Shown here piece by piece: positions 1-64,000 of a DNA stretch of 64,000 nt. The stretch spans positions 62,001 to 126,000 of the forward strand of contig JAICDB010000004.1 in the NCBI GenBank assembly GCA_020063565.1. Reading direction: 5' to 3'. The translations under genes were made by a program, and so were the position numbers. The notes beneath the pieces are model-generated. The model had not been told where the DNA came from, searched no databases, and saw only the letters and a list, made by a program, of their open reading frames with translations. Position 1 is the first letter of the stretch, and each line of letters begins with the position of its first letter. Source of the DNA: Clostridiales bacterium (lineage in GTDB: Bacteria; Bacillota; DSM-16504; Desulfitibacterales; JAICDB01).

Positions 1-64
1 TGGTGATAAAGTTTTCTTGGTTGAGATGAAAGGATCAAAGAGTGAAGTAAAGCAAGTTTCGTAA
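1..64 (+). CDS. 3' end of an unidentified gene (partial)
   Basis: An open frame runs in from the left edge and ends with TAA at 62-64, giving a 20-residue tail that starts GDKVFLVEM. It is followed 31 bases later by the small ferredoxin-like gene on the same strand, so the two may be co-transcribed. The fragment is too short to assign to a family. Confidence 0.5.
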   Translation, partial: GDKVFLVEMKGSKSEVKQVS

Positions 65-95
65 TTTTGATATTAGTAGAAAACGGGGTGGCAAT

Positions 96-287
96 TTGCA
101 GCGCAAAACTTATTTTATAGATTTGAAGCTGTGCCTAAAGTGTAAGAAATGCATAGCAATGGAGGAATGCCCGAGAAAAGTGATTATTAAAGAAGAAGCC
201 GAAGACCCGGCTTATATCGGTCCTGGTTGTTCAGGGTGCGGAACATGCAGCAAAGTTTGTGTCGGAAAAGCAATTAAGCAGTTATAA
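96..287 (+). CDS. small ferredoxin-like 4Fe-4S protein
   Basis: This 63-residue protein has two cysteine clusters: CLKCKKC followed by ECP near residues 13-25, and CSGCGTCSKVC near residues 45-55. The pattern fits a small protein binding one or two 4Fe-4S clusters, presumably a cytoplasmic electron carrier or a subunit of a larger enzyme. The start is a TTG at 96, preceded by GGGGTG at a good distance. It lies just downstream of a truncated gene and is closed by a strong hairpin terminator. The partner enzyme lies outside the window and the exact function is unknown. Confidence 0.6.
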   Translation: MQRKTYFIDLKLCLKCKKCIAMEECPRKVIIKEEAEDPAYIGPGCSGCGTCSKVCVGKAIKQL

Positions 288-329
288 AAAATAGGATCTG
301 TCCCCAAAGTAGGGACAGATCCTATTTTT
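286..329. terminator. bidirectional terminator between the ferredoxin-like gene and the LysR gene
   Basis: An 18-base perfect inverted repeat (286-303 with 312-329) has an 8-base loop. It begins with an A run and ends with a T run, so it can terminate both converging genes. The core arm reads GGATCTGTCCC and its complement. Confidence 0.85.
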
Positions 330-1239
330 ATTCCCCTTCAATTATCTGATGCAGATCTTCTATTTGGAGATAATTTAAGAAAGTTTCCATTGCTTGAGTT
401 TTAAAGTGGTGTTTATTATAAACTACATAGAAATCTCTATTAAATATACAATCCTTGACCCTTGTCATTCCGAGTGTCTTTAGCTTAAGGTCCTTTTTAA
501 TTGCCCACTTGGAAATAATTGAAATTCCCAGGCCTGCTTCTACTGCTTCCTTTACTGCCTGCGTACTTCCCAGTTCCATGCTAACTTGTAAATCTTCAGG
601 ATTGATTGCGTGTTCCATTAAAGTATCTTCCATTACCTGCCTTGTACCTGAACCTTCCTCCCTATGAATAAAAGGCTGAGACAATAAAGAAGATGCAGAA
701 ATATAGTCCTTTTTGGCCCAGGGGTGGTCATAAGGAACTATAACTACCAATTCATCTTCCATAAATTTTTCAATGATTAAGTCAGAGTGCTCAACGTGAC
801 CTTCCACAAGTCCTATATCCAGTCCTGTAGATAAAATCTTTTGTACAATTTCTTCAGTATTTTTAATATTTATGCTTAAATTTACCTGAGCATGTTCCCT
901 GAGGAAATTTCCTGCAATTCGAGGTAAAATATATTCCCCAATTGTTAAGCTTGCTCCAACTTCAATTTTGCCCTTCACCATGCCTGTCAGTTCTGAAATA
1001 TCTTTTTGGGCTTGATCGTATAGCTCCATTATTTGTGTAGCATACTTATAAAATGTTTTGCCTGCCTGGGTAAGTATAACCCTCTTATTATTCCTATCAA
1101 AAAGTCTAGTACCCAGTTGTTCCTCCAAAGATTGAATTTGGAGGCTGATTGCAGGCTGGCTAATATGAAGTGCTTTTGCAGCTTGGGAAAAACTTCTTTT
1201 ATCGGCAACAGCTTTAAAAACAATTAAATGTTGGTCCAT
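328..1239 (-). CDS. LysR-family transcriptional regulator
   Basis: A 303-residue regulator of normal LysR length. The N-terminal winged helix-turn-helix covers about residues 1-60, with the typical SFSQAAKALHISQPAIS segment. The effector domain follows and contains GKIEVGAS and GLGISIIS motifs. It resembles the CysL-like group, which includes regulators named in databases as associated with selenium metabolism. That link is only suggestive, but it fits the two selenoprotein genes at the other end of the window. It is divergent from the thioredoxin-reductase-like gene at 1402, with a 160-base AT-rich gap that could hold its operator. No ligand can be deduced. Confidence 0.85.
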   Translation of the reverse strand: MDQHLIVFKAVADKRSFSQAAKALHISQPAISLQIQSLEEQLGTRLFDRNNKRVILTQAGKTFYKYATQIMELYDQAQKDISELTGMVKGKIEVGASLTIGEYILPRIAGNFLREHAQVNLSINIKNTEEIVQKILSTGLDIGLVEGHVEHSDLIIEKFMEDELVVIVPYDHPWAKKDYISASSLLSQPFIHREEGSGTRQVMEDTLMEHAINPEDLQVSMELGSTQAVKEAVEAGLGISIISKWAIKKDLKLKTLGMTRVKDCIFNRDFYVVYNKHHFKTQAMETFLNYLQIEDLHQIIEGE

Positions 1240-1401
1240 ATATCGATCTCTCCTATTAATTTCAAAATAATTTTATTATTAGTTTTTCTTATATAAGTTT
1301 AAAATATATTTAAGATAAAATCAAATTTTTTTACAAATAATAATAAAAAATCACCAAAAAAATTTAAAAAAAGCATTTTATTTTTAAAGGAGTGTGCTTA
1401 T

Positions 1402-2268
1402 ATGTCTGAAGAACTATTAGATTTGGTAATAGTAGGTTGCGGTCCTGCAGGGTTGTCTGCTGCTATAAATGCAAAAATTCGCAAGCAAAATTTTATTATT
1501 TTTGGATTGGATTTTTGCAGTCCTAAATTATCATGGGCTCCAACTATAGATAATTATTTAGGATTTTTTAAAATAAAAGGTGAAGATTTAAGACAAAAAT
1601 TTTTAAAACATGTAGAGGATATGGAAATAGAAATTAAATCTCAGAGGGTTGATAAAATATTAAAAATTGATAAACATTTTATGTTGCAATGCGGCGAAAA
1701 AAATTACTCTGCAAAGTCAGTAATAGTTGCAACAGGTGTAGAAAGTGGCAAAAAAATTACAGGTGAAAAGGATTTCATAGGTAGAGGGGTTTCATATTGT
1801 GCAACCTGTGACGGACCTTTATATAATGATAAGGTTTGTGCAATGATTACTTATTCCTCGGAAGGGGAAGAAGAACTTAAATTTTTAGCAGATATTTGTT
1901 CAAAAATATATTACCTGCCGCAGCACGAAAAAGTTTTAGAAAATGTATCTGAAAATGTGGAAAGGATAAATGCCAAGCCGAAAGAGATAAAAGGAGGAAT
2001 GATGGTAGAAAAGCTTATTTTAGAGGATGGTAAAGAATTATCTGTAGACGGTATTTTTATCTACAGGCCAAATCTTCCACCGGATCAATTGGTGCCCGGA
2101 GTAGAAACAGAAAGCAAGGCATTAAAGGTTAACCGTAATTTAGAAACGAATATTGAAGGGCTATTTGCGGCAGGAGACTGTACAGGCGCTCCCTATCAAC
2201 TTGGAAAAGCAGTTGGTGAAGGTCAGACGGCAGCATTAAATGCGGTAAAATACATTGCTAAACATTGA
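1402..2268 (+). CDS. thioredoxin-reductase-like flavoprotein lacking the NADPH motif
   Basis: A 288-residue protein of the low-molecular-weight thioredoxin reductase fold. The FAD-binding GCGPAG motif is at residues 12-17, the redox motif CATC at 133-136, and the C-terminal FAD motif GLFAAGDC near 250. The second Rossmann domain, normally carrying GGGxSA and HRRxxxR for NADPH, instead reads AMITYSSEGEEEL near 147-159 and has no HRR. Ferredoxin-dependent thioredoxin reductases of Clostridia also lack these motifs, so a donor other than NADPH is likely. The RBS AAAGGAG precedes the ATG. It is transcribed away from the LysR gene. No thioredoxin gene is adjacent. Confidence 0.8.
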   Translation: MSEELLDLVIVGCGPAGLSAAINAKIRKQNFIIFGLDFCSPKLSWAPTIDNYLGFFKIKGEDLRQKFLKHVEDMEIEIKSQRVDKILKIDKHFMLQCGEKNYSAKSVIVATGVESGKKITGEKDFIGRGVSYCATCDGPLYNDKVCAMITYSSEGEEELKFLADICSKIYYLPQHEKVLENVSENVERINAKPKEIKGGMMVEKLILEDGKELSVDGIFIYRPNLPPDQLVPGVETESKALKVNRNLETNIEGLFAAGDCTGAPYQLGKAVGEGQTAALNAVKYIAKH

Positions 2269-2417
2269 CAGCGAAAAGTACATAAAGTATAATAAGATCA
2301 AGTTTAATACTACTAAATATCTTTTTTTGGCAGGAGATGGGAAATACATCTAGAAGTCTACAGTAACAATTATATTATGGAGGAAAAGTGCAATAATTTT
2401 TTAAAGGGAGTGATAGA

Positions 2418-2609
2418 ATGCCAACATATGAATTTAAGTGCAACAAATGCCAGCATAAATTTACTACCAGAGTTTCTTTAAATGAAAAAGAAAAGGTAGA
2501 ATGCCCCGAATGCAATTCAAACGACATTGAACAGATATTTACCAGTTTTTCATTTAAAACCGCAACTGAGGGCGGATGTTCCGCTCCCACGGGAAGCCCC
2601 TTTTCTTGA
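2418..2609 (+). CDS. FmdB-family zinc ribbon protein
   Basis: A 63-residue protein that begins MPTYEFKC, the usual start of the FmdB (CxxC_CXXC_SSSS) regulatory protein family. It has a CNKC pair near residues 8-11 and a CPEC pair near 34-37 that would bind one zinc ion. The C-terminal tail is short and glycine-rich with one more Cys. The family is widespread and poorly characterised; some members were first noted beside formamidase genes. It stands alone and is followed by a terminator. Confidence 0.8.
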   Translation: MPTYEFKCNKCQHKFTTRVSLNEKEKVECPECNSNDIEQIFTSFSFKTATEGGCSAPTGSPFS

Positions 2610-2654
2610 GCATAATTTTAAGGCCAGTTAGGTCTTTCTTAATCCATAAACTCA

Positions 2655-2700
2655 AAACCGCAGTAGCACGGGAGGTGTAGCTGCGGTTTATTTATTATTA
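2655..2700 (+). terminator. intrinsic terminator after the fmdB-like gene
   Basis: AAACCGCAG at 2655-2663 pairs with CTGCGGTTT at 2681-2689 across a 17-base loop. A T/A-rich stretch follows. Confidence 0.7.
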
Positions 2701-2825
2701 ATAATTTAATTTTAGGTTTTGTAGGATACTGGTGGATTATTTGGAGAAAATTTTAGGAAGGATTTATAAGATTTTTGTCGAAAAAAATAGAAATACCGGA
2801 AATTTAACCACATTAAGGAGATGCT

Positions 2826-4603
2826 ATGATGAATTTAACAGATAAAACTAATATTCCTCCCGGTACGGCAGCTCTTATAGAGGGGAGACTTATTATTGCA
2901 GATGCTGAAGAGTGGCAGAATCCGCTAATTTCTGCCGGCAAAAATGTAACAGTTAAAGTCGATGGAAAAGAAATATCGGATGAAGTCCGGGTAAGTAAAG
3001 AAAACCTGGTTGAAATAATTCCTAAAAAAGTATCTCCTGAAGTAAAATTTCTGTTAAAAGTTTCTAATGATAGATTAAAAGCTACATTGGTTGTCCAAAG
3101 GAAAAATGGTAAACAGTTTATACTTGAGGATATTCCTGCGGCAAAAGAATTACATATAGAAACAAAAAAATATAAAGAAATTGAGCCCCCAAGTCCCTCT
3201 AAGGAAGAATTACTCGATTTTCTTAAAAATGAGGGGGTGGTTTATGGAGTTCACGAAGAAGCATTGGATAATTTAGCTGAAAATTTAATCAGTGAAGCTG
3301 TTGTTGCGACAGGAACCCCTCCTGAAAAGGGGGTTGATGCTAGAATAGAATTATTATTTAAAAAAAAAACAATAAGGAAGTAGAAAATGAGGCAAAACAA
3401 AGCATTATTTCTGAACGATTTATTGCAATGGTTGAAGAAGGAGATGACCTGGCAATAAAAATTCCTTCACAACCGGGAAAGCCGGGTCAAGATGTTTATG
3501 GAAAAAGCATAGCGCCTCCACCGGCTAAGGATATATCCCTTATAGCATGTAAAGGCGCTAAACTTGTAGAGGACGGAACAAAGGTAGTTGCTGAAATTAG
3601 CGGCAGGGTGGAAGTGAATAACAATCGCATATCAGTTTTTCCCATCTATTTAGTTGAAGGAGATGCTGCGGCGCAAGAAGGACATATCAAGTTTAATGGT
3701 GACGTAATTGTTAAGGGTAATGTTCTCGACGGCATGAAAATAAAGGCTAAAGGAAATATTGAGGTTACAGGCTTTGCGGCAAATAGTGAATTAACTGCCG
3801 ATAAAAATATTACGGTACATAAAAGTTTGGTAGGATGCACCGTAAAAGCAGGCGGAAACGCACTCCTCTATCGCCAGATAAAAAATCAACTGCAAGGAAT
3901 GCTGGAACAAATATTGGAGCTTGTTACTGCTTTAAAGCAATTTAAAAAGACTACTCAAAAATCCGGTAAAGAAGTTAAAGACGGAGCGCTCTTAAAATTA
4001 CTTTTAGAGAAAAAGTTTACCGGCATCCCCAGCCTTATCACCTCCTCCCTGAAGTTACTTAACAAAATTTCTTTGGAATTCGAAGGAGATTTCAACAAAA
4101 AGCTTGAAGAAACGATAGTTATTGTTAAATCATGGCAAAGAAAAACTGTTGGGTTAGGCCCTCTTGAAATAAATTCAATAGGAGATCTGGAGTATATGCT
4201 ACGATCTCTAAATACAAGTAGCCAGAAACTGCTAAAACTTCTCAATGAAGGCTCAGAAGATGCTTATATAACCTGTGGCTATGTGCAAAACTGTGTCCTT
4301 GAAGCAAGTGGTGGAATCAATATTACAGGTAAAGGGTGTTATAATTCTCAGTTAGTTTCAGTTGGCTCTGTAGAAATAATGGGAATACCGGGCGTTTTCA
4401 GGGGTGGTTCCATCACTGCAATGGGGAATGTAAAAATAAGAGAACTGGGATCGGATGCGGAAACAAAAAGTTTTATTCAGGTCAATAAAGAATCAGTAGT
4501 AATGGCAGATGTAGTCTATCCGGGAACAACTATAAAATCAGGCCCCTATATTAAGAAAATTACAGAAAAAGAATATAATTATAAACTATACGGCTCAACC
4601 TAA
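2826..4603 (+). CDS. FapA/DUF342 family protein, split by a frameshift at an A10 tract
   Basis: Two open frames, 2826-3383 (185 residues) and a second that runs to 4603, together match one FapA/DUF342 (flagellar assembly protein A) protein of about 592 residues. The first half carries the N-terminal FapA domain. The second has the beta-helical DUF342 core, with repeats such as NGDVIVKGNV and GGINITGKG, and a coiled segment between them. The break is at ten consecutive A residues (3360-3369). Reading eleven A residues, or slipping back one base, joins the frames without losing any residue. The cause could be polymerase slippage, programmed frameshifting, phase variation, or a sequence error. 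The family acts around polar flagella, exopolysaccharide or the cell envelope. Confidence 0.75.
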
Positions 4604-4687
4604 AAAGACTAGCAAAAACTGTTAACTGAGAATACTTCATTTAATGGTATAATTACAGAGAGACTATGGAACGGAAAGGGGAATATC

Positions 4688-5914
4688 ATGCTCAAGAAAA
4701 AAACATTACTGGTAATAGTTGCAGTATTATTTTTACTAGTCTTGTCCCCTGCAGCGTGGGCTAAACCGGATATCGAGGGAGAAGCTGGTATTCTCATGGA
4801 TATGAAAACCGGCAAGGTTTTATGGACAAAAAACCCTGATATAAAAAGGGCGCCTGCAAGTACTACCAAAATTCTCACAGCTTTGGTTGCCTTAGAAAAA
4901 GGGAATTTACAGGACCTGGTAAAAGTATCCTCAAATGTTAAGAAGATAGATGGTACCAAAGTGTGGTTAAGGCCTGGAGAAGAGGTAACACTTGAAAACC
5001 TGCTTTATGCAATGCTTGTTAATTCTGCTAATGACGCAGCCCTAGCAATTGCAGAACATATTGGAGGTTCTGTAGAAGGTTTTGCCAAAATGATGAATAC
5101 TAAAGCCAAGGAACTTGGCGCTAAAAACAGTCATTTTGTAAATCCCCACGGTCTCGATCAAGAAGGCCATTATACTACAGCACGTGACCTTGCTATAATT
5201 GCCAGAGAAGCCATGAATAATGAAAAATTCCGTGAGATCGTTCAAACCAAAAAGAAGGAATGGAACGGTATGGATTGGAAAAGTCATCTGGTAAATAACA
5301 ACAAATTACTTTGGCAATATGAAGGCGCTACCGGTGTAAAGACCGGATATACATCTAATGCTGGAAGGTGCCTGGTTGCTTCTGCGAGAAAAGGTGAGCA
5401 AGAATTTTTAAGTGTTGTATTGGGAAGCACTACCCAGGCCTTTTATGAAGACTCCATGGCGCTTTTAGATTATGGTTTCGACAATTTTAAACAAGTTACT
5501 TTGGTAGAAAAGGGCCAGAAAGTTTCAGAAATAAGAGTAGCAGGTCAAATTGTTCCTGTGGTAGCTGCTGAAAGTTTTGAATTACTTGTTGACAAGGGAA
5601 ATTTCGTTCTCCCTAAATGGGAAATTCAAATTAAAAAAAGTGCAGCACCTATAAAAAAAGATAGAAAAATTGGTACTTTAAGTTTAATTATTGAAGATAA
5701 AGAAATAGCGAGTGTACCCCTCCTTGCGGGAAGTACAGTTCCTAAAGGTTTGACATGGCTGGATTGGTATTTTAGAGTGACAGCGGCTATTTTTGGTTTA
5801 GTATTCTTAAGTTTACTTATTAAAATCCTTAGAAAGCGCAAAAAAAGCAAAATCATGTATGGTGGAAGCGGTAGAAGCACTTCACTTGATTATCGTGCAA
5901 TGCGTAAACTGTAA
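4688..5914 (+). CDS. dacF: D-alanyl-D-alanine carboxypeptidase (DacF/PBP5-like, peptidase S11)
   Basis: A 408-residue low-molecular-weight penicillin-binding protein. It has a signal peptide at residues 1-26 ending AWA, the active-site STTK at 58-61, SAN at 113-115 and KTG at 218-220. A C-terminal PBP5-associated beta domain follows. The hydrophobic segment near 355-380 and the Arg/Lys cluster after it indicate a membrane anchor. It trims the terminal D-Ala of peptidoglycan stem peptides outside the membrane; DacF-type members often serve spore cortex or forespore wall modification. A TATAAT-like box lies about 40 bases upstream. A terminator follows it directly, so it is likely monocistronic. 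Confidence 0.92.
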   Translation: MLKKKTLLVIVAVLFLLVLSPAAWAKPDIEGEAGILMDMKTGKVLWTKNPDIKRAPASTTKILTALVALEKGNLQDLVKVSSNVKKIDGTKVWLRPGEEVTLENLLYAMLVNSANDAALAIAEHIGGSVEGFAKMMNTKAKELGAKNSHFVNPHGLDQEGHYTTARDLAIIAREAMNNEKFREIVQTKKKEWNGMDWKSHLVNNNKLLWQYEGATGVKTGYTSNAGRCLVASARKGEQEFLSVVLGSTTQAFYEDSMALLDYGFDNFKQVTLVEKGQKVSEIRVAGQIVPVVAAESFELLVDKGNFVLPKWEIQIKKSAAPIKKDRKIGTLSLIIEDKEIASVPLLAGSTVPKGLTWLDWYFRVTAAIFGLVFLSLLIKILRKRKKSKIMYGGSGRSTSLDYRAMRKL

Positions 5915-5922
5915 ATTTCAAG

Positions 5923-5948
5923 GTAGCTCATTATGGGCTACTTTTTTT
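5923..5948 (+). terminator. intrinsic terminator after dacF
   Basis: GTAGCTCA at 5923-5930 pairs with TGGGCTAC at 5934-5941 (one wobble) around a TTA loop, followed by seven T residues. Confidence 0.9.
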
Positions 5949-6040
5949 GATCTGTTTTGTCAAAATTTGCAGACTTTTGGATAATCAAGGAAGGAATTTA
6001 CTAATATTAAACGAATTTAATTTATAAAATATAGCTTGAA

Positions 6041-6117
6041 AGGGCAAACCATTCCGAAAGGGTGGGACGCAAAGCCATGGGTCTAAAGCATAAAGCTATG
6101 ATTGCCAGGCTGCCGTT
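6041..6117 (+). promoter_or_regulatory. cyclic-di-GMP-I (GEMM) riboswitch aptamer
   Basis: The sequence shows the hallmark GEMM-I blocks in order: AGGGCAAACC at 6041-6050, a hairpin closed by a GAAA-containing loop (6049-6066), GGGACGCAAAGCC at about 6064-6076, and the distal GCCAGG block at 6104-6109. These match the class I c-di-GMP aptamer. It sits in the 5' leader of cheW-cheA-cheB, about 220 bases before the cheW start, so c-di-GMP would tune chemotaxis expression. The gap 5949-6332 contains no gene. Confidence 0.93.
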
Positions 6118-6160
6118 TTACAATTTTTTGAGGCAGCCCAAAAAAGGTTGTCTTTTCTTT
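6108..6160 (+). terminator. riboswitch expression platform with alternative hairpins
   Basis: GGCAGCC at 6132-6138 can pair with GGTTGTC at 6146-6152 (two wobbles), followed by a T-rich tract, which makes an intrinsic terminator. The same GGCAGCC can instead pair perfectly with GGCTGCC at 6108-6114, at the 3' edge of the aptamer, which would block the terminator. If ligand-bound aptamer holds 6111-6114 in its closing stem, c-di-GMP would favour termination. That direction is inferred from pairing alone. Confidence 0.7.
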
Positions 6161-6270
6161 ATATTTAAGGATTTACAGCCTTAAAATATGCAATTTTTGT
6201 TAATTTTAAAAGGAATTTGAAGAAATTTATGGAACTATGTAGCTAAGAAAAAATGTTTTTTTAAAGTGCG

Positions 6271-6299
6271 TGTTCGAAAAGAAGCAAACTTTTCGAACA
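6271..6299 (+). repeat. TTCGAA hairpin element ahead of cheW
   Basis: TGTTCGAAAAG at 6271-6281 is the exact complement of CTTTTCGAACA at 6289-6299, giving an 11-bp stem with a 7-base loop. It is followed by TCCTCTTAAAA and then the cheW RBS TTAGGAGG. Related copies stand before csrA, flgE, cheD and fliK. A CCTC run just after the stem could pair with the AGGAGG of the RBS. Confidence 0.6.
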
Positions 6300-6332
6300 T
6301 CCTCTTAAAAATAAATTAGGAGGTTTATTCAT

Positions 6333-6839
6333 ATGAGAGAAGAAAAAGCCGTCCAAAAGCAAGAAGAACAATTAGTGGTATTCCAACTGGGAAGTGAAAC
6401 ATACGGAGTAGATATTGCTATCGTTAGAGAGATTATTCGCATGCAATCAATCACTCCGGTTCCGCGTACACCTGATTTTGTAGAAGGGGTTATCAATTTA
6501 AGGGGCAGGGTTATTCCTGTAATTGACCTTCACAAGCGCTTTGAATTACCTTGTGGAGATGAGACAAATGATACCCGGATAATAGTTGTTGAAGTGGGAG
6601 AAATAACTGTAGGTATGATAGTTGATTCTGTTTCAGAAGTATTGAGAATTGCATCTGAAAGTATCGATCCTCCACCACCTGTCATATCTTCTGGCGTTAA
6701 TACTGCATACTTGCGGGGCGTTGGAAAACTGGAGGATCGTCTGATTATTTTACTGGATTTACAAAAGATTTTACATGAAGAGGAACACAAGGAACTGGAA
6801 GAATCATTGAAACAGGTGGTCGCAACCGAAGAAGAATAG
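6333..6839 (+). CDS. cheW: chemotaxis coupling protein CheW
   Basis: A 168-residue CheW-domain protein with the typical block LGSETYGVDIAIVREIIR near residues 19-36 and GVINLRGRVIPVIDL near 52-66. It links chemoreceptors to the CheA kinase at the membrane-associated arrays. RBS AGGAGG lies 8 bases before the ATG. The C-terminal tail is somewhat longer than the shortest CheW proteins and is rich in Glu. It is first in a cheW-cheA-cheB operon behind the c-di-GMP riboswitch. Confidence 0.95.
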   Translation: MREEKAVQKQEEQLVVFQLGSETYGVDIAIVREIIRMQSITPVPRTPDFVEGVINLRGRVIPVIDLHKRFELPCGDETNDTRIIVVEVGEITVGMIVDSVSEVLRIASESIDPPPPVISSGVNTAYLRGVGKLEDRLIILLDLQKILHEEEHKELEESLKQVVATEEE

Positions 6840-6863
6840 GTTTTCAGAATGGAGGGGCAAAAA

Positions 6864-8957
6864 ATGACCTCAGGGTTTGATATTTCGCAGTATCTAAATA
6901 TTTTTCTTGATGAAGCAGATGAGCAAATTCAAATACTTGATGAGGCTATAGTTAATTTAGAAAATGACAAAAAAAATTCAGATCTTTTAAATGATATTTT
7001 TAGGGCTGCCCATACTTTAAAGGGATCTTCTGCGTCAATGGGCTTTGAAAAAATGGCTTCTGTGACACATGACCTTGAAAATGTTCTTGATAAGTTACGA
7101 CAAGGTGAGGTTGAGGTTACTCCTGAAATAATTGATCTCTTGCTTGAATGCCTTGATATTATTAAAGTATTAAAGGAAGAAATAGCTTCTGAAGGAAAAG
7201 AAGGAAAAACAGAAACAGAACAATTGATTTCTAAGTTAAAAGTTGTTTTAGATGGTACTACAGTTGCAAAAAATGAAATAACGGTTTCATTTGACGCAGC
7301 CGGGGATGAACATATCCAGCTGGACGATGTGGAAAAGGGTCTTGTGAGTGAAGCCTATAGGAAGGGTTATTTTGTTTGGCACATAAGGGTTACCCTTGAC
7401 TCGGATTGTATGATGAAAGGTCCCAGGGCGTATATAGTTTTTAACAATCTTGAAAGTATAGGTGAAATTATCAAAACAGTACCCAGCGCTGAAGATATTG
7501 AAGCTGAAAAATTTGAAAATCAATTCCATCTTGTACTGGTATCCCAAGAAGACAAGTCCAATGTGGAAAGTATTATAGATTCAGTCTCTGAAATTGAAAG
7601 TATAGTTATAAAGCCCGTTTCCTTGGAGGAAGACAAACTTGAGGAAACAAAAGAACCTGAACAAAAAGAGGATGTTGAAGATAAAGAAGCTACAGAAGAG
7701 GTAAGTGATGATAACAATGTCAGAAGACTTAAAACTGAGAAAATAAAAACCTCGCAAACGGTACGTGTTGATGTTCAGCGTTTAGAAAATTTAATGAACC
7801 TGGTTGGAGAGCTGGTAATAGATCGTATTAGACTGGCAGATGTAGGTGAGAACTTAAAGAATCATCTTGGAACTGAAGGCACCTTGGAAACACTGGAAGA
7901 AGTATCGATTCACATTGGCCGTATTACAGGAGAACTTCAGGAAGAAATTATGAAGGCCAGAATGTTCCCTGTTGAACAGGTTTTCAACCGTTTTCCACGT
8001 ATGGTAAGGGATTTAGCTCGTAGAGCAGGTAAGGAAATTAATTTCCAGGTTGTAGGAAGAGAAACAGAACTTGATAGAACTGTAATTGAAGAGATAGGAG
8101 ACCCTCTAATTCATCTCTTGAGAAATGCCATTGACCACGGTATAGAATCTCCTGAAAAGCGGCGCAAGCTGGGCAAACCTGCGGAGGGTCTTGTTAAACT
8201 ATCTGCTTCACACCAGGAAAATCAAATTGTAATTACAGTAGAAGATGATGGTGCAGGTATGGATCCTGAAAAAATTAAAGCAAAAGCCATAGAAAAGGGA
8301 TTGATAAACCGGGAAAATGCCAGGAGATTGACGCCTAAAGAAGCAATTAATCTTATCTTTAAGCCAGGATTTTCAACTGCCAAGGAAATAAGTGATGTTT
8401 CAGGTCGTGGAGTAGGAATGGATATAGTAAGAAATCATATTGAAAAAATAAACGGTGTAATAGATATCCACTCTGAAGTAGGTAAGGGAACTAAATTTAC
8501 AATTAAGCTACCTCTTACACTGGCAATTAATCGTTCACTGCTTGTTAAACTGGAAGAATCAGTGTTTGCTTTCCCTCTTTCCAATGTAGTTGAAATAATT
8601 AATGTTGAAAAAGATGAAATTAAGCATATACACCGTCAGGAAGTTGTTATGGTGCGTGGGGAAGTATTACCACTCTTTACACTTGAGGAACTGCTGGATA
8701 TTAAGAGGGAAACTCCCAAGAGAGAAAGTTTTCCTGTTGTAGTTGTTAAGATTTCGGAAAAACCTGTAGGTATTATTGTAGATCAACTCTTGGGAGAACA
8801 GGAGATAGTTATTAAATCATTGGGAGACTACTTGGGGCAAGTTCCGGGACTTGCAGGAGCAACTATCATGGGAGATGGTAAAGTTGCCCTTATTCTAGAT
8901 ATTCGGGGGCTGGTACAGCATGCAAGGACAGAAGAATATGCCCGAATCGCCAATTAA
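6864..8957 (+). CDS. cheA: chemotaxis histidine kinase CheA
   Basis: A 697-residue protein with the full CheA order. The Hpt domain has the phosphorylated His in AAHTLKGSS (His50). A P2-like response-regulator docking region lies near 125-250, followed by an acidic linker and a dimerisation domain near 305-370. The HATPase has the N box RNAIDHGIESPEKRR and the G boxes EDDGAGMDP and GRGVGMDIV. The CheW-like domain is at the C terminus. The start is the ATG at 6864, because GGAGGGG lies 6 bases upstream, whereas the ATG at 6849 precedes that site. It phosphorylates CheY (48087) and CheB. It overlaps cheB by 20 bases. Confidence 0.95.
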   Translation: MTSGFDISQYLNIFLDEADEQIQILDEAIVNLENDKKNSDLLNDIFRAAHTLKGSSASMGFEKMASVTHDLENVLDKLRQGEVEVTPEIIDLLLECLDIIKVLKEEIASEGKEGKTETEQLISKLKVVLDGTTVAKNEITVSFDAAGDEHIQLDDVEKGLVSEAYRKGYFVWHIRVTLDSDCMMKGPRAYIVFNNLESIGEIIKTVPSAEDIEAEKFENQFHLVLVSQEDKSNVESIIDSVSEIESIVIKPVSLEEDKLEETKEPEQKEDVEDKEATEEVSDDNNVRRLKTEKIKTSQTVRVDVQRLENLMNLVGELVIDRIRLADVGENLKNHLGTEGTLETLEEVSIHIGRITGELQEEIMKARMFPVEQVFNRFPRMVRDLARRAGKEINFQVVGRETELDRTVIEEIGDPLIHLLRNAIDHGIESPEKRRKLGKPAEGLVKLSASHQENQIVITVEDDGAGMDPEKIKAKAIEKGLINRENARRLTPKEAINLIFKPGFSTAKEISDVSGRGVGMDIVRNHIEKINGVIDIHSEVGKGTKFTIKLPLTLAINRSLLVKLEESVFAFPLSNVVEIINVEKDEIKHIHRQEVVMVRGEVLPLFTLEELLDIKRETPKRESFPVVVVKISEKPVGIIVDQLLGEQEIVIKSLGDYLGQVPGLAGATIMGDGKVALILDIRGLVQHARTEEYARIAN

Positions 8958-9996
8958 AGTACTGGTTGTAGATGACTCGGCATTTATGCGTCGGGTTATT
9001 ATATCCATGCTGGAAAATGATTCTGAAATAGATGTAATAGGGTATGCCAGGGATGGTCAAGATGCCCTTAATAAAATTTCAAAGCTAAAGCCTGATGTAA
9101 TTACTCTGGATGTTGAAATGCCTAAAATGGATGGCATAGAGACTTTAAAAAATATAATGTGCAGTAATCCCCTTCCCGTTGTAATGCTCAGCGCCCACAC
9201 CCGGGATGGAGCACATCAGACGCTTCAGGCTCTGGAGTTGGGAGCAGTTGATTTTGTTGCCAAACCTGAAGGTATCGCAAATATGCAGGCCCTGGCAGGC
9301 GAACTACCACATAAGCTAAAAGTGGCTGCAGGTGCGGAGGTAACCCGCAAGTGTACTCCTTTAGCACCAATTTTAGAGAAAAAAACTGATGAAAAGGTGA
9401 TTAGTGTCTCACGTCCCATAGAGGTGGTAGCCATCGGTACTTCTACCGGTGGCCCAACAGCCCTGCAAACAGTGCTAACTTCGCTGCCACATAATTTACC
9501 GGTGGGAGTAGTTGTTGTACAACATATGCCAAAGGGATTTACAGGTCCCTTGGCTAATCGACTCAATGAGCTCTCAGCCCTTGAAGTTAAAGAAGCGGAA
9601 GAGGGCGATATGATAGCGCCCGGTAAAGTATTAATTGCACCGGCCGGCTACCAGATGCAGTTTGCAAGAAAAGGAGCCGGCGTAACAGTGACTTTAAGTG
9701 AAAATTCACCTATTAAAACTTTATTTAAACCGTCCGTGGATGTAATGCTTCTTTCACTTGCGAAGGTGTATGGCGGTACCTGTTTGGGAGTTATTTTAAC
9801 GGGAATGGGCAACGATGGTACCAGAGGACTAAAAGAACTGAAGAAATTAGGAGCTACAGTGCTGGCCCAGGATAAGGACTCATGTGTCGTATACGGAATG
9901 CCCCGCTCTGCTGTGGAGGCGGGGGTTGTTGATAAAACTGTAACTCTGTCAGAAATGGGAAATGAAATAGTCAAATTGATAAAGCGTAGCAGGTAA
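8938..9996 (+). CDS. cheB: chemotaxis response regulator protein-glutamate methylesterase CheB
   Basis: A 352-residue protein. The N-terminal receiver domain has the acidic pair near residues 12-13, phospho-acceptor Asp58 in TLDVEMPKMDG, and the switch region VVMLSAH. The C-terminal methylesterase domain carries the catalytic Ser in GTSTGGPTAL, His in VVVQHMPKGF and Asp in GMGNDGTRGL. It removes methyl groups from chemoreceptor glutamates, opposing CheR (46626). The ATG at 8938 is chosen over the upstream ATG at 8920 because AAGGA lies 9 bases before it and the family starts close to the receiver domain. Translation is coupled to cheA. Confidence 0.95.
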   Translation: MPESPIKVLVVDDSAFMRRVIISMLENDSEIDVIGYARDGQDALNKISKLKPDVITLDVEMPKMDGIETLKNIMCSNPLPVVMLSAHTRDGAHQTLQALELGAVDFVAKPEGIANMQALAGELPHKLKVAAGAEVTRKCTPLAPILEKKTDEKVISVSRPIEVVAIGTSTGGPTALQTVLTSLPHNLPVGVVVVQHMPKGFTGPLANRLNELSALEVKEAEEGDMIAPGKVLIAPAGYQMQFARKGAGVTVTLSENSPIKTLFKPSVDVMLLSLAKVYGGTCLGVILTGMGNDGTRGLKELKKLGATVLAQDKDSCVVYGMPRSAVEAGVVDKTVTLSEMGNEIVKLIKRSR

Positions 9997-10035
9997 ATTG
10001 TAAGTGAATGTAACAAATGTAACATTTTCTTTAAG

Positions 10036-10064
10036 AGAATCTGCTTAAGCAGGTTCTTTTTTTT
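10036..10064 (+). terminator. intrinsic terminator after cheB
   Basis: AGAATCTGCTT at 10036-10046 pairs with AAGCAGGTTCT at 10047-10057, with TTAA forming the loop, followed by a long T run. It isolates the che operon from the sigma-D operon that follows. Confidence 0.85.
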
Positions 10065-10065
10065 C

Positions 10066-10092
10066 TAAACTTTTTAATGTTATTACCGATAT
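10066..10092 (+). promoter_or_regulatory. sigma-D (FliA) promoter for the flgM operon
   Basis: TAAA at 10066-10069, a 15-base spacer, then ACCGATAT at 10085-10092. This matches the flagellar sigma factor consensus TAAA-N15-GCCGATAT at all but one position. The flgM start is 34 bases downstream. The fliA gene that would read it is at 44042. Confidence 0.9.
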
Positions 10093-10125
10093 ATGTAGTA
10101 AAAGGATATTAAGTGGGTGGTAAAT

Positions 10126-10407
10126 ATGAAAATAAACGGACACTATCCGAAAAACGTAAGCAATATCTACCAAAAACAACAGCAAAACACCGTTTCAAAG
10201 GAGAAAAAAGCTGACAAAAATATCATTACAAAAGATAGCTTGCAGTTATCTCCTCAGGCTCAGCAAATAAGTGACCTTGTTAAAAAGGTAGAGGAATTAC
10301 CGGAAATTAGAGCGGAAAAAATAGCTGAAATAAAAGAAAAGCTGGCAAACAACACATACCAGGTTCCGGCAGCTAAGCTGGCAGCTAAGATGCTGTCTAA
10401 AAAGTAG
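10126..10407 (+). CDS. flgM: anti-sigma-28 factor FlgM
   Basis: A 93-residue, highly charged protein with a C-terminal helical region (SDLVKKVEELPEIRAEKI and LAAKML) that matches the sigma-binding part of FlgM. The N-terminal half is Gln/Lys-rich and probably unstructured, which suits export through the flagellar channel. The ATG at 10126 is used because GGGTGG lies 5 bases upstream. It holds FliA inactive until the hook is complete. It is the first gene behind the sigma-D promoter, a feedback arrangement seen in many Firmicutes. Confidence 0.9.
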   Translation: MKINGHYPKNVSNIYQKQQQNTVSKEKKADKNIITKDSLQLSPQAQQISDLVKKVEELPEIRAEKIAEIKEKLANNTYQVPAAKLAAKMLSKK

Positions 10408-10424
10408 AATTTGAGGTGTTGTAA

Positions 10425-10907
10425 TTGGCTTTGCAAGTAAATGACCTGATACAGGTACTACAAGGACAGGAAAGCGTAATTGCAGAACTGCTTTCTTTGG
10501 CTGATGAGCAACTACAGGTACTTAAAAATGATGACATTGAGAAGCTTTCGGAAATAACAGTTCAGCAGGAGGAAAAGGGACGGAGATTAGCTCTTTTGGA
10601 AAAGAAACGGTGTGAAATTTTAGCAGCTTATTCACAAGAAGTTGGGAAAGAGATACACCACTTAAGTGAGCTATTCAACCATATAGATAGTGAAGATAAA
10701 GATGCTTTGCAAAAGCTGGCTTTTGAAATTAAAGAAAAACATGAGAAACTGGCAGAAACCCATGAACTGAACAGGGTATTATTAAAACAAGGGCTTTTAT
10801 ATGCAAATCGTATTCTCAGCTGTCTTAATCCTGAAAAGAGTGTTTACGGAAAAACAGGAAACATGCAGAAGACTAGTAGCAGTGGAATCATAGATAAAAG
10901 CGTTTAG
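10425..10907 (+). CDS. flgN: FlgN-family flagellar export chaperone
   Basis: A 160-residue, mostly helical protein with the FlgN-type start (LIQVLQGQESVIAELLSLADEQ). It lies between flgM and flgK as in B. subtilis. FlgN proteins hold the hook-junction proteins FlgK and FlgL in the cytoplasm before export. The start is TTG at 10425 with GAGGTG upstream. Sequence conservation in the family is low, so position carries much of the assignment. Confidence 0.85.
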   Translation: MALQVNDLIQVLQGQESVIAELLSLADEQLQVLKNDDIEKLSEITVQQEEKGRRLALLEKKRCEILAAYSQEVGKEIHHLSELFNHIDSEDKDALQKLAFEIKEKHEKLAETHELNRVLLKQGLLYANRILSCLNPEKSVYGKTGNMQKTSSSGIIDKSV

Positions 10908-10926
10908 CGCGTAAGGGGTGGCAGAT

Positions 10927-12420
10927 TTGAGTGGAGGATTGTTTTTTGGTATCAACATAGCATTAAAAGGAATGATGGCGCAGCAATCTGCTTTAAATGT
11001 TACTTCCCACAATATCGCAAATGCCAACACACCCGGCTACACCAGGCAAAGGGCAAATTTAGAATCCAGCATTCCCATGTCAGGTTTAAAACCCGGTACA
11101 GGGCAAATGGGAAGCGGTGTAGAGGTTGGGGAAATAAGAAGGATTCGAGATGCCTTTGTTGACTATCAGATCAGGAATGAGACATCCAAGCTTGGAAAAT
11201 GGGAAAGTATCAGCGAAACTTTAGAGCAGATTGAAACTGTTTTTATGGAGCCTTCTGAGACAGGTTTTAATGACCTTTTGGGACAATTCTGGTCTGACTG
11301 GCAGGAATTGTCCAAATTTGCCGAAAGCTCTCCCATTAGGACTACTCTTAAAGAGACTGCGGTATCACTAACAGATATGCTACGTCATATGCGTGACCAG
11401 CTTACGGACATACAAAATGATACTTTGCATCATATAGAGATTGAGTTAACCGATATCAATTCAATTACAAGTCAGATTGCGCGACTTAACAATCAAATTG
11501 TAAATATCAGTTTATCCAACGATAATCCCAATGACCTCTTGGACAAGAGGGATAATCTTTTAGAAGAGCTTGCAAAAATAGGTAATGTGACAATTACTGA
11601 TATACCGGGATTAAACGGAGAACCGAGTGGCGCTGTAGAGGTTAAATTGGGCGACATTACTGTTGTTGACCAGAGCGGCGCGAAGGAAGTGACAAGCGTA
11701 ACACTTGAAGATGGTGAACTGGCAGGCTTGCAAAAAGTTGCTGAAGATGGAGAAGGCCTTGATACCGATACGGTCCAGTATTACATAAATAAACTTGATT
11801 CACTGGCGGTTGGACTTGCTAAAGCCGTAAATGATATTCACTCCCAGGGTAAAACACTGGATGGGTCAACCGGGAGCGACTTTTTCGTTTTCAAAGATCA
11901 GGACGGTAATGTTATTGACCTGTCGTCCGTTGACTGGAATGATCCTTTTGCAAGCGGTCTCAGTGCGGGAAACATTTATGTTAACCCGGAAATAGAAAGT
12001 GACCCTTCAAAAATAGCAGCAGCGAAGGGTGATGTGGGAGTGGGTCAGGATGCTCTGTTTATGAAAGGGAATGGTGAAACAGCCCTAGAGATTGCAAAGT
12101 TAAAAGATCAACTCATGGATTACGATCCCCAGAGAGGAACGCTTACAGTTTCCGATTCGGGCGGTACGACACTGAGTGACTTTTATAAGGATCTTGTGGC
12201 GGAACTGGGAGTAGCTACTGAAGAATCCGGGAGAATGGTGACAAATCAGGAAACTCTTGTTGAGCAGCTCCAAAAAAGAAGGGAATCCCTTTCCGGGGTT
12301 TCTCTGGACGAGGAAATGGCCAATATGGTGCGCTTTCAGCATGCCTACCAGGCCAATGCCCGTGTTATCAGTGTCATGGATGAGCTTTTGAGTACAATTG
12401 TAAACGGATTAATAAGGTAG
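10927..12420 (+). CDS. flgK: flagellar hook-associated protein 1 FlgK
   Basis: A 497-residue protein with the N-terminal rod/hook motif SALNVTSHNIANANTPGYTRQ and the C-terminal helix with FQHAYQANARVISVMDELL. These are the two coiled ends that build the hook-filament junction. The TTG at 10927 gives MSGGLFFGINIAL, a usual FlgK start, and has AGGGGTGG 6 bases upstream. The GTG at 10918 would overlap that site. It forms the junction together with FlgL, the next gene. Confidence 0.93.
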   Translation: MSGGLFFGINIALKGMMAQQSALNVTSHNIANANTPGYTRQRANLESSIPMSGLKPGTGQMGSGVEVGEIRRIRDAFVDYQIRNETSKLGKWESISETLEQIETVFMEPSETGFNDLLGQFWSDWQELSKFAESSPIRTTLKETAVSLTDMLRHMRDQLTDIQNDTLHHIEIELTDINSITSQIARLNNQIVNISLSNDNPNDLLDKRDNLLEELAKIGNVTITDIPGLNGEPSGAVEVKLGDITVVDQSGAKEVTSVTLEDGELAGLQKVAEDGEGLDTDTVQYYINKLDSLAVGLAKAVNDIHSQGKTLDGSTGSDFFVFKDQDGNVIDLSSVDWNDPFASGLSAGNIYVNPEIESDPSKIAAAKGDVGVGQDALFMKGNGETALEIAKLKDQLMDYDPQRGTLTVSDSGGTTLSDFYKDLVAELGVATEESGRMVTNQETLVEQLQKRRESLSGVSLDEEMANMVRFQHAYQANARVISVMDELLSTIVNGLIR

Positions 12421-12430
12421 GTGCCTTCAG

Positions 12431-13414
12431 ATGCGTGTAACTAACAAAATGCTTACTCAAACAGTTATGAGTAATATAAACACCAATTTGAGCAGGCTGG
12501 ATAAGCTGCAAAACCAGCTCTCGTCAGGAAAGCGGGTTACGAAGCCCTCCGATGACCCCATTGCGGTTGCCAGGATCATGTCCTTTAAAACTGTTATGAA
12601 ATCACAGGAACAATATGACAAAAATATGCAGGATGCAATGGGCTGGCTGGATACTACTGACGGCGCCCTCAATAATGCTAACAAAGTACTGCAGAGGGTA
12701 AGGGAACTGGCAGTCTACGGCGCAAACGACACACTTCCTGATGAGTCAAGGAAGGCGCTGGCCCAGGAGGTGGATAAACTTGTCGAGGAAATGGTTCAGA
12801 TAGGAAACACCAATTACGGCGGCAGGTATATTTTCGGAGGAGGGCATACCACTGAACCCCCCTTTGAAGTAGTGAAGGGCAGTGATGGAAAAATAGAAAG
12901 CGTTAAATTTATCGGCTATCAAGACTTTGTAACACCGAATCCCCCGGCTGATCCCGGTTTTACGGAAGACGCTTTGAAAAACACTTACAAATTAGAGTTT
13001 GAAGTTGAGTCAGGTGTGACAATGAATGTAGCTGCGGGAAGCATGACATTCCATACCGGAATTAACGGCAGCTATGATCTTAATGCAGTCTTTGAGAAAA
13101 TGATTGAATTAAGAAAGAACCTGGAAAACGGAGATACTGCTGAAATTAACTCTCGCATTGGCGACATGGATAAATTAATTGATAACGTACTTTCAGAGAG
13201 AGCAGTTGTCGGAGCTAAAAGCAAAAGGATGGAAACAGCTCAGGAAAGATCATTTTCTTATCAGATGGATTTAAACAAGCTTCTTGGCAGGTTGGAAGAT
13301 GTTGATTTTGCCGAGGCAACCATGGATTTTCATGTGCAACAGACTGTTTACCAGGCGGCGCTTGCAACAGGCGCTCAAATTATTCAACCTACCTTAATTG
13401 ATTTTTTAAAATAA
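12431..13414 (+). CDS. flgL: flagellar hook-associated protein 3 FlgL
   Basis: A 327-residue flagellin-like protein. The N-terminal helix includes LSSGKRVTKPSDDPIAVAR, and the C-terminal helix ends QAALATGAQIIQPTLIDFLK. It is the second junction protein between hook and filament. It begins 10 bases after flgK. Confidence 0.93.
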   Translation: MRVTNKMLTQTVMSNINTNLSRLDKLQNQLSSGKRVTKPSDDPIAVARIMSFKTVMKSQEQYDKNMQDAMGWLDTTDGALNNANKVLQRVRELAVYGANDTLPDESRKALAQEVDKLVEEMVQIGNTNYGGRYIFGGGHTTEPPFEVVKGSDGKIESVKFIGYQDFVTPNPPADPGFTEDALKNTYKLEFEVESGVTMNVAAGSMTFHTGINGSYDLNAVFEKMIELRKNLENGDTAEINSRIGDMDKLIDNVLSERAVVGAKSKRMETAQERSFSYQMDLNKLLGRLEDVDFAEATMDFHVQQTVYQAALATGAQIIQPTLIDFLK

Positions 13415-13429
13415 TATGGGGCTGATAAA

Positions 13430-13912
13430 ATGAAAGTCAAAACTTCAAGGTTCGGAGAAATCGAGGTAGAAGAAAAGAATATTCTTGAATTCAAACAGGG
13501 GCTTTTTGCTTTTGACCATTTGAAAAAATTTGTTTTGCTTGATATACTGGAAAATCCGGCATTTAAATGGCTCCAATCTCTTGAAGACCCGGAAATTACC
13601 TTTTTACTGGTAGACCCATTTCTAATAAAAACTGACTATTCTTTGGAACTGGCTGATTCACTGCAGGATGAGCTGCAAATAGAAAAAAAAGAAGATGTGC
13701 TGGTATATACCACTGTTACAGTTCCAAAAAGCGGTTTTAAAGATGCTACAACAAATTTAGTGGGTCCAATAATTATCAACTGGAAGAAAAAAAGAGGAAA
13801 GCAGGTTATCCTGGAACAAGAAGGACTATCAATAAAATACCCCCTCTTTTCACAAAATACTGTTAAAATGAGTGTTCGAAAATCCTCTAAAAAAGCTAGC
13901 TGCGGGGGTTAA
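13430..13912 (+). CDS. fliW: flagellar assembly factor FliW
   Basis: A 160-residue FliW with the conserved GLFAFDHLKKFVLLD segment near residues 25-39. FliW binds flagellin and CsrA in turn, releasing CsrA when flagellin is exported. CsrA is the next gene, 4 bases on. The last 15 or so residues after KYPLFSQ are basic and end in SCGG. They are encoded by a copy of the TTCGAA repeat element, so the tail may be an addition to the usual protein. Confidence 0.93.
   Translation: MKVKTSRFGEIEVEEKNILEFKQGLFAFDHLKKFVLLDILENPAFKWLQSLEDPEITFLLVDPFLIKTDYSLELADSLQDELQIEKKEDVLVYTTVTVPKSGFKDATTNLVGPIIINWKKKRGKQVILEQEGLSIKYPLFSQNTVKMSVRKSSKKASCGG
13862..13893 (+). repeat. TTCGAA element copy at the fliW-csrA junction
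   Basis: The stretch TTAAAATGAGTGTTCGAAAA followed by TCCTCTAAAA is nearly identical to the copy before cheD, minus the second hairpin arm. It lies inside the end of fliW, 24 bases before the csrA ATG. Confidence 0.55.
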
Positions 13913-13916
13913 AATA

Positions 13917-14153
13917 ATGCTTATTCTTACAAGAAAAGTGGATGAAGGTATAGTAATCGGTGACTATATCAAAATTTCAGTAGTGGCAATAGAAGGTAAC
14001 AAGGTAAGACTTGGAGTTACGGCGCCAATAAATATGTCTATCGTCCGGGAAGAGCTTTATGAAGCTGTTAAAGATGAAAACAGAACGGCAGGAAAAATTA
14101 ATGTTAAAGATATTGACTTCAATATTTTCAAACCGCCCGGGGAAGAGAAATAA
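13917..14153 (+). CDS. csrA: carbon storage regulator CsrA
   Basis: A 78-residue protein beginning MLILTRKVDEGIVIG, the near-invariant CsrA start, followed by VRLGVTAP and the INMSIVREELYEAV segment. It is a dimeric RNA-binding protein that recognises GGA in hairpin loops or at ribosome binding sites. The ATG at 13917 is the correct start because it alone gives the family N terminus; GGGGGTT precedes it. Its likely target is the flagellin leader at 17476-17513. Confidence 0.95.
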   Translation: MLILTRKVDEGIVIGDYIKISVVAIEGNKVRLGVTAPINMSIVREELYEAVKDENRTAGKINVKDIDFNIFKPPGEEK

Positions 14154-14167
14154 GGAGGTGGGTTTAG

Positions 14168-14536
14168 ATGAAGGTTTCGGCAGTAGATAGTATGCAGCAG
14201 GTATCACGTGAACAGTCAATGCAGCGCCGTCAAAACAAGCTGCAACATAATGAAAAAAATTTCACAGGACCCGAACCAATTGAAAATGGAAATATGGAAA
14301 CTGTACCTGTTAATGAAGAACAGGTTATAAAAGCGATAGAGGAAGCTAATAAATCGCTAGCTCTTACACAAACCAGCTTTGAATTTTCCATCCATGAAGA
14401 GACAAAAGAAATAATGGTGAGGGTACTCAACAAAGAAACAGGAGAAGTAATTAGGGAGATACCTCCTGAAAAAATACTTGATATGATAGCTCAAATGTGG
14501 GAGTTAGCCGGTTTACTTGTGGATGAAAAGGTGTGA
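14168..14536 (+). CDS. flaG: FlaG-family protein
   Basis: A 122-residue protein with the C-terminal FlaG domain: FSIHEETKEIMVRVLNKE, then GEVIREIPPEKILDMIAQMWELAGLLVDEKV. The N terminus is Gln-rich. FlaG influences filament length in some bacteria, and it often lies just before fliD as here. A second, divergent FlaG-like gene is found at 16547. Confidence 0.9.
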   Translation: MKVSAVDSMQQVSREQSMQRRQNKLQHNEKNFTGPEPIENGNMETVPVNEEQVIKAIEEANKSLALTQTSFEFSIHEETKEIMVRVLNKETGEVIREIPPEKILDMIAQMWELAGLLVDEKV

Positions 14537-14550
14537 GGGGAGGGAGTTAA

Positions 14551-16095
14551 ATGGCTGATTTAAGAGTAGGCGGACTTGCCACAGGTATGGATATTGAGTC
14601 CATAGTCAAAGATTTAATGAAGGCGGAAAGAATTCCTCTTGATAAGTTGAAGCAGGACAAACAACTCCTGGAATGGAAGCAGGATGACTACCGGGAAATA
14701 AATAAAGCGTTGTTTGACTTTAGGGATAAGGTGTTTGATCTCAAACTTCAAGGTACGTTTAATGTCAAAAATGCTACTTCTTCCAATGAAGATGCCGTTG
14801 AGGTTAGTGCCGGAGGTAATGTCACCGATGGAATCTATACCCTTGATATCAAGCAAATGGCTAGGGGTGTAAATAAAGCAAGCGCGTCGGAATTAAATGA
14901 TGAGGTAGATGCTGATGGTAACACACTTGCACTTGCCGACCAGTTTAACAGTTTGAGCGGTACTCTAAGTTTTATTTTAAAAGGCTGGAAGGATGGAGCA
15001 GAGACAACCGAAGATTTCAGCTTTGATACCTCAACAGATAATATTTATGATGTGGTTAACGAGATTAATTCCCGTGACATGGGAATTACAGCCAGCTATG
15101 ATTCGAAATTAAACAGGTTTTTTCTCACTACTCCTACGGGACAAAATAGCAAGATTCAAGTAACCAGTGATTCCAGCAACTTTCTGTCATATGCAAGTGG
15201 AGGAAGCAGTGCGGATACGGTACTTAAATTGGATATTGAAGAAAACATTGCGTATAACGGTGTAGATGCAGAAGTCGATTTTGGGGGAGGTCAGTTTAGT
15301 TTTGCCGATAATAAGTTTACAATTAACGGAATTAATTTTACATTAAAGGATGAACCTGCTGATCCTGCAAGTCCAATTACGGTAAATGTCAATGTAACAA
15401 ATGATACGGATGCGGTATTTAACAAAATTAAAGATTTTGTAGAATCATATAACGATACTATTGATAAAATATACGACAAGCTGCAGGAAAAACGCTACCG
15501 AGATTACTCGCCGCTTACTGAGGAACAAAAGGAAGAAATGTCCGAAAAACAAATTGAACTATGGGAAGAAAAAGCCAGGAGCGGCCTTTTGAGAAATGAC
15601 CGCATTTTAAACGAGATTATCAGTGACATGAGGATGACCATGGCCGGCATAGTGGAAAATGTAAGTGGAAAATATGACTCCCTTGATGAAATAGGGATAT
15701 CTACTCAAAACTGGCATGAAAATGGGAAGTTATACATAGATGAAGATAAGCTTAAGGCGGCCCTCAATGATGATCCTGAAGGGATAAATAGTTTATTTAC
15801 CAACAGCAGTGAAGTTGATTCCGAAAAGGGTATCGCAATGAGACTTTACGACGTTGTGGTAGAGGGTACGGAGCTTTTAACCGATAAAGCGGGAAGCGAA
15901 TCGAGTTTCAGTTTAATTGATAACAGTTACATAGGAAAAAGGCTTCGAGATCTGAGTGATGAGATTGAAGATTGGGAAGAAAGGCTGATTGAGATAGAGG
16001 ACAGGTACTGGCGAGAGTTTACTGCTATGGAAAAAGCAATAAATCAAATGAATGCCCAGAGCATGTGGCTTGCCCAGCAATTTGGCGGTATGTAA
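14551..16095 (+). CDS. fliD: flagellar filament cap protein FliD
   Basis: A 514-residue cap protein. The N-terminal FliD domain starts MADLRVGGLATGMDIESIVKDLMKAE. The C-terminal FliD domain runs from about residue 290, with the ending FTAMEKAINQMNAQSMWLAQQFGG. It sits at the filament tip and promotes flagellin folding. RBS GGAGGGAG precedes the ATG. Confidence 0.95.
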   Translation: MADLRVGGLATGMDIESIVKDLMKAERIPLDKLKQDKQLLEWKQDDYREINKALFDFRDKVFDLKLQGTFNVKNATSSNEDAVEVSAGGNVTDGIYTLDIKQMARGVNKASASELNDEVDADGNTLALADQFNSLSGTLSFILKGWKDGAETTEDFSFDTSTDNIYDVVNEINSRDMGITASYDSKLNRFFLTTPTGQNSKIQVTSDSSNFLSYASGGSSADTVLKLDIEENIAYNGVDAEVDFGGGQFSFADNKFTINGINFTLKDEPADPASPITVNVNVTNDTDAVFNKIKDFVESYNDTIDKIYDKLQEKRYRDYSPLTEEQKEEMSEKQIELWEEKARSGLLRNDRILNEIISDMRMTMAGIVENVSGKYDSLDEIGISTQNWHENGKLYIDEDKLKAALNDDPEGINSLFTNSSEVDSEKGIAMRLYDVVVEGTELLTDKAGSESSFSLIDNSYIGKRLRDLSDEIEDWEERLIEIEDRYWREFTAMEKAINQMNAQSMWLAQQFGGM

Positions 16096-16107
16096 GAAGG
16101 TGAGCAG

Positions 16108-16521
16108 ATGAACAGTCAGGATAGATTTATCAAACTGGTTCAGGAGAAGAAAAAGTTAATGGAACAGTTTTTGAATCTTACAGAAGAACAGCAGGTTGCA
16201 ATAAGTAATAAAAATTATGATAGCATTTTTAACTTAATAAATGAGAAGCAGAGTATTATTGAAAAGGTAAATTTATTGGACTTAGAACTGGAAGAATTTC
16301 CAACAGATTTACAAGATAAGATGAAAACTGTACTTGCGGAAACAAAAGAAGTTATCGGCAAAGCATTAGCCCTTGATGAAGAAAACATAAAGAAGCTTCA
16401 GGAAAATAAAAATGAAATTGCTGCAAAACTTAAAAATGCTAGGAAAAACAGAAAAACTCACTCCCATTATAGAGGAAAGAATGTGGCAATTGAAGGCGTA
16501 CTGCTTGATAAAAGAAAGTAA
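16108..16521 (+). CDS. FliT-like flagellar chaperone (by position)
   Basis: A 137-residue, almost fully helical, Lys/Glu-rich protein between fliD and the second flaG-like gene. In many Firmicutes this position is held by FliT, the export chaperone for FliD. No diagnostic motif is visible, so the assignment rests on size, helix content and context. Confidence 0.55.
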   Translation: MNSQDRFIKLVQEKKKLMEQFLNLTEEQQVAISNKNYDSIFNLINEKQSIIEKVNLLDLELEEFPTDLQDKMKTVLAETKEVIGKALALDEENIKKLQENKNEIAAKLKNARKNRKTHSHYRGKNVAIEGVLLDKRK

Positions 16522-16546
16522 CCCTTTCTAGGGGGTGAGAAAAGTA

Positions 16547-16912
16547 GTGAAAATTCACGGGGTAGATCCAATTGTAATGGATCGAATTAAAGAAAGAACC
16601 CAGAAGGAAATTGTTTTCCAGCCTGAAAAGACGAAAGTCACAGCTGATAAGAATAGTGAAGAAAAGGGAAGAAAAGAACAGAAACATAATAAAAAAAGCC
16701 TTGAAGAGGTTGTAAGTAGGTTAAACAAGCTGCTGGAAGAAGAAAAAGCGCCCTTGCGTTTTCAAATAATTGTTAGAGACGAAAAGTTGAAAGTTCAGTT
16801 ACTTAATATAGAGGAAAATAAAGTGGTTTCTGAGGTTTTTCCTGAAAAAATTTTTAAGCTGGTAAGAAATCCTAAAGAATTTTCCGGTTTTGTTGTTGAT
16901 GAATTTGTATAA
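16547..16912 (+). CDS. second FlaG-like protein
   Basis: A 121-residue protein. Its C-terminal half (residues 54-121) follows the FlaG pattern, with LRFQIIVRDEKLKVQLLN and then FPEKIFKLVRNPKEFSGFVVDEFV. It parallels the FlaG at 14168, which ends ILDMIAQMWELAGLLVDEKV. The N-terminal half is Lys/Glu-rich. The GTG at 16547 is preferred because TAGGGGGTGAG lies upstream; the GTG at 16535 would fall inside that site. It may be a diverged duplicate. Confidence 0.6.
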   Translation: MKIHGVDPIVMDRIKERTQKEIVFQPEKTKVTADKNSEEKGRKEQKHNKKSLEEVVSRLNKLLEEEKAPLRFQIIVRDEKLKVQLLNIEENKVVSEVFPEKIFKLVRNPKEFSGFVVDEFV

Positions 16913-16947
16913 ATTAGAAATTTGAATAATCAGGAGGGAAGTAGGAA

Positions 16948-17361
16948 ATGAATTCAGCCTTAAATGTATATCAAAAGAATCAGGTTCAAACAAATACTCC
17001 TGAAAAACTGGTATTGATGCTTTATGAAGGAGCTATTAAGTTTATATCTAAAGGAATAAAGGCAATTGAAGAAAAGGATATTCAAGAAGCAAATAACAAC
17101 CTTATTCGCTCCCAGGATATTATGTTGGAACTGATGTCGGGAGTAAACTTTGAGGCAGGGGATATTGCAAAAAATTTGTATGCGCTTTATGAATACATGC
17201 ACCATCGATTAATGCAGGCAAATCTTAAAAAAGAAAAAGAATCTGCACAAGAAGTTTTGAATATGGTCAGGGAACTTAGAGATGCCTGGTCTCAAATGTT
17301 GAAAGAAAATAAAGCTTCCAATGGTAACTCCAAAAAGAAGACAATAAGCGCAAGTGGGTAA
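16948..17361 (+). CDS. fliS: flagellin export chaperone FliS
   Basis: A 137-residue helical protein with the FliS signature YQKNQVQTNTPEKLVLMLYEGAIKFI at the N terminus (residues 7-32) and DAWSQM near the end. It binds the C terminus of flagellin in the cytoplasm. It lies just upstream of the flagellin gene. RBS AGGAGGG lies upstream of the ATG. Confidence 0.93.
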   Translation: MNSALNVYQKNQVQTNTPEKLVLMLYEGAIKFISKGIKAIEEKDIQEANNNLIRSQDIMLELMSGVNFEAGDIAKNLYALYEYMHHRLMQANLKKEKESAQEVLNMVRELRDAWSQMLKENKASNGNSKKKTISASG

Positions 17362-17378
17362 AAATTAATAAACAGGAC

Positions 17379-17405
17379 TAAAGTTTTACAGAAAAAAGTC
17401 GATAA
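17379..17405 (+). promoter_or_regulatory. sigma-D promoter of the flagellin gene
   Basis: TAAA at 17379-17382, a 15-base spacer, and GTCGATAA at 17398-17405. The spacing is exact for the flagellar sigma factor, and the -10 box keeps the CGATA core. Transcription would start about 110 bases before the flagellin ATG, leaving a long structured leader. Confidence 0.85.
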
Positions 17406-17428
17406 ATATAGTGTAAATACTCAAGCTG

Positions 17429-17513
17429 ATAACCTTTCCCAAGGGGCCCCGGGAGAGTTATCAATATAAAAAATTGGCGACAGGGAGGTCGCCTAAAACA
17501 AAAAACAGGGAGG
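17429..17513 (+). promoter_or_regulatory. flagellin leader: large hairpin plus two CsrA-type GGA sites
   Basis: GATAAC at 17429 and GTTATC near 17463 close a large hairpin with a GC-rich top. A second hairpin, GGCGAC (17476-17481) with GTCGCC (17488-17493), presents AGGGAG in its 6-base loop. The RBS itself reads CAGGGAGG (17506-17513). A GGA in a loop plus a GGA at the RBS is the known arrangement for CsrA repression of hag in B. subtilis. Both csrA and fliW are encoded 3.5 kb upstream. Confidence 0.75.
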
Positions 17514-17522
17514 TTATATTTT

Positions 17523-19402
17523 ATGATTATTAATCACAACATTGCTGCTTTAAACACTTACCGTCAGTTGACCAGTGTCAACAACATGACTAGCAAGTCG
17601 CTGGAAAAGCTGTCGTCGGGGTATCGTATCAACCGCGCAGGTGACGATGCTGCAGGTCTAGCTATCTCCGAAAAGATGAGAGGCCAGATTCGCGGTTTGG
17701 AAATGGCGTCTAAGAATGCGCAGGATGGCATTTCATTGATCCAAACTGCTGAAGGTGCGTTAAATGAAACACACAGCATTCTCCAGCGCATGCGGGAGTT
17801 AGCAGTTCAGTCTGCAAGTGACACCAACACGGAAGCCGACCGTAAGGAACTTCAAAAGGAAGTAGATCAGCTGGCCAGCGAGCTCAGCCGTATCAGCAAC
17901 AACACCGAGTTTAACACAAAAAATCTATTGGGCGGAGCATTTGAAGGAACCTTCCAAATTGGTGCTAATGAAAACCAGAATCTAGAATTGAGCATTAATG
18001 CTATGGATGCATTTACACTTGGGTTAACTGAGAATGTGGCTTCCGTTAGCGCTAGGAACATTTCAAATAATTCTGGAAACGCAGGTGGAAATCTCCAAGG
18101 TGCTGATTTGGCAGATAATCAATATTTGATAGAAGGCACCTATACTGTAGAAGTAACTCAAAATGGTAGCAATGTTGATATTAAGTTAAAGGATTCCGAC
18201 GGGAATGTAGTTGCTTCAAAAATTAACTGGACTGCGGCAGCAGGGGAGGTTACATTGGATACTGTTGGAGATGGTAGTGGAACAAGTGTTATTACTCTTT
18301 CATATGCCTCTGCTACTGCCGCTGGAGACTCCGCTACTCTTGAAATTGGTGCCAATGGTGCAGACTTAGATGAGAGTCAAGCTGCTGGTAATACTGGTAC
18401 GGTTGCAGCCGTTGAAATGAGCGCAACTAATTTATTGGATAAAGGTTCTTACACAATAACTGCAAAATCTGACGGGACTACTGTAGATATTTTGGAATTA
18501 AGGGATTCAAATGGAAATTTATTAGGAAGTTATGATAACTCCGATACTGCACTTGCAGCAAATACAAATTATACAATAGCCTTAGCAGATGGTTCTGGAT
18601 CTGTTACAATTACTACAGGTGGTGTCGCAGCAGCGGATGGTGACGTGTTTTCCTTTACAGTTGTTCAATCCGATTATAAATCCGGAGCATCTAGCGCAGC
18701 TGTAGATTCAGATGGAAACGGTGTATTGGATAAAGAGGCTTATGTAGCAAAGGGCATTGACATCCGTACACAAGCAAATGCCGACGCAGCCATTACCAAG
18801 ATAAATAAGGCCATAGAAGTGGTCTCTGCCGAGCGCTCCAAGTTGGGTGCCTACCAAAACCGTCTGGAACATACTATCAACAACCTGGGGACATCCGCTG
18901 AAAACTTAACGGCAGCTGAATCCCGAATCCGTGACGTTGATTATGCCGAAGCTGCTTAAAGCTGAAGCACAGTCGTCCTAACTGGAAACGGTTGGGAGTA
19001 TCATCGGGTGAATTGCTGGAAACCCCTTAGAGCCTCCCGCCCGACAACGTGACCCGAAAGGGTGGGCGTGAGCGGTCAAAAAGCCGGGAGGATTGGGCAA
19101 TCAGCAGCCGAGCCCCTGTATCGAAAGGTTGGGGAAGGTTCAACGACTAGGGCATACCACCTAAAGCGAAAAGCCACGGTGATGAAGTCCGTAGGGCACC
19201 GTAAGGTGTTCGAAGTACCCGACCCCTAACAGGTAATGCTGAGGGTGAAGATATAGTCTGGTCTGAATGGAAACATTCAGTGGCGACGATGGCCAAAGAA
19301 ATGATGGCATTCACCAAGAATAACATCATCAGCCAGGCAGCAACAAGTATGTTGGCGCAGGCAAATCAGATGCCACAGCAGGTACTATCTCTGCTCAGAT
19401 AA
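17523..19402 (+). CDS. hag: flagellin, gene interrupted by a group I intron (exons 17523-18941 and 19289-19402)
   Basis: Exon 1 encodes the N-terminal D0/D1 region ([36 protein letters not shown]), a long variable region with two similar beta-rich modules, and the start of the C-terminal helix to SRIRDVD. An in-frame TAA at 18957-18959 lies in the intron. Exon 2 restores the missing end, [12 protein letters not shown] to QQVLSLLR. Joining after GAT (18941) and before ATG (19289) keeps frame and gives the family sequence RDVDMAKEMM. The spliced protein has 510 residues. Without splicing the C-terminal D0 helix would be missing and filaments should not form. The exact junction is inferred from protein alignment and the U/G rule. 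Confidence 0.88.
18942..19288 (+). ncRNA. group I self-splicing intron in the flagellin gene
   Basis: About 347 bases, more GC-rich than the surrounding exons. Group I core elements are visible. GGGCAATCAGCAGCCGAGCC at 19095-19114 resembles the P4-J4/5-P6 region. GACTA at 19145-19149 pairs with TAGTC at 19254-19258 (P7), the latter inside the typical GAAGATATAGTC. A P9 hairpin CTGAATG-GAAA-CATTCAG is at 19263-19280. The predicted 5' exon ends in U and the intron ends in G. P1 pairing with GTCGTC at 18972-18977 is weak, so the junction may shift. It contains no open frame. Group I introns in flagellin genes are known from thermophilic bacilli. Confidence 0.88.
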
Positions 19403-19415
19403 TTATAAAAGTACT

Positions 19416-19447
19416 AGCGACCTCAGAAAGTTTTGGGGTCGCTTTTG
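19416..19447 (+). terminator. intrinsic terminator after flagellin
   Basis: AGCGACC at 19416-19422 pairs with GGTCGCT at 19437-19443, extended inward by a few pairs, then TTTT. It lies 13 bases past the flagellin stop. Confidence 0.85.
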
Positions 19448-19549
19448 TATTTTAGAATGTTTTAGTTGTATTTTTTATTCCATTAAAGTAGACATACATA
19501 AAGATTTGAATTATAATAAAATTAGAACAAATGTTCGGGAAGTGCTTAT

Positions 19550-20479
19550 ATGAATTTTAGTTCAATTTTTGCAGGTAAAATGCTTGGTGATGCTTATTTA
19601 AACTGTTCACATAGTGCAGTTCGTTTTGCTTTTATTCATGCATTAAAAGATAAAGACTATGCAGAGCATTCCTATAATCTTTTTGCAAAGTTCTTGCCAT
19701 TTAACTCAAATGGTATTAAGGTGGAGCATATTTATGACAAAAGAACGAATAAAACTTATTCGAGAGTTTTTTGTCAATCTAGAACTTCCCCCTTACTAAA
19801 TGAAATGTATTCAATGTGGTACAGAAAAAATAGGAAAGTTATTCCTAAGGATTGGTTAGAGAAAAGTTTGACCTCGGAAGGATTGGCCATATGGTTTCAG
19901 GATGATGGTTGTTTAAAGAATAATGGGAATAGAATTATTTTATCTACCGAGTCATTTACTGAGGAAGAAAAAGACTTTCTTCTTAAAGTAATGAAGAAAA
20001 AGTTTCTTATTAATGCTTCAATTGATACCCAAGGGAGAATAGATATTTCTCGTTCTAGGGAAGTTCGAAAGTTTCAAGCGTTAGTTGAACCCTACATACA
20101 TAAAAGTATGAAAAGAAAAAGTATCAATAACAGGTGGCAACATTGGGAAAAAGAATGGAGAGAAGTTAGTCATTCGAAAAAGGGTATATGTAGAACCTCT
20201 ATTTATCTTCCTGATCAATTTTATCACTCTTTAAAAGGAAAAGAATATTCTAATATTCTTAACAATCTATTGGATAAATGGCTGGATAAAGAATGGAATG
20301 AAAATTTATTAAATCCTGATAAAAGATATTTATGGTTGTTAAATCATGATGGTGTACAAAAAGGGTCTAATTTACTGACTCCTCGCTTTGAGCGAGATAT
20401 TAAGAAAAGATTAGATATTATTGCGGAAGTAACAGGTTTTGAACGATCGGAGTTAGTAATAATGGCACTTAAAGAATAA
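19550..20479 (+). CDS. LAGLIDADG-family homing endonuclease
   Basis: A 309-residue protein with two LAGLIDADG-type helices: FAGKMLGDAYL (residues 7-17, acidic Asp14) and LAIWFQDDGCL (112-122, Asp118/119). These give one active site pair on a single chain. The C-terminal 100 residues are Lys/Arg-rich and may add DNA contacts. It has its own start with GGGAAGTG upstream and lies beyond the flagellin terminator, not inside the intron. It may be the former mobility enzyme of that intron, or an independent mobile gene. Codon use is more AT-rich than in the flagellar genes. Confidence 0.85.
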   Translation: MNFSSIFAGKMLGDAYLNCSHSAVRFAFIHALKDKDYAEHSYNLFAKFLPFNSNGIKVEHIYDKRTNKTYSRVFCQSRTSPLLNEMYSMWYRKNRKVIPKDWLEKSLTSEGLAIWFQDDGCLKNNGNRIILSTESFTEEEKDFLLKVMKKKFLINASIDTQGRIDISRSREVRKFQALVEPYIHKSMKRKSINNRWQHWEKEWREVSHSKKGICRTSIYLPDQFYHSLKGKEYSNILNNLLDKWLDKEWNENLLNPDKRYLWLLNHDGVQKGSNLLTPRFERDIKKRLDIIAEVTGFERSELVIMALKE

Positions 20480-20519
20480 GCTTTACATGGATAATGTTAC
20501 TTAGTCTTTCTAAAATCGG

Positions 20520-20930
20520 AGAGTTTTTCGGGGGACAGTGCGCCACGAAGGCGAAGGGCTATCTGATGGTCCGAAAGCTATGCTTAGCCGAAGATGAGGG
20601 AAGGCCCTTCGGAGCCGCCATACAGGTGGAGGCTCCAAGGGCGTAGGTGCCAGGCACCTAACTTATTATGCTCAGGGAAATGCGGGAACTGGCCGAGCGC
20701 GCCAGGGACAACGACCTGACCCAAGCGGAAGCGCGGGAAGTCAACGCCAGGCTGCAGGAATTGGAGAAAGAAGTCAGAGCCCTGGACGCAGGGAGCAGGG
20801 GGTTTTGGATGGACTGCTTTTGCTCGCCAACAAAAGATGTTTCGGGAGTGATCGCCGTGCGGGAGCGGCAGAACTAGCAGAAGGGTATCCTCAGCCTCGA
20901 GTTGAGGGCGGAACTGGAAAGTATAAAATA
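20520..20930 (+). other. GC-rich structured island of unknown nature, with a flagellin-like relic
   Basis: No clear gene lies between 20480 and 21024. The first 140 bases form nested inverted repeats: CGAAGGGC (20552-20559) with GCCCTTCG (20604-20611), GCTA/TAGC (20577-20588), GGAGCC (20611-20616) with GGCTCC (20631-20636), and AGGTGCC/GGCACCT (20645-20659). A short frame at 20668-20877 reads MLREMRELAERARDNDL, similar to the flagellin helix [10 protein letters not shown], but ends after 69 residues. GC content is far above that of the flanks. This suggests acquired or degraded DNA, possibly with a structured RNA. Confidence 0.4.
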
Positions 20931-20957
20931 TTATTATAATATTTTTGATGACATTTT

Positions 20958-20986
20958 TTGGTTTGTTGCCATTTGAATGATATAAT
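20958..20986 (+). promoter_or_regulatory. sigma-A-type promoter for the mntA-hepT pair
   Basis: TTGGTT at 20958-20963, a 17-base spacer, and a perfect TATAAT at 20981-20986. The mntA start is 38 bases downstream. Confidence 0.7.
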
Positions 20987-21024
20987 ATTAGAGATGATAC
21001 TATTACTTAAAAAAGGTGATCTTT

Positions 21025-21462
21025 ATGCAGTATTTAAATAATAAGCACATAACAAGCAAGTTATTTAGTAAAGAATTTGCAGACTTCTGTGTGAATAATG
21101 AAATAAGGCTGGCTGTGCTCTTTGGTTCGCAAGTTTCAGGTGAAACCAGAGAAGACAGCGATTTTGATATAGCAATTTTAATAGACAAAAGCAGTTATCC
21201 TCAAGCAAGTATTGAAATAGGGAAATTAAAACGCAAGCTAATTAGAGAGTTGTCTTTATTTTTTGAAACGTCCAAAATAGATTTGGTGCTTTTAAACCGG
21301 GCTTCACCACTTTTAAAATTTCAAGTTGCACGTACGGGTAAAGTAATTTATCAAAAAAATCGTAGTGAATTTGCTGATTTTGCATCGTTATCTTTACGCC
21401 AACATATAGATGCAAGGTTGTTTTACCAGTTGGATGAAATCTATTTAAAAAATAATATATGA
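21025..21462 (+). CDS. mntA: MNT-domain nucleotidyltransferase antitoxin (MntA-like)
   Basis: A 145-residue protein with the minimal nucleotidyltransferase signature GSx10DxD: Gly34-Ser35 in LFGSQVSGE, then Asp46 and Asp48 in SDFDIAIL. A third acidic residue is in KIDLVLL. MntA proteins add AMP to a tyrosine of the partner HEPN toxin and so silence it. The ATG at 21025 follows AAAAAAGGTG. The partner gene begins 17 bases after the stop. Confidence 0.85.
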   Translation: MQYLNNKHITSKLFSKEFADFCVNNEIRLAVLFGSQVSGETREDSDFDIAILIDKSSYPQASIEIGKLKRKLIRELSLFFETSKIDLVLLNRASPLLKFQVARTGKVIYQKNRSEFADFASLSLRQHIDARLFYQLDEIYLKNNI

Positions 21463-21479
21463 TTTGACGGAGGCAGATA

Positions 21480-21908
21480 ATGGTCAATAAAGCGGTTGTG
21501 CAGAGAAAATTGAAAAAACTAAAAGAATATCTCAAAGAATTAGCGACATTTGAGGAGCTTACATGGGAAGAATACCTTGAAAACTTTCAACACCGGCGTA
21601 CAGTAGAGAGGTTGATACAGCTTATTGTAGATACTGCAGTTGATATAAATTCCCATGCGGTGGTTGATGCAGGAAACCCTCCGCCATGTGACAATTTTAA
21701 TTCTTTTATTGAAGCTGCTAAACTAGGCATGTTTCCCTTAGAATTCGCCAGAAAGATTGCTCCTTCAACTGGAGAGAGAAATATTATAGTTCATGAATAT
21801 GAACAGATCGATGATGCTTTAGTATACAATAGTATCAAAGAAGGGTTATCTATGTATAGGCAGTATCTGGAGTATCTTCTTGACTTTGTTGAAAATTATC
21901 CTGAATAA
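21480..21908 (+). CDS. hepT: HEPN-domain ribonuclease toxin (HepT-like, DUF86)
   Basis: A 142-residue helical HEPN protein with the catalytic Rx4HxY motif at Arg100-His105-Tyr107 (ERNIIVHEY). In the HepT-MntA systems the tyrosine of this motif is the AMPylation target. The RBS GGAGG lies just before the ATG. With mntA it forms a toxin-antitoxin module inserted between the flagellin region and the main fla/che operon. An RNA target cannot be told from the sequence. Confidence 0.87.
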   Translation: MVNKAVVQRKLKKLKEYLKELATFEELTWEEYLENFQHRRTVERLIQLIVDTAVDINSHAVVDAGNPPPCDNFNSFIEAAKLGMFPLEFARKIAPSTGERNIIVHEYEQIDDALVYNSIKEGLSMYRQYLEYLLDFVENYPE

Positions 21909-22033
21909 AAAGGGCTTGAGTCCCTTAAAGACCATTTTTATCCCATGAAATCCTGAGCAAGTTCGGAGAATGTTCTAATAATTCTACGCTATAGCCTTTA
22001 TTAAGATAACAATAAACTTGGAGGTTGATTCGA

Positions 22034-22342
22034 TTGGGGAATTTACAACAGAACCCTCCCCAGCAAAAGAATGTTGGACTGGCAGTTGCTCTGAAATATG
22101 ACGATGATTCAGGAAGTGCGCCTGTTGTTGTGGCTTCCGGCAGGGGCAAAGTGGCAGAAAATATTATTGAAAGGGCGGAAAAAGAAAATATACCTACCTA
22201 TAGAGACGAATCTCTGGTAGGACTTTTAGCATCCCTTGAGGTAGGTACCGAAATTCCTCCTGAGCTATATGAAGCAGTTGCCCAGGTAATAGCATTTGTG
22301 TGGCAGCTTGATAAAAAATATGACAGGGAGCAAGTTGACTAG
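22034..22342 (+). CDS. FlhB C-terminal-domain-like protein (YlqH/FlhX type)
   Basis: A 102-residue protein matching only the cytoplasmic C-terminal domain of FlhB. It shares VGLAVALKYDDD, a segment ending VVVASGRGKVAENI, and IPPELYEAVAQVIAFVWQLDKK with the full-length FlhB at 38204. The NPTH autocleavage motif is absent; the protein starts where the cleaved fragment would. Such stand-alone proteins can partly replace the FlhB C-terminal domain in export switching. The TTG at 22034 is preferred, with GGAGGT 8 bases upstream. Confidence 0.85.
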   Translation: MGNLQQNPPQQKNVGLAVALKYDDDSGSAPVVVASGRGKVAENIIERAEKENIPTYRDESLVGLLASLEVGTEIPPELYEAVAQVIAFVWQLDKKYDREQVD

Positions 22343-22344
22343 CT

Positions 22345-23289
22345 ATGAAAGCAGTTAACGTTAAAATATCATCCCAAAGCTTACATAAACTTCAGCAGCA
22401 ACTTTCCTTAAGGGAAGGGCAAGTTATTAAGGCTGAGGTTGTTCAAATAAAGGGAAAGAAAATACTACTTAAAATAGGTACTACGATACTTAACGCAGAA
22501 ACAAAAGTTCCGTTACAAAAGGGAGAAAATTTGCAGTTACTTGTAGAGTTGCTTAAAGATAATTTTATAAAGCTTAAAATTATTCCGGAAGGCGAAACCA
22601 TAAAACGTGAAACAATAATGCTATCACGGCTTGGAGTCAAACCTCAGGAAAACCTGGAACAAACGGCACAGCAGCTCTTGAAATTTAAAATGCCTCTAGC
22701 AAAAGAAATTTTAGGTGAAATAAGTACTATCGTTAAAAGACATAACTTACCCAAGGAAATACTTCCACTAGTTGTGTGGCTAAAAAGCGTCGGTCTAAAG
22801 CTGGATACGAAAGAGGATCTACAGGAGATAAAAAATATGCTCCGGTTTTTTAAAGGAGAACTTTCTTCTCAAGAGGAAACAAAATTTTTCAGGTTGCTTA
22901 ATGAATCAGAAAGTACAATTCTGGGTGGGTATAATATCTATGGCTGGCCTTTAGATAATCATCACTTGTATCTCTTAACTTCTAATTCTAAAGGAGAAAG
23001 GATCCGGCCGGAAAGTTGTACGGTGATTATAAAAATGGCTTCACAAACATTCGGTGACTTGTGGTTTAAAATAAATTATTTGGGAAACACCTTAAAAATT
23101 TCCATAACATGCAATAATGAACTACACAAAAAAGTACTTGAAGGGGAAGTAGCTCTATTACAAAAAGGTTTACAAGCTATAGGATACAGGGTAAGTGAAG
23201 TAAAAGTGGAAACTGAGGAGATAGATACTGTTTTCGATTTAATCCCTATACCTCTTCAAGAAATTAAAGGTGTGAATTACAAAGTGTGA
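22345..23289 (+). CDS. YlqG/FliK-like protein of unknown role
   Basis: A 314-residue protein that begins 2 bases after the FlhB-like gene. The N-terminal 90 residues form a beta-rich region (VIKAEVVQIKGKKILLKIG). The C-terminal third, with TFGDLWFKINYLGNTLKISIT, resembles the hook-length-control-like C-terminal domain. In B. subtilis ylqG and ylqH are also adjacent, though in the opposite order. Direct evidence of function is lacking. Confidence 0.5.
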   Translation: MKAVNVKISSQSLHKLQQQLSLREGQVIKAEVVQIKGKKILLKIGTTILNAETKVPLQKGENLQLLVELLKDNFIKLKIIPEGETIKRETIMLSRLGVKPQENLEQTAQQLLKFKMPLAKEILGEISTIVKRHNLPKEILPLVVWLKSVGLKLDTKEDLQEIKNMLRFFKGELSSQEETKFFRLLNESESTILGGYNIYGWPLDNHHLYLLTSNSKGERIRPESCTVIIKMASQTFGDLWFKINYLGNTLKISITCNNELHKKVLEGEVALLQKGLQAIGYRVSEVKVETEEIDTVFDLIPIPLQEIKGVNYKV

Positions 23290-23453
23290 TTTAGCTCTAC
23301 GATTTTAATATGGCTTATACTGCCCATGTGGGGGTAGACCTGCGCGGGTTTTTCTTTTGCTATTTTTAGGGCTAAGGGTGGTTTTGGATTGTGGGCCAAG
23401 AAGAAATAAAAGACACTGATTGCAAATATAGGATTAAAATAGGACCTAACTAA

Positions 23454-23547
23454 AAGAAAAACAGGACTAATGTCCTACGAAAAATATGGTAAAATTTACA
23501 TTAATAAATAATATTCGCTATGAAGCTACTTTTTAAGTAGCTTTTTT
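23454..23547 (+). promoter_or_regulatory. gap before flgB: degenerate sigma-D-like box and a terminator
   Basis: The gap 23290-23665 has no gene. ACAGGACTAATGTCC at 23461-23475 resembles the flagellin promoter region (ACAGGACTAAAGTTT), with TAAT at the -35 position and a poor TGGTAAAA at the -10 position. Further on, AGCTACTT (23524-23531) pairs with AAGTAGCT (23535-23542), followed by T residues, making a terminator ahead of flgB. The main promoter of the large operon is not obvious. Confidence 0.5.
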
Positions 23548-23665
23548 ATATAGCAAATATTACAAATTACGTTAAAAATTATCGAAAAATGCAGGAAAAA
23601 AGGAGCTTTTGTGGAAACAGATAATATGGTTAGTTATGCCTCGAAAATTATTTGGGGGTGCTCCT

Positions 23666-24076
23666 GTGACAGTTTTCAACAATCGTACTATGAAGGTTTT
23701 AGAAAAGGCTTTAGATGGTGCGTCTGCAAAACAAAAGGCTATAGCTCATAATATAGCAAATGTGAACACCCACGGTTTTAAAAGCTTTGAAGTAAGCTTT
23801 AAAGAGCAGTTAAGAAATGCGCTGGGACATTCTGATAAACTGACTTTAAAAGCTACGGACCACAGGCATATAACTAATAAGATTGATATTAATGAGCTTG
23901 TTCCGCAGGTTACCAGAAATAATACAACAAGCGCTAGAGCTGATGGTAATAATGTTGATATAGATAAGGAAATGACGGAATTGGCCAAAAACACTATTTA
24001 CAACAGTGCTGCTATTACCCAGCTAAATAAAAAATTAGCTATTTTAAGATATGTGATTTCCGAGGGGAGGAGATAA
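23666..24076 (+). CDS. flgB: flagellar basal body rod protein FlgB
   Basis: A 136-residue rod protein with the SAKQKAIAHNIANVNTHGFKSFEVSF motif at residues 19-44 and the C-terminal helix ITQLNKKLAILRYVISEG. The GTG at 23666 fits FlgB length and has GGGGGTG 6 bases upstream, whereas the longer frame from 23609 adds an unrelated N terminus. It is the first gene of the main fla/che operon. Confidence 0.93.
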   Translation: MTVFNNRTMKVLEKALDGASAKQKAIAHNIANVNTHGFKSFEVSFKEQLRNALGHSDKLTLKATDHRHITNKIDINELVPQVTRNNTTSARADGNNVDIDKEMTELAKNTIYNSAAITQLNKKLAILRYVISEGRR

Positions 24077-24079
24077 ACC

Positions 24080-24529
24080 ATGAACATATTTTCCACTTTA
24101 AATATCAGCGCTAGCGGCCTTGCTGCAGAACGCTTGAGAATGGATTTAACAGCTCAAAATATTGCAAATGTCAATACCACAAAAACTGAAGATGGCGGGC
24201 CATATAAACGTAAAGTGGCGGTATTTAAAGAGAAACTGCAGCAGGAAATACATAAGAGGAATGAAAAATTCCAGGGAAGTAATGAAAAGTTTCAAGGAAA
24301 TGGTGTTGAGGTCGATAAAATTGTAACTGATGATTCACCACCTATCATGGTTTATGATCCGAACCATCCCCATGCCAATGAAGAAGGTTTCGTTGCTAAG
24401 CCCAACATTAACCTGGCAGATGAGATGGTTGATTTGATTACTGCTTCCAGGGCTTATGAAGCAAATGTAGCCGTACTAAATGCTACCAAACAAATTGCCA
24501 TGAAAGCTTTAAGTATAGGTAGAGGATAG
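24080..24529 (+). CDS. flgC: flagellar basal body rod protein FlgC
   Basis: A 149-residue proximal rod protein with the LTAQNIANVNTT motif near residues 23-34 and the C-terminal MVDLITASRAYEANVAVLNATKQIAMKAL. The middle contains a tandem repeat (NEKFQGS, NEKFQGN) that looks like a recent 21-base duplication. It starts 3 bases after flgB. Confidence 0.95.
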   Translation: MNIFSTLNISASGLAAERLRMDLTAQNIANVNTTKTEDGGPYKRKVAVFKEKLQQEIHKRNEKFQGSNEKFQGNGVEVDKIVTDDSPPIMVYDPNHPHANEEGFVAKPNINLADEMVDLITASRAYEANVAVLNATKQIAMKALSIGRG

Positions 24530-24539
24530 GAGGTAAGAC

Positions 24540-24854
24540 ATGAAAGCTTCCATGCTTGACCCAACTCGCTTTTACTTGCCAAATAAAATCCAAAACAAAA
24601 AAACGGAAAATTATATCAATCAAAATAAAAAGACTGCAAGTTTTAATGAGATACTGCAAGAAAAATTATCTGAAGTCAATTCCCTACAACAAAAAGCAGA
24701 TAAGCTTACAGAAAGCTTCCTGGCAGGTGAACCTGTGGAACTGCATAAGGTAATGCTTGCTATGGAAAAGGCGGATCTTGCTCTCCAGCTTACCGTACAA
24801 GTGAGGAATAAGCTTATTGAGGCGTATCAAGAAATTTCGAGGATGCAGATTTAA
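24540..24854 (+). CDS. fliE: flagellar hook-basal body complex protein FliE
   Basis: A 104-residue protein. The conserved C-terminal half contains SFLAGEPVELHKVMLAMEKADLALQLTVQVRNKLIEAYQEISRMQI. It joins the MS ring to the rod. RBS AGGAGG lies before the ATG. Confidence 0.95.
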   Translation: MKASMLDPTRFYLPNKIQNKKTENYINQNKKTASFNEILQEKLSEVNSLQQKADKLTESFLAGEPVELHKVMLAMEKADLALQLTVQVRNKLIEAYQEISRMQI

Positions 24855-24908
24855 AAGCAAGTTAAAATGCCAACTAAATTGTTTGTTGCCTAAACTGGAG
24901 TGGAAGAA

Positions 24909-26495
24909 ATGAACGAATTTCTTAAAAAAATCATAGAAAAATGGTCACAAATATCAACCGCAAAAAAATCCGCTGCAATAGTCATGTTAGTTTCATTAAT
25001 CCTGGCGTCTTATTTCTTTTTTCAATGGGCAACAAGAGTCCAGTATGCCTCACTTTTTTCAAATATGGAACCTGAGAGCGCCGGAGAGGTTGTAGAAAAG
25101 CTTAAGGCAATGAATATACCCTATCGCCTTTCAGATGAAGGTAGAACTATTCTGGTTCCTGAAGACAAGGTTTATGATTTGAGACTGAAACTTGCCAGTG
25201 AGGGTGTTTTTGCAGGGGGTGGAATGGGCTTTGAACTATTTGATGAAAGCCGTCTTGGCACCACTGATTTTGAAAGACGCCTCAATTTTCAGAGGGCATT
25301 GCAGGAGGAACTGCGCCGGACAATTATGCAGTTGGAAGCAGTGGAACAAGCCAGAGTACATCTTGTTTTACCTGAAAAAAGTGTTTTCATAGAGGAAGAA
25401 GGACAAGCCTCTGCTTCAATTGTAGTAAAGCTTAAGCCCATGGCAACCCTTCAACCTGAACAGGTAAGAGGTATAGTAGAGTTAGTTGCCAATTCGGTAG
25501 AAAGTTTACAACCTGAAGATGTAACCATTGTTGATACAAATAGCCGGGTTTTAACTGACTATTTGGCTGAAGATTTTAACGCAGGATATACTGCTGCACA
25601 GATAAGGCAGATGGAGCTTAAAAGAAACTTTGAAAGGAACCTGGAAACAAGAATACAGCGCTTGCTTGAAAGAATGTACGGTAACGGTAAAGTAGTAACA
25701 ATGGTAACTGCTGAACTGGATTTCAATCAAAAGGAAGTTACCCGTATTGAGTGGGGAGATGAAGGTGTCGTAAGAAGTGAGCAGCTCAGTAAGGAAGAAA
25801 ATATCTCTTCTTCGGACTCACAATCGCCTGTAGGGGAAGAGGATCGTTTTCCTGAACAGTCGGTTGGTGGTTCTCAAGAACCAGGTAGTATCGATACATA
25901 CCCCACGCAAGAACAAAACAACCAAAACTCATCAACCCGTACCGAGTCAATTACAAACTATGAAATAGATAAAACGGAAGAAAAAATTATTTATGCCCCC
26001 GGACGGTTAATATCTCTATCAACTGCAGTTGCAGTTGATAGCCAGTTGCCCCAGGAAAAAGTGGAAAGTATCAAAAAGATTGTTGCTGCAGCAATAGGTT
26101 ATACCCCCGAAAGGGGAGATAAAATCAGTGTTATTAGTATGGAATTTGACAAAAAGGAACTCCAGGAAACCCAGGCATTAATGGAAAAAGCGAGCTTGGA
26201 ACAACAAAAACAAGCCAGAATAAAACAATGGGTGAACTGGGGCTTCAAGGCAATCGGCATAATGCTGGCATTTATTCTTGCCTTAGTATTTATTCGTACA
26301 CTGGGTTCAATTTTCAGGGGGTCAAGCTCACCGACAATACAGCAACCTACTCCTGTTCAAGAGGTAGAAGAGACACTACAAGAGAAAAAGCCAAAGGATA
26401 AAAACGTGATACAGCAGGAAAAGGTACAAAAAATAGTAGAAGAAAAACCGGAGGATTCTGCTCAAATATTGAAAACATGGCTGGCTGATGAATAG
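24909..26495 (+). CDS. fliF: flagellar MS-ring protein FliF
   Basis: A 528-residue protein with two membrane helices, near residues 20-40 and 443-465. Between them lie the YscJ/FliF ring-building domain (LDESRLGTTDFERRLNFQRALQEEL type block) and a second ring domain with an acidic, Ser-rich insertion near 300-355. The C-terminal tail that binds FliG ends ILKTWLADE. The ATG at 24909 is used because GGAG lies 8 bases upstream. It forms the membrane base of the motor. Confidence 0.95.
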   Translation: MNEFLKKIIEKWSQISTAKKSAAIVMLVSLILASYFFFQWATRVQYASLFSNMEPESAGEVVEKLKAMNIPYRLSDEGRTILVPEDKVYDLRLKLASEGVFAGGGMGFELFDESRLGTTDFERRLNFQRALQEELRRTIMQLEAVEQARVHLVLPEKSVFIEEEGQASASIVVKLKPMATLQPEQVRGIVELVANSVESLQPEDVTIVDTNSRVLTDYLAEDFNAGYTAAQIRQMELKRNFERNLETRIQRLLERMYGNGKVVTMVTAELDFNQKEVTRIEWGDEGVVRSEQLSKEENISSSDSQSPVGEEDRFPEQSVGGSQEPGSIDTYPTQEQNNQNSSTRTESITNYEIDKTEEKIIYAPGRLISLSTAVAVDSQLPQEKVESIKKIVAAAIGYTPERGDKISVISMEFDKKELQETQALMEKASLEQQKQARIKQWVNWGFKAIGIMLAFILALVFIRTLGSIFRGSSSPTIQQPTPVQEVEETLQEKKPKDKNVIQQEKVQKIVEEKPEDSAQILKTWLADE

Positions 26496-26506
26496 GAGTG
26501 AAGTGA

Positions 26507-27517
26507 ATGGCTTCAAAGAAAAATCTGACCGGACTCCAAAAGGTTGCAATTTTTATGATTGCCATTGGGCCGGAAAGGTCTTCGAAAATATTAAAAAAAT
26601 TTCCTGATGAAGATATTGAGAGAATCAGTAAAGAAATTGCCAATATTTCATCTATAGATCCAGAAATAAAAAAAGCGGTTATGGAAGAATTTTTACAGCT
26701 CAATGAAGCCCAAAACTATATAGCTACCGGTGGTATTAAGTATGCCAGGGAACTTCTTGAAAAAACAGTTGGCCCTCAAAGGGCAAATGAGATAATTAAA
26801 AGATTAACTGCAAATTCACAAATTAGACCATTTACTTCCATTAGAAAAACGGATCCGAAACAATTGTTAAATTTTATTAATAACGAGCATCCTCAGACAA
26901 TAGCGCTAATTCTATCTTACCTCGATCCTGAAAAAGCTGCCGTTATTTTGAATTCTCTTTCTGAGGAAATGCAAAGTGATATTGCGCAGCGTATTGCAAC
27001 AATGGACAGAACTTCTCCCGAAATTTTAAAAGAGGTGGAAACTGTCCTTGAAAGGAAACTGTCCTCGGTTGTTGGTCAAGATTTTACTTCGGCCGGTGGA
27101 GTGGGAACACTTGTTGATATTCTTAACAGGGTAGATAGAGGTACGGAAAAAAGTATCCTTGAAGATTTGGAGAGGCAAGACCAGGAACTGGCAGAGGAAA
27201 TTCGTAAGAGAATGTTTGTCTTCGAGGATATTATTTCCCTTGATGACCATTCAATCAGGAGAGTATTGCGGGAAGTTGATTTCAAGGATCTCGCATATGC
27301 AATTAAGGGTTCAAGTGATGAAGTTGCAGAAAGAATCTACAAAAACTTATCCAAGAGGGCTGCAGAAATGCTTAAAGAAGACATTGAATCTTTGGGCCCT
27401 GTAAGATTGCGTGAAGTAGAAACAGCTCAGCAGAAAATTGTTCAAATTATAAGAAGGCTGGACGAAACTGGCGAAATAATTATCTCAAGGGGTGGCGAAG
27501 ATGCCATTATCGTCTAA
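26507..27517 (+). CDS. fliG: flagellar motor switch protein FliG
   Basis: A 336-residue protein with the N-terminal FliF-binding part (GLQKVAIFMIAIGPERSSKIL), the EHPQTIALILSYLDPEKAA block near 126-144 and the torque-generating C-terminal domain. The latter contains charged residues in DDHSIRRVLREVDFKDLAYAIKG. It converts stator action into rotation. It overlaps fliH. Confidence 0.96.
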   Translation: MASKKNLTGLQKVAIFMIAIGPERSSKILKKFPDEDIERISKEIANISSIDPEIKKAVMEEFLQLNEAQNYIATGGIKYARELLEKTVGPQRANEIIKRLTANSQIRPFTSIRKTDPKQLLNFINNEHPQTIALILSYLDPEKAAVILNSLSEEMQSDIAQRIATMDRTSPEILKEVETVLERKLSSVVGQDFTSAGGVGTLVDILNRVDRGTEKSILEDLERQDQELAEEIRKRMFVFEDIISLDDHSIRRVLREVDFKDLAYAIKGSSDEVAERIYKNLSKRAAEMLKEDIESLGPVRLREVETAQQKIVQIIRRLDETGEIIISRGGEDAIIV

Positions 27518-28202
27518 GGTCATAAAGCAGGTATATGATGTGCTGGAAAAAACCGCGGTACATACGCGCAATGTAGTTCTTGAAGAAAATGTTGAAGATC
27601 ACACTTTAATTAAAAAAGCTAAACATGAAGCAGATGAAATTTTAAAAAAAGCTCGCCTGGAAGCGGATAAGCTTTTAGAGAAAACTCAAAGTACAATTTC
27701 AAGTTTAGAACAAAAAGCTTATGAAGAAGGTTATGAAAAAGGATACCAGGATGGGTGGCAGTCAGTAAAAAAAGAGGCAGAAAAGATCTATGAATCAGCA
27801 AGTGAGGTTTTGCGTCAGGCGGAAGAAATTAAAAAGAAAATATACAGCGAAACAGAGGAAGAACTTATAGATTTAGCTATAGACATGGCTGAGAAACTTG
27901 TTTGCAGGCAGCTTGACCTTGTACCTGAGACAATTGTAGATATAGCCAGGGCAGCTTGCCAGCAGAAAAGGGAATCTCAAAAATTTGTTATTTATGTAAA
28001 CCCCAGCCACCTTGAAATTTTAAGAACCAGAAAACAGGATATTATTTCCGAACTTGACTCACCCGCAAACATTCAGATTATTGCCGATTCTAATTTGGAA
28101 CCAGCAGGTTGTCGTGTAGAGACGGAACAGGGATATATTGACGGGACCCTGCAAACGATGCTCGAAAAGCTTGGACTGGCAATAAAGGATGATATTTTGT
28201 GA
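27501..28202 (+). CDS. fliH: flagellar export ATPase regulator FliH
   Basis: A 233-residue protein with a long N-terminal coiled coil (DEILKKARLEADKLLEKTQ), a Tyr/Gly-rich stretch (AYEEGYEKGYQDGW) and the FliH/YscL C-terminal domain. It binds and restrains the FliI ATPase. The ATG at 27501 is preferred, with AAGGGG 8 bases before it; the start lies within the end of fliG. Confidence 0.92.
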   Translation: MPLSSKVIKQVYDVLEKTAVHTRNVVLEENVEDHTLIKKAKHEADEILKKARLEADKLLEKTQSTISSLEQKAYEEGYEKGYQDGWQSVKKEAEKIYESASEVLRQAEEIKKKIYSETEEELIDLAIDMAEKLVCRQLDLVPETIVDIARAACQQKRESQKFVIYVNPSHLEILRTRKQDIISELDSPANIQIIADSNLEPAGCRVETEQGYIDGTLQTMLEKLGLAIKDDIL

Positions 28203-29509
28203 CTGCCTTAAACTTAGAGGGCTATCGTCAAAGGATTAAAAAATCTAATCTCTTTGGTTTTATAGGAAAGGTAACACGAGTTGTCGGTCTCACTATAGAG
28301 GTTAAAGGGATAAATGCTTCTGTTGGAGAGTTGTGTTCAATAGAGGTTGCGGGTGGAGGTAAAAGACTTCTTGCAGAAGTTGTTGGATTTAAAGAAAACT
28401 CTACACTTCTAATGCCATTTGGAGAATTAGGGGGAATTGCACCTGGGTGCAGTGTTTACCCGCTTGGAAGATCTCAAAAAATCCGAGTTGGGGAAGAATT
28501 GTTAGGCAAAGTAGTTGGAAGTCTGGGTGAGGTTCTCCAGGGGGAAAGTCTTAAATTAACAGGTGGAAGTTATCCTATCCAAAACGATCCCCCTAATCCT
28601 TTAAGCAGGACAGCTATCAAAGATGTTCTGGAAACAGGTATAAAGGCAATAGATGCTCTCTTAACTTGCGGAAAGGGCCAAAGGTTAGGAATCTTTGCCG
28701 GTAGTGGTGTTGGAAAAAGTACCCTTTTGGGGATGATTGCCCGCAACAGCTCTGCAGATGTCAATGTAATAGGTTTAATTGGTGAAAGGGGAAGGGAAGT
28801 ACTTGAATTTATTGAGAATGACCTCGGCCCGGAAGGTCTTTCCCGTTCAGTAGTGGTTGTTTCTACTTCAGATCAACCTGCCCTTTTAAGAGTAAAGGGA
28901 GCGCTGGTGGCGACTGCAATTGCTGAGTTTTTCCGCGATCAGGAGAAAAATGTACTTCTCATGATGGACTCAGTAACTCGTTTTGCGATGGCACAGAGGG
29001 AAATTGGACTGGCTATCGGGGAACCGCCAACTACCAGAGGTTATACACCGTCTGTTTTTGCGTTGTTGCCCAAGCTCTTGGAAAGGGCCGGTACTTCTGA
29101 TAAAGGGTCTATTACAGGACTATATACCGTTTTAGTAGACGGTGACGATATGAATGAACCAATTGCAGATGCAGTCCGTGGTATCTTAGATGGGCATATA
29201 GTGCTATCCAGAAAACTAGCATCTCAAAATCACTTTCCTGCAATAGATGTACTTGAAAGTATTAGCAGGTTGATGCCTAAAATAACCACGTCTGAGCAGC
29301 AACAACTAGCATCTAAATTGAGAAATTATCTTGCCATTTACAATAAAAATGAAGATTTAATAAATATCGGAGCATATGAAAGGGGCTCTAACCCTCAGGT
29401 AGATCAAGCAATAGACATTTATCCTGCAATAAAGGACTTTCTTAAGCAGGATATAAAAGAAAGCTATAGCTTCCAGGAAACTATGAATGTTCTTCGAGCT
29501 ACCGTTTAG
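28199..29509 (+). CDS. fliI: flagellar export ATPase FliI
   Basis: A 436-residue F1-type ATPase. The Walker A motif AGSGVGKST is at residues 167-175, GERGREV at about 195-201, and Walker B VLLMMDSVTRFAMAQRE near 250. The GTG start overlaps the fliH stop (GTGA), so translation is coupled. It energises the release and unfolding of export substrates at the cytoplasmic face. Confidence 0.96.
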   Translation: MTALNLEGYRQRIKKSNLFGFIGKVTRVVGLTIEVKGINASVGELCSIEVAGGGKRLLAEVVGFKENSTLLMPFGELGGIAPGCSVYPLGRSQKIRVGEELLGKVVGSLGEVLQGESLKLTGGSYPIQNDPPNPLSRTAIKDVLETGIKAIDALLTCGKGQRLGIFAGSGVGKSTLLGMIARNSSADVNVIGLIGERGREVLEFIENDLGPEGLSRSVVVVSTSDQPALLRVKGALVATAIAEFFRDQEKNVLLMMDSVTRFAMAQREIGLAIGEPPTTRGYTPSVFALLPKLLERAGTSDKGSITGLYTVLVDGDDMNEPIADAVRGILDGHIVLSRKLASQNHFPAIDVLESISRLMPKITTSEQQQLASKLRNYLAIYNKNEDLINIGAYERGSNPQVDQAIDIYPAIKDFLKQDIKESYSFQETMNVLRATV

Positions 29510-29540
29510 TGGGTAAACCCTAAATCTGAGGTGCAGTGAG

Positions 29541-29984
29541 ATGCAAAAATTTAAGTTCAATCTGGAAAATGTTCTTAAATATAGAGAAAGTATAGAGGAA
29601 CAACAGAAGGAGCAGCTGGCAAGCTCCATACGTAGAGTCCAGGCGGAAAAAAAGTTTCTAAATGATTTACTCGGGCAAAAGAAGAATGCTTTATCTTTTG
29701 CTAATTCTAACCCTGGAGCTGTAAATGTGATTATGTTGCAGCACAATGAAACATATCACAGTTTCCTTAATGCTCGCATTGAAATGCAAAGGAAAAAGCT
29801 TCGTGATGCACAAAACCTTGTCAAAAAGCATCGGCTGCAGTTAGCAGAGGCTGCTAAGAAAAGAAAAATCATGGAGAGTTTAAAGGAAAAATACATGGAA
29901 GAATATCAGAAAACACTGGGTAAGGAAGAACAAAAAAATCTTGATGAAGCAGGAATTGCTGCTTACTGCCGTAAGGCAGAGTAG
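29541..29984 (+). CDS. fliJ: flagellar export chaperone/stalk protein FliJ
   Basis: A 147-residue, nearly all-helical, Gln/Lys/Glu-rich coiled-coil protein with the FliJ-type start FKFNLENVLKYRESIEEQQKEQL. It lies directly after fliI, the usual place. FliJ forms the stalk of the export ATPase. Confidence 0.9.
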   Translation: MQKFKFNLENVLKYRESIEEQQKEQLASSIRRVQAEKKFLNDLLGQKKNALSFANSNPGAVNVIMLQHNETYHSFLNARIEMQRKKLRDAQNLVKKHRLQLAEAAKKRKIMESLKEKYMEEYQKTLGKEEQKNLDEAGIAAYCRKAE

Positions 29985-29994
29985 ATATAGAATA

Positions 29995-30159
29995 GAACAT
30001 CTACTTGAAATCAGTGTTCGAAAAGGAGCACGAGAGACACGACCCGGCACTTAATCTTGCTGTTAGTTATATGAACAACCATTATGATATCAGTCGAACG
30101 AAAGATTAACAGGGTAAGACAAATTAATCACCTGGTTAAGTGCCGGGGAACATCTACTT
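29995..30159 (+). repeat. structured element bounded by 12-bp direct repeats between fliJ and fliK
   Basis: GAACATCTACTT occurs at 29995-30006 and again at 30148-30159. Between them lies a copy of the TTCGAA element (GTGTTCGAAAAGGAG near 30014) and a large inverted repeat, CCCGGCACTTAA (30043-30054) with TTAAGTGCCGGG (30136-30147). An inner CTGTTA/TAACAG pair is also present. This fits a small non-coding insertion with target duplication, or a duplicated leader. No open frame of note is inside. Confidence 0.5.
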
Positions 30160-30178
30160 TAGAAAGGAGGTGAGAAAG

Positions 30179-31531
30179 ATGGAGATAGTCAAGCTACCTG
30201 TTCACGTTGTAAATTCAAAAAACTGCAGCAAAGGAAAAAATGCTACTTCAGACAAGAAACAAATTTCTACTGAAATGGAAAACAACCAATTTTCAGAGGT
30301 TATAATCCAGCTATTAAAAACAACAAAGCAGCGGTCTGAAGTTGAGAATATTTCTGGCAATAAAAAACCACTAAATTTAAAGGGGAGTCTAAGCAAAAAG
30401 GCAGATAAAACGGCAAAAAGTTCCCCGGACAATAAAGCAGCTGTTTTTGATGTTATTCTTTCACAAAACAATCAAATTGTAAAATTATTTTCTGGACCTC
30501 AAAATATAAAACCTGGATTGCTACAAAAAGGGCGGCAAGAACTGAATCACAAGACTCAAGCACAAATAGTTCAGGATGCAGCAGGCGAAAAGCCAAGGGT
30601 TCAAGTTGCAAGTATTTCAAGAGATTTTAAAATTAACGATGTCACCCCTGGAGTTAAAAGTCGGACAAGAAAACAGAAAACAGGAAATATACCAGCTAAA
30701 AAGCTTGGAGATAATCCCAGCTTAAATAAGAAAGCTTCTCAGCTGCAAAAAGATAACCCTGAGTTAAAAAATGACAGGTTTAAATTAAAGATTAATGATA
30801 AGTCCCGGCATAAATTTAATAATTCTATTAAGCCGATGAAAGGTGAATCTGAAACGAGTGATGTAAAAAGAGAAATTGCAATACTCAGCTTTAATAAAAC
30901 TCGCAGTTCAAAAAATGCCTACACTGTTGAGGACTTTTCAGTAAGCAAAAATTCAGATGATAAAGGCAAACATTTCAATAAGGCTCAAACACAGCAGGAC
31001 TTTGTTAATTATAATGTAAAACCAGACTTTGCCAAATCTGAAGCTTTGGCAAAAAGCCAGGCAACTTCTCAAAATCAAACAACCCACTTAAAGCCCGAAT
31101 CTGGAAATCTTGCGGAACAAATGGTTCAAAAAATGAAGCTTATGGTGGGTAACAAACAGTCAAGCTTAGAGATTCATTTAAAGCCTGAACATCTTGGAAA
31201 GGTCAAGATCCAACTTCACTCTCATGAAGGAACAATTACTGCTCGCATTATAACGGACAATGGACAGACGGCAAACTTGTTGAATTCAAGCATGCACCAG
31301 ATTAAGGAGAACCTTGAACAACAGGGTATAAAATTGCAACATTTTGGGGTAGATGTTGGAAGTCAAGGTCAGGGAGAAAACCCTGGTTATGATGGCAGGG
31401 GTAACGAAAAGGGAGGTTATTCATCTACGGTCAAAGCAGTTAGTTCCGAATCTGATATTATGATGGATACAAATAAGGTTGAAGAAAGGACAGCATCAGT
31501 TTCCTGTGGGAAACTTGATATCCTGGCCTAA
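30179..31531 (+). CDS. fliK: flagellar hook-length control protein FliK
   Basis: A 450-residue protein. The first 300 residues are Lys/Ser/Asn-rich and of low complexity, as expected of the ruler part. The C-terminal Flg_hook domain contains SLEIHLKPEHLGKVKIQL and the following GTITARIITDNGQTANLL near 335-375. The ATG at 30179 is used because AGGAGG lies 8 bases upstream. FliK measures hook length and triggers the FlhB switch. Confidence 0.9.
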   Translation: MEIVKLPVHVVNSKNCSKGKNATSDKKQISTEMENNQFSEVIIQLLKTTKQRSEVENISGNKKPLNLKGSLSKKADKTAKSSPDNKAAVFDVILSQNNQIVKLFSGPQNIKPGLLQKGRQELNHKTQAQIVQDAAGEKPRVQVASISRDFKINDVTPGVKSRTRKQKTGNIPAKKLGDNPSLNKKASQLQKDNPELKNDRFKLKINDKSRHKFNNSIKPMKGESETSDVKREIAILSFNKTRSSKNAYTVEDFSVSKNSDDKGKHFNKAQTQQDFVNYNVKPDFAKSEALAKSQATSQNQTTHLKPESGNLAEQMVQKMKLMVGNKQSSLEIHLKPEHLGKVKIQLHSHEGTITARIITDNGQTANLLNSSMHQIKENLEQQGIKLQHFGVDVGSQGQGENPGYDGRGNEKGGYSSTVKAVSSESDIMMDTNKVEERTASVSCGKLDILA

Positions 31532-31546
31532 AAAAGGGGGGATAAA

Positions 31547-32023
31547 ATGTCAAGTGTAACCGGTACAACTTCAGCTACTTTCGGAAATATGTTTCGAACA
31601 GTAGAAAAACAGCTTGGTAAGGATGATTTTCTTAAAATACTGGCTGCAGAACTTCAAAATCAAAGTCCGACTAACCCCATGGATGACAAGGATTTTATTG
31701 CACAACTGGCTCAATTTAGCTCACTGGAACAGATGCAGAACATGGCAGAAGGTTTTACATCTTTGAATGAAACTTTAAACAACTATTTACAAAAACAAAC
31801 TAGTTTCAGCACTTCCCTTAACATTTTGCAGTCAGCAGGATTAATAGGAAAAATTGCAGTAGCTGAGGTAGATGAAAGTAGGATAGAGGGAAAGGTAGAG
31901 GCCATTAGAATGAGAGACTCTATTCCCTATGCTATAATTGGAGGAGAAGAAATAGCAATCAGTTCCATCAAGGAGATTTACGAAGAAAATGCCGGGAGTG
32001 AGACTAATGGGCAACAAAGTTAA
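31547..32023 (+). CDS. flgD: flagellar hook scaffolding protein FlgD
   Basis: A 158-residue protein with the FlgD core LGKDDFLKILAAELQNQ, then PTNPMDDKDFIAQLAQFSSLEQM (residues 24-65). It is shorter than the long FlgD type because it has only a reduced C-terminal domain. It caps the growing hook. It overlaps the next gene by 17 bases. Confidence 0.93.
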   Translation: MSSVTGTTSATFGNMFRTVEKQLGKDDFLKILAAELQNQSPTNPMDDKDFIAQLAQFSSLEQMQNMAEGFTSLNETLNNYLQKQTSFSTSLNILQSAGLIGKIAVAEVDESRIEGKVEAIRMRDSIPYAIIGGEEIAISSIKEIYEENAGSETNGQQS

Positions 32024-32393
32024 TTTGCATTATCCTGTCTCACCTGTCCAACCCGGAAAAAACAAAAGCAGTAGTACTTCAAATAATTCCGCTTCCAAAA
32101 GTGATTTTAAAGAAATTTTACAGAAACAGTTAGCAAATGAAAAAATAAAGTTCAGCGGCCATTGTTTAAAGAGAATGCAGCAAAACAATATCAATTTTTC
32201 TCCTGGTCAGATAGATAGACTTGCAAGTGCCGTAAACAAAGCTCAACTTAAAGGCGCTAAAGAATCGCTGGTTATTATGGATAATATGGCCCTTGTAGTA
32301 AGTATTAAGAACAAGACTGTTATAACAGCTGTTGACAGCCAGAGAATGAAGGAAAATGTTTTTACCAATATTGACAGTGCGGTTATTATCTAG
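32007..32393 (+). CDS. flagellar operon protein of the TIGR02530 family
   Basis: A 128-residue protein. Its C-terminal two thirds (KFSGHCLKRMQQNNINFSPGQI; DNMALVVSIKNKTVITAVD) match the Firmicutes family found between flgD and flgE. Its biochemical role is unknown. The ATG at 32007 has GGGAGTGAG upstream and lies within the end of flgD. Confidence 0.85.
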   Translation: MGNKVNLHYPVSPVQPGKNKSSSTSNNSASKSDFKEILQKQLANEKIKFSGHCLKRMQQNNINFSPGQIDRLASAVNKAQLKGAKESLVIMDNMALVVSIKNKTVITAVDSQRMKENVFTNIDSAVII

Positions 32394-32417
32394 GCCGGAC
32401 CTCCCTGAGGAAGCCTT

Positions 32418-32445
32418 CCGCCTGCTGATTGACAGGGGCAGGCGG
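32418..32445 (+). other. GC-rich hairpin ahead of flgE
   Basis: CCGCCTGC at 32418-32425 pairs exactly with GCAGGCGG at 32438-32445 over a 12-base loop. No T run follows, so it is not a standard terminator. It may shape the transcript or attenuate it between flgD and flgE. Confidence 0.5.
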
Positions 32446-32470
32446 CCGTACTGGAAACTTTAATAAATAT

Positions 32471-32494
32471 GAGAGTTCGAACATACTCTAAAAA
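32471..32494 (+). repeat. TTCGAA element copy ahead of flgE
   Basis: GAGAGTTCGAACATACTCTA at 32471-32490, followed by an A run, is a short version of the element seen before cheW and cheD. It ends about 12 bases before the AGGAGG of flgE. Confidence 0.5.
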
Positions 32495-32517
32495 AATACT
32501 TAGGAGGTCGATTAAAT

Positions 32518-33318
32518 ATGATGCGTTCATTGTATTCTGCAGTTTCAGGATTAAAGACTCACCAGGTTAAAATGGATGTAGTAGGTAATAACATTGCTAA
32601 TGTCAATACAATTGGTTTCAAAAAGAGTAATGTTACCTTTCAGGATACACTAAGTCAAACAATTAAAGCAGCCAATGCCCCTTCTGCAAACACCGGCGGA
32701 ACCAATCCTGCTCAAATAGGTACCGGTGTTATGATTGGTTCTATTAATACAGTTCATACTCAAGGAGCAATATCAACTACAGGTAACAATACAGATGTAA
32801 TGATTCAGGGTGATGGTTTCTTCATGCTGGGAAGGGGAAATGAAATATTTTATACCCGTGCAGGAGCTTTCTCTTTTGACTCTGAGGGTTACCTGGTCAA
32901 CTCTTCAAATGGAATGTATGTTCTTGACACAGGCGGCAGCGAAATTCAGATTTCAGATATTGAGACAGTAAAGAGCTATGATATCACAGCTAACGGTGAT
33001 CTTGTCTACGTTGATGCAAATGGTAACAATCAGGTTGCGGGAACCATTGGACTTGCCAAGTTTGCCAATCCTTCAGGCTTAAAGAAAGTTGGAGAAAACA
33101 TGTATATGGTAAGCAATAACTCCGGAGCTCCTGAACAAGGCCAACCCGGGCAGGATGGCAGGGGAACGCTTATTTCAGGTTCCCTGGAAATGTCAAATGT
33201 TGATTTAGCCCAGGAATTTACAGATATGATTATTACCCAGAGGGGATTCCAGGCTAACTCAAGAACTATTCGGGTTTCTGATGAAATGCTGCAGGAACTG
33301 GTCAATCTAAAAAGATAA
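32518..33318 (+). CDS. flgE: flagellar hook protein FlgE
   Basis: A 266-residue hook/rod family protein with the N-terminal motif VVGNNIANVNTIGFKKSNVTF and the C-terminal SNVDLAQEFTDMIITQRGFQANSRTI. It is short for a hook protein but matches the compact FlgE of Bacillus and Clostridia. It sits after flgD, in the hook gene position. FlgG is a less likely alternative. Confidence 0.88.
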   Translation: MMRSLYSAVSGLKTHQVKMDVVGNNIANVNTIGFKKSNVTFQDTLSQTIKAANAPSANTGGTNPAQIGTGVMIGSINTVHTQGAISTTGNNTDVMIQGDGFFMLGRGNEIFYTRAGAFSFDSEGYLVNSSNGMYVLDTGGSEIQISDIETVKSYDITANGDLVYVDANGNNQVAGTIGLAKFANPSGLKKVGENMYMVSNNSGAPEQGQPGQDGRGTLISGSLEMSNVDLAQEFTDMIITQRGFQANSRTIRVSDEMLQELVNLKR

Positions 33319-33334
33319 AAACATAAGCTAATGA

Positions 33335-33367
33335 GATTCAGTGGAGGGTTTTCCCTTCCGCTGAATC
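33335..33367 (+). terminator. strong hairpin between flgE and flbD
   Basis: GATTCAG at 33335-33341 pairs with CTGAATC at 33361-33367, and the inner TGGAGGG/CCCTTCCG extends the stem. Only a few T residues follow, so it may be a weak terminator or an mRNA stabiliser that gives extra hook transcript. Confidence 0.55.
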
Positions 33368-33412
33368 TTGTGCTTTGTTCATTTAAGTTACTTGTTGAGA
33401 AGGTGTTTCCAG

Positions 33413-33622
33413 ATGATTAAACTTAAGACATTACATAATAGTACTATTGTTATTAATGCTGATTTGATTGAAAGAATTGAAAACGTACCGGAAACAATGA
33501 TAACTTTAACTAACGGGAAAAAAGTAATGGTTGCGGAAAGTGCAGATGAAATTATTGAAAAAGTTATTCACTATAAGGGACGTATCTTAAAAATTTCAGG
33601 AGCTGCGGAAGAGGTGGTATAA
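33413..33622 (+). CDS. flbD: FlbD-family flagellar protein
   Basis: A 69-residue protein starting MIKLKTLHNSTIVINADLIERIE, the pattern of the small Firmicutes FlbD family, which is distinct from the Caulobacter regulator of the same name. The role is undefined, although the gene sits between flgE and motA in many species. The ATG at 33413 follows AAGGTG. Confidence 0.88.
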   Translation: MIKLKTLHNSTIVINADLIERIENVPETMITLTNGKKVMVAESADEIIEKVIHYKGRILKISGAAEEVV

Positions 33623-34420
33623 ATGAGCAAGTGGGATATTTTAACACCGGTTGGTATCGTATTGGGTTTGACATTAGTTTTTGTTGCAATATCCCTTGGA
33701 AGCAGTGTAGGTTTGTTTTTTAGCGTATCATCGCTATTAATAACTGTTGGGGGTTCCTTTTCCGCACTTCTTGTCAATTACCAGTGGAAACAGATTGTTG
33801 GCGTATTTAAAACTTTAAAAAAGGTGCTTTCGACAGAACCATTGGATAGGGAAGAGATAATTACAGTATTTACAGACTTAGCCAGAAAGGCAAGAAGAGA
33901 GGGACTTTTAGGACTGGAAGATGATATAGAGCGCCTGGATGACCGTTTTTTTCAAAAGGGCTTACGTTTAATGATTGATGCCCTGGATCCGGAGCAAATA
34001 AATGAGATTCTTCAGGCAGATATGGAAGCAACTGCCTTTAGACATAAAATAGGTCAGGGGGTTTTCAAAACCTGGGGGACCCTTGCCCCGGCCTTTGGTA
34101 TGATAGGTACTCTAATAGGGCTGATTCAGATGCTTTCAAAGCTTGATGATCCCAGTGCTCTCGGTCCTTCCATGGCTTTGGCTCTTATTACTACCTTTTA
34201 TGGTGCATTAATGGCCAATCTTGTTTTTATACCGGTTGCTGGGAAGCTGGAATTACTTAGTGACCAGGAGATCTTGACTAAAAAAATGATGATGGATGGT
34301 ATAACAGCAATTCAGACAGGAATGAACCCTCGCATACTGGAAGAAAAGCTCCGTTCCTACATGGATCCTGAAATAAATTCTAGGGCTGAGGAAGGGCTGG
34401 AAAATGATGTTGCCATTTAA
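33623..34420 (+). CDS. motA: motor stator protein MotA
   Basis: A 265-residue protein with four membrane segments. The conserved block GVFKTWGTLAPAFGMIGTLIGLIQML is near residues 148-173, and the cytoplasmic loop between helices 2 and 3 is rich in charge. With MotB it forms the ion channel that powers rotation. Whether protons or sodium are used cannot be settled here. Confidence 0.93.
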   Translation: MSKWDILTPVGIVLGLTLVFVAISLGSSVGLFFSVSSLLITVGGSFSALLVNYQWKQIVGVFKTLKKVLSTEPLDREEIITVFTDLARKARREGLLGLEDDIERLDDRFFQKGLRLMIDALDPEQINEILQADMEATAFRHKIGQGVFKTWGTLAPAFGMIGTLIGLIQMLSKLDDPSALGPSMALALITTFYGALMANLVFIPVAGKLELLSDQEILTKKMMMDGITAIQTGMNPRILEEKLRSYMDPEINSRAEEGLENDVAI

Positions 34421-35150
34421 TAAAAGGAAACAAGAAGAAGGTTCCCCTGAGTGGATGACAACCTTTTCTGATTTAATGACACTTTTGCTCGTTTTTTTCG
34501 TGCTGCTATATTCTTTTTCAGTTATTGATATTGTGAAGTTTCGACGCTTTATGGCTTCATTTCAGGGTGTAGGAATTTTAGATCTTGGGGACAAACCTTT
34601 GGAAAAAGATAAGGAACACGATTTTGATGTGCCGGTAGATAGTCCCAAACACTTTAATGATATGAGCCGACTAGACCCCCTGGCAGAAATTTATATTGCA
34701 GTACAGGAGTACATAGAGGAAAATGATCTGGATGCTGAGATAACGGTGCACTATAGTGAGAGGGGCGTTGCTCTTGAAATAAAGGATAAAATTTTGTTTG
34801 CTTCGGGAAAGGCCTACTTGAAACCTGAAGCGCGCAAGCTTCTTAAGGAATTATCTGGACTCTTTAAGGAGGTTCCTTATACTATTTCAGTTGAAGGACA
34901 TACAGATAACCGGCCTATTCATAATGCCCAATTCCCCAGTAACTGGGAACTTTCAACTGCAAGGGCGGTAACTGTTGTAAGATACCTAACTGAAAAATTG
35001 GGATTGGATCCCAAAAAGTTTTGTGCAGTAGGTTATGGTGAATACCATCCTGTTGTTCCAAATGATTCGTTAGAAAATATGGCTAGGAACCGTCGTGTTG
35101 TAATTGTTATTAATTCCAGAGATCCGTATTTTGGGGAAGGAGTTGAATAA
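34404..35150 (+). CDS. motB: motor stator protein MotB
   Basis: A 248-residue protein with one N-terminal membrane helix that carries the ion-binding Asp23 in FSDLMTLLLVFFVLLYSF. A C-terminal OmpA-like peptidoglycan-binding domain (VEGHTDNRPI; NWELSTARAVTVVRYL) follows. It overlaps motA by 17 bases. Confidence 0.94.
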   Translation: MMLPFNKRKQEEGSPEWMTTFSDLMTLLLVFFVLLYSFSVIDIVKFRRFMASFQGVGILDLGDKPLEKDKEHDFDVPVDSPKHFNDMSRLDPLAEIYIAVQEYIEENDLDAEITVHYSERGVALEIKDKILFASGKAYLKPEARKLLKELSGLFKEVPYTISVEGHTDNRPIHNAQFPSNWELSTARAVTVVRYLTEKLGLDPKKFCAVGYGEYHPVVPNDSLENMARNRRVVIVINSRDPYFGEGVE

Positions 35151-35151
35151 G

Positions 35152-35631
35152 ATGCCGCCGGAAAATACGGAAAACCAGCAGCAAAAACCTAAAAAGAAAA
35201 GGCGTTTGCTATTGATTGTGATATTTGCATTGCCACTGGCGCTTGTAGTAGCTGCATTTTCATATTTCTTTGTGGCCAATACTCTGGCTAAAACGCCTGC
35301 TGAAGAAGAGGGTATTGTGCCCATTGAGGACATAAGAAAAACAACTTTACAAAGCTTTACCGTCAATCTTGCAGACACAGGTTATAGAAGATATCTCAGG
35401 ACTACCATTACCATGGAGTATGTATCAAAGGATCTTGAAAAAGAAGTCAACTTAAAGATTCATAGAATAAAGGATATTGTTTTAAATATCCTTCGTAGTA
35501 AAAAGGTTAGAGATTTAAACAGTCCCCAGAATACTGAAAAATTAAGGCAGGAGCTGTTAAATGCCATTAATTATGAACTGACAAAAGGGAAAATAATAGG
35601 TTTATATTTTGAAGAATTTATAATCCAGTAG
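35152..35631 (+). CDS. fliL: flagellar basal body-associated protein FliL
   Basis: A 159-residue protein with a Lys-rich N terminus, a membrane helix near residues 20-44 and the FliL domain ending IVLNILRSKKVRDLNSP and so on to the C terminus. FliL surrounds the stator and supports torque. The ATG at 35152 has GGGGAAGGAG upstream and follows motB by one base. Confidence 0.92.
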   Translation: MPPENTENQQQKPKKKRRLLLIVIFALPLALVVAAFSYFFVANTLAKTPAEEEGIVPIEDIRKTTLQSFTVNLADTGYRRYLRTTITMEYVSKDLEKEVNLKIHRIKDIVLNILRSKKVRDLNSPQNTEKLRQELLNAINYELTKGKIIGLYFEEFIIQ

Positions 35632-35642
35632 GGGGGTACTAG

Positions 35643-36032
35643 ATGGGTTTAAACAATTTAACGGAGCAACACATCAGGCAGATGTTAAATCTTGATGAGG
35701 ATAAAGGAAATAGTAAATCAAACAACATCAAAAAAGCACAGTTTTGCCCCCTGAAGCCTGCTGACACTTCCGGGGATAAGGAGGACTTAAGCTTTTTGAA
35801 AAATATTGACGTAGAAATAGAGGTCCAATTGGGAGATACGGAACTTACCTTGGGGGAGATTCTGGAATTAAAAGAAGAGTCTATCATCCCGCTCAATAAG
35901 ATGGCAGGGGATACTGTAGATATTTACTTAAATAAACACTGGCTTGCTTCGGGAGAAGTTGTAGTTATTAATGAAGAGTATGGTGTAAGAATTAACTCAT
36001 TTAAGCGAGATAGGGACTTACCCGAGAATTAG
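35643..36032 (+). CDS. fliN: FliN-type motor switch protein (stand-alone)
   Basis: A 129-residue protein. Its C-terminal 85 residues form a FliN/SpoA domain: VEIEVQLGDTELTLGEILELKE, GDTVDIYLNKHWLASGEVVVI and NEEYGVRI. The N-terminal half contains FliM-like DxDEDK residues and a linker. The window also encodes FliY (49461), which carries its own FliN domain, so there are two SpoA-type partners. Confidence 0.88.
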   Translation: MGLNNLTEQHIRQMLNLDEDKGNSKSNNIKKAQFCPLKPADTSGDKEDLSFLKNIDVEIEVQLGDTELTLGEILELKEESIIPLNKMAGDTVDIYLNKHWLASGEVVVINEEYGVRINSFKRDRDLPEN

Positions 36033-36043
36033 GGGTGACATCA

Positions 36044-36382
36044 ATGGACCAGAGTTTTTGGGAAGCATTTTTACGGGTAATAATTTTCTTACCACTTGTA
36101 GCAGGACTAGCCTACCTGGTAATAAAATTTGGACTCACCAAGAAATATTTAAGATACCAGGGAAAAAATCTCAAAGTTATAGACCAGATTGCTCTTACCC
36201 CAAAAGCAACTTTAAATATTGTTAAGGTAGGGGATGACTATCTGCTTATTGGCGCTACAGAAAATGAAATAACATTATTAAAAGAAGTAGAGTACCATCA
36301 GGAAGGTGACCTGGAGGAAGAACAACCTGGTTTTGCCGACTTTCTTAAAAGGTTCAAAAAGGGAGGCGGCATGGATGAATAA
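36044..36382 (+). CDS. fliO: flagellar biosynthesis protein FliO
   Basis: A 112-residue protein with an N-terminal membrane helix (VIIFLPLVAGLAYLVIKFGL) and a small cytoplasmic FliO domain (NLKVIDQIALTPKATLNIVKVGDDYLLIGAT). It assists assembly of the FliP ring. The ATG at 36044 follows AGGGGTG. It overlaps fliP. Confidence 0.9.
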   Translation: MDQSFWEAFLRVIIFLPLVAGLAYLVIKFGLTKKYLRYQGKNLKVIDQIALTPKATLNIVKVGDDYLLIGATENEITLLKEVEYHQEGDLEEEQPGFADFLKRFKKGGGMDE

Positions 36383-37133
36383 TGGTAGGTTACAATTTTT
36401 TGCAATTATCTTTTTTATGCTTTTACTCTTAATATTTGCCATGCCGGCTCTTGCCGAACCTTTGCCCAGTATTGATTTACAGGTTAATCCCACTGATAAT
36501 CCCGAGGAAGTTGTTGACTCTTTAAAATTATTAACTCTACTAACGGTGCTTGCCATGGCCCCGGCCATCTTAATTATGATGACATCCTTTACACGTATTG
36601 TAGTGGTTCTGTCTTTTGTACGTAATGCCCTGGCAACGCAACAAACTCCTCCAAACCAGGTGCTTATTGGCTTAGCGCTATTTTTAACCTTTTTTACAAT
36701 GGCTCCTGTTTATGGTGAGATTAAAACAGAAGCAATTGATCCTTATCTTGCTGGTGAAATAACCCAGGAAGCAGCGCTATCTCAAGCAGCTATTCCATTA
36801 AAAGACTTTATGTTAAAGCAAACAAGAGAAAAGGATTTAGCGCTTTTTATAAAAATGTCAGAAACAGAAAGGCCTGATAATAAAGATAATTTGCCACTAC
36901 ATGTTTTAATACCGGCTTTTATGATCAGTGAACTTAAAACTGCATTTCAAATGGGGTTTTTAATATATATACCCTTTTTAGTAATTGATATGGTGGTGGC
37001 AAGCACTTTAATGTCCATGGGGATGTTTATGGTTCCCCCCATTATAATTTCACTTCCCTTTAAGATTTTGCTGTTTGTGATGACTGATGGATGGTTCCTT
37101 GTTGTTAAATCTTTACTGGAAAGCTACCGGTAG
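36375..37133 (+). CDS. fliP: flagellar type III secretion protein FliP
   Basis: A 252-residue protein with a cleavable signal peptide (ending MPALA), then the FliP core with MMTSFTRIVVVLSFVRNALATQQTPPNQVLIGL near residues 69-101 and several membrane helices. It builds the export gate with FliQ and FliR. The ATG at 36375 has GGGAGG 9 bases upstream. Confidence 0.95.
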   Translation: MNNGRLQFFAIIFFMLLLLIFAMPALAEPLPSIDLQVNPTDNPEEVVDSLKLLTLLTVLAMAPAILIMMTSFTRIVVVLSFVRNALATQQTPPNQVLIGLALFLTFFTMAPVYGEIKTEAIDPYLAGEITQEAALSQAAIPLKDFMLKQTREKDLALFIKMSETERPDNKDNLPLHVLIPAFMISELKTAFQMGFLIYIPFLVIDMVVASTLMSMGMFMVPPIIISLPFKILLFVMTDGWFLVVKSLLESYR

Positions 37134-37158
37134 TTTTAAAGACTAGGGGTTGTGCAAA

Positions 37159-37428
37159 ATGACTCAAGAAATGGTAATTTCCATAGCGCGCGATGCACTA
37201 AGCCTTGCACTTATACTTGCTGCGCCTGCTTTAGGGCTGGGTCTTTTGGTAGGGCTTGCAATTAGTGTTTTGCAGGCAACAACTCAAATTCAAGAGCAGA
37301 CACTGACCTTTGTTCCGAAGATAATTGCTGTCTTTGTAGCACTTTTAATATTTGGTTCCTGGATGCTGAATCTCCTTACGGACTTTGCAGTAAATATTTT
37401 TGGCAATCTGGCTAATATGGTTCGTTAG
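37159..37428 (+). CDS. fliQ: flagellar type III secretion protein FliQ
   Basis: An 89-residue protein with two membrane helices and the FliQ signature GLLVGLAISVLQATTQIQEQTLTFVPKI. It is part of the export gate. The ATG at 37159 has AGGGG 9 bases upstream. Confidence 0.95.
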   Translation: MTQEMVISIARDALSLALILAAPALGLGLLVGLAISVLQATTQIQEQTLTFVPKIIAVFVALLIFGSWMLNLLTDFAVNIFGNLANMVR

Positions 37429-37439
37429 GAGGAGAGAGT

Positions 37440-38207
37440 GTGCCTGAATTTGAGAGTTTACAGCTGGGCTTTCTGGTACTGGCCAGGATAACAGCCTTTA
37501 TGTCAGCGGCGCCATTCTTCTCTATGAAAGGAATGCCCGGTTTGGTGCGAGTAGGTATGGGGTTTTTCCTGGCTGTACTTATTTATCCAGCCGTCCATGG
37601 TATGGAAGATATTCCAACAGAAATAGTGGCTTATGTTTTTTTAGTGGGTAAAGAAGTGCTAGTTGGCCTTGTTTTAGGTTTTGTAAGTATGCTAACCTTT
37701 ACAGCAGTGAGGATTGCAGGGGAATTTATGGATATTCAAATGGGATTTGCAATGGCTGCAGTTTTTGATCCCCAAAACCAGTCAAGAATCACTTTGGTGG
37801 GACAGTTTATGAATATCCTTGGCATTCTTTTATTTCTGGCAATAGACGGCCATCACATCTTGTTAATGGCCTTGTCCCATAGCTACGAGCTTATTCCACT
37901 GCAGGGGGCAGTGTTTAAAACAGCATTCGTTGCAGCTATTGTAAAAATCTTTGTAGGTATGTTCGCACTTGGTTTCAGAGTTGCCGCGCCTTTTATAGCT
38001 GTTTTGGTAATATGTGATATTTCCCTTGGTTTACTGGCCCGGACAGTGCCTCAGCTTAACGTATTTATACTTGGTTTTCCCATGAAGGCCGGACTGGGAA
38101 TTATAACCCTCACTCTGGCCCTGCCGGTACTGGCTGTAGTCATCGGAAACATTCTTTCACAGATGGAAAAAGATCTAGTCCTGATAATGGAGTATCTAGC
38201 GCCATGA
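37440..38207 (+). CDS. fliR: flagellar type III secretion protein FliR
   Basis: A 255-residue hydrophobic protein with several membrane helices and the FliR blocks EFMDIQMGFAMAAVFDPQ and LLARTVPQLNVFILGFPMKAGLG. The GTG start follows AGGAGGAGAG. The stop overlaps the flhB start (ATGA). Confidence 0.95.
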   Translation: MPEFESLQLGFLVLARITAFMSAAPFFSMKGMPGLVRVGMGFFLAVLIYPAVHGMEDIPTEIVAYVFLVGKEVLVGLVLGFVSMLTFTAVRIAGEFMDIQMGFAMAAVFDPQNQSRITLVGQFMNILGILLFLAIDGHHILLMALSHSYELIPLQGAVFKTAFVAAIVKIFVGMFALGFRVAAPFIAVLVICDISLGLLARTVPQLNVFILGFPMKAGLGIITLTLALPVLAVVIGNILSQMEKDLVLIMEYLAP

Positions 38208-39313
38208 ATGAAAAGTGTAAGTACGACAGACTTCGGAAAATAAATTTACAGCTTTTTGCTGGATCTGAGGAAAAAACTGAAGAAGCTACTCCCCACCGTA
38301 GACAAGAAACAAGAAAAAAGGGACAGGTTGCCAAAAGTTCTGACTTGAACGCGGCTATTGTGATCATGGCTATGATTATATTTATTTATTGGACCAGGGG
38401 GTATTTTAGCCAGAACATTATAGGCTTTATGCAACACATCCTTGCTGCTGAACTAACTGTTCCCTTAAGTGATGACCAGCTAATACGCTTATACAGGATG
38501 AGTGTTACTACGCTTTTTACTTTAATGGGGCCAATATTTATAGTTGCAATAGTCTTTGGATTGGCGGCAAATTTTTTGCAGGTGGGTTTTTTATTTGCTC
38601 CGGAAGCTATTAAACCTAAGGCCAGCAATCTGAATCCAATAGAAGGATTCAAAAAAATGTTTTCCAAAAAAGCGCTAGTCGAGTTCGGAAAAGCATTATT
38701 TAAGATTACCATTGTTGGACTGGTTGTTTTTAACCTTGTAAAAAACAGGTTCCAGAGGTTGTTCTTCTTGCCGGATATGGGTGTTTCCGAGATAGCTTCA
38801 TATTTAGGAAAACTTATTTTTCAAATTTCTTTGGGAGCTGGACTAATCTTCTTTATTATCGCCGTATTGGACTTTGTATATCAAAAATGGGAATTTCGCC
38901 AGAACTTAAAAATGTCAAAATATGAAGTAAAACAAGAAATGAAACAAACTGAAGGAGATCCCCAAATAAAAGCCAAGATAAAGGAAAAACAGCGCCAAAT
39001 GGCTCAGGTTCGGATGATGGAAAGTGTCCCTGAAGCTACGGTTGTTGTTACCAACCCGACTCACTTGGCTGTTGCACTGAAATATGAAGATGAGATGGAA
39101 GCGCCTAAAGTCGTTGCTAAAGGAGCAGAGTTTATAGCTCAAAAGATAAAGGAAAAAGCACAAGAACATGATATTCCCATTATAGAAAACAAACCTGTGG
39201 CTCGTGCCTTATATGATACTGTTGAAATAGATGAAAATATTCCGGTAGAGTTATACCAGGCAGTTGCTGAAATACTGGCAGCCGTTTACCAGATGGATAA
39301 GAGGGGGAAATAA
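38204..39313 (+). CDS. flhB: flagellar export specificity switch protein FlhB
   Basis: A 369-residue protein. After a short soluble N terminus with EEKTEEATPHRRQETRKKGQ come four membrane helices, then the cytoplasmic domain with the autocleavage motif NPTH at residues 284-287. It switches export from rod/hook to filament proteins under FliK control. A second, stand-alone copy of its C-terminal domain is encoded at 22034. Confidence 0.95.
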   Translation: MNEKCKYDRLRKINLQLFAGSEEKTEEATPHRRQETRKKGQVAKSSDLNAAIVIMAMIIFIYWTRGYFSQNIIGFMQHILAAELTVPLSDDQLIRLYRMSVTTLFTLMGPIFIVAIVFGLAANFLQVGFLFAPEAIKPKASNLNPIEGFKKMFSKKALVEFGKALFKITIVGLVVFNLVKNRFQRLFFLPDMGVSEIASYLGKLIFQISLGAGLIFFIIAVLDFVYQKWEFRQNLKMSKYEVKQEMKQTEGDPQIKAKIKEKQRQMAQVRMMESVPEATVVVTNPTHLAVALKYEDEMEAPKVVAKGAEFIAQKIKEKAQEHDIPIIENKPVARALYDTVEIDENIPVELYQAVAEILAAVYQMDKRGK

Positions 39314-39314
39314 T

Positions 39315-41393
39315 GTGGCCACACCGAGAAGTAGTCTGCTGTTAAACCTTAAAAGATTAAGCGGTCATAGTGACTTATTAATAGCTGCTTTGGTAGTTGC
39401 CATAGTAATCATAATTGTTATTCCACTGCAGCCTTCTATACTTGATATACTCCTAACATGTAGTCTTTCTCTTGGTTTAATAGTTCTTTTAACTACACTT
39501 TTTGTTACAGAACCCCTGCAACTGTCTGTTTTTCCGTCGTTACTTCTTGTACTTACACTTTTTAGGCTAGCTTTAAATATTTCATCAACCCGTCTAATAC
39601 TTAATCATGCCACTGCCGGTAAAGTGATTCAGGCTTTTGGATCCTTTGTCATTGGAGGAAATTATATTGTTGGATTTATAATCTTTGTAATTATTACGGT
39701 TATTCAGTTTGTAGTTATTACAAATGGCGCCGGCAGGGTAGCCGAAGTTGCAGCCCGCTTTACCCTCGATGCAATGCCTGGAAAACAAATGAGTATTGAT
39801 GCTGACCTTAATGCCGGCTTGATAACAGAGCAAGAAGCAAAGGAAAGAAGAAAAAAGTTACAGCGGGAAGCAGACTTTTTCGGTGCAATGGATGGCGCCA
39901 GCAAATTTGTTAAGGGTGATGCCATAGCCGGTATTGTAATAGCATTGGTAAATATTGTTGGCGGACTTGTAATTGGAATGTGGCAAAAGGGGATGCCTGT
40001 TACATCAGCGCTGGAAACATATACGCTCCTAACAGTGGGTGATGGCTTGGTTTCACAGATACCGGCGCTTTTAATCTCAACAGCTACTGGTATTTTAGTG
40101 ACAAGGGCAGGCTCCGGAAGAAGTTTCGGACTTGATTTAACAGGTGAGTTAGGAGCTTTTCCAAAGGTAATAGCTTTAGCAGCTGCAATTCTTTTAGTTC
40201 TAGCAATTATTCCGGGTTTACCATTTTTACCTTTTATGATATTAGCTGCCGGGACAGGATATACTGCCTTTGCACTTTATGGAGAAGAAAAGAAAAAGAA
40301 AGAACTTGCGGTCCGGGAAGAAGAACAGAAACTAGCTCCAAAGGAACCGGAAAATGTGCTCAATCTCTTTCAAGTTGATCCCCTTGAAATAGAAATTGGT
40401 TATAACCTCATTTCTCTTACCGATGAAGAGCAGGGGGGAGATTTGTTAGACCGTCTTGCGGCAGTAAGAAGGCAGTGTGCTACAGAAATGGGAATTTTTG
40501 TGCGCCCTATTAGAATAAGGGACAATTTGCAGCTATCCCCTAATTCCTATCGATTTAAAATTAGAGGGGTAGATATTACTGGTGGTGAGTTGATGCCGGA
40601 TCACTATCTTGCAATGAATCCCACTGATCAAGAGGTAAGTATAGATGGGATTAAGACAACGGAGCCAACCTTTGGGCTGCCTGCCTGGTGGATAACTGAG
40701 GAAAGTAAGGAGCAAGTTGAGCTGGAAGGGTTGACTGTAGTTGATGCAGCCACTGTACTTATTACACATTTAACTGAATTTATAAAGTCGCATGCTTCCG
40801 AGCTATTATCAAGGCAGGATGTTAAGGACTTAATAGATATGGTCAAAGAAAATAATGAGGCTCTGGTAAATGAATTGGTGCCAGATGTATTGTCGATAGG
40901 CGAAATTCAAAGGGTTATGGAAAACCTCCTTGCTGAAAGGGTCTCCATCAGGGATGTTGAAGCAATCCTGGAAGCTATTTCTAATGCAGCTTTAATTTCC
41001 AAAGATATTGGTTATCTCACGGAAGCTACCCGGCAGGCCCTGGCTAGAAACATCAGCAAGCAGCTTTCTGTAGATGGAAAAATGACGGTGGTAACCCTGG
41101 ACACTGCTTTAGAAAAGCAGTTGTTAGACTCACTGCAAAATACTTCTGAAGGCAGTTATCCTGCTATTTCTCCTGAAGTTACCCAGCATATATTTAATCA
41201 GCTCAAAGAAGCAGGGGAACAATTTTCTCTCATGGGGCTACCTCCTGTAGTGTTATGTTCTTCAAGTATACGACTTCCATTTCGCCGTTTATTAGAAAGG
41301 TTTATGCCTGATTTTTCAGTAGTTGCCATAAATGAACTAACTCCGGATTTAGAAGTTGAAGCCATAGGTACGGTGATGTCTAATGAAGATTAA
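39315..41393 (+). CDS. flhA: flagellar export gate protein FlhA
   Basis: A 692-residue protein with about eight N-terminal membrane helices. The FHIPEP-type block includes FPSLLLVLTLFRLALNISSTRLIL, with FVVITNGAGRVAEVAARFTLDAMPGKQMSID near 130-165. The C-terminal cytoplasmic domain forms the nonameric ring. The GTG at 39315 follows GAGGGGG and gives a usual N terminus. It is the substrate-docking subunit of the gate. Confidence 0.95.
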   Translation: MATPRSSLLLNLKRLSGHSDLLIAALVVAIVIIIVIPLQPSILDILLTCSLSLGLIVLLTTLFVTEPLQLSVFPSLLLVLTLFRLALNISSTRLILNHATAGKVIQAFGSFVIGGNYIVGFIIFVIITVIQFVVITNGAGRVAEVAARFTLDAMPGKQMSIDADLNAGLITEQEAKERRKKLQREADFFGAMDGASKFVKGDAIAGIVIALVNIVGGLVIGMWQKGMPVTSALETYTLLTVGDGLVSQIPALLISTATGILVTRAGSGRSFGLDLTGELGAFPKVIALAAAILLVLAIIPGLPFLPFMILAAGTGYTAFALYGEEKKKKELAVREEEQKLAPKEPENVLNLFQVDPLEIEIGYNLISLTDEEQGGDLLDRLAAVRRQCATEMGIFVRPIRIRDNLQLSPNSYRFKIRGVDITGGELMPDHYLAMNPTDQEVSIDGIKTTEPTFGLPAWWITEESKEQVELEGLTVVDAATVLITHLTEFIKSHASELLSRQDVKDLIDMVKENNEALVNELVPDVLSIGEIQRVMENLLAERVSIRDVEAILEAISNAALISKDIGYLTEATRQALARNISKQLSVDGKMTVVTLDTALEKQLLDSLQNTSEGSYPAISPEVTQHIFNQLKEAGEQFSLMGLPPVVLCSSSIRLPFRRLLERFMPDFSVVAINELTPDLEVEAIGTVMSNED

Positions 41394-42477
41394 ACGTTAT
41401 CTTGCCAGGAACATGAAGGAAGCATGTGATTTAATACGAAATGATTTGGGACCCGATGCAGTAATAGTTAGCAGTCAAAAAATTAGAGAGAGGGGCATAA
41501 AGGGCTTTTTTTCCCCGCGCAAGTTAGAAGTTACTGCTGCAGTTGATGAAACTGAAGAAAAAGAAAGTATAAAAGTATCTATAAAACCTCAAGTGAAAGA
41601 TAGCGAAGATGGTGGGCTCAAACAGGAGCTGTGGCAGATTAAAGAACTTCTCAAAAAGGTTACTGAAAAGGATTTAGCTCTTTCAAAAAAGGAAAATGAA
41701 AATAATGATGAGAGTTACAATTTAAAAAAACTTAAAAAAGCGCTAACTGATATAGAAATTCAACCCGATATTGTTGAAGTGTTATTACAGGATTTTAAAG
41801 AAGAGGATTATCAAGGGGAAGCTTTTAAAGAAAAATTATTAAAAAGGGCAGCATCATTTATTAAACCTGTCACCCGTTCCAACCAAAAATCAAATATACT
41901 TGCCTTTGTGGGGCCGCCGGGTGTAGGAAAAACCACAACACTTGCCAAGCTTGGAGCTCATTTCTCGCTTTTTAATGGTCTTGATATTGGCCTCATAACA
42001 ATAGATACTTATCGTATTGGGGCTGTTCAACAGCTGCAAACATATGGCGATATAATTGGTGTCTCGGTAGATGTAGTAATGACACCGGGCGAATTTAAAA
42101 GGGCAGTTGAAAAGAACAGAAAAAAAGATCTTGTCCTGATAGATACTGCAGGGCGCCCGTCAAAAAGTGCTTCTCAGATATCCGAATTAAAAGTATATTT
42201 GCAGGCTGTTGAGCCTATTGATATCTACCTGGTCTTAAGCTCTGAAACTAAAGACCGGGATATGATGAGAATGTTAAATGACTTTAAAATGCTTAATTAC
42301 TCAAAGCTCATTTTTACTAAAATAGATGAGACCGAAGCTTTAGGTTCCATTTTAAATGCTGCTTATATTACAGGCTTACCAATAGCATATATAACCAATG
42401 GACAGAGTGTACCTGATGATATAGATGCAGGTAGTCCTGAGCTTCTGGCTGAGTTGATTTTGGGGGATGTGGTCTGA
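41383..42477 (+). CDS. flhF: flagellar placement GTPase FlhF
   Basis: A 364-residue SRP-type GTPase. The P-loop GPPGVGKT is at residues 177-184, with DTYRIGAVQQLQTY and DTAGRPS as G2/G3 elements. The N-terminal basic/charged region is variable. FlhF helps set flagellar position and number along with FlhG, the next gene, and shares the coupling ATGATG at the boundary. Confidence 0.95.
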   Translation: MKIKRYLARNMKEACDLIRNDLGPDAVIVSSQKIRERGIKGFFSPRKLEVTAAVDETEEKESIKVSIKPQVKDSEDGGLKQELWQIKELLKKVTEKDLALSKKENENNDESYNLKKLKKALTDIEIQPDIVEVLLQDFKEEDYQGEAFKEKLLKRAASFIKPVTRSNQKSNILAFVGPPGVGKTTTLAKLGAHFSLFNGLDIGLITIDTYRIGAVQQLQTYGDIIGVSVDVVMTPGEFKRAVEKNRKKDLVLIDTAGRPSKSASQISELKVYLQAVEPIDIYLVLSSETKDRDMMRMLNDFKMLNYSKLIFTKIDETEALGSILNAAYITGLPIAYITNGQSVPDDIDAGSPELLAELILGDVV

Positions 42478-43352
42478 TGATGGTGGACCAGGCTGAAAAA
42501 TTAAGGAAACTGGCAATGACAACTCAAAACAAAACCGGTAAAACCGGTGAGTCGCAAATGAGGATAATTACTGTTGCCAGCGGTAAAGGCGGAGTCGGGA
42601 AAACGAGCATTGTAGTAAACCTGGCGATAGAACTAAGCAGAGCCGGTAAAAAAGTAATGATTCTGGATGCGGACTTGGGACTGGCTAATGTTGATATTAT
42701 GTTTGGAATTATACCCCGGTATACACTATATGACGTCTTTTTGGGTAAAAAGAGCTTGCAGGAAATTGTTTTAGATGGTCCGGAAGGGATAAAAATTATT
42801 CCTGGAGGATCCGGGATTCATGAGCTGGCAAATATAGGATATTCTGAGAGAGAACGTCTCATGGCTGACTTGAAAGATTTTTCCAGGGAGTTGGATTATC
42901 TAATAATTGACTGTGGAGCAGGAGTATCAAAAAATGTCTTGGGTTTCATTTCCGCTGCTGATGATGTGGTAATAGTCATCACACCTGAGCCAACTTCCAT
43001 TACTGATGCTTACGGGATTATTAAAATAATATCAAAATTTCAATTACATACAGAAGTTTACATTGTTATAAACAAGGCAAGTACGGTGCGGGAAGCCTGT
43101 GAAACTGCCCGAAAAATAGAGACAGTTGCCGGCAAATACCTGGAGATAAAGGTTAGAAGGTTAGGTTTCATCAGTGATGATTTAACTGTGGGCAAATCTG
43201 TCAAGGAGCAGAAACCTTACTGTGTTTCACACCCTAATAGTAAAGTAGCCAAGGATATTTCTCAAATGGCACACAATCTAATACAAAAAAGCATGCAATC
43301 TCCTCAAGGAACAGATAATTTCTTTTTAAAGTTATTCCGCATTTTTAAGTAA
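42477..43352 (+). CDS. flhG: flagellar number regulator FlhG (MinD-like ATPase)
   Basis: A 291-residue ParA/MinD-family ATPase with the deviant Walker A SGKGGVGKTS at residues 36-45, LDADLGLANVDIMFG, and DYLIIDCGAGVS. An N-terminal peptide with a Gln residue (about 5-20) fits the FlhF-activating helix. It counterbalances FlhF. Confidence 0.94.
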   Translation: MMVDQAEKLRKLAMTTQNKTGKTGESQMRIITVASGKGGVGKTSIVVNLAIELSRAGKKVMILDADLGLANVDIMFGIIPRYTLYDVFLGKKSLQEIVLDGPEGIKIIPGGSGIHELANIGYSERERLMADLKDFSRELDYLIIDCGAGVSKNVLGFISAADDVVIVITPEPTSITDAYGIIKIISKFQLHTEVYIVINKASTVREACETARKIETVAGKYLEIKVRRLGFISDDLTVGKSVKEQKPYCVSHPNSKVAKDISQMAHNLIQKSMQSPQGTDNFFLKLFRIFK

Positions 43353-43364
43353 GGGGTTTCCTAT

Positions 43365-44042
43365 ATGAAAACGAAAGAAATTTTAAAAGTCAACAGCAAA
43401 ATAGAGATAATGTCACAGGATGATGATACAATCTATAAAAGTTTAATACAGGACATTTTTGATGATTCTTTTCTCATAGGGGTTCCTGTTTATAAAAGGC
43501 ATAAGCTTAACCTTCACAAAGGTGATATTGTAAACGTTACAGTTTTTTCAGGCAGTTCCTGTTTTAATTTCTTTTCAGAAGTTCTGGGAAAAAGGGAAGA
43601 AAATGGACTTTCACTGTATATTCTAAAGAAGCCTCACAAATATAAAAAGATTGAAAGAAGGGATTTTGTAAGGGTTGAGGTTGCACTTGAAGTGAAATAT
43701 GAGATAATTTCTGACAGAAAAAACTGGGAAAAAGTAAAACCTTCTCAAAAAGCTTTTTCTATAGATTTAAGTGGTGGGGGGGTACAGCTTATACTTCCGG
43801 AGGACCTTCCCCCTCATTCGCTACTGGTTTTAGAGATCCCAATTGATATCGATTGTACTGATATTACTATGAAATTGTTAGGACAGGTAGTTAGAAGTGA
43901 AGAGGAAAAAATCGCTGATATATCCCGTTTTAAGACTGGTATAAAATTTGAAGATATCTCAGAAAGGGAAAGGGACATCATAATAAGATTTGTTTTTTCT
44001 CAAATGCGTAAAACTCTGCATCTGCGTCGGAGTGATTCTTAA
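43365..44042 (+). CDS. ycgR: PilZ-domain flagellar brake protein (YcgR/YpfA-like)
   Basis: A 225-residue protein with an N-terminal YcgR domain and a C-terminal PilZ domain. The c-di-GMP-binding motifs are RRDFVR near residues 103-108 and DLSGGGVQL near 140-148, which match RxxxR and D/NxSxxG. When c-di-GMP is high such proteins slow or stop the motor. With the riboswitch at 6041, it gives a second c-di-GMP input to motility. Confidence 0.9.
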   Translation: MKTKEILKVNSKIEIMSQDDDTIYKSLIQDIFDDSFLIGVPVYKRHKLNLHKGDIVNVTVFSGSSCFNFFSEVLGKREENGLSLYILKKPHKYKKIERRDFVRVEVALEVKYEIISDRKNWEKVKPSQKAFSIDLSGGGVQLILPEDLPPHSLLVLEIPIDIDCTDITMKLLGQVVRSEEEKIADISRFKTGIKFEDISERERDIIIRFVFSQMRKTLHLRRSDS

Positions 44043-44749
44043 TGGAAAAATATAAATCCATTGACCCACAAGAGTATTTACCGCTGGTCCAGAAAATAGC
44101 CGGTAGGATTGATGTTAAGCTTCCGGATCACTGGGATAGAGAGGATTTAATAGGGTATGGTGTTCTGGGTCTCATGGAAGCGATAAAACGATATCAGCCG
44201 GCGAAGGGTGTAAAATTTTCAACCTATGCATCTTTACGTATTAGAGGTGCCATAATGGATGCCTTAAGAAAGGATGCCCCCGTCTCACGCGGACGCTGGG
44301 AACTGGTACGTAAAATAACAGATGCCATGGACAGATTAGCACAGGAAACAGCACAAGAAGTACCTTTAAATGCTCTAGCTTCCGAATTAGGCATGGATGA
44401 AAACACAATAGAAGAGGCTCTGGAATCCTTTAAATTTCTTTCTAATGTTTCATTAGAGCAAACTTTAGGTTTTTCAGAGATTGCTGAAATCAAAGTTGAA
44501 GATACAATCTCTGCACCTGCTGATGAATCACCGGAAGAAAGAATTATACGGGATGAAAGGGAAAAATTGCTTAGTGAAGCAATTTCAGAGTTGAATGAAC
44601 GTCAAAGGTTAGTTTTAACCCTTTATTATTATGAGGAATTAACTATGAAAGAAATAGCTGAAGTTTTAGATGTTGGTGTAGCAAGAGTTTCGCAAATTAA
44701 AACATCTGCACTGGCATCTTTACGCAAAAAGCTGGAGCGTGATGGATAA
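44042..44749 (+). CDS. fliA: flagellar sigma factor FliA (sigma-28/sigma-D)
   Basis: A 235-residue sigma-70-family protein. Region 2 contains DREDLIGYGVLGLMEAIKRY and KFSTYASLRIRGAIMDALRK; region 3 lies near 100-140; region 4 contains LNERQRLVLTLYYYEELTMKEIAEVLDVG. It should read the promoters at 10066 and 17379, and it is held by FlgM (10126). The ATG overlaps the stop of the PilZ gene. Confidence 0.95.
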   Translation: MEKYKSIDPQEYLPLVQKIAGRIDVKLPDHWDREDLIGYGVLGLMEAIKRYQPAKGVKFSTYASLRIRGAIMDALRKDAPVSRGRWELVRKITDAMDRLAQETAQEVPLNALASELGMDENTIEEALESFKFLSNVSLEQTLGFSEIAEIKVEDTISAPADESPEERIIRDEREKLLSEAISELNERQRLVLTLYYYEELTMKEIAEVLDVGVARVSQIKTSALASLRKKLERDG

Positions 44750-45239
44750 TGGAATTCTTCTTTATTGTGATAGGCATTATACTAATTCTTTTAACATATC
44801 AGGAGGTATTAGCAAACTTTAAGGACAAGGAAACTAATAATGCAATGAAGGTGGAAAAATTAGTTGATGAAAAGCTTGAAATCCTCAATGCTAAGGTTGA
44901 CCTGTTGGCAGAATCCCTTGAAAATATCTCGCATCAAATTAAACTTCAAAAAGCAGAAACTAAATCTCATACTCTAGCCAATGTTCCACCAGGCATGAGT
45001 TTTTCAAGAACTATGAAACGTGAAATTAACAATAAGGAATATGAAAAAATGTATGAAGAATATCAGAAAGGAGTCTCCGTTACTGAAATTGCTCGTAAAT
45101 TTAACAGAGGGAAGGGTGAAGTAGAATTAATTCTAAGCTTAAAAAAATAAACGGCTGGCGAAAAAAATATGCACCGATATTATTCGGGATGGGAGTGGGA
45201 TTTTTTGTAGCTGGATTTTTGTTATTGATTGCAAGTTAA
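44749..45239 (+). CDS. DUF6115/SwrB-like protein with a possible -1 frameshift extension
   Basis: The basic frame 44749-45150 encodes 133 residues: an N-terminal membrane helix (MEFFFIVIGIILILLTY), a coiled coil and a C-terminal helix-turn-helix-like segment (GVSVTEIARKFNRGKGEVELILSL). Such proteins follow fliA in many Firmicutes and resemble SwrB. The stop TAA directly follows the heptamer A AAA AAA (45141-45147), read in frame. A -1 slip there adds INGWRKKYAPILFGMGVGFF and so on to 45239, a second hydrophobic helix with no start of its own. Whether the extension is made is unproven. Confidence 0.65.
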
Positions 45240-45266
45240 ATATTTTGCTGTAGAGGAGGAAGGAAA

Positions 45267-45962
45267 ATGCTGAGGGGAATCTATGCATCCAATACGGGAT
45301 TAAATGCAATTCAATACAAGATAGATACAGTGTCTCATAATTTAGCTAACGTAAATACTCCCGGGTTTAAAGAACAGAAAACTTCCTTTACAACCTTTAA
45401 GGAAGCATTGCTTACCATCAATGGAGAGGAAACTATTGGGGATATTTCCCATGGAGCACAACCCGGGAAAACTAAAACTGATTTTACATTGGGAAACTTT
45501 AAGGAAACAGGAAGAAAGTTGGATTTTGCTGTAAAGGGAGATGCTTTTTTTGTACTCCAGACTCCTGATGGTTTTAAATATACTAGAAGCGGCTCCTTTC
45601 AGAAGGATAGAGATGGTTACCTGGTAGATAAGAAAGGCAATAGAGTTTTAGGAGTAGCGGGGGCTATTAGGATTACAAAGGGTAAGCCTGATCAAAAATT
45701 CAGGTTAGTTGCATTTCAAAATAAAGACTATCTTGTGAAAACGGGAGAAAATCTTTATAATGCGGCTCCGCAGGCCGGGGTATACCCTGCAGAAAAGACT
45801 GATGTTCTTCAAGGCTACTTGGAAACCTCCAATGTTGATGTAATAGAGAATGTAAGTGATCTTATCATAAGCGCCAGGAATTATTCTTTAAACAGTAGGG
45901 CCCTTACGGTTCAGGATAGAATTCTGGGAAAGACGGTTAATGAGGTTGGTACGATAAAATAG
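45267..45962 (+). CDS. flagellar hook-basal body rod protein (FlgF/FlgG family)
   Basis: A 231-residue rod family protein with the N-terminal TVSHNLANVNTPGFKEQKTSF, the middle DFAVKGDAFFVLQTPDG and the C-terminal LETSNVDVIENVSDLIISARNYSLNSRAL. This set marks FlgF/FlgG-type distal rod proteins; the size is nearer FlgF/FlhO. RBS GAGGAGGAAGG precedes the ATG. Confidence 0.88.
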   Translation: MLRGIYASNTGLNAIQYKIDTVSHNLANVNTPGFKEQKTSFTTFKEALLTINGEETIGDISHGAQPGKTKTDFTLGNFKETGRKLDFAVKGDAFFVLQTPDGFKYTRSGSFQKDRDGYLVDKKGNRVLGVAGAIRITKGKPDQKFRLVAFQNKDYLVKTGENLYNAAPQAGVYPAEKTDVLQGYLETSNVDVIENVSDLIISARNYSLNSRALTVQDRILGKTVNEVGTIK

Positions 45963-46035
45963 GCCTTAAAAGCAGGAAAAATTTTATATCTAGTAGAAAA
46001 TTATAGAAAAATAACATAATAAAATAAGTTAAAAT

Positions 46036-46070
46036 GAGTGTTCGAAAAGGACTTTTCGAATATCCTCTTA
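46036..46070 (+). repeat. TTCGAA hairpin element ahead of cheD
   Basis: TTCGAAAAG at 46041-46049 is complementary to CTTTTCGAA at 46052-46060; the realistic loop is GGAC. The arms extend outward through GAG/CTC. The flank TTAAAATGAGTG is shared with the fliW-csrA copy, and TATCCTCTTAAA with the cheW copy. A GGA in the loop could be a CsrA contact. Confidence 0.6.
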
Positions 46071-46100
46071 AAGTTTTAATAAATCGGGGGAAAATATAAA

Positions 46101-46610
46101 ATGTACTATGGGGAAGCAGTAGTAAAAGATAAGGAATATAAGATAGGGATAGCTCAGCATAAAACTTGCAAACCGCCAGATAAGTTGGTCACTTTGGGAC
46201 TGGGTTCTTGTGTTGGAGTAGTATTGTTGGATAAAGTGTCTGGTATTGGAGGAATGATACATATCATGCTTCCTGACAGTACACATTTTTCTAAAGCGAT
46301 TAATCCTTCAAAATATGCTGATACAGGAATACCTTTACTTTTACAGGAAGTTTTAAAAATGGGCGCTAAAAGAAATAACCTCCATGCCAAAATAGCCGGT
46401 GGGGCACAGATGTTTAAGAGTCAATCCGGCTCTTCGCTGTTAAATATTGGTGAGAGAAATACTGAAAAGACCCATGAAGTTTTACATAGTTTAGGCATAA
46501 GAATAACCGGAGAAGATACCGGGGGAACTGTAGGAAGAACAATGATTTTAGACTGTTCTTTAAAGAAAGTGTTTGTTCGTACCGTAGGTAGTTCCCCAAA
46601 AGAGATCTAG
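46101..46610 (+). CDS. cheD: chemoreceptor glutamine deamidase CheD
   Basis: A 169-residue protein with the active-site Cys in LGLGSCVGVVL and His in GGMIHIMLPDS, followed by KIAGGAQMF and GGTVGRTM. It deamidates receptor glutamines and is regulated by CheC (47445). RBS GGGGGAAAA is weak. It begins a cheD-cheR-cheC-cheY-fliM-fliY run. Confidence 0.94.
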   Translation: MYYGEAVVKDKEYKIGIAQHKTCKPPDKLVTLGLGSCVGVVLLDKVSGIGGMIHIMLPDSTHFSKAINPSKYADTGIPLLLQEVLKMGAKRNNLHAKIAGGAQMFKSQSGSSLLNIGERNTEKTHEVLHSLGIRITGEDTGGTVGRTMILDCSLKKVFVRTVGSSPKEI

Positions 46611-46625
46611 AGGTGGGGAGATTAA

Positions 46626-47402
46626 GTGGATTTTAATGATTTTAGGCAAGCTGTATCTAAAAAGCTCAATATAGATTTGCAGGGATACAAAGAAAGACAG
46701 TTGAAGCGCAGGATAGATCATTTGATGAAATCTCAAGGGTTTGACGCCTATGAAGATTATTATCGAGTTCTGGCAAAAGACAATAAGCAGAAAGATGTTT
46801 TTTTAGATAAATTAACTATTAATGTATCGGAATTTTTTAGAAATAAAAATGTCTTTGAAACCCTGGAAAATAAAATTCTTCCCACACTTTTATCTCGAAA
46901 AAAGAAATTAAAAATTTGGAGCGCAGCATGCTCAAACGGCGCCGAACCTTACTCTGTAGCCATTATACTTCATGAACTCACTCCAGGTGTTACACATACC
47001 ATTGATGCCACTGATATAGATGAAAAAATGTTATATGCTGCACGTGAGGGATCTTATAGAAAGGAACTTCTAAAAAATGTCTCCCAAGAGAGGCTAGAAA
47101 AATATTTTCAAAAAGATAACGAATTATGGAGTGTGATACCGGAAATAAAAAGAAAAGTCAATTTCAAAAAACATGATTTGCTTAGAGATGAATATCCGAA
47201 TGGGTATGATCTGATAATTTGTAGGAATGTCACAATCTATTTCACCAAGGAAACACAAAACAGGTTATACCGGAAATTTTGGAGTTCACTTGTTGCAGAT
47301 GGAATTTTATTTATTGGAGCTACTGAAAGCATTTTAAATTATAGGGAGCTAAGGTTTACCAAAATTTCTCCATGGTTTTATCAAAAAGTAGCTTTGAACT
47401 AG
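46626..47402 (+). CDS. cheR: chemotaxis methyltransferase CheR
   Basis: A 258-residue protein with an N-terminal helical CheR domain and the SAM-binding domain, with LKIWSAACSNGAEPYSVAIIL near residues 97-117 and YDLIICRNVTIYFTKETQ near 195-212. It methylates receptor glutamates and opposes CheB. The GTG start at 46626 follows AGGTGGGGAG. Confidence 0.94.
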   Translation: MDFNDFRQAVSKKLNIDLQGYKERQLKRRIDHLMKSQGFDAYEDYYRVLAKDNKQKDVFLDKLTINVSEFFRNKNVFETLENKILPTLLSRKKKLKIWSAACSNGAEPYSVAIILHELTPGVTHTIDATDIDEKMLYAAREGSYRKELLKNVSQERLEKYFQKDNELWSVIPEIKRKVNFKKHDLLRDEYPNGYDLIICRNVTIYFTKETQNRLYRKFWSSLVADGILFIGATESILNYRELRFTKISPWFYQKVALN

Positions 47403-47444
47403 GCATATCAGAAATTTACAAAACTTGAATAAGGAGAATTTTTG

Positions 47445-48062
47445 ATGGGTAAATGGGATAAATTACAAGCAATTCACTTGGACGTTTTGAAGGAAATTGG
47501 TAATATTGGGGCAGGTAATGCGGCTACTTCTCTTTCGCAAATGATTGGAAAAAAAATTGATATGGAAGTTCCTCAAGCTGCAGTAAGTGACTTAAATCAA
47601 CTGGTGCAATTATTTGGTGATGAAGAAGAAGTGGTGATCTGTATTAGCTTAGAGGTAACAGGTGATACTCCTTCTAATGTATTTTTTATATTAAAAGAGC
47701 AAAGTGCACTTCAACTGGTGGATAGGTTAATGGGCTTATTACCGGGTACATACAAGGAATTTGATGAAACAGCCCAGTCAGCGCTCCAAGAAGTGGGTAA
47801 TATTTTGACCGGTTCTATTTTAAATGCCATGAGCTTAATGACTAATTTGAATATGCAGCCATCTGTTCCTGCATTTGCTCACGACATGCTTGGGGCTGTT
47901 TTAAGCGCTGCCTTGTTGGAAAGGGGATATTTTGACGACAAAGCTTTGATTATTGAAACAAGGTTTTATGATGAAGATGTAGTGATAGATGGCTATTTCT
48001 TTATGCTACCGCAGGTTGATTCATTAGGTAAAATTTTTAACTCTGTTGGAGTAAGTTTATAA
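47445..48062 (+). CDS. cheC: CheY-P phosphatase CheC
   Basis: A 205-residue protein with two CheC/FliY phosphatase motifs: KEIGNIGAGNAATSLSQM and QEVGNILTGSILNAMS. Both keep the Glu and Asn, with a Pro about 20 residues on. It dephosphorylates CheY-P and binds CheD. The ATG at 47445 has AAGGAG upstream. Confidence 0.94.
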   Translation: MGKWDKLQAIHLDVLKEIGNIGAGNAATSLSQMIGKKIDMEVPQAAVSDLNQLVQLFGDEEEVVICISLEVTGDTPSNVFFILKEQSALQLVDRLMGLLPGTYKEFDETAQSALQEVGNILTGSILNAMSLMTNLNMQPSVPAFAHDMLGAVLSAALLERGYFDDKALIIETRFYDEDVVIDGYFFMLPQVDSLGKIFNSVGVSL

Positions 48063-48086
48063 AACATTACAGGGGAGGTCTTTAAA

Positions 48087-48449
48087 ATGGGAAAAAGAGT
48101 GTTAGTTGTGGATGATGCTGCTTTTATGAGAATGATGATTAAAGATATTTTAAATAAAAATGGTTATGAAGTAGCCGGTGAGGCAGAAAATGGGGTCAAA
48201 GCCGTGGAATTGTATAAGGAACTAAAACCTGATTTGGTAACAATGGATATTACAATGCCTGAAAAAGACGGTATAGCTGCCGTTAAAGAAATAAAACAAA
48301 TTGATTCTGATGCCAGGATAATAATGTGCAGCGCCATGGGTCAGCAAATGATGGTGATGGAAGCAATTCAAGCTGGCGCAAAGGATTTTGTAGTAAAACC
48401 TTTCCAACAGGAGCGTGTGATTCAAGCGCTTGAAAAAGCTTCTAAATAA
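48087..48449 (+). CDS. cheY: chemotaxis response regulator CheY
   Basis: A 120-residue single receiver domain with the acidic pair Asp9/Asp10, phospho-acceptor Asp54 in TMDITMPEKDG, the Ser in MCSAMG and the Lys in FVVKPF. RBS GGGGAGG precedes it. Phosphorylated by CheA, it acts on FliM/FliY. Confidence 0.95.
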   Translation: MGKRVLVVDDAAFMRMMIKDILNKNGYEVAGEAENGVKAVELYKELKPDLVTMDITMPEKDGIAAVKEIKQIDSDARIIMCSAMGQQMMVMEAIQAGAKDFVVKPFQQERVIQALEKASK

Positions 48450-48474
48450 TTAATGGGTAGGAGCGGGATAGTTT

Positions 48475-49458
48475 ATGAAAGAAGTTCTTTCCCAGTCAGA
48501 AATTGATGCACTTTTAAATGCACTGGACAGTGGAGAAATAAATGCAGTTGATATTAGCAAGGACCCAACAACAACAGATATAAAAAAATACGATTTCCGC
48601 AGACCTAATAAATTTACCAAGGATCAACTAAGGACTCTACAGATGATCCATGAAAATTTTGCCAGAATGCTATCTAATTTTTTATCAGGTTATTTACGAA
48701 CTACCGTTTCCATAAATATAGTTTCTGTTGATCAATTAACGTATGAGGATTTTCTGGTTTCCATTCCTGGTACAACTTTGATGACAATTTTTGAAATGCA
48801 ACCTTTAACCGGTAGTGCAGTTTTAGAATGTAACCATAACTTTACATTTCCAATAATTGATCTCTTATTTGGCGGTTCCGGTAAGAAAATGGGCAAAGTA
48901 CGAGAGCTTACTGATATTGAGCTTGGTGTATTAAGAAAACTTAATCAAAGGATACTTGAAAATATGGCTTATGCCTGGGGAGATGTATTTAAGTTTACTC
49001 CAAAAATTGAGTCACTTGAAACAAATCCACAATTCAACCAAATAATATCTCCCAATGAGACAGTTGCAATTATAACCTTTTCATCTGATATTGGTGAGAA
49101 TCAGGGGATTTTAAATATCTGCCTACCATTTATAACTTTGGAAGGTGTAATTTCAAAACTCTCTGCCCATTTTTGGTTTGCCAGCCACGAAAGCGGAGGG
49201 CCTGACAAAACGCAAGATAAAATTAAGAAGCGTTTAAGTCAGGTATCGTTAACACTTGCAGCAGTGTGTGGAGAAACTGAGTTAACAGTAAGGGATTTTT
49301 TGCAGTTAAGTGAAGGGGACGTCATAACACTTGATAAAAATATCCAGGATGATATGGATTTACTTGTGGAAGGATATCCTAAATATAAGATTCAGCCCGG
49401 AGTGGTGGGAGAAAAATTTGCAGTTCAAGTAACTGAAAAATTACAGGAGGAGACTTAA
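48475..49458 (+). CDS. fliM: flagellar motor switch protein FliM
   Basis: A 327-residue protein with the N-terminal CheY-binding peptide LSQSEIDALLNAL, the CheC-like middle domain (VLECNHNFTFPIIDLLFGGSG) and a C-terminal SpoA domain. It forms the C ring with FliG and FliY/FliN. Confidence 0.95.
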   Translation: MKEVLSQSEIDALLNALDSGEINAVDISKDPTTTDIKKYDFRRPNKFTKDQLRTLQMIHENFARMLSNFLSGYLRTTVSINIVSVDQLTYEDFLVSIPGTTLMTIFEMQPLTGSAVLECNHNFTFPIIDLLFGGSGKKMGKVRELTDIELGVLRKLNQRILENMAYAWGDVFKFTPKIESLETNPQFNQIISPNETVAIITFSSDIGENQGILNICLPFITLEGVISKLSAHFWFASHESGGPDKTQDKIKKRLSQVSLTLAAVCGETELTVRDFLQLSEGDVITLDKNIQDDMDLLVEGYPKYKIQPGVVGEKFAVQVTEKLQEET

Positions 49459-49460
49459 GG

Positions 49461-50582
49461 ATGGATAATTCTTTCCTATCTCAAGAAGAAATAGACGCTT
49501 TGCTTGCACAAAATGATGATATCTCCGGGTTAGAAGATAAAGACAATGATTCTCTGGAGTCCCATTCAAAGTTTGAAAAGGAAGGGATCCTGACACCGGA
49601 GGAGCAGGATGCTTTAGGGGAAATAGGAAATATTAGCGCCGGCTCAGCTTCAACAGCTTTGTCAGATATTTTAGGTCAAAAGGTTTGGATTAACACACCC
49701 AAAGTATGGATTACTACTCTCAAAGAGCTCTATGAAAGTTTTGAAGCGTCCTATGTAGTAATTGAAGTGAACTATACATCAGGTGTAGAAGGTACAAACC
49801 TATTGATCATGAAGCAAACTGACGCTGCTATTATTGCCGATCTCATGATGGGGGGAGACGGTCAAAATGTTAATTCCGAATTGGATGAGATTAAGTTAAG
49901 CGCCGTATCTGAAGCAATGAATCAAATGGTAGGTTCAGCAGCTACTTCATTATCAACCATTTTTAATAAAAAGGTAGGAATTTCTCCTCCCACTGTTACT
50001 TTAATAGACCATGAAAAAGACGACTTTTATACCATTGGAGATAATGAAGAGGATATAGTTGTGATTTCTTTAAACCTGCAAATTGGAAAACTATTAAAAA
50101 GTGACATTATGCTGGTTATACCTGTAGATATTGCAAAACAAGAAATACAGCTCTTGATGTCAGGTTCAGGAGGTACTGCAGGTGATGATGAAGAAGTAAG
50201 CGCCGTAGAAAGTAGCAGTGGTTCTATACAATCTCATCAGGAAAAGGTTTACCCATCAGATGTAGGCCAAATTTCTCAGCCTTCTACTGAGGAAATAACT
50301 GATTATCCAAGCAACAAAAACCTTGATCTTATTCTAGATATTCCCCTTAAGGTTTCAGTTTTGTTAGGAAAAACTAAAAAGCCAATTAATGAAATTTTAA
50401 GTCTTAATCTGGGTTCTATTGTCGAGTTGCAAAGACTGGCTGATGAGCCGGTTGATATACTGGTTAACGGTACTTTAATTGCTAAGGGTGAAGTTGTTGT
50501 AGTGAATGAAAATTTTGGTGTTAAAATTACAGAGATTGTTTCACGAGAGAGAAGAATTAAAAATTTAGGAGAAACAAAGTAA
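49461..50582 (+). CDS. fliY: flagellar motor switch phosphatase FliY
   Basis: A 373-residue protein. The N-terminal peptide FLSQEEIDALLAQ binds CheY-P. Two CheC-type phosphatase motifs follow (GEIGNISAGSASTALSD and SEAMNQMVGSAATSLST, both with Glu, Asn and downstream Pro), then a Ser/Glu-rich linker near 235-280 and a C-terminal FliN/SpoA domain ending VVVVNENFGVKITEIV. It is the last gene of the motility cluster before a terminator. Confidence 0.95.
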   Translation: MDNSFLSQEEIDALLAQNDDISGLEDKDNDSLESHSKFEKEGILTPEEQDALGEIGNISAGSASTALSDILGQKVWINTPKVWITTLKELYESFEASYVVIEVNYTSGVEGTNLLIMKQTDAAIIADLMMGGDGQNVNSELDEIKLSAVSEAMNQMVGSAATSLSTIFNKKVGISPPTVTLIDHEKDDFYTIGDNEEDIVVISLNLQIGKLLKSDIMLVIPVDIAKQEIQLLMSGSGGTAGDDEEVSAVESSSGSIQSHQEKVYPSDVGQISQPSTEEITDYPSNKNLDLILDIPLKVSVLLGKTKKPINEILSLNLGSIVELQRLADEPVDILVNGTLIAKGEVVVVNENFGVKITEIVSRERRIKNLGETK

Positions 50583-50585
50583 TAT

Positions 50586-50616
50586 AAATCGGCAGCATTA
50601 TAGCTGCCGATTTTGC
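50586..50616. terminator. terminator after fliY
   Basis: AAATCGGCAGC at 50586-50596 pairs exactly with GCTGCCGATTT at 50603-50613 over a 6-base loop, ending in T residues. It lies between fliY and the convergent spore protein gene. Confidence 0.88.
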
Positions 50617-50627
50617 CTGGTGTACAT

Positions 50628-50804
50628 TTAACGGATTTTATAACCCTTTGCTAGCATTTCTTCAGCATGGGCAATGGCCAGTTTAACCAGGTTACCACAG
50701 TCTCGTGAAGAAACAGCGCCCCATCCTTCAGACTGTACTGTGTCATAGACTCCCAGTTCTTTTGCCAGTTCATACTTAAGATCTTCTGACATTATTTTGG
50801 CCAT
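50628..50804 (-). CDS. small acid-soluble spore protein, alpha/beta type
   Basis: A 58-residue protein with SEDLKYELAKELGVYDTVQ and the segment GAVSSRDCGNLVKLAIAHAEEML, typical of alpha/beta-type SASP (SspF-like). These proteins coat DNA in dormant spores, which marks the organism as an endospore former. AGGAGG lies 12 bases before the ATG, somewhat far. The longer frame to 50843 has no extra support. Confidence 0.9.
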   Translation of the reverse strand: MAKIMSEDLKYELAKELGVYDTVQSEGWGAVSSRDCGNLVKLAIAHAEEMLAKGYKIR

Positions 50805-51041
50805 TAAATGAAAGAACCTCCTTTTTTTAATGTACACCGGCAATTATATTGTATGTAAAAATAAGTTTAAAAATAATAGTGTTTCTTTTCCAAAGGAGTA
50901 TTTGTTTTAGTAAATTCGATTAATTAGTGGAGATTTTCCGTAGAAAAACCCAAAATACTACAAAAAAAGAAAATAAGAAAAAAGCTACCGGTCAGTAAAA
51001 TATGTTAAAATAAATGAAACTATTGTGAGTGGGTGATAATT

Positions 51042-51824
51042 TTGGCTATTTTAAAAAAAGTATTGCAGGTAAAAGAAAGTGGTGTTTTTACAAAAAAAGA
51101 GCTGAGAATAGTCCGAGAGAACCCAATAACAATATATATTAATGGTGAAGAATTTGTCACTCTTCTTTGTACACCTACTCACTTAAAGGAGCTTGCAGTG
51201 GGTTTTTTAGCTGCAGAAAAAATAATTACAAATGCCAATGATATTAAAGAAATTTTAGTTGATAAAGATAAAGGTTTAATTTGGATTGAATTAAAGGTTT
51301 ATAGAAAAATTGCTAAAGCTACATATGGAAAAAGATACCTTACAAGTGGTTGCGGTAAGGGTACGGTTTTTTATCATCTTAATGATGTTATGGATATTAA
51401 GCCATTTCCAGTAGTCAATAAATTTGAAGTGGAGACAATTTTCACACTTGTTAAAGCAGTTGCAAAAAAAACAGATGAAAAGGGTGAAACTGCCGGGGGA
51501 ATACATAAAGCAGCTTTAGTGGAGGATAACAAAGTACAAGTTATCAAAAGTGATGTGGGAAGACATAATGCTGTTGATAAGGTATTTGGAAGTATTTTAC
51601 TTCAAAATAAAGAGATAAAGGCAGATATGCTAATAACAACAGGAAGAATATCGTCAGAAATTCTTACAAAGTCGTATGCAATGGGTGTTCCGGTAGTTGT
51701 TTCCCTTTCAACTCCCACTGCATTATCAATAGAAATTGCTGAAAATTTAAATATTACAGTTATTGGATATGTGCGAGGTAAGAAAGCTAATATTTATAGT
51801 GTACCTGAAAGAATTATCTTATAA
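51042..51824 (+). CDS. fdhD: formate dehydrogenase accessory sulfurtransferase FdhD
   Basis: A 260-residue FdhD family protein with ENPITIYINGEEFVTLLCTPTHLKELAVGFL near the N terminus, the Cys loop TSGCGKGTVF near residues 103-112, and GGIHKAAL and DVGRHNAVDKV. It moves sulfur to the molybdenum/tungsten cofactor of formate dehydrogenase. The TTG at 51042 with GGGTG upstream is preferred. No formate dehydrogenase gene lies in the window, so its target is elsewhere. Confidence 0.92.
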   Translation: MAILKKVLQVKESGVFTKKELRIVRENPITIYINGEEFVTLLCTPTHLKELAVGFLAAEKIITNANDIKEILVDKDKGLIWIELKVYRKIAKATYGKRYLTSGCGKGTVFYHLNDVMDIKPFPVVNKFEVETIFTLVKAVAKKTDEKGETAGGIHKAALVEDNKVQVIKSDVGRHNAVDKVFGSILLQNKEIKADMLITTGRISSEILTKSYAMGVPVVVSLSTPTALSIEIAENLNITVIGYVRGKKANIYSVPERIIL

Positions 51825-51845
51825 AATTAAAACTTCAAATAAGAA

Positions 51846-51890
51846 AGGTAGTACATGGAAAGTTTTTCCTTGCACTACCTCTTTTAAATT
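51846..51890. terminator. bidirectional terminator after fdhD
   Basis: AGGTAGT at 51846-51852 pairs with ACTACCT at 51874-51880, with partial inner pairing, then CTTTTAAATT. It separates fdhD from the convergent stress-protein gene. Confidence 0.8.
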
Positions 51891-52425
51891 ATTTTTGGTC
51901 GTGGGTTTTAATTTCTTCTGCGCCGTGATTTTTAAGGATTTCCTGTGCTTGACTTGCATGCTGTTCGTCTGTGTTAACAGAAACCATTATTTTACCTTGT
52001 TTAATCTGCTCCTCATAATGGCGTCCTTCTTCAGCAGGAATTCCCCAATCTACTAATGCTCCACCTACTCCGCCTGTAGCTGCTCCTGATAGCAGACCGG
52101 CAATAGGACCTGCTGCTACAAGTGGTCCAAGGCCGGGAATAACAAGAGCGCCTGCTCCTACTGCTAATCCTGCGAGGCCTCCGAGAACGCCGCCTGTGGT
52201 TGCGCCATCTGCTACTGAAGGCTCAGCGTTTCCAGCTATTGCATCATTAGCATCAATTCCCATGGCAGTTCCTGTTTCTGCTTGTTCAGCATCTGCTTGC
52301 TGGCCGCCTTCCTGCCCTTTGGCCAGTACTGAAATTTCCCTATCAAAGCCTGCTTTTCTTAAATCTTCGACAGCTTCCTTTGCTACCCTTTCTGATTGAA
52401 ATATTCCAACTACAGTTTTTGGCAT
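51889..52425 (-). CDS. glycine-rich general-stress-type protein (GSP17M-like)
   Basis: A 178-residue protein. The N terminus MPKTVVGIFQSERVAKEAVEDLRKAGF is a small alpha/beta repeat, and KIMVSVNTDEQHASQAQEIL near the C terminus is similar. The middle is a Gly/Ala-rich stretch (TTGGVLGGLAGLAVGAGALV and on) that could insert into a membrane or form a glycine-zipper. The start at 52425 has GGGAGG upstream. The function is unknown; relatives are induced by general stress. Confidence 0.75.
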   Translation of the reverse strand: MPKTVVGIFQSERVAKEAVEDLRKAGFDREISVLAKGQEGGQQADAEQAETGTAMGIDANDAIAGNAEPSVADGATTGGVLGGLAGLAVGAGALVIPGLGPLVAAGPIAGLLSGAATGGVGGALVDWGIPAEEGRHYEEQIKQGKIMVSVNTDEQHASQAQEILKNHGAEEIKTHDQK

Positions 52426-52547
52426 GTTTTTACCTCCCGAAAAGTTGGTTTCATTATTTTCATTATCACTTTTAGAGTTTCCTGGGGCAAAAATATTTAT
52501 TCCATTTTTGAGGATTTTAGATATGATATTTTTTCCATCTTTATAAA

Positions 52548-52576
52548 TTGTCTTAAAAATAAAATAATGATATAAT
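52548..52576 (+). promoter_or_regulatory. sigma-A-type promoter of the larA-like gene
   Basis: TTGTCT at 52548-52553, a 17-base spacer, and a perfect TATAAT at 52571-52576. The ATG follows 40 bases later, with AAGGATGGTG as the RBS. Confidence 0.8.
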
Positions 52577-52616
52577 TTTATTTTAGTGACGATAATTTCA
52601 TAAGGATGGTGTACAC

Positions 52617-53879
52617 ATGAGTATTGCAATACCTTACGGACAAAAGTTTATTGCATGGAATCCTCCTGCTAATGTTAATCCGGAAATTTTATACTTAAAA
52701 GATGCTCCGGCTGCAAAGGATCAGCTGGAGGAAGTTAGAAAGGCCATTGAAAATCCTATAGGCAGTAAAAGGCTTGAAGATTTTGAGGGAATTCAAAGTG
52801 TTGCAATTGCAATTGCAGATCTAACAAGGCCGGTACCACACAAAACAATTTTACCACCAATTATAGAAAAACTCGAAAAAAATGGTGTAAAACCTGATAA
52901 TATTACTTTAATTGTTGGAACGGGGCTACATAGAGTTTCGACAGAAGATGAGTGGGAACAATTAGTGGGGAAGGAAGTTTTAAATAAGGTTAATATTATA
53001 AGTCATAATGCTGAAGATTCTGATTTGCAAGTTAATCTAGGGGTGACAAGTAAGGGAACTCCTGTAGAGATAAATAAGCATTATGCAGAAGCAGATTTGA
53101 AAATTGTTGTAGGTATGATTGACCCGCATCAGTTTGAAGGTTTCACCGGTGGCGCCAAGGGGCTGGCAATTGGTCTTGGTAGTGAAAGATTAATAACTGC
53201 TAATCATTCAATGTTGACAGATGAAAATTCAATTTTAGGTCAAGTAGAGGGTAATCCTGCAAGGGAAGACTTGGATGAAGTAGGAAAGATAGCAGGTATT
53301 GATTTTATTGTTAATGTTGTTTTAAATGATCATAAAGAAATTGTAAAAGCTGTTGCCGGTGACTTTATTAAAGCTCACCGTGAAGGAGTGAGGATAGCGC
53401 GTGAAATAGTTGAAGTGCCCGTTTCTGGAGAAGTGGACATTGTAATTACTTCCCCGGGGGGATTTCCAAAGGATTTAAATGTCTACCAGGCACAAAAAGC
53501 TTTGGCGCATGCTTCTTTAGTAGTGAAAAAAGGCGGAGTAATAATACTTACAGCTGAGTGTCGGGAAGGAGTTGGAGAGGAGAAATTTCTAAAAACAATG
53601 GCAGAAAGCGCAACTCCTCAAGAATTAATGGACAAGTTTCGTAAGAGGGAGTTTGAAATGGGTGTACATAAAGCCTTTCTGTGGTGTCGCTCGCTGGCTA
53701 AGGCTCATACAATTTTAGTATCAGATTATATAGATGGGAAGACGTCCAAAATATTGATGGTTCAAAAATGCCGGACTTTGGAAGAGGCATTTACTGAAGC
53801 CTGCAAAAAAATTAGAACAGATTCTCCAAAGGTGGCGGTGATGCCAAAGGCTTCTTCAACGATACCGGTTCAAGGATAG
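52617..53879 (+). CDS. larA: LarA-family nickel-dependent lactate racemase-like protein
   Basis: A 420-residue protein of the LarA family (DUF2088). The expected catalytic and cofactor residues are present: DLTRP at residues 68-72, GTGLHR with His105, DPHQFEGFTGGAKG with His171 and Lys181, and TANHSML with His197. LarA uses a nickel-pincer nucleotide to racemise lactate or related 2-hydroxy acids. The larB, larC and larE genes that make the cofactor are not in the window, and family members act on various substrates, so the substrate is open. Confidence 0.87.
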   Translation: MSIAIPYGQKFIAWNPPANVNPEILYLKDAPAAKDQLEEVRKAIENPIGSKRLEDFEGIQSVAIAIADLTRPVPHKTILPPIIEKLEKNGVKPDNITLIVGTGLHRVSTEDEWEQLVGKEVLNKVNIISHNAEDSDLQVNLGVTSKGTPVEINKHYAEADLKIVVGMIDPHQFEGFTGGAKGLAIGLGSERLITANHSMLTDENSILGQVEGNPAREDLDEVGKIAGIDFIVNVVLNDHKEIVKAVAGDFIKAHREGVRIAREIVEVPVSGEVDIVITSPGGFPKDLNVYQAQKALAHASLVVKKGGVIILTAECREGVGEEKFLKTMAESATPQELMDKFRKREFEMGVHKAFLWCRSLAKAHTILVSDYIDGKTSKILMVQKCRTLEEAFTEACKKIRTDSPKVAVMPKASSTIPVQG

Positions 53880-53920
53880 AATAAAAGCATTTTATACTAA
53901 GCTTCAAGTGTTTTAAGCAA

Positions 53921-53970
53921 AGCCTATATCTTAATTGCTAAGTCAATTAAGATATAGGCTAACTTTTACT
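53921..53970. terminator. bidirectional terminator after larA
   Basis: A perfect 17-base inverted repeat, AGCCTATATCTTAATTG (53921-53937) and its complement (53944-53960), with a 6-base loop, then a T-rich tract. The convergent flavoprotein gene ends just beyond. Confidence 0.88.
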
Positions 53971-55095
53971 TTAGCTTAAAGCCTGTCTAAAGATGCTGTA
54001 TTTATTTATTAAGTACCGGAAGAGATCTTTATATGTTCCTTTACCATATACTACTGCCAGTAAATTTTCTGCAATTAAAGGATCCGAATTGACCAAACGA
54101 TTTATGACAGGAAGCGCGTTATAAATTAACCGCGCTAAAATATCAGCCTGCCTCAATTCTGGTAGGATACGCTTCTGGATCATAGCTGAATACTCTTGTA
54201 AATTATTATTTATAATGGCATTTGCTGCCCAGATACCTGTTTGAAGAGCATAATATATCCCTTCACCGCATAATGGGTCAACTAAACCTGCTGCATCACC
54301 TGTCAGGAGAACATGACCGGTATGTAATACAGGATTTTTTTCTTTTATTAGTGGAATAGGATGAGCTTTAAGTATAAGTTCTTGATGCCCCCCTAGTCCA
54401 ATTTCCTTTTTAAACTTATAGTAATATTTGTTAAGCCCCTTCAGAGAAGGTGAGAAGGATCCTATACCAATGGAAAGTACTTTTTCCTTTGGAAATATCC
54501 AGCCATAGCCATGGGGGATAATTCCGTAATGAAGTTCCATTCTATTCTTATCTACCTTTAGATCAGGTGTTATGTTTATTTCGCCTTCAACTGCCATTGC
54601 CCTTTTCTTGTTTATATTGAAAAATTTGGAAGCAACAATACTATGGGCGCCATCTGCTCCTACCAAATATTTTCCATTGTACTGTGACTTATCTGTTTTA
54701 ACGATTATATGCCCTTTATCTTGGTCAAGATCTACAACCTTTTCTGCGGTTTTTAAATGGATACCATATTTTTGAGCCTCTTGTACCAGGAGGTAATCAA
54801 GCTTTTGCCTCATACACATTTTTATGGTTATGTAGTCAAAGGCCAAATGAACATTATTTTTATACTTGTAAATAAAATCTACTTCGTCTATCCCGTTTTC
54901 TAGAACTTGCTCAAGTTTAATATTCAAGTTTTCTTTCAAGATAGAGTATGATTTTTGAGATAAACCTCCTCCGCATGCTTTATATCTCGGCAATAAATGT
55001 TTTTCAATTAAGAGGACTTTTTTACCTTCCTTACCTAACGATATGGCACATGCTGCACCGGCAGGGCCTGCACCAATAACTATTGCATCATACAT
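53971..55095 (-). CDS. geranylgeranyl-reductase-family FAD oxidoreductase
   Basis: A 374-residue flavoprotein. The FAD motif GAGPAGAACA lies near residues 8-17, RYKACGGGLS near 37-46 is typical of the geranylgeranyl reductase group, and VLLTGDAAGLVDPLCGEGIYYAL near 270-292 is the second FAD motif. Members saturate isoprenoid chains of lipids or quinones, or oxidise other substrates. RBS AAAGGAGG precedes it. The substrate is unknown. Confidence 0.85.
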   Translation of the reverse strand: MYDAIVIGAGPAGAACAISLGKEGKKVLLIEKHLLPRYKACGGGLSQKSYSILKENLNIKLEQVLENGIDEVDFIYKYKNNVHLAFDYITIKMCMRQKLDYLLVQEAQKYGIHLKTAEKVVDLDQDKGHIIVKTDKSQYNGKYLVGADGAHSIVASKFFNINKKRAMAVEGEINITPDLKVDKNRMELHYGIIPHGYGWIFPKEKVLSIGIGSFSPSLKGLNKYYYKFKKEIGLGGHQELILKAHPIPLIKEKNPVLHTGHVLLTGDAAGLVDPLCGEGIYYALQTGIWAANAIINNNLQEYSAMIQKRILPELRQADILARLIYNALPVINRLVNSDPLIAENLLAVVYGKGTYKDLFRYLINKYSIFRQALS

Positions 55096-55147
55096 TTCAT
55101 ACCTCCTTTCTTTAAGAGTTTTACATAGTATTTCGATAAATGCCTAT

Positions 55148-56062
55148 TTATTCCCTGCAAATAAATTCTACAACATGTGCATACCAGTTACTAAATGGGA
55201 GTATGGCAAGTGAAGATATAATATTGTAAATGGTATGAGCATTTGCAATTTGTCTGGGTAAATTGGAAGAGGTAAGGGAAATTAGATAAGAAAATGGCTC
55301 AATAATAGGAAAAAAAATGATTGCACCTGCCATATTTAATAAAACATGGGCCATAGCAACTCTTCTGGCAGCCGGGCTACCGCCTGCTGCTGCTAAGATT
55401 GCTGTTATGCAAGTTCCTATATTACTTCCCAGTACTACCGCGACTGCTCCCTGTAATTCTATTAGCCCTTGAGCTGCTAAAGCCAATGTCATGCCTATTA
55501 TTGTACTACTGGATTGAAATAATGCAGTAAGAGAAGTACTTATTAACATTGTTAAGAGTAGATTATTGTTTCCGGATGCTAGAAATTTTTTTGTAACAGG
55601 GAGGTACTTTAAAGGTTCTACTGCCAGTGTCATCCATTTGAGTCCTAAGAATATCAGGCCAAATCCTAAAAAAGCCTGACCAATAAAGCGTAACTTCGAT
55701 TTTTTTAAAGGAATTAAAGAAATGCCAACTCCTACAAAAAAAGGGGACCACTTTGTAATATCAAGTGTTATTATTTGAGCTGTAACAGTTGTACCTACAT
55801 TTGTTCCAAGTATTATACCTATTGTTTGGGGGAAAGTCATAGCTCCAACATTTACCAATCCAATTGCTATGACTGTCACGGCGCTGCTGCTTTGAATTAT
55901 TGAAGTTATTACTGCTCCCGTTAGTGCTCCTCGAACCGGAGAAGAAGTAAATCTTAAGAGGATATTTTTTATCTTAGAAAGGGAAATTTTTTCGAATCCA
56001 AGTTTCATTATCTGCATACCTGCCAAAAAACAGGCTAAACCACAGAAAAATAAAAGTAGCAT
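55148..56062 (-). CDS. Na/Pi cotransporter family protein
   Basis: A 304-residue membrane protein with about eight hydrophobic segments and two inverted repeats carrying the QSSS motif: TSIIQSSSAVTVIAIGL and TALFQSSSTIIGMTLAL. This identifies the Na/phosphate cotransporter (NptA/YjbB) family. It lacks the PhoU-like C-terminal domain of longer members. The start at 56062 has GGAAGGAG upstream and avoids the 11 extra residues of the longer frame. The gap to 56285 holds no further gene. Confidence 0.88.
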   Translation of the reverse strand: MLLLFFCGLACFLAGMQIMKLGFEKISLSKIKNILLRFTSSPVRGALTGAVITSIIQSSSAVTVIAIGLVNVGAMTFPQTIGIILGTNVGTTVTAQIITLDITKWSPFFVGVGISLIPLKKSKLRFIGQAFLGFGLIFLGLKWMTLAVEPLKYLPVTKKFLASGNNNLLLTMLISTSLTALFQSSSTIIGMTLALAAQGLIELQGAVAVVLGSNIGTCITAILAAAGGSPAARRVAMAHVLLNMAGAIIFFPIIEPFSYLISLTSSNLPRQIANAHTIYNIISSLAILPFSNWYAHVVEFICRE

Positions 56063-56284
56063 ATTATAAGACTCCTTCCAAATAATTAAAAGCATTTCTA
56101 AAAATAGATATTTTATGTCTAATTTGGTTATTACCCCTATTAACTTATTATATTTTTTATAGAAAATATTACATTTACTTATTCTTATTTGTTTTTTGCA
56201 TTTTTTGAAGGAAAATTGCTTAATGTATCGAACTAGTTTTAAGATTAGCTATTTTGGGACTGGATGTCGGAGAGGAGGATACAA

Positions 56285-56854
56285 GTGGAGGAATATAACC
56301 TTAATGAAGCTTTAGGAAATGCTAAGTCCTTTAGGCAGAAAATTGAGGAAAAAAGCGGTGTAAAACTTTCAGATTGCTACCAGTGCGGTAAATGTGCTGC
56401 CGGGTGTCCAGTTGCATTTGCAATGGATTATACTCCCAGGCAAATTATTCGTTTATTGCAGGTAGGTCTCTTTGAAGAAGCATTGCAGGCAAAGTCAGTG
56501 TGGCTCTGTGCAGCTTGTGAAACTTGTTATGCACGGTGTCCGCACGGAGTGGGAATTCCTAAGATTATGGAAGCTGTTAGAATAGAAGCTGACAAGAAAG
56601 GAATCAAACCGGAAAAAACTTTGGATTTATTTACAAACTTATTTTTGCAGTCAGTTGAAAAATACGGTAGGGTTCATGAAATGGGTATGATGGTAAGATA
56701 CAACATTCTTTCATTGAAACCCTTCCAGGATGCAACGAGCGCCCCCAAGTTATTTTTTACAGGAAAAATAAGCCCGCTGCCTCACAAAATCAAAGATAAT
56801 GGCGCTGTTAAGAAAATATTTGAAAATGTTAGGGCGAAAGGGGGGAATGTCTAA
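56285..56854 (+). CDS. hdrC: heterodisulfide reductase subunit C (HdrC-like)
   Basis: A 189-residue protein with two 4Fe-4S motifs: CYQCGKCAAGCP and CAACETCYARCP. HdrC carries electrons from HdrA to HdrB. The GTG at 56285 is chosen because AGAGGAGG lies 6 bases before it; the ATG at 56264 has only a weak site. It begins the Hdr/Flx operon and abuts hdrB. Confidence 0.92.
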   Translation: MEEYNLNEALGNAKSFRQKIEEKSGVKLSDCYQCGKCAAGCPVAFAMDYTPRQIIRLLQVGLFEEALQAKSVWLCAACETCYARCPHGVGIPKIMEAVRIEADKKGIKPEKTLDLFTNLFLQSVEKYGRVHEMGMMVRYNILSLKPFQDATSAPKLFFTGKISPLPHKIKDNGAVKKIFENVRAKGGNV

Positions 56855-57745
56855 ATGAAATATGCATACTATCCGGGATGTTCCCTAAATGCTACAGGCA
56901 TTGAATACAATATCTCAACTAAGGCTGTAGCAAAGCATTTAGGTCTGGAATTGTGGGAAATTCCCGAATGGAACTGCTGTGGAGCTTCTGCAGCTCATAA
57001 TAAAGATCATCTTTTAGCGCTGGCTCTACCGGCTCGCAATCTTGCAATCGCTGAAAAGGAAGATCTTGATGTGGCTGTGCCATGTGCTGCCTGTTACTGC
57101 AGGATGAAAGCGACGCAGATGGAAGTTAGAAACTCTGCGGAGATGAAAAAGACAATTGAAGAAGTTATTGAAATGGAATATTCGGCTAAAAACGAAGTTA
57201 AAGCCCTGTTAGATGTTATGGTTAACCATGTAGGACTGGATGAGATAAAGGAGAAGGTAGTGAAACCCTTATCGGGACTTAAAGTGGCAAGTTATTACGG
57301 CTGCCTGCTTGTAAGGCCCCCTGAACTGGGCTTTGATGATCCTGAGGATCCCCAAACAATGGACAATTTAGTCCAAACACTGGGAGGTACGCCTGTCAAC
57401 TGGTCATTTAAAGTGGAATGCTGTGGAGCAGGACATTCAACTGCAAAACCTGCTGTTGGCTTACAGATGATTGAGGCAATATTAAGGGATGCTAAGGAAA
57501 ATGAAGCGGATTGCATTATAGTTGCCTGTCCACTTTGTTTCCTAAACTTAGACATGCACCAAAAGGATGTTACATCAGGACAGGACTTAAACCTGCCAAT
57601 ATTTTATTTTACTGAATTAATGGGGGTAGCTATGGGCTATTCACCCAAAGAATTAGGTATGGAGAAGCACTTTGTTAACCCTGTACCGCTTTTAGAAAAG
57701 AAAGAGATTTTACGTCATCCAAGTGCAAGGAGGGAAGAAGCGTGA
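56855..57745 (+). CDS. hdrB: heterodisulfide reductase subunit B (HdrB-like)
   Basis: A 296-residue protein with two CCG domains: PGCSLN, EWNCCGASAAH and PCAACYCR in the first; YGCLLVRP, VECCGAGHS and CPLCFLNLD in the second. These bind the non-cubane 4Fe-4S clusters that reduce a disulfide. In bacteria the partner may be DsrC-like protein or another thiol; none is encoded here. It overlaps hdrA by 4 bases. Confidence 0.92.
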   Translation: MKYAYYPGCSLNATGIEYNISTKAVAKHLGLELWEIPEWNCCGASAAHNKDHLLALALPARNLAIAEKEDLDVAVPCAACYCRMKATQMEVRNSAEMKKTIEEVIEMEYSAKNEVKALLDVMVNHVGLDEIKEKVVKPLSGLKVASYYGCLLVRPPELGFDDPEDPQTMDNLVQTLGGTPVNWSFKVECCGAGHSTAKPAVGLQMIEAILRDAKENEADCIIVACPLCFLNLDMHQKDVTSGQDLNLPIFYFTELMGVAMGYSPKELGMEKHFVNPVPLLEKKEILRHPSARREEA

Positions 57746-59724
57746 AACGTGTAGGTGTATTTATCTGCCATTGTGGTTCAAATATTGCATCTGTTGTTGA
57801 TGTTAAGAGCGTTGCTGAAGCAGCTAAAAGTTTCCCCTATGTTGCCTATGCCACAGATTACCAGTTTATGTGCTCAGAACCCGGACAGGAAGTAATTAAA
57901 AAGGCAATCAAAGAACATAACCTTGATAGGGTTGTAGTAGCTTCATGTACTCCCAGGCTGCATGAACCTACCTTTCAAAAAACTTTAGAAAGTGCAGGTC
58001 TAAACCCCTATATGCTGGAAATGGCCAATATTAGGGAACAGTGTGCCTGGGTTCACTCTAAAAATAAAGAAGAAGCAACCATCAAGGCAATAGACCTTGT
58101 TAGGACAGCGGTTGCCAAGGTAACAAGAAACGAACAATTATTTGCAAATAAAATACCTAACAATAAAAAGGCTCTCGTGATAGGGGCAGGAATTGCAGGT
58201 ATGCAAACTGCTATTGATATTGCTGACGCAGGATATAAGGTTGTTTTAGTTGAGAAAGAGCCTACCATAGGAGGTAATATGGTCAAGTTGGACAAGACGT
58301 TCCCTACACTTGACTGTTCTGCTTGAATTAGCACTCCGAAAATGGTTGCTGCGGCGCAGCACCCCAATATTGAAATAATGACATATGCTGAAGTTGAGAA
58401 GGTAAATGGATATATTGGAAACTTTGAAGTTACCATCCGCAAAAAGGCGAGATGTGTAGATGAAGAAAAATGTACAGGTTGCGGTTTGTGCCAGGAAAAA
58501 TGTCCCTCCAAGGTAGATAGTGAATTTGACCTGGGGCTAGGAAAGAGAAAGGCAATTTATACTCCTTTCCCGCAGGCTGTTCCCAATGTTCCTGTCATTG
58601 ACAAAGAAAACTGCCGTAAGTTTACAAAAAATAAGTGCGGTATTTGTCAAAAGCTTTGTCCTACCGGTGCGGTGGATTATGAGCAAAAGGATGAAATCAT
58701 CACCGATAAATTTGGTGCTATAGTTATGGCAACCGGTTTTGAACAGTTTAAGTGGGAAGAAGTTTACGGTGAATATGGTTATGGCAAATACCCCGACGTT
58801 ATCACAGGGTTACATTTTGAAAGGATGAACAATGCCTCCGGCCCAACTGGAGGTAAAATCGTCCGTCCTTCTGATGGTAAAGAACCCAAGACAGTAGTAT
58901 TTATCAAGTGTGTTGGTTCAAGGGATGAAGCAAAAGCAAAATCCTATTGTTCCAGAGCGTGCTGTATGTATACGGCTAAGCATGCACACCAGGTAAAAGA
59001 AAAGATAGCAGATTCAGAAGCGATTGTCTTCTATATGGATGTGCGTACCCCCGGAAAAGCATACGATGAATTTTATGAAAAAACACTTGAAGACGGTGCC
59101 TTATATTTAAGGGGACGTGTTTCCAAGATTTATCAAAAGGGAGATAAATTAATTGTTAAAGGTGAAGATACCCTTGTTGGAAAGCCCCTCCAGGTTGAAG
59201 CTGATTTAGTTGTATTGGCTACTGCCATGGTCCCTGCGGAAGGATATGAGGAGATCGCTAAAAAAGTTGGGGTAGCCTTTGATAAGGATGGCTGGCTCCA
59301 GGAAGCGCATCCAAAATTACGTCCTGTTGAAACTCATACTGCAGGTGTTTTTGTAGCAGGTGCTTGCCAGGGGCCTAAGGATATTCCTGATACCGTTGCA
59401 CAGGCAAGTGCGGCAGCTTCCAAGGTAGCAGCTCTATTTACCAAGGATGAATTAACTACCAGCCCGCTCATTAGTGAAGTAGATACTTCCAAGTGTTCCG
59501 GTTGCGGAATGTGCGAGCCTGTATGTCCATACAATGCAATAGCAATGAAAACTATCTCTGAAAGGGTACCGGGTGGACAAAGGGAAAGACAGGTATCTGA
59601 AGTAAATGCAGGACTGTGTCAGGGTTGTGGTGCTTGCACTGTTGCTTGTCGTTCGGGAGCAATAAATCTTAAAGGATTTACAAACGAACAAATCTTAGCG
59701 GAGGTGGATGCAATATGTCTGTAG
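57742..59724 (+). CDS. hdrA: heterodisulfide reductase subunit A (HdrA), predicted selenoprotein
   Basis: A 660-residue protein read through an in-frame UGA at 58324-58326 as selenocysteine 195. Upstream the frame ends [10 protein letters not shown]; downstream it continues ISTPKMV in the same frame. HdrA proteins read DCSAC at this place, and some archaeal HdrA proteins have Sec there. The FAD motif [10 protein letters not shown] is near residue 150. Four ferredoxin-type motifs follow: [33 protein letters not shown] and [11 protein letters not shown]. The start is GTG. HdrA holds the bifurcating flavin. The alternative, a nonsense mutation, is unlikely given the second UGA in mvhD. Confidence 0.9.
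58324..58365 (+). promoter_or_regulatory. Sec UGA codon and candidate bacterial SECIS in hdrA
   Basis: UGA at 58324-58326 is followed by TGCTGC (58347-58352) pairing with GCAGCA (58356-58361) around the loop GGC. GG/CC extends the stem past a bulged T at 58346. The loop begins 27 bases after the UGA, within the usual range for bacterial SECIS hairpins, and starts with GG. Confidence 0.75.
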
Positions 59725-60158
59725 AGGCAGTAAAGGATACAGCATGGGAACCGAAAATTGTTGCCTTTACATGTCACTGGTGTGCATATGCCGGTGCCGA
59801 TTTGGCAGGTTTAAACCGCATGCAGTATCCACCCAATGTGCGTTTAATAAGGGTTCCATGCTCAGGTAGAGTTAATCCTCAGTTTGTTTTACGGGCGTTT
59901 CAAAGGGGAGCCGATGCAGTATTGGTTGCCGGTTGACATCCCGGTGACTGCCACTATGTTAGTGGCAATTATTTCACCAGGCGCCGTTACCTGGTCATGC
60001 AGCGCTTATTGGAATATGTGGGTATTGAACCTGAGCGTTTTCAAGCACGCTGGGTTTCCGGGTCTGAAGCGGCTAAATTTGCTGAAATAGTTACTTCACT
60101 TACAGAAGATATTAAGGCTCTGGGGCCGAATAGGAAGTTGAGGGATGACCATGAGTAA
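59715..60158 (+). CDS. mvhD: MvhD/FlxD-type iron-sulfur protein, predicted selenoprotein
   Basis: A 147-residue protein read through UGA at 59934-59936 as selenocysteine 74. The frame reads GADAVLVAG, then Sec, then [11 protein letters not shown]; other MvhD proteins read GCHPGDCHY. The N terminus has [12 protein letters not shown] and [10 protein letters not shown], which supply the other cluster ligands. The protein passes electrons from an oxidoreductase to HdrA. Methanococcal VhuD also uses Sec here. It overlaps hdrA by 10 bases and the next gene by 14. An out-of-frame open stretch at 59884-60090 is not the real continuation. Confidence 0.9.
59934..59967 (+). promoter_or_regulatory. Sec UGA codon and candidate bacterial SECIS in mvhD
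   Basis: UGA at 59934-59936 is followed after 12 bases by TGCCACTA (59949-59956), a TGT loop, and TAGTGGCA (59960-59967), a perfect 8-bp hairpin. Position and size fit a bacterial SECIS. Confidence 0.75.
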
Positions 60159-61014
60159 TGAACTAACAACACAAATGAGAGAACTTGCAAAGAAACTGTT
60201 GGAAGAAGAAAAAGTACAAATGGTCATAGGCTGGGAAAAAGGTAGCTTACCTTACCACTCAACCCCTGTTTTTGTTACAAACCCGGAAGATGCCCAGAAA
60301 TTGATATGGGATGAATACTGTGCAAATAATTTGGCTTCCTATCTCTTGGATTATAGAAACAGTGGAATGAAGATTGCTCTCTTTGTGAAGGGGTGTGACT
60401 CCAGGGCAATTGTAAGACTCCTACAGGATCAACAGATAAATAGGGAAAATGTTTATGTAATAGGCATAAATTGCCCGGGTATAAAGGATAATTTTAATCC
60501 TGAAAAAGAAATTGCAGAAAGATGCAGGGATTGTACTCACCCTGAACCTGTTTTATATGATGAAATTATAGGTGAAAAACCCGATCGTGCTTCTGATAAG
60601 GAACGTTTTGAAGGTATAGAAGAAATAGAAAATATGACCCCTGATGAAAAATATCAGTTCTGGCAAAAGGAATACGACAAGTGTATTCGCTGCTTTGCAT
60701 GTCGTAATGTTTGCCCGGGTTGCAGCTGCAGAGAATGCATTTTTGATCAGGGACAAAAATGGTTAGAACGACGGGTAGTAAGTTCTGAGAATGCCTTTTA
60801 TCATTTAACAAGGGCCCTTCACCTTGCTGGAAGATGTATAGAATGCGGGGAATGTGAAAGGGTTTGCCCGATGAATATTCCCATTATGAAACTCAATAAG
60901 AAGATTGCCAAGGATATAGACAGCCTGTTTGGGCCCTATGAGGCTGCTGTCAATTTGGAGGAAATGCCTCCTCTCGGTAAATATAAAGAAGAAGATCCTG
61001 AAGAATTCATGTAG
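60145..61014 (+). CDS. 4Fe-4S protein of the Hdr/Flx operon (FlxC-like)
   Basis: A 289-residue protein. Residues 1-135 resemble the N-terminal domain of coenzyme F420 hydrogenase beta-like proteins (FVKGCDSRAIVRLLQ; VIGINCPG). Two ferredoxin motifs follow: CIRCFACRNVCPGCSC and CIECGECERVCPM. Similar genes sit beside hdrABC in Desulfovibrio flxABCD operons and are thought to relay electrons between a NADH-oxidising flavoprotein and the MvhD-like subunit. The name FlxC is by context. Confidence 0.75.
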   Translation: MTMSNELTTQMRELAKKLLEEEKVQMVIGWEKGSLPYHSTPVFVTNPEDAQKLIWDEYCANNLASYLLDYRNSGMKIALFVKGCDSRAIVRLLQDQQINRENVYVIGINCPGIKDNFNPEKEIAERCRDCTHPEPVLYDEIIGEKPDRASDKERFEGIEEIENMTPDEKYQFWQKEYDKCIRCFACRNVCPGCSCRECIFDQGQKWLERRVVSSENAFYHLTRALHLAGRCIECGECERVCPMNIPIMKLNKKIAKDIDSLFGPYEAAVNLEEMPPLGKYKEEDPEEFM

Positions 61015-61028
61015 AGGGAGGTGTCAGA

Positions 61029-62054
61029 ATGAAAATTATTAATGTAGAAAAAATACCAGAGATTATCAAGAAATGGCAAAATGATTGTGAAGTATTTGTC
61101 CCTGTAGACAATGAAGGTGCTGTGGATTTTATACCTTGGAGTGAAGGAAGTAAGATAACATTAGAAGGCAATTCTCTTGTTCCACCTAAAAAGTTGTTTT
61201 TCCCGCAAACAGAGACTCTATATAAATATGAAACCAAGGGCCAGAGTGCAAATGTCATTGCTTTGGAAGAAAAAACAGCACAACGTATCATTTTTGGTAT
61301 TAGGCCCTGTGATTTAAAAAGCCTGGAAATGCTGGATGATGTCTTTTTGACCAAGGGGTTTGTGGATCCTTATTACAAGTTAAAAAGGGAAAATACAGCG
61401 CTGGTAGCCCTTTTATGTGCTGAAGCTTGTGATACTTGTTTCTGTACATCCATGAATATAGACCCCGGGGCTGCCTCAGGCGCCGATATTGTTGCTTGTA
61501 AATCCGGAGAACAGTTAGGGTTACAAGCGCAAACGGAAAAAGGTGAGGAACTTCTGAACAAAGTTTCCCAATTAACAACTGAAGGTGAGATTGATTTTAA
61601 AAAGGCCGGTAATTTTAAGTTGCAGGCAGATATAGAGGGCTTAGCTGAAAAGTTAAAAGAACACTTTGAAAGCCCTTACTGGGAAGCTGCTTGCAGGAAG
61701 TGTATTGGTTGCGGTACTTGTACGTATCTTTGCCCAACATGTCATTGTTTTGATATCAACAGTAATACAAGGGGAGACCACGGTATAAAAACCAGATGCT
61801 GGGATTCCTGTATGTTCTCAGAATATACCCTGATGGCCGGCGGTCATAACCCGAGACCTGGCAAAAAGGAAAGATTTAGGCAGCGTTTCTTGCACAAATT
61901 GCAGTATTTCCCTGAAAGATACAATAAGACGGCATGTGTAGGTTGTGGAAGATGCCTGGCTAAATGCCCGGCAATTGTAGATATTACAAGGATTATTACC
62001 GAACTAAGGGAGGTGACCGGAATTGGCACAGGAAATGTTGAAAGCGTCAGCTAA
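61029..62054 (+). CDS. 4Fe-4S protein resembling anaerobic sulfite reductase subunit A (FlxB-like)
   Basis: A 341-residue protein. The N-terminal part has FGIRPCDLKSLEMLDDVFL and CAEACDTCFCTSM. The C-terminal part has two ferredoxin motifs, CRKCIGCGTCTYLCPTCHC and CVGCGRCLAKCP. This layout matches AsrA/HydB-like subunits and the FlxB subunit of Flx-Hdr complexes. No sulfite reductase catalytic subunit (AsrC) is nearby, which favours the Flx reading. It overlaps the next gene by 32 bases. Confidence 0.78.
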   Translation: MKIINVEKIPEIIKKWQNDCEVFVPVDNEGAVDFIPWSEGSKITLEGNSLVPPKKLFFPQTETLYKYETKGQSANVIALEEKTAQRIIFGIRPCDLKSLEMLDDVFLTKGFVDPYYKLKRENTALVALLCAEACDTCFCTSMNIDPGAASGADIVACKSGEQLGLQAQTEKGEELLNKVSQLTTEGEIDFKKAGNFKLQADIEGLAEKLKEHFESPYWEAACRKCIGCGTCTYLCPTCHCFDINSNTRGDHGIKTRCWDSCMFSEYTLMAGGHNPRPGKKERFRQRFLHKLQYFPERYNKTACVGCGRCLAKCPAIVDITRIITELREVTGIGTGNVESVS

Positions 62055-62862
62055 TCCGCTTTTACCTGTAGTTTGCAAGGTTACTAAAATTGTAGATGAA
62101 ACCCCTGATGTAAAAACATTTCATGTAACATCTGAAAATGGCAAGCCTTTTACTCCCATGCCTGGACAATTGGGAATGGTTTCTCTGGTTGATGTAGGGG
62201 AAGCAATGTTTTCTGTTACTTCCCAGGGAGAAGATCACCTTGAATTTGCAATCAAAAGAGTTGGTATGCTTACAGATGCGTTGCATGAAATGGAACCGGG
62301 TCAGGAAATTGCCGTAAGGGGACCTTATGGAAATGGTTTTCCTATAGATATGTGTAAAGGTAAAGACCTCTTATTTATCGGGGGTGGAATAGGACTTGCT
62401 CCCTTACGTTCCTTAATTAACTATTGTTTTGAAAATAGAAATGACTTTGGACATATTCAGATAATTTACGGTTCAAGGTCACCGGCTGATTTATGTTTCA
62501 AAGACGATATATTTAATAACTGGCCAAAGCAAGAAAATACCAGGGTTGATATAACTGTTGATAAGGGTGATGAGAATTGGACCGGTAATGAAGGATTTGT
62601 ACCGCAAATTTTAGAAGAGGTTAATCCTTCACCGGAAGGAAAAGTTGCTGTAGTCTGTGGTCCGCCAATAATGATCAAATTTGTTTTACAATCCCTTGCC
62701 AAAATGAATTTTACAGATGACCAGATTGTGACAACCTTGGAAATGAGGATGAAATGCGGTATAGGAAAATGTGGAAGGTGTAATATCGGTAGTTGTTACG
62801 TTTGTCTTGACGGGCCTGTTTTTACTTTGAAACAGCTAAATAATATGCCAAATGAGTATTAA
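62023..62862 (+). CDS. flxA: FAD/NAD(P)-binding oxidoreductase with 2Fe-2S cluster (FlxA/AsrB-like)
   Basis: A 279-residue ferredoxin-NADP reductase-type protein. The FAD-binding barrel occupies residues 15-105 with VRGPYGNGFP. The nucleotide-binding domain includes LLFIGGGIGLAPLRSLI and CGPPIMI. The C-terminal CGIGKCGRCNIGSCYVCLDGP binds a 2Fe-2S cluster. It would oxidise NADH or NADPH and feed electrons to the FlxB/C and MvhD chain. The start is TTG at 62023 with AAGGGAGGTGA 6 bases upstream. It is the last gene of the operon. Confidence 0.85.
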   Translation: MAQEMLKASANPLLPVVCKVTKIVDETPDVKTFHVTSENGKPFTPMPGQLGMVSLVDVGEAMFSVTSQGEDHLEFAIKRVGMLTDALHEMEPGQEIAVRGPYGNGFPIDMCKGKDLLFIGGGIGLAPLRSLINYCFENRNDFGHIQIIYGSRSPADLCFKDDIFNNWPKQENTRVDITVDKGDENWTGNEGFVPQILEEVNPSPEGKVAVVCGPPIMIKFVLQSLAKMNFTDDQIVTTLEMRMKCGIGKCGRCNIGSCYVCLDGPVFTLKQLNNMPNEY

Positions 62863-62867
62863 TTTTT

Positions 62868-62896
62868 AAGCCCCGGAGAATTTTCGGGGCTTAATT
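62868..62896 (+). terminator. terminator of the Hdr/Flx operon
   Basis: AAGCCCCG at 62868-62875 pairs with CGGGGCTT at 62885-62892 over a 9-base loop. The downstream sequence is AT-rich but has a short T run. Confidence 0.8.
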
Positions 62897-62984
62897 AAAT
62901 ACATAGCATCGGATATAAAAATGAAAATTTCATAAAATATTAAAGCTATCACAATATCTATTGTTAAAAAGCGGGTGAAATATA

Positions 62985-63992
62985 ATGTTTGAGTTAATCA
63001 TATTGATTGTTAGTTTAGGCATAATACTTTTAGGTGCAGAAATTTTTACGAATGGGGTTGAGTGGCTGGGTAAAAAATTACGTCTTTCCGAGGGTGCAGT
63101 AGGAAGCATCCTTGCAGCGGTGGGAACGGCCCTGCCTGAAACGATGATACCTGTTATTGCTATTCTTTTTGGAGAAGGTGAGGCAGGACATGACATAGGA
63201 ATAGGCGCTATTCTAGGTGCTCCCTTTATGCTGAGTACACTGGCATTTTTCATTACAGGTGTTGCGGTTATTATTTTTAAGAAGCAACATCATAACTATC
63301 CTAACCTCAATGTTGATCCGCAGGTTATAAAAAGAGATCTTGGCTTTTTCATTTTAGTATATACAATTGCTATACTGGCAGCATTTTTCAGTGTCCATAC
63401 ATATAAAATAATGATAGCGCTTGGACTTGTAATTGCATATGGCATATACGTATTCTTTACTTTAGTCAATGGTCAAACTTTAGGAGAAGAGCATCATATT
63501 AACCCCCTGTTTTTCGATAGAAAAAATATCCATAACCCCAGACTAAACAGGGTAATATTACAAACATTATTTGCACTTGCCGTTATAATTGCTGGCGCTA
63601 AGATTTTTGTGAATGATATAGAGCAATTATCAGTATTACTGGGGATACCGAGTTTTGTTTTAGCCTTAATAATTGCACCTATCGCAACTGAACTTCCGGA
63701 AAAATTTAACAGCATAATTTGGGTTTCTAAGGGAAAAGATACATTAGCATTGGGAAACATTACAGGCGCTATGGTTTTTCAAAGTTCATTAATACCGGCT
63801 TTAGGAATAGCGCTTACCCCCTGGATGCTTGACTTTAAAGCAATAATAAGCGCAGTGCTTGCACTTCTATCTGCAACAATAATCTATTTACAACTCCTCC
63901 TGCGCAATAGGATGACTCCTTTTGCCCTGCTCTTTGGAGGGGCTATTTATGGTATCTTTGTATTGCTGGTTATAATAGGAGTAATCCGCTAA
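62985..63992 (+). CDS. sodium/calcium exchanger family protein
   Basis: A 335-residue membrane protein with ten or so hydrophobic segments and two alpha-repeats: GTALPETMIPVIAILFGEGEAG near residues 47-68 and PIATELPEKFNSIIWVSKG near 226-244. These Glu-bearing repeats mark the Ca2+:cation antiporter (CaCA) family. It would exchange sodium or protons for calcium across the membrane. The gene is complete; the stop lies 9 bases from the right edge. Confidence 0.88.
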   Translation: MFELIILIVSLGIILLGAEIFTNGVEWLGKKLRLSEGAVGSILAAVGTALPETMIPVIAILFGEGEAGHDIGIGAILGAPFMLSTLAFFITGVAVIIFKKQHHNYPNLNVDPQVIKRDLGFFILVYTIAILAAFFSVHTYKIMIALGLVIAYGIYVFFTLVNGQTLGEEHHINPLFFDRKNIHNPRLNRVILQTLFALAVIIAGAKIFVNDIEQLSVLLGIPSFVLALIIAPIATELPEKFNSIIWVSKGKDTLALGNITGAMVFQSSLIPALGIALTPWMLDFKAIISAVLALLSATIIYLQLLLRNRMTPFALLFGGAIYGIFVLLVIIGVIR

Positions 63993-64000
63993 AAATTTAA

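Follow-up and report, generated by a model that had tools for sequence, protein, structure and literature searches.

A c-di-GMP-I riboswitch in the leader of cheW-cheA-cheB and two sigma-H-type promoter elements around it in a Clostridiales bacterium

The leader of cheW in this Clostridiales bacterium raises the question whether c-di-GMP controls the core chemotaxis kinase and, if so, how completely. A sequence-only reading had placed a c-di-GMP-I riboswitch with mutually exclusive hairpins in front of cheW-cheA-cheB. This was followed up in the window, i.e., the whole 64,000-nucleotide stretch of contig JAICDB010000004.1 that was analyzed, and in related genomes. Positions are those of the window; all features of the cheW leader, of the chemotaxis unit, and of its borders lie on the + strand.

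Riboswitch aptamer and chemotaxis unit

The aptamer (c-di-GMP-I, GEMM-I) was located at 6033-6117, in the 5′ leader of cheW, using the Rfam covariance model RF01051 (Rfam 15; 74.9 bits vs. a gathering score of 35, E = 7.2e-13). The match was full length, covering model positions 1-87, and RF01051 was the top-scoring clan member at this site. With a complete aptamer scoring above the gathering score, the riboswitch call was correct; the span originally given, 6041-6160, takes in the terminator but cuts off the first bases of the aptamer. Model position 11, the c-di-GMP discriminating position at which the GGC variant and the cGAMP variants differ (PMC9262584), is a G (6043), and the aptamer is predicted to bind c-di-GMP. 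Six c-di-GMP-I aptamers were counted in the genome (2.36 Mb, 29 contigs), this one included. Another of them (L005, G000 C1 30011-30098) precedes an apparent HD-GYP-type phosphodiesterase gene, with which it might form a feedback loop. The signaling system itself is available: thirteen GGDEF matches were obtained, and a gene for a YcgR-type PilZ protein (43365-44042) in the same flagellar cluster provides a second, protein route for c-di-GMP.

Upstream of the riboswitch, dacF, encoding a D-Ala-D-Ala carboxypeptidase (Pfam PF00768), is followed by an intrinsic terminator at 5920-5950 (11-pair stem, T tail). Downstream, Pfam confirmed all three genes of the proposed target: cheW (6333-6839; PF01584, 149 bits), cheA (6849-8957; Hpt, P2, H-kinase_dim, HATPase_c, and CheW domains), and cheB (8920-9996; receiver and CheB_methylest domains). 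The start of cheB overlaps cheA, and its true start may lie downstream of 8920. A second terminator (10033-10064; 12-pair stem, T run) follows cheB, and a sigma-28-type promoter, TAAA-N15-ACCGATAT, is located at 10066-10092 before flgM, the sole + strand match of this pattern in the window. Because these two elements split cheB from flgM, cheW-cheA-cheB is probably a transcription unit of its own within the surrounding flagellar cluster, which reaches approximately 50.6 kb. The target was therefore rightly described as chemotactic: the proteins under riboswitch control would be those of chemotaxis, and flagellar structure would not be targeted directly. The same two elements weaken the idea that the riboswitch heads the entire flagellar cluster.

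Several other features of the window were recorded. A group I intron (RF00028, 82.6 bits, 18970-19280) interrupts the flagellin gene (17523-19396) between ...VDYAEAA and ...EMMAFTKNN, with a LAGLIDADG-like endonuclease reading frame (19550-20479) downstream. The flagellin region of a Moorella relative (L040) contains a group I intron too, and such introns have been described in flagellin genes of thermophilic Bacillus (PMC3984707). Between flagellin and flgB in the flagellar cluster, at 21016-21908, lies a nucleotidyltransferase/HEPN-like pair (MntA/HepT type, by eye); at 20596-20651, a marginal group-II-D1D4-2 match (37.2 bits vs. a cut-off of 36) was obtained, with no recognizable group II intron around it. 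The fapA gene (DUF342; 2826-4603), preceded by a sigma-H-like element at 2757, occurs as two frames, the break lying in a stretch of ten A residues (about 3360-3371). In same-order relatives, fapA is one frame of about 595 codons; the break reflects a frameshift or phase variation, or else a mistake in the assembly.

Expression platform and direction of the switch

The expression platform overlaps the 3′ strand of the aptamer. GGCUGCC (6108-6114), at the aptamer 3′ end, forms seven of seven standard pairs with GGCAGCC (6132-6138), giving an antiterminator hairpin at 6108-6138. This second strand also pairs with GGUUGUC (6146-6152); together with flanking GA/UU, a stem of nine pairs results (6130-6138 with 6146-6154, three G-U), and with the U-rich tail the terminator spans 6130-6162, as found by pairing and by a terminator scan. 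Both hairpins share strand 6132-6138, so that they are mutually exclusive, as had been claimed, and a platform of the transcription-termination type is supported. In unconstrained folding, transcripts with 3′ ends at 6139-6145 adopted the antiterminator and the transcript ending at 6154 adopted the terminator. Three terminator-like sites were found in 5850-6400, versus 0.3 expected from shuffles.

The direction of the switch was assigned by comparison with Cd1 (Cdi1_3), a riboswitch of the same aptamer class with a motility-related target, the flgB operon of Clostridioides difficile (PMC6366702, PMC3649979), which was shown to be an OFF switch both in vitro and in vivo (PMC6366702, PMC9262584). 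Its strand logic is the same, terminator T+H versus antiterminator A+T (PMC9262584). In the cheW leader, aptamer and terminator are compatible in one fold, whereas the antiterminator disrupts aptamer pairs 6073-6076/6108-6111; a terminator that tolerates the folded aptamer and an antiterminator that does not are the marks of a Cd1-type OFF switch. Folding of the whole leader yielded another, long-range structure as the minimum-energy fold (z −1.45) and did not single out the switch, and the assignment consequently rests on the Cd1 comparison and on pairing logic, not on energy. These suggest an OFF switch of the transcription-termination type. The opposite direction, in which the ligand-bound aptamer favors read-through, is improbable. 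It has precedents in the class I riboswitch Bc1, for which activation of downstream reporters was reported (PMC11218506), and in the cGAMP pilM switch, which is ON (PMC9262584); however, pilM is wired oppositely to the Cd1-type cheW leader, and here it is the antiterminator, not the terminator, that takes the aptamer 3′ strand, so that ligand should block the antiterminator.

Two putative sigma-H-type promoters and the proposed origin of the cheW leader

The sigma-H consensus is RNAGGAWWW / RNNGAATWW (PMC8510167). An element matching it strictly, P1 (AGGAATT-N11-AACGAAT, 5992-6016), is located approximately 17 bases directly upstream of the aptamer. It reads GAAGGAATTTACTAATATTAAACGAATTT and satisfies RNAGGAWWW, 11-12 bases, RNNGAATWW; the strict pattern was matched once in 5945-6032, at P1, and with a frequency of 0.0004 in shuffles of that stretch. 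A second element, P2 (AGGAATT-N11-ATGGAAC, 6211-6235), lies between the riboswitch terminator and cheW. Its −35 region and spacing fit the consensus, but its −10 region is GAAC instead of GAAT and its strength is therefore uncertain; the GAAC ending is also present in the cheW leaders of two other genomes (G036 and G114). The frequency of a P2-like match by chance in its stretch was 0.001 to 0.013. The genome contains a sigH gene (378.5 bits vs. a cut-off of 294.8) and 20 strict sigma-H motifs versus three for a reversed control. One of the 20 precedes spoVG, a classic sigma-H target. Both P1 and P2 are accordingly described here as putative sigma-H promoters, their activity and sigma factor being predicted from sequence. 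A sigma-A-type promoter between riboswitch and cheW was also considered and rejected, as the one 9/12 match (6158-6187) was no more than found in shuffles.

Between P2 and cheW, the leader carries a dispersed palindromic repeat at 6271-6299, TGTTCGAAAAG-N-CTTTTCGAACA. The palindrome, AAGTGNGTGTTCGAAAAG-N-CTTTTCGAACATCCTCTT, recurs with perfect outer arms at 11 other genome sites, and the flanks shown look intergenic; as one of 12 dispersed copies, this hairpin was rejected as a cheW-specific regulator. Beside it, a small hairpin is predicted at 6301-6323, in which CCUCUUAA would pair with the cheW Shine-Dalgarno region UUAGGAGG.

The element AGGAWTT-N11-RNNGAA is shared by cheW leaders of related genomes, the majority of which have no riboswitch close by; it lies about 50 to 140 bases 5′ of cheW, and P2 is its positional counterpart. 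For counting, the last 150 bases of 59 cheW leaders from 26 families were used, with four near-duplicates dropped and the P2 region of the window counted in. The sigma-H-type pattern (spacer 11 or 12) occurred in 33 of the 59 leaders and 15 of the 26 families (shuffles: mean 0.66, maximum 3). The spacer optimum was sharp at 11, other spacers being nearly empty. The P2 spacer is alike at 10 of 11 positions to that of the cheW promoter in G113 (p = 0.0005, best spacer match), and the upstream flank of P2 resembles those of same-order genomes (p = 0.0065). Spacer and flank of P1 did not resemble the cheW promoters of relatives (p = 0.13 to 0.49). As the flanks of P2 and not those of P1 match the relatives, P2 appears to have been inherited as the cheW promoter, and the P1-riboswitch-terminator segment to have been added.

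No GEMM-I aptamer directly before cheW-cheA-cheB was found in the Rfam-scanned relatives, to approximately 1.9 kb upstream, a few loci ending short of this. In Moorella-type genomes, an aptamer or a GGC variant precedes a receptor gene approximately 2.3 kb upstream of cheW, and a small opposite-strand gene separates this receptor gene from cheW. Two same-order genomes (G001 and G002) carry c-di-GMP-I riboswitches in the same gene cluster, whose aptamers have a sigma-H-like promoter immediately upstream; there, however, the riboswitch precedes flgB, whereas cheW has a sigma-H-like promoter and no riboswitch. There is no support for the cheW riboswitch being a relocated copy of the one before flgB in relatives: its aptamer has its best match elsewhere, and the platforms differ. 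In the window itself, a search of 21900-24100 with E values up to 1 gave no second, degenerate riboswitch before flgB of the kind found in the same-order genomes.

A close arrangement is the cheW-mcp riboswitch of G040 (L082), where GEMM-I with a terminator also lies directly before a cheW gene. That cheW is paralogous (48 percent) and is followed by a receptor gene and no cheA, and the promoter is sigma-A-like. Likewise, in Bc1 of the Bacillus cereus group, a class I riboswitch with a terminator-based platform precedes a chemotaxis gene, mcpE, but this gene encodes a receptor instead of the kinase, two terminators are present, and reporter fusions did not point to a promoter within the 5′ UTR (PMC11218506). 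Cd1 differs in three respects: the target in the window is cheW-cheA-cheB, a unit distinct from the flagellar genes; the riboswitch is followed by a conserved promoter element; and the promoter ahead of the aptamer is of sigma-H type, whereas Table 2 of PMC3649979 assigns the c-di-GMP riboswitches of C. difficile to sigma-A promoters. Placement on chemotaxis genes is thus well known for c-di-GMP-I riboswitches, with cheW-cheA-cheB as a variation, and the riboswitch is genuine, of an ordinary class and in a somewhat unusual place.

The reading preferred here, with a probability of about 0.62, is that P1 and P2 act in tandem, that the OFF riboswitch acts on P1 only, and that P1, riboswitch, and terminator were added upstream of an ancestral P2. 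A transcript from P1 would run through the class I riboswitch. With c-di-GMP bound, the aptamer 3′ end would be held, 6132-6138 would be free to pair with 6146-6152, and transcription would stop near 6155-6165. Without ligand, 6108-6114 would capture 6132-6138 and RNA polymerase would read on into cheW. P2, as the ancestral cheW promoter, would start transcription 3′ of the terminator and be insensitive to c-di-GMP. High c-di-GMP would then lower the chemotaxis kinase, the coupling protein, and CheB to the level set by P2, not to zero, and the P1-riboswitch-terminator segment would be a lineage-specific gain.

Two other accounts of the promoters have to be weighed. P2 could be a chance match or a decayed relic, in which case all cheW transcription would come from P1 and c-di-GMP would gate cheW-cheA-cheB fully. 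P1 is indeed the better match and the P2 −10 region deviates, and the arrangement would resemble that of Cd1 and flgB (PMC6366702); against this, an element is kept at the P2 position in riboswitch-free relatives, and it is P2, not P1, that shares spacer and upstream flank with them, which leaves full gating an unlikely though serious competitor. Conversely, cheW might be driven by P2 alone, in keeping with its position as ancestral promoter, while the P1 segment serves mainly to make a short RNA that ends at the terminator, or to act as a roadblock to transcription. This is very unlikely, because the antiterminator/terminator machinery is intact, as expected only if read-through matters. Tandem promoters thus remain the favored account: since P2 agrees with the conserved cheW promoter element of relatives lacking a riboswitch, the riboswitch most likely gates one of the two. 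Complete control of the unit by c-di-GMP is not supported, given the sigma-H-type element after the riboswitch and before cheW. The earlier view that c-di-GMP is tied to the chemotaxis kinase stands in that the riboswitch precedes the unit, but is narrowed in that probably only one of two promoters is gated.

Sigma-H-like promoters before c-di-GMP-I aptamers

A sigma-H-like promoter was also found within approximately 80 bases upstream of the aptamer in 12 of 56 c-di-GMP-I leaders (shuffles: mean 0.29, maximum 2), including three of the six aptamers of this genome and the same-order flgB-region aptamers; the loci named for this observation are L001-L035, L068, L070, L074, and L145. Since the sample was non-random, the genomes are related, and the pattern was slightly loosened after local cases had been seen, this count is a lead. 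No prior report of sigma-H-like promoters before c-di-GMP-I aptamers was found in the literature searched. A tentative generalization, somewhat less probable than its negation, is that in this and related Bacillota lineages sigma-H-type promoters are recurrent launch sites of c-di-GMP-I riboswitches, forming an AND gate of sigma-H, the transition-phase sigma factor, and low c-di-GMP on motility and chemotaxis; cheW-cheA-cheB would be an old sigma-H-type unit to which a gated promoter copy was added before the ungated one.

c-di-GMP-I riboswitches are already known on flgB operons and receptor genes. Through such a riboswitch on the kinase operon, c-di-GMP would determine how much of the entire signaling core is made, and not the level of one receptor, and the locus shows how a riboswitch may be added beside an existing promoter with the old control kept. 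The more general result is that cheW-cheA-cheB carries a sigma-H-type promoter element in many Bacillota families, and that such elements also precede about a fifth of the c-di-GMP-I aptamers sampled. Should experiments bear out both, a simple layout would link entry into stationary phase or sporulation to chemotaxis and c-di-GMP.

Follow-up and report, generated by a model that had tools for sequence, protein, structure and literature searches.

A group I intron in a Clostridiales flagellin gene codes for a conserved Ala-Ala tail, a putative SsrA-like degron, and adjoins a LAGLIDADG endonuclease gene

A flagellin gene of a Clostridiales bacterium is interrupted by a group I intron whose first five codons, read from unspliced mRNA, would end the truncated flagellin in the residues YAEAA, and the Ala-Ala end, compared over 61 distinct intron copies, has very probably been kept by selection acting on the encoded protein. 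The gene lies in a window of 64,000 nucleotides (contig JAICDB010000004.1, positions 62,001 to 126,000), to which the coordinates below refer. Our model, held with moderate confidence as a whole, combines a spliced intron, an SsrA-like degron coded at its 5' end and collaborative homing by a LAGLIDADG gene located downstream. It addresses an open question: by what means group I introns persist in bacterial protein genes that are highly expressed and whose mRNA is translated while it is being spliced.

Flagellin group I introns are already known, having been first reported in Geobacillus and other thermophilic Bacillus by Hayakawa and Ishizuka 2009, 2012, as described in passages of PMC3984707 and PMC4853749, and the window intron as such is a further example. 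What goes beyond these known introns is the selected, coded Ala-Ala tail together with the linked free-standing homing endonuclease, neither of which is mentioned in those passages. The initial annotation of this DNA had recognized the intron and had overlooked the coding constraint at its 5' end, the adjoining endonuclease gene and the thermophilic Bacillus precedent.

Identity and boundaries of the flagellin intron

The flagellin 5' exon (17523-18941, forward strand) comprises 473 codons ending ...AESRIRDVD and matches PF00669 and PF00700. As previously noticed, the genomic reading frame stops early: it runs from 17523 to 18959 and encodes 478 aa ending ...RDVDYAEAA-stop. The missing Flagellin_C end, 37 aa matching PF00700 profile positions 51-86 (E=4.5e-11), is encoded by the 3' exon (19289-19402, forward strand), from an ATG at 19289 to the stop codon at 19402. 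The initial annotation was thus right in placing the lost C-terminal 37 residues downstream, but these are not in frame with the 5' exon unless the transcript is spliced, since the intervening 347 nt are not a multiple of three. Removal of this segment joins RDVD to MAKEM and restores an uninterrupted Flagellin_C domain that reads like that of intronless relatives, and we infer that the window intron is spliced at this junction. Past the 3' exon, GCGACC...GGGGTCGC and the T-rich run after it (19417-19446, forward strand) were recognized by eye as a likely intrinsic terminator for the flagellin mRNA.

The intron occupies positions 18942-19288 of the forward strand and contains no endonuclease ORF. 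Its boundaries, established from flagellin homology, coincide exactly with those originally proposed, and the bases at both ends agree with them. U18941, the last base of the 5' exon, forms the U.G pair of P1 with G18972, and G19288, the last base of the intron, is the terminal G of group I introns. By direct reading, the 5' strand of P1 is the exonic GUUGAU (18936-18941, forward strand) and its 3' strand, the internal guide sequence, is GUCGUC (18972-18977, forward strand), which appears as GTYGTCC in 61/61 copies. The initial annotation had suggested a search with the Rfam group I model, and RF00028 matched positions 18970-19280 over its full length (model positions 1-253) with 82.6 bits (E=1.7e-19), the gathering score being 50. 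This match includes the GAAGATATAGTC core and shows the conserved catalytic core of group I introns (P3-P9, with the guanosine site in P7). Inspection by eye found no P10 pairing for the window intron, and no further group I intron was matched in the window genome.

The interrupted gene is the only flagellin detected in the assembly, which is about 81% complete, so that a second flagellin could lie in the missing part; the third PF00700 match is a FlgL-like hook-associated ORF. Since the intron sits in the only flagellin found, motility very likely needs splicing. A genomic frame broken in that sole flagellin could also be read as a dead intron in a pseudogene. We considered this and rejected it as highly improbable: both exons are intact and conserved, the ribozyme core and the junction bases are intact, the intron RNA shows covariation among relatives, and a complete flagellar and chemotaxis region surrounds the gene. 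Within this region, a c-di-GMP-I riboswitch (6033-6117, 74.9 bits) lies upstream of a cheW-cheA-cheB-like run that starts at 6333.

Relatives of the intron and conservation of its RNA

Genomes, one per species, were scanned for the 3' core of the intron beside the MAKEM exon. About 43 species carried a window-type intron at the identical codon boundary, among them members of Anoxybacillus, Aeribacillus, Oceanobacillus, Ornithinibacillus, Paucisalibacillus, Salirhabdus, Sporosarcina, Savagea and the uncultured Bacillota genome UBA2598. Six further pattern matches were dropped as chance hits or as sequences other than flagellin introns. Searches of two families added copies, giving 61 distinct introns at one junction, with lengths of 357-386 nt except for the UBA2598 copy (355 nt) and the window copy (347 nt). 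The window intron shares 86% identity with the UBA2598 copy; for the remaining copies the range is 69-78%. Among phage and plasmid records there was no close relative, the best matches reaching at most 45% coverage with about 70-76% identity and corresponding to the core. When 16 of the sequences were compared, 42 of the 87 predicted base pairs showed compensatory changes on both sides, indicating that the fold of the intron RNA has been maintained. The RF00028 match, the junctions set by flagellin homology, the site shared among Bacillota and this covariation together uphold the initial assignment of a group I intron inside the flagellin gene, and we take the interrupting RNA element to be a real one on these sequence grounds.

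As relatives from the Anoxybacillus family carry a site-identical intron, the window intron is probably the same element as the flagellin introns of Geobacillus stearothermophilus and other thermophilic Bacillus, insofar as these are described in the passages cited above, although the window host belongs to another, poorly sampled lineage. Another genome from the order of the window host gave a weak group I intron match where a short contig ends, and as far as that contig shows it is not in a flagellin gene.

Coding selection on the Ala-Ala tail

Read from the exon into the intron, the frame of the window gene continues as TAT GCC GAA GCT GCT TAA (18942-18959, forward strand), that is YAEAA-stop, which only unspliced mRNA can encode. 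In 61/61 copies the same reading gives five or six codons and then a stop, with Ala-Ala-stop as the end in 59 of them and Val-Ala-stop in the other two. The residues ahead of this end vary (YALAA, YDLAAA, YDLAA, YVLSAA, YVIAA, YSFAA, YDLIAA, HTEAA, HVQAA, YAEAA and similar), and other group I introns of the same bacterial family end differently (SLCQ-stop, QGGSR-stop, APTGK-stop).

Changes at each codon position were counted by the Fitch method on a tree of the remaining intron body. The last Ala codon had undergone 0/0/23 changes at its first, second and third positions, all of them silent, and the stop codon 0/0/8, exclusively between TAA and TAG. For the penultimate codon the counts were 0/2/12, and the neighbouring third-last codon had changed about evenly over its positions (11/16/14; Fisher p=5e-10). 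Such confinement of change to silent positions is the mark of protein coding. Moreover, the tag always holds five or six codons and its frame is never lost, and the stretch beyond the stop occurs in nine different lengths.

The literature, in the part of PMC3984707 dealing with this point, explains early in-frame stops of group I introns as barring ribosomes from the ribozyme core. Accordingly, this could be an ordinary flagellin intron in which Ala-Ala is a by-product of a hairpin extending P1 (GCNGC:GCNGY), and in our alignment positions 13-16 do pair with positions 25-28. RNA structure in fact accounts for part of the conservation of the penultimate codon, which lies mostly in the stem. We nevertheless consider this explanation improbable for the tail as a whole. 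Both-sided changes in the P1 stem that holds the tag codons are limited to column 15, a silent position, and the loop past the stop has no fixed length. In about one third of the copies the last Ala codon is looped, its first and second positions being unpaired (p<0.3) in 20/61 and 26/61 copies, respectively, the window copy included, and yet these positions never change and read GC in 61/61. Because this codon is often unpaired but always GC, the P1 hairpin alone is insufficient, and a second flagellin intron under protein-level selection of another kind also argues against a by-product. Hence our strong preference for selection of the Ala-Ala end as protein, judged from these alignments.

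A second flagellin intron encodes a replacement C-terminus

This second ORF-less group I intron occurs in many Bacillales flagellin genes (among them loci L010, L017, L036, L121 and L162) near ...MLAQ|ANQQPQGVLQLLR, about 110 nt downstream of the site of the first intron, and is absent from the window flagellin. In 27/29 copies its 5' end codes for a replacement flagellin C-terminus, for example SNQMPQGVLQLLR followed by a stop, with the pattern ...GVLQLL[RQ]-stop; one Oceanobacillus copy ends instead in FEQIAA-stop. Of about 50 nucleotides, 13-24 are unlike those of the true exon, although the protein end is still encoded, which supports protein-level selection within introns. With this duplicate C-terminus, unspliced mRNA would still give a complete flagellin. 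Taking both elements together, we lean towards the general conclusion that bacterial self-splicing introns can encode, in first codons that continue the exon frame, a mimic of the SsrA or alanine-tail quality-control signal by which protein from unspliced mRNA is destroyed, that a sister intron farther along the same gene codes for the missing protein end, and that both have been selected as protein.

A proposed degron for unspliced flagellin

According to our model, spliced mRNA would yield full-length flagellin of 473 + 37 codons. A ribosome reaching the junction before splicing would instead read five intron codons and stop, releasing a flagellin without its C-terminal D0 helix and with YAEAA at its end. 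Selection has most likely kept Ala-Ala there as a mimic of the host SsrA (tmRNA) tag or of an alanine tail, by which ClpXP or a similar protease would remove a useless or poisonous flagellin fragment. SsrA tags commonly end in LAA, and ClpXP reads a C-terminal LAA (PMC9382460); alanine tails are recognised by ClpXP in B. subtilis (PMC8138137; PMC8012679). Both the SsrA tag and RqcH alanine tails likewise place Ala-Ala at the C-terminus of a truncated protein, where bacterial ClpXP recognises them, but they are added in trans, whereas the window tail is genetically encoded in the intron.

The tags of the hosts bear on this proposal. The tmRNA tag of the window genome, in which clpX was found, is GKENYALAA, and YAEAA agrees with it at 4/5 residues. 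Host tmRNA tags read with ARAGORN, the window excluded, ended in AA in 20/20 cases. Anoxybacillus hosts combine the tmRNA tag GKENYALAA with the intron tag YALAA, and Paucisalibacillus and Ornithinibacillus combine GKENNYSLAAA with YDLAAA. The length of the Ala run thus matches between tmRNA and intron tags in these three genera, but not in O. luteolus or Terribacillus, and we regard the match as suggestive only. In Sporosarcina, Cerasibacillus, Tenuibacillus and Savagea the intron tag agrees with the tmRNA tag at AA alone, and the likeness between the two kinds of tag may stem from shared ancestry. The third-last residue is Leu, Ala, Ile, Val or Phe in most relatives and Glu in the window; as LAA is the usual SsrA end, recognition of the window tag may be weaker. 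Weighing these points, we find it somewhat more probable than otherwise that the YAEAA tail is an SsrA-like degron clearing flagellin truncated by failed splicing.

The intron could also act mainly as a temperature-sensitive switch, with splicing and flagellin production in the warm and the tag clearing the product in the cold. Temperature-dependent splicing has been published for thermophilic Bacillus flagellin introns, by Hayakawa and Ishizuka 2012, as described in passages of PMC4853749. Such a switch would be sharpened by the tag. However, the intron occurs in Sporosarcina, Oceanobacillus and Salirhabdus too, genera that are not generally known as thermophiles, and we think it rather unlikely that switching is its main role.

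The SsrA-like degron, if real, would render failed splicing harmless at the protein level and would be a bacterial parallel to that of yeast HAC1, in which, according to Di Santo et al. 2016 as described in passages of PMC6627864, a degron lies in the ten residues that the intron's 5' end contributes when splicing has not occurred. As proposed for the window tag, a short C-terminal tail coded by an unspliced intron there marks the product for destruction; HAC1, as those passages describe it, depends on processing by Ire1 and tRNA ligase and on reading by Duh1 and the proteasome, in contrast to the ribozyme and SsrA-like end of the bacterial intron. Searches of a literature collection with few subscription journals brought up no description of an SsrA-like tag encoded by an intron. 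The coded tag suggests a search route for further introns with protein-level safeguards.

The downstream endonuclease gene and its probable role in homing

A free-standing LAGLIDADG homing endonuclease gene with an intact frame (19550-20479, forward strand; 309 aa; PF03161, E=4.4e-32) starts 148 bases past the flagellin stop codon. The structure predicted for its product (pLDDT 89) has I-WcaI and I-SceI as nearest PDB folds (TM-score by target 0.73), with which it shares the monomeric fold with two LAGLIDADG motifs; the motifs have their acidic residues, and D14, D118 and D119 are invariant in A1. It differs from I-SceI and I-WcaI in being encoded by a free-standing bacterial gene and in an additional C-terminal region of about 100 aa. 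These last residues are predicted to form two strand-helix-helix units resembling ribbon-helix-helix DNA-binding folds, which are absent from I-SceI.

A peptide-pattern search of the genome contigs for this endonuclease returned nothing, and its relatives were found through the neighbourhoods of intron loci. In Bacillales, homologues follow the interrupted flagellin in the opposite orientation; UBA2598 also has its homologue downstream, on the strand of the flagellin and with a broken frame. With both endonuclease types counted, an endonuclease lies at most 3.5 kb downstream in 16 of the 21 intron copies for which 2.5 kb or more had been read; some copies have none nearby. In the reverse direction, 17 of 161 genomes of one family gave an endonuclease profile match, 13 of them beside a flagellin with the first intron, and 6 of these 13 were in genomes missed by the intron pattern. 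Of the remaining four, one adjoins an intronless flagellin, another is a broken copy close to fliD, a third is ambiguous and the last, a weak match, lies at a B12-dependent ribonucleotide reductase-like gene. At one locus, an intronless flagellin (RDID|MAKEM) is followed at the contig end by a partial endonuclease gene of the first-intron type, possibly a resistant allele or a case of intron loss.

Members of a second LAGLIDADG family (LTPVQQNILIASIIGDGEITK...) follow several flagellin genes that contain the second intron (L121, L122, L012, L049 and L116), and two of these loci, L121 and L122, carry the second intron only, which suggests that the two introns are paired with separate endonucleases.

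An ORF-less intron adjoined by a free-standing endonuclease gene, with which it is linked across genomes, points to a collaborative homing pair, and we consider this fairly likely for the window intron and its LAGLIDADG neighbour; the intron copies with no endonuclease nearby and the intronless flagellin that has one weigh against it. The enzyme would probably cut intronless flagellin alleles, we infer near the insertion site, and repair of the cut allele would copy the intron and the endonuclease gene together. The gene might instead be an unrelated selfish element that homed by itself, with no intron, into the intergenic space and does not mobilise the flagellin intron, as it stands outside the intron, beyond the likely terminator, and is reversed in the Bacillales relatives. 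The linkage of its family to the first intron across genomes, and the tendency of the second family to adjoin the second intron, including the two loci with that intron only, make such independence doubtful. Collaborative homing has been described for the phage endonuclease F-CphI and the psbA intron of cyanophage S-PM2 (Zeng et al. 2009, in passages of PMC6083498), where, as in the window, an intron without an endonuclease gene is accompanied by a free-standing one beside the interrupted gene. Set against the system in those passages, the window pair has a LAGLIDADG enzyme, a bacterial chromosomal gene and a distribution over many genera; if it is such a pair, collaborative homing would reach beyond phages to a gene on the chromosomes of many bacterial genera.

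Other elements are found around the endonuclease gene. Directly after it, a short match to the group II intron model D1-D4-2 (20596-20651, 37.2 bits with a cut-off of 36) is probably a remnant. An MNT-like nucleotidyltransferase and HepT-like pair of the toxin-antitoxin type (21016-21908) lies between the endonuclease and an FlhB-like gene, and the flagellar region of UBA2598 contains a nucleotidyltransferase-like ORF and more small ORFs.
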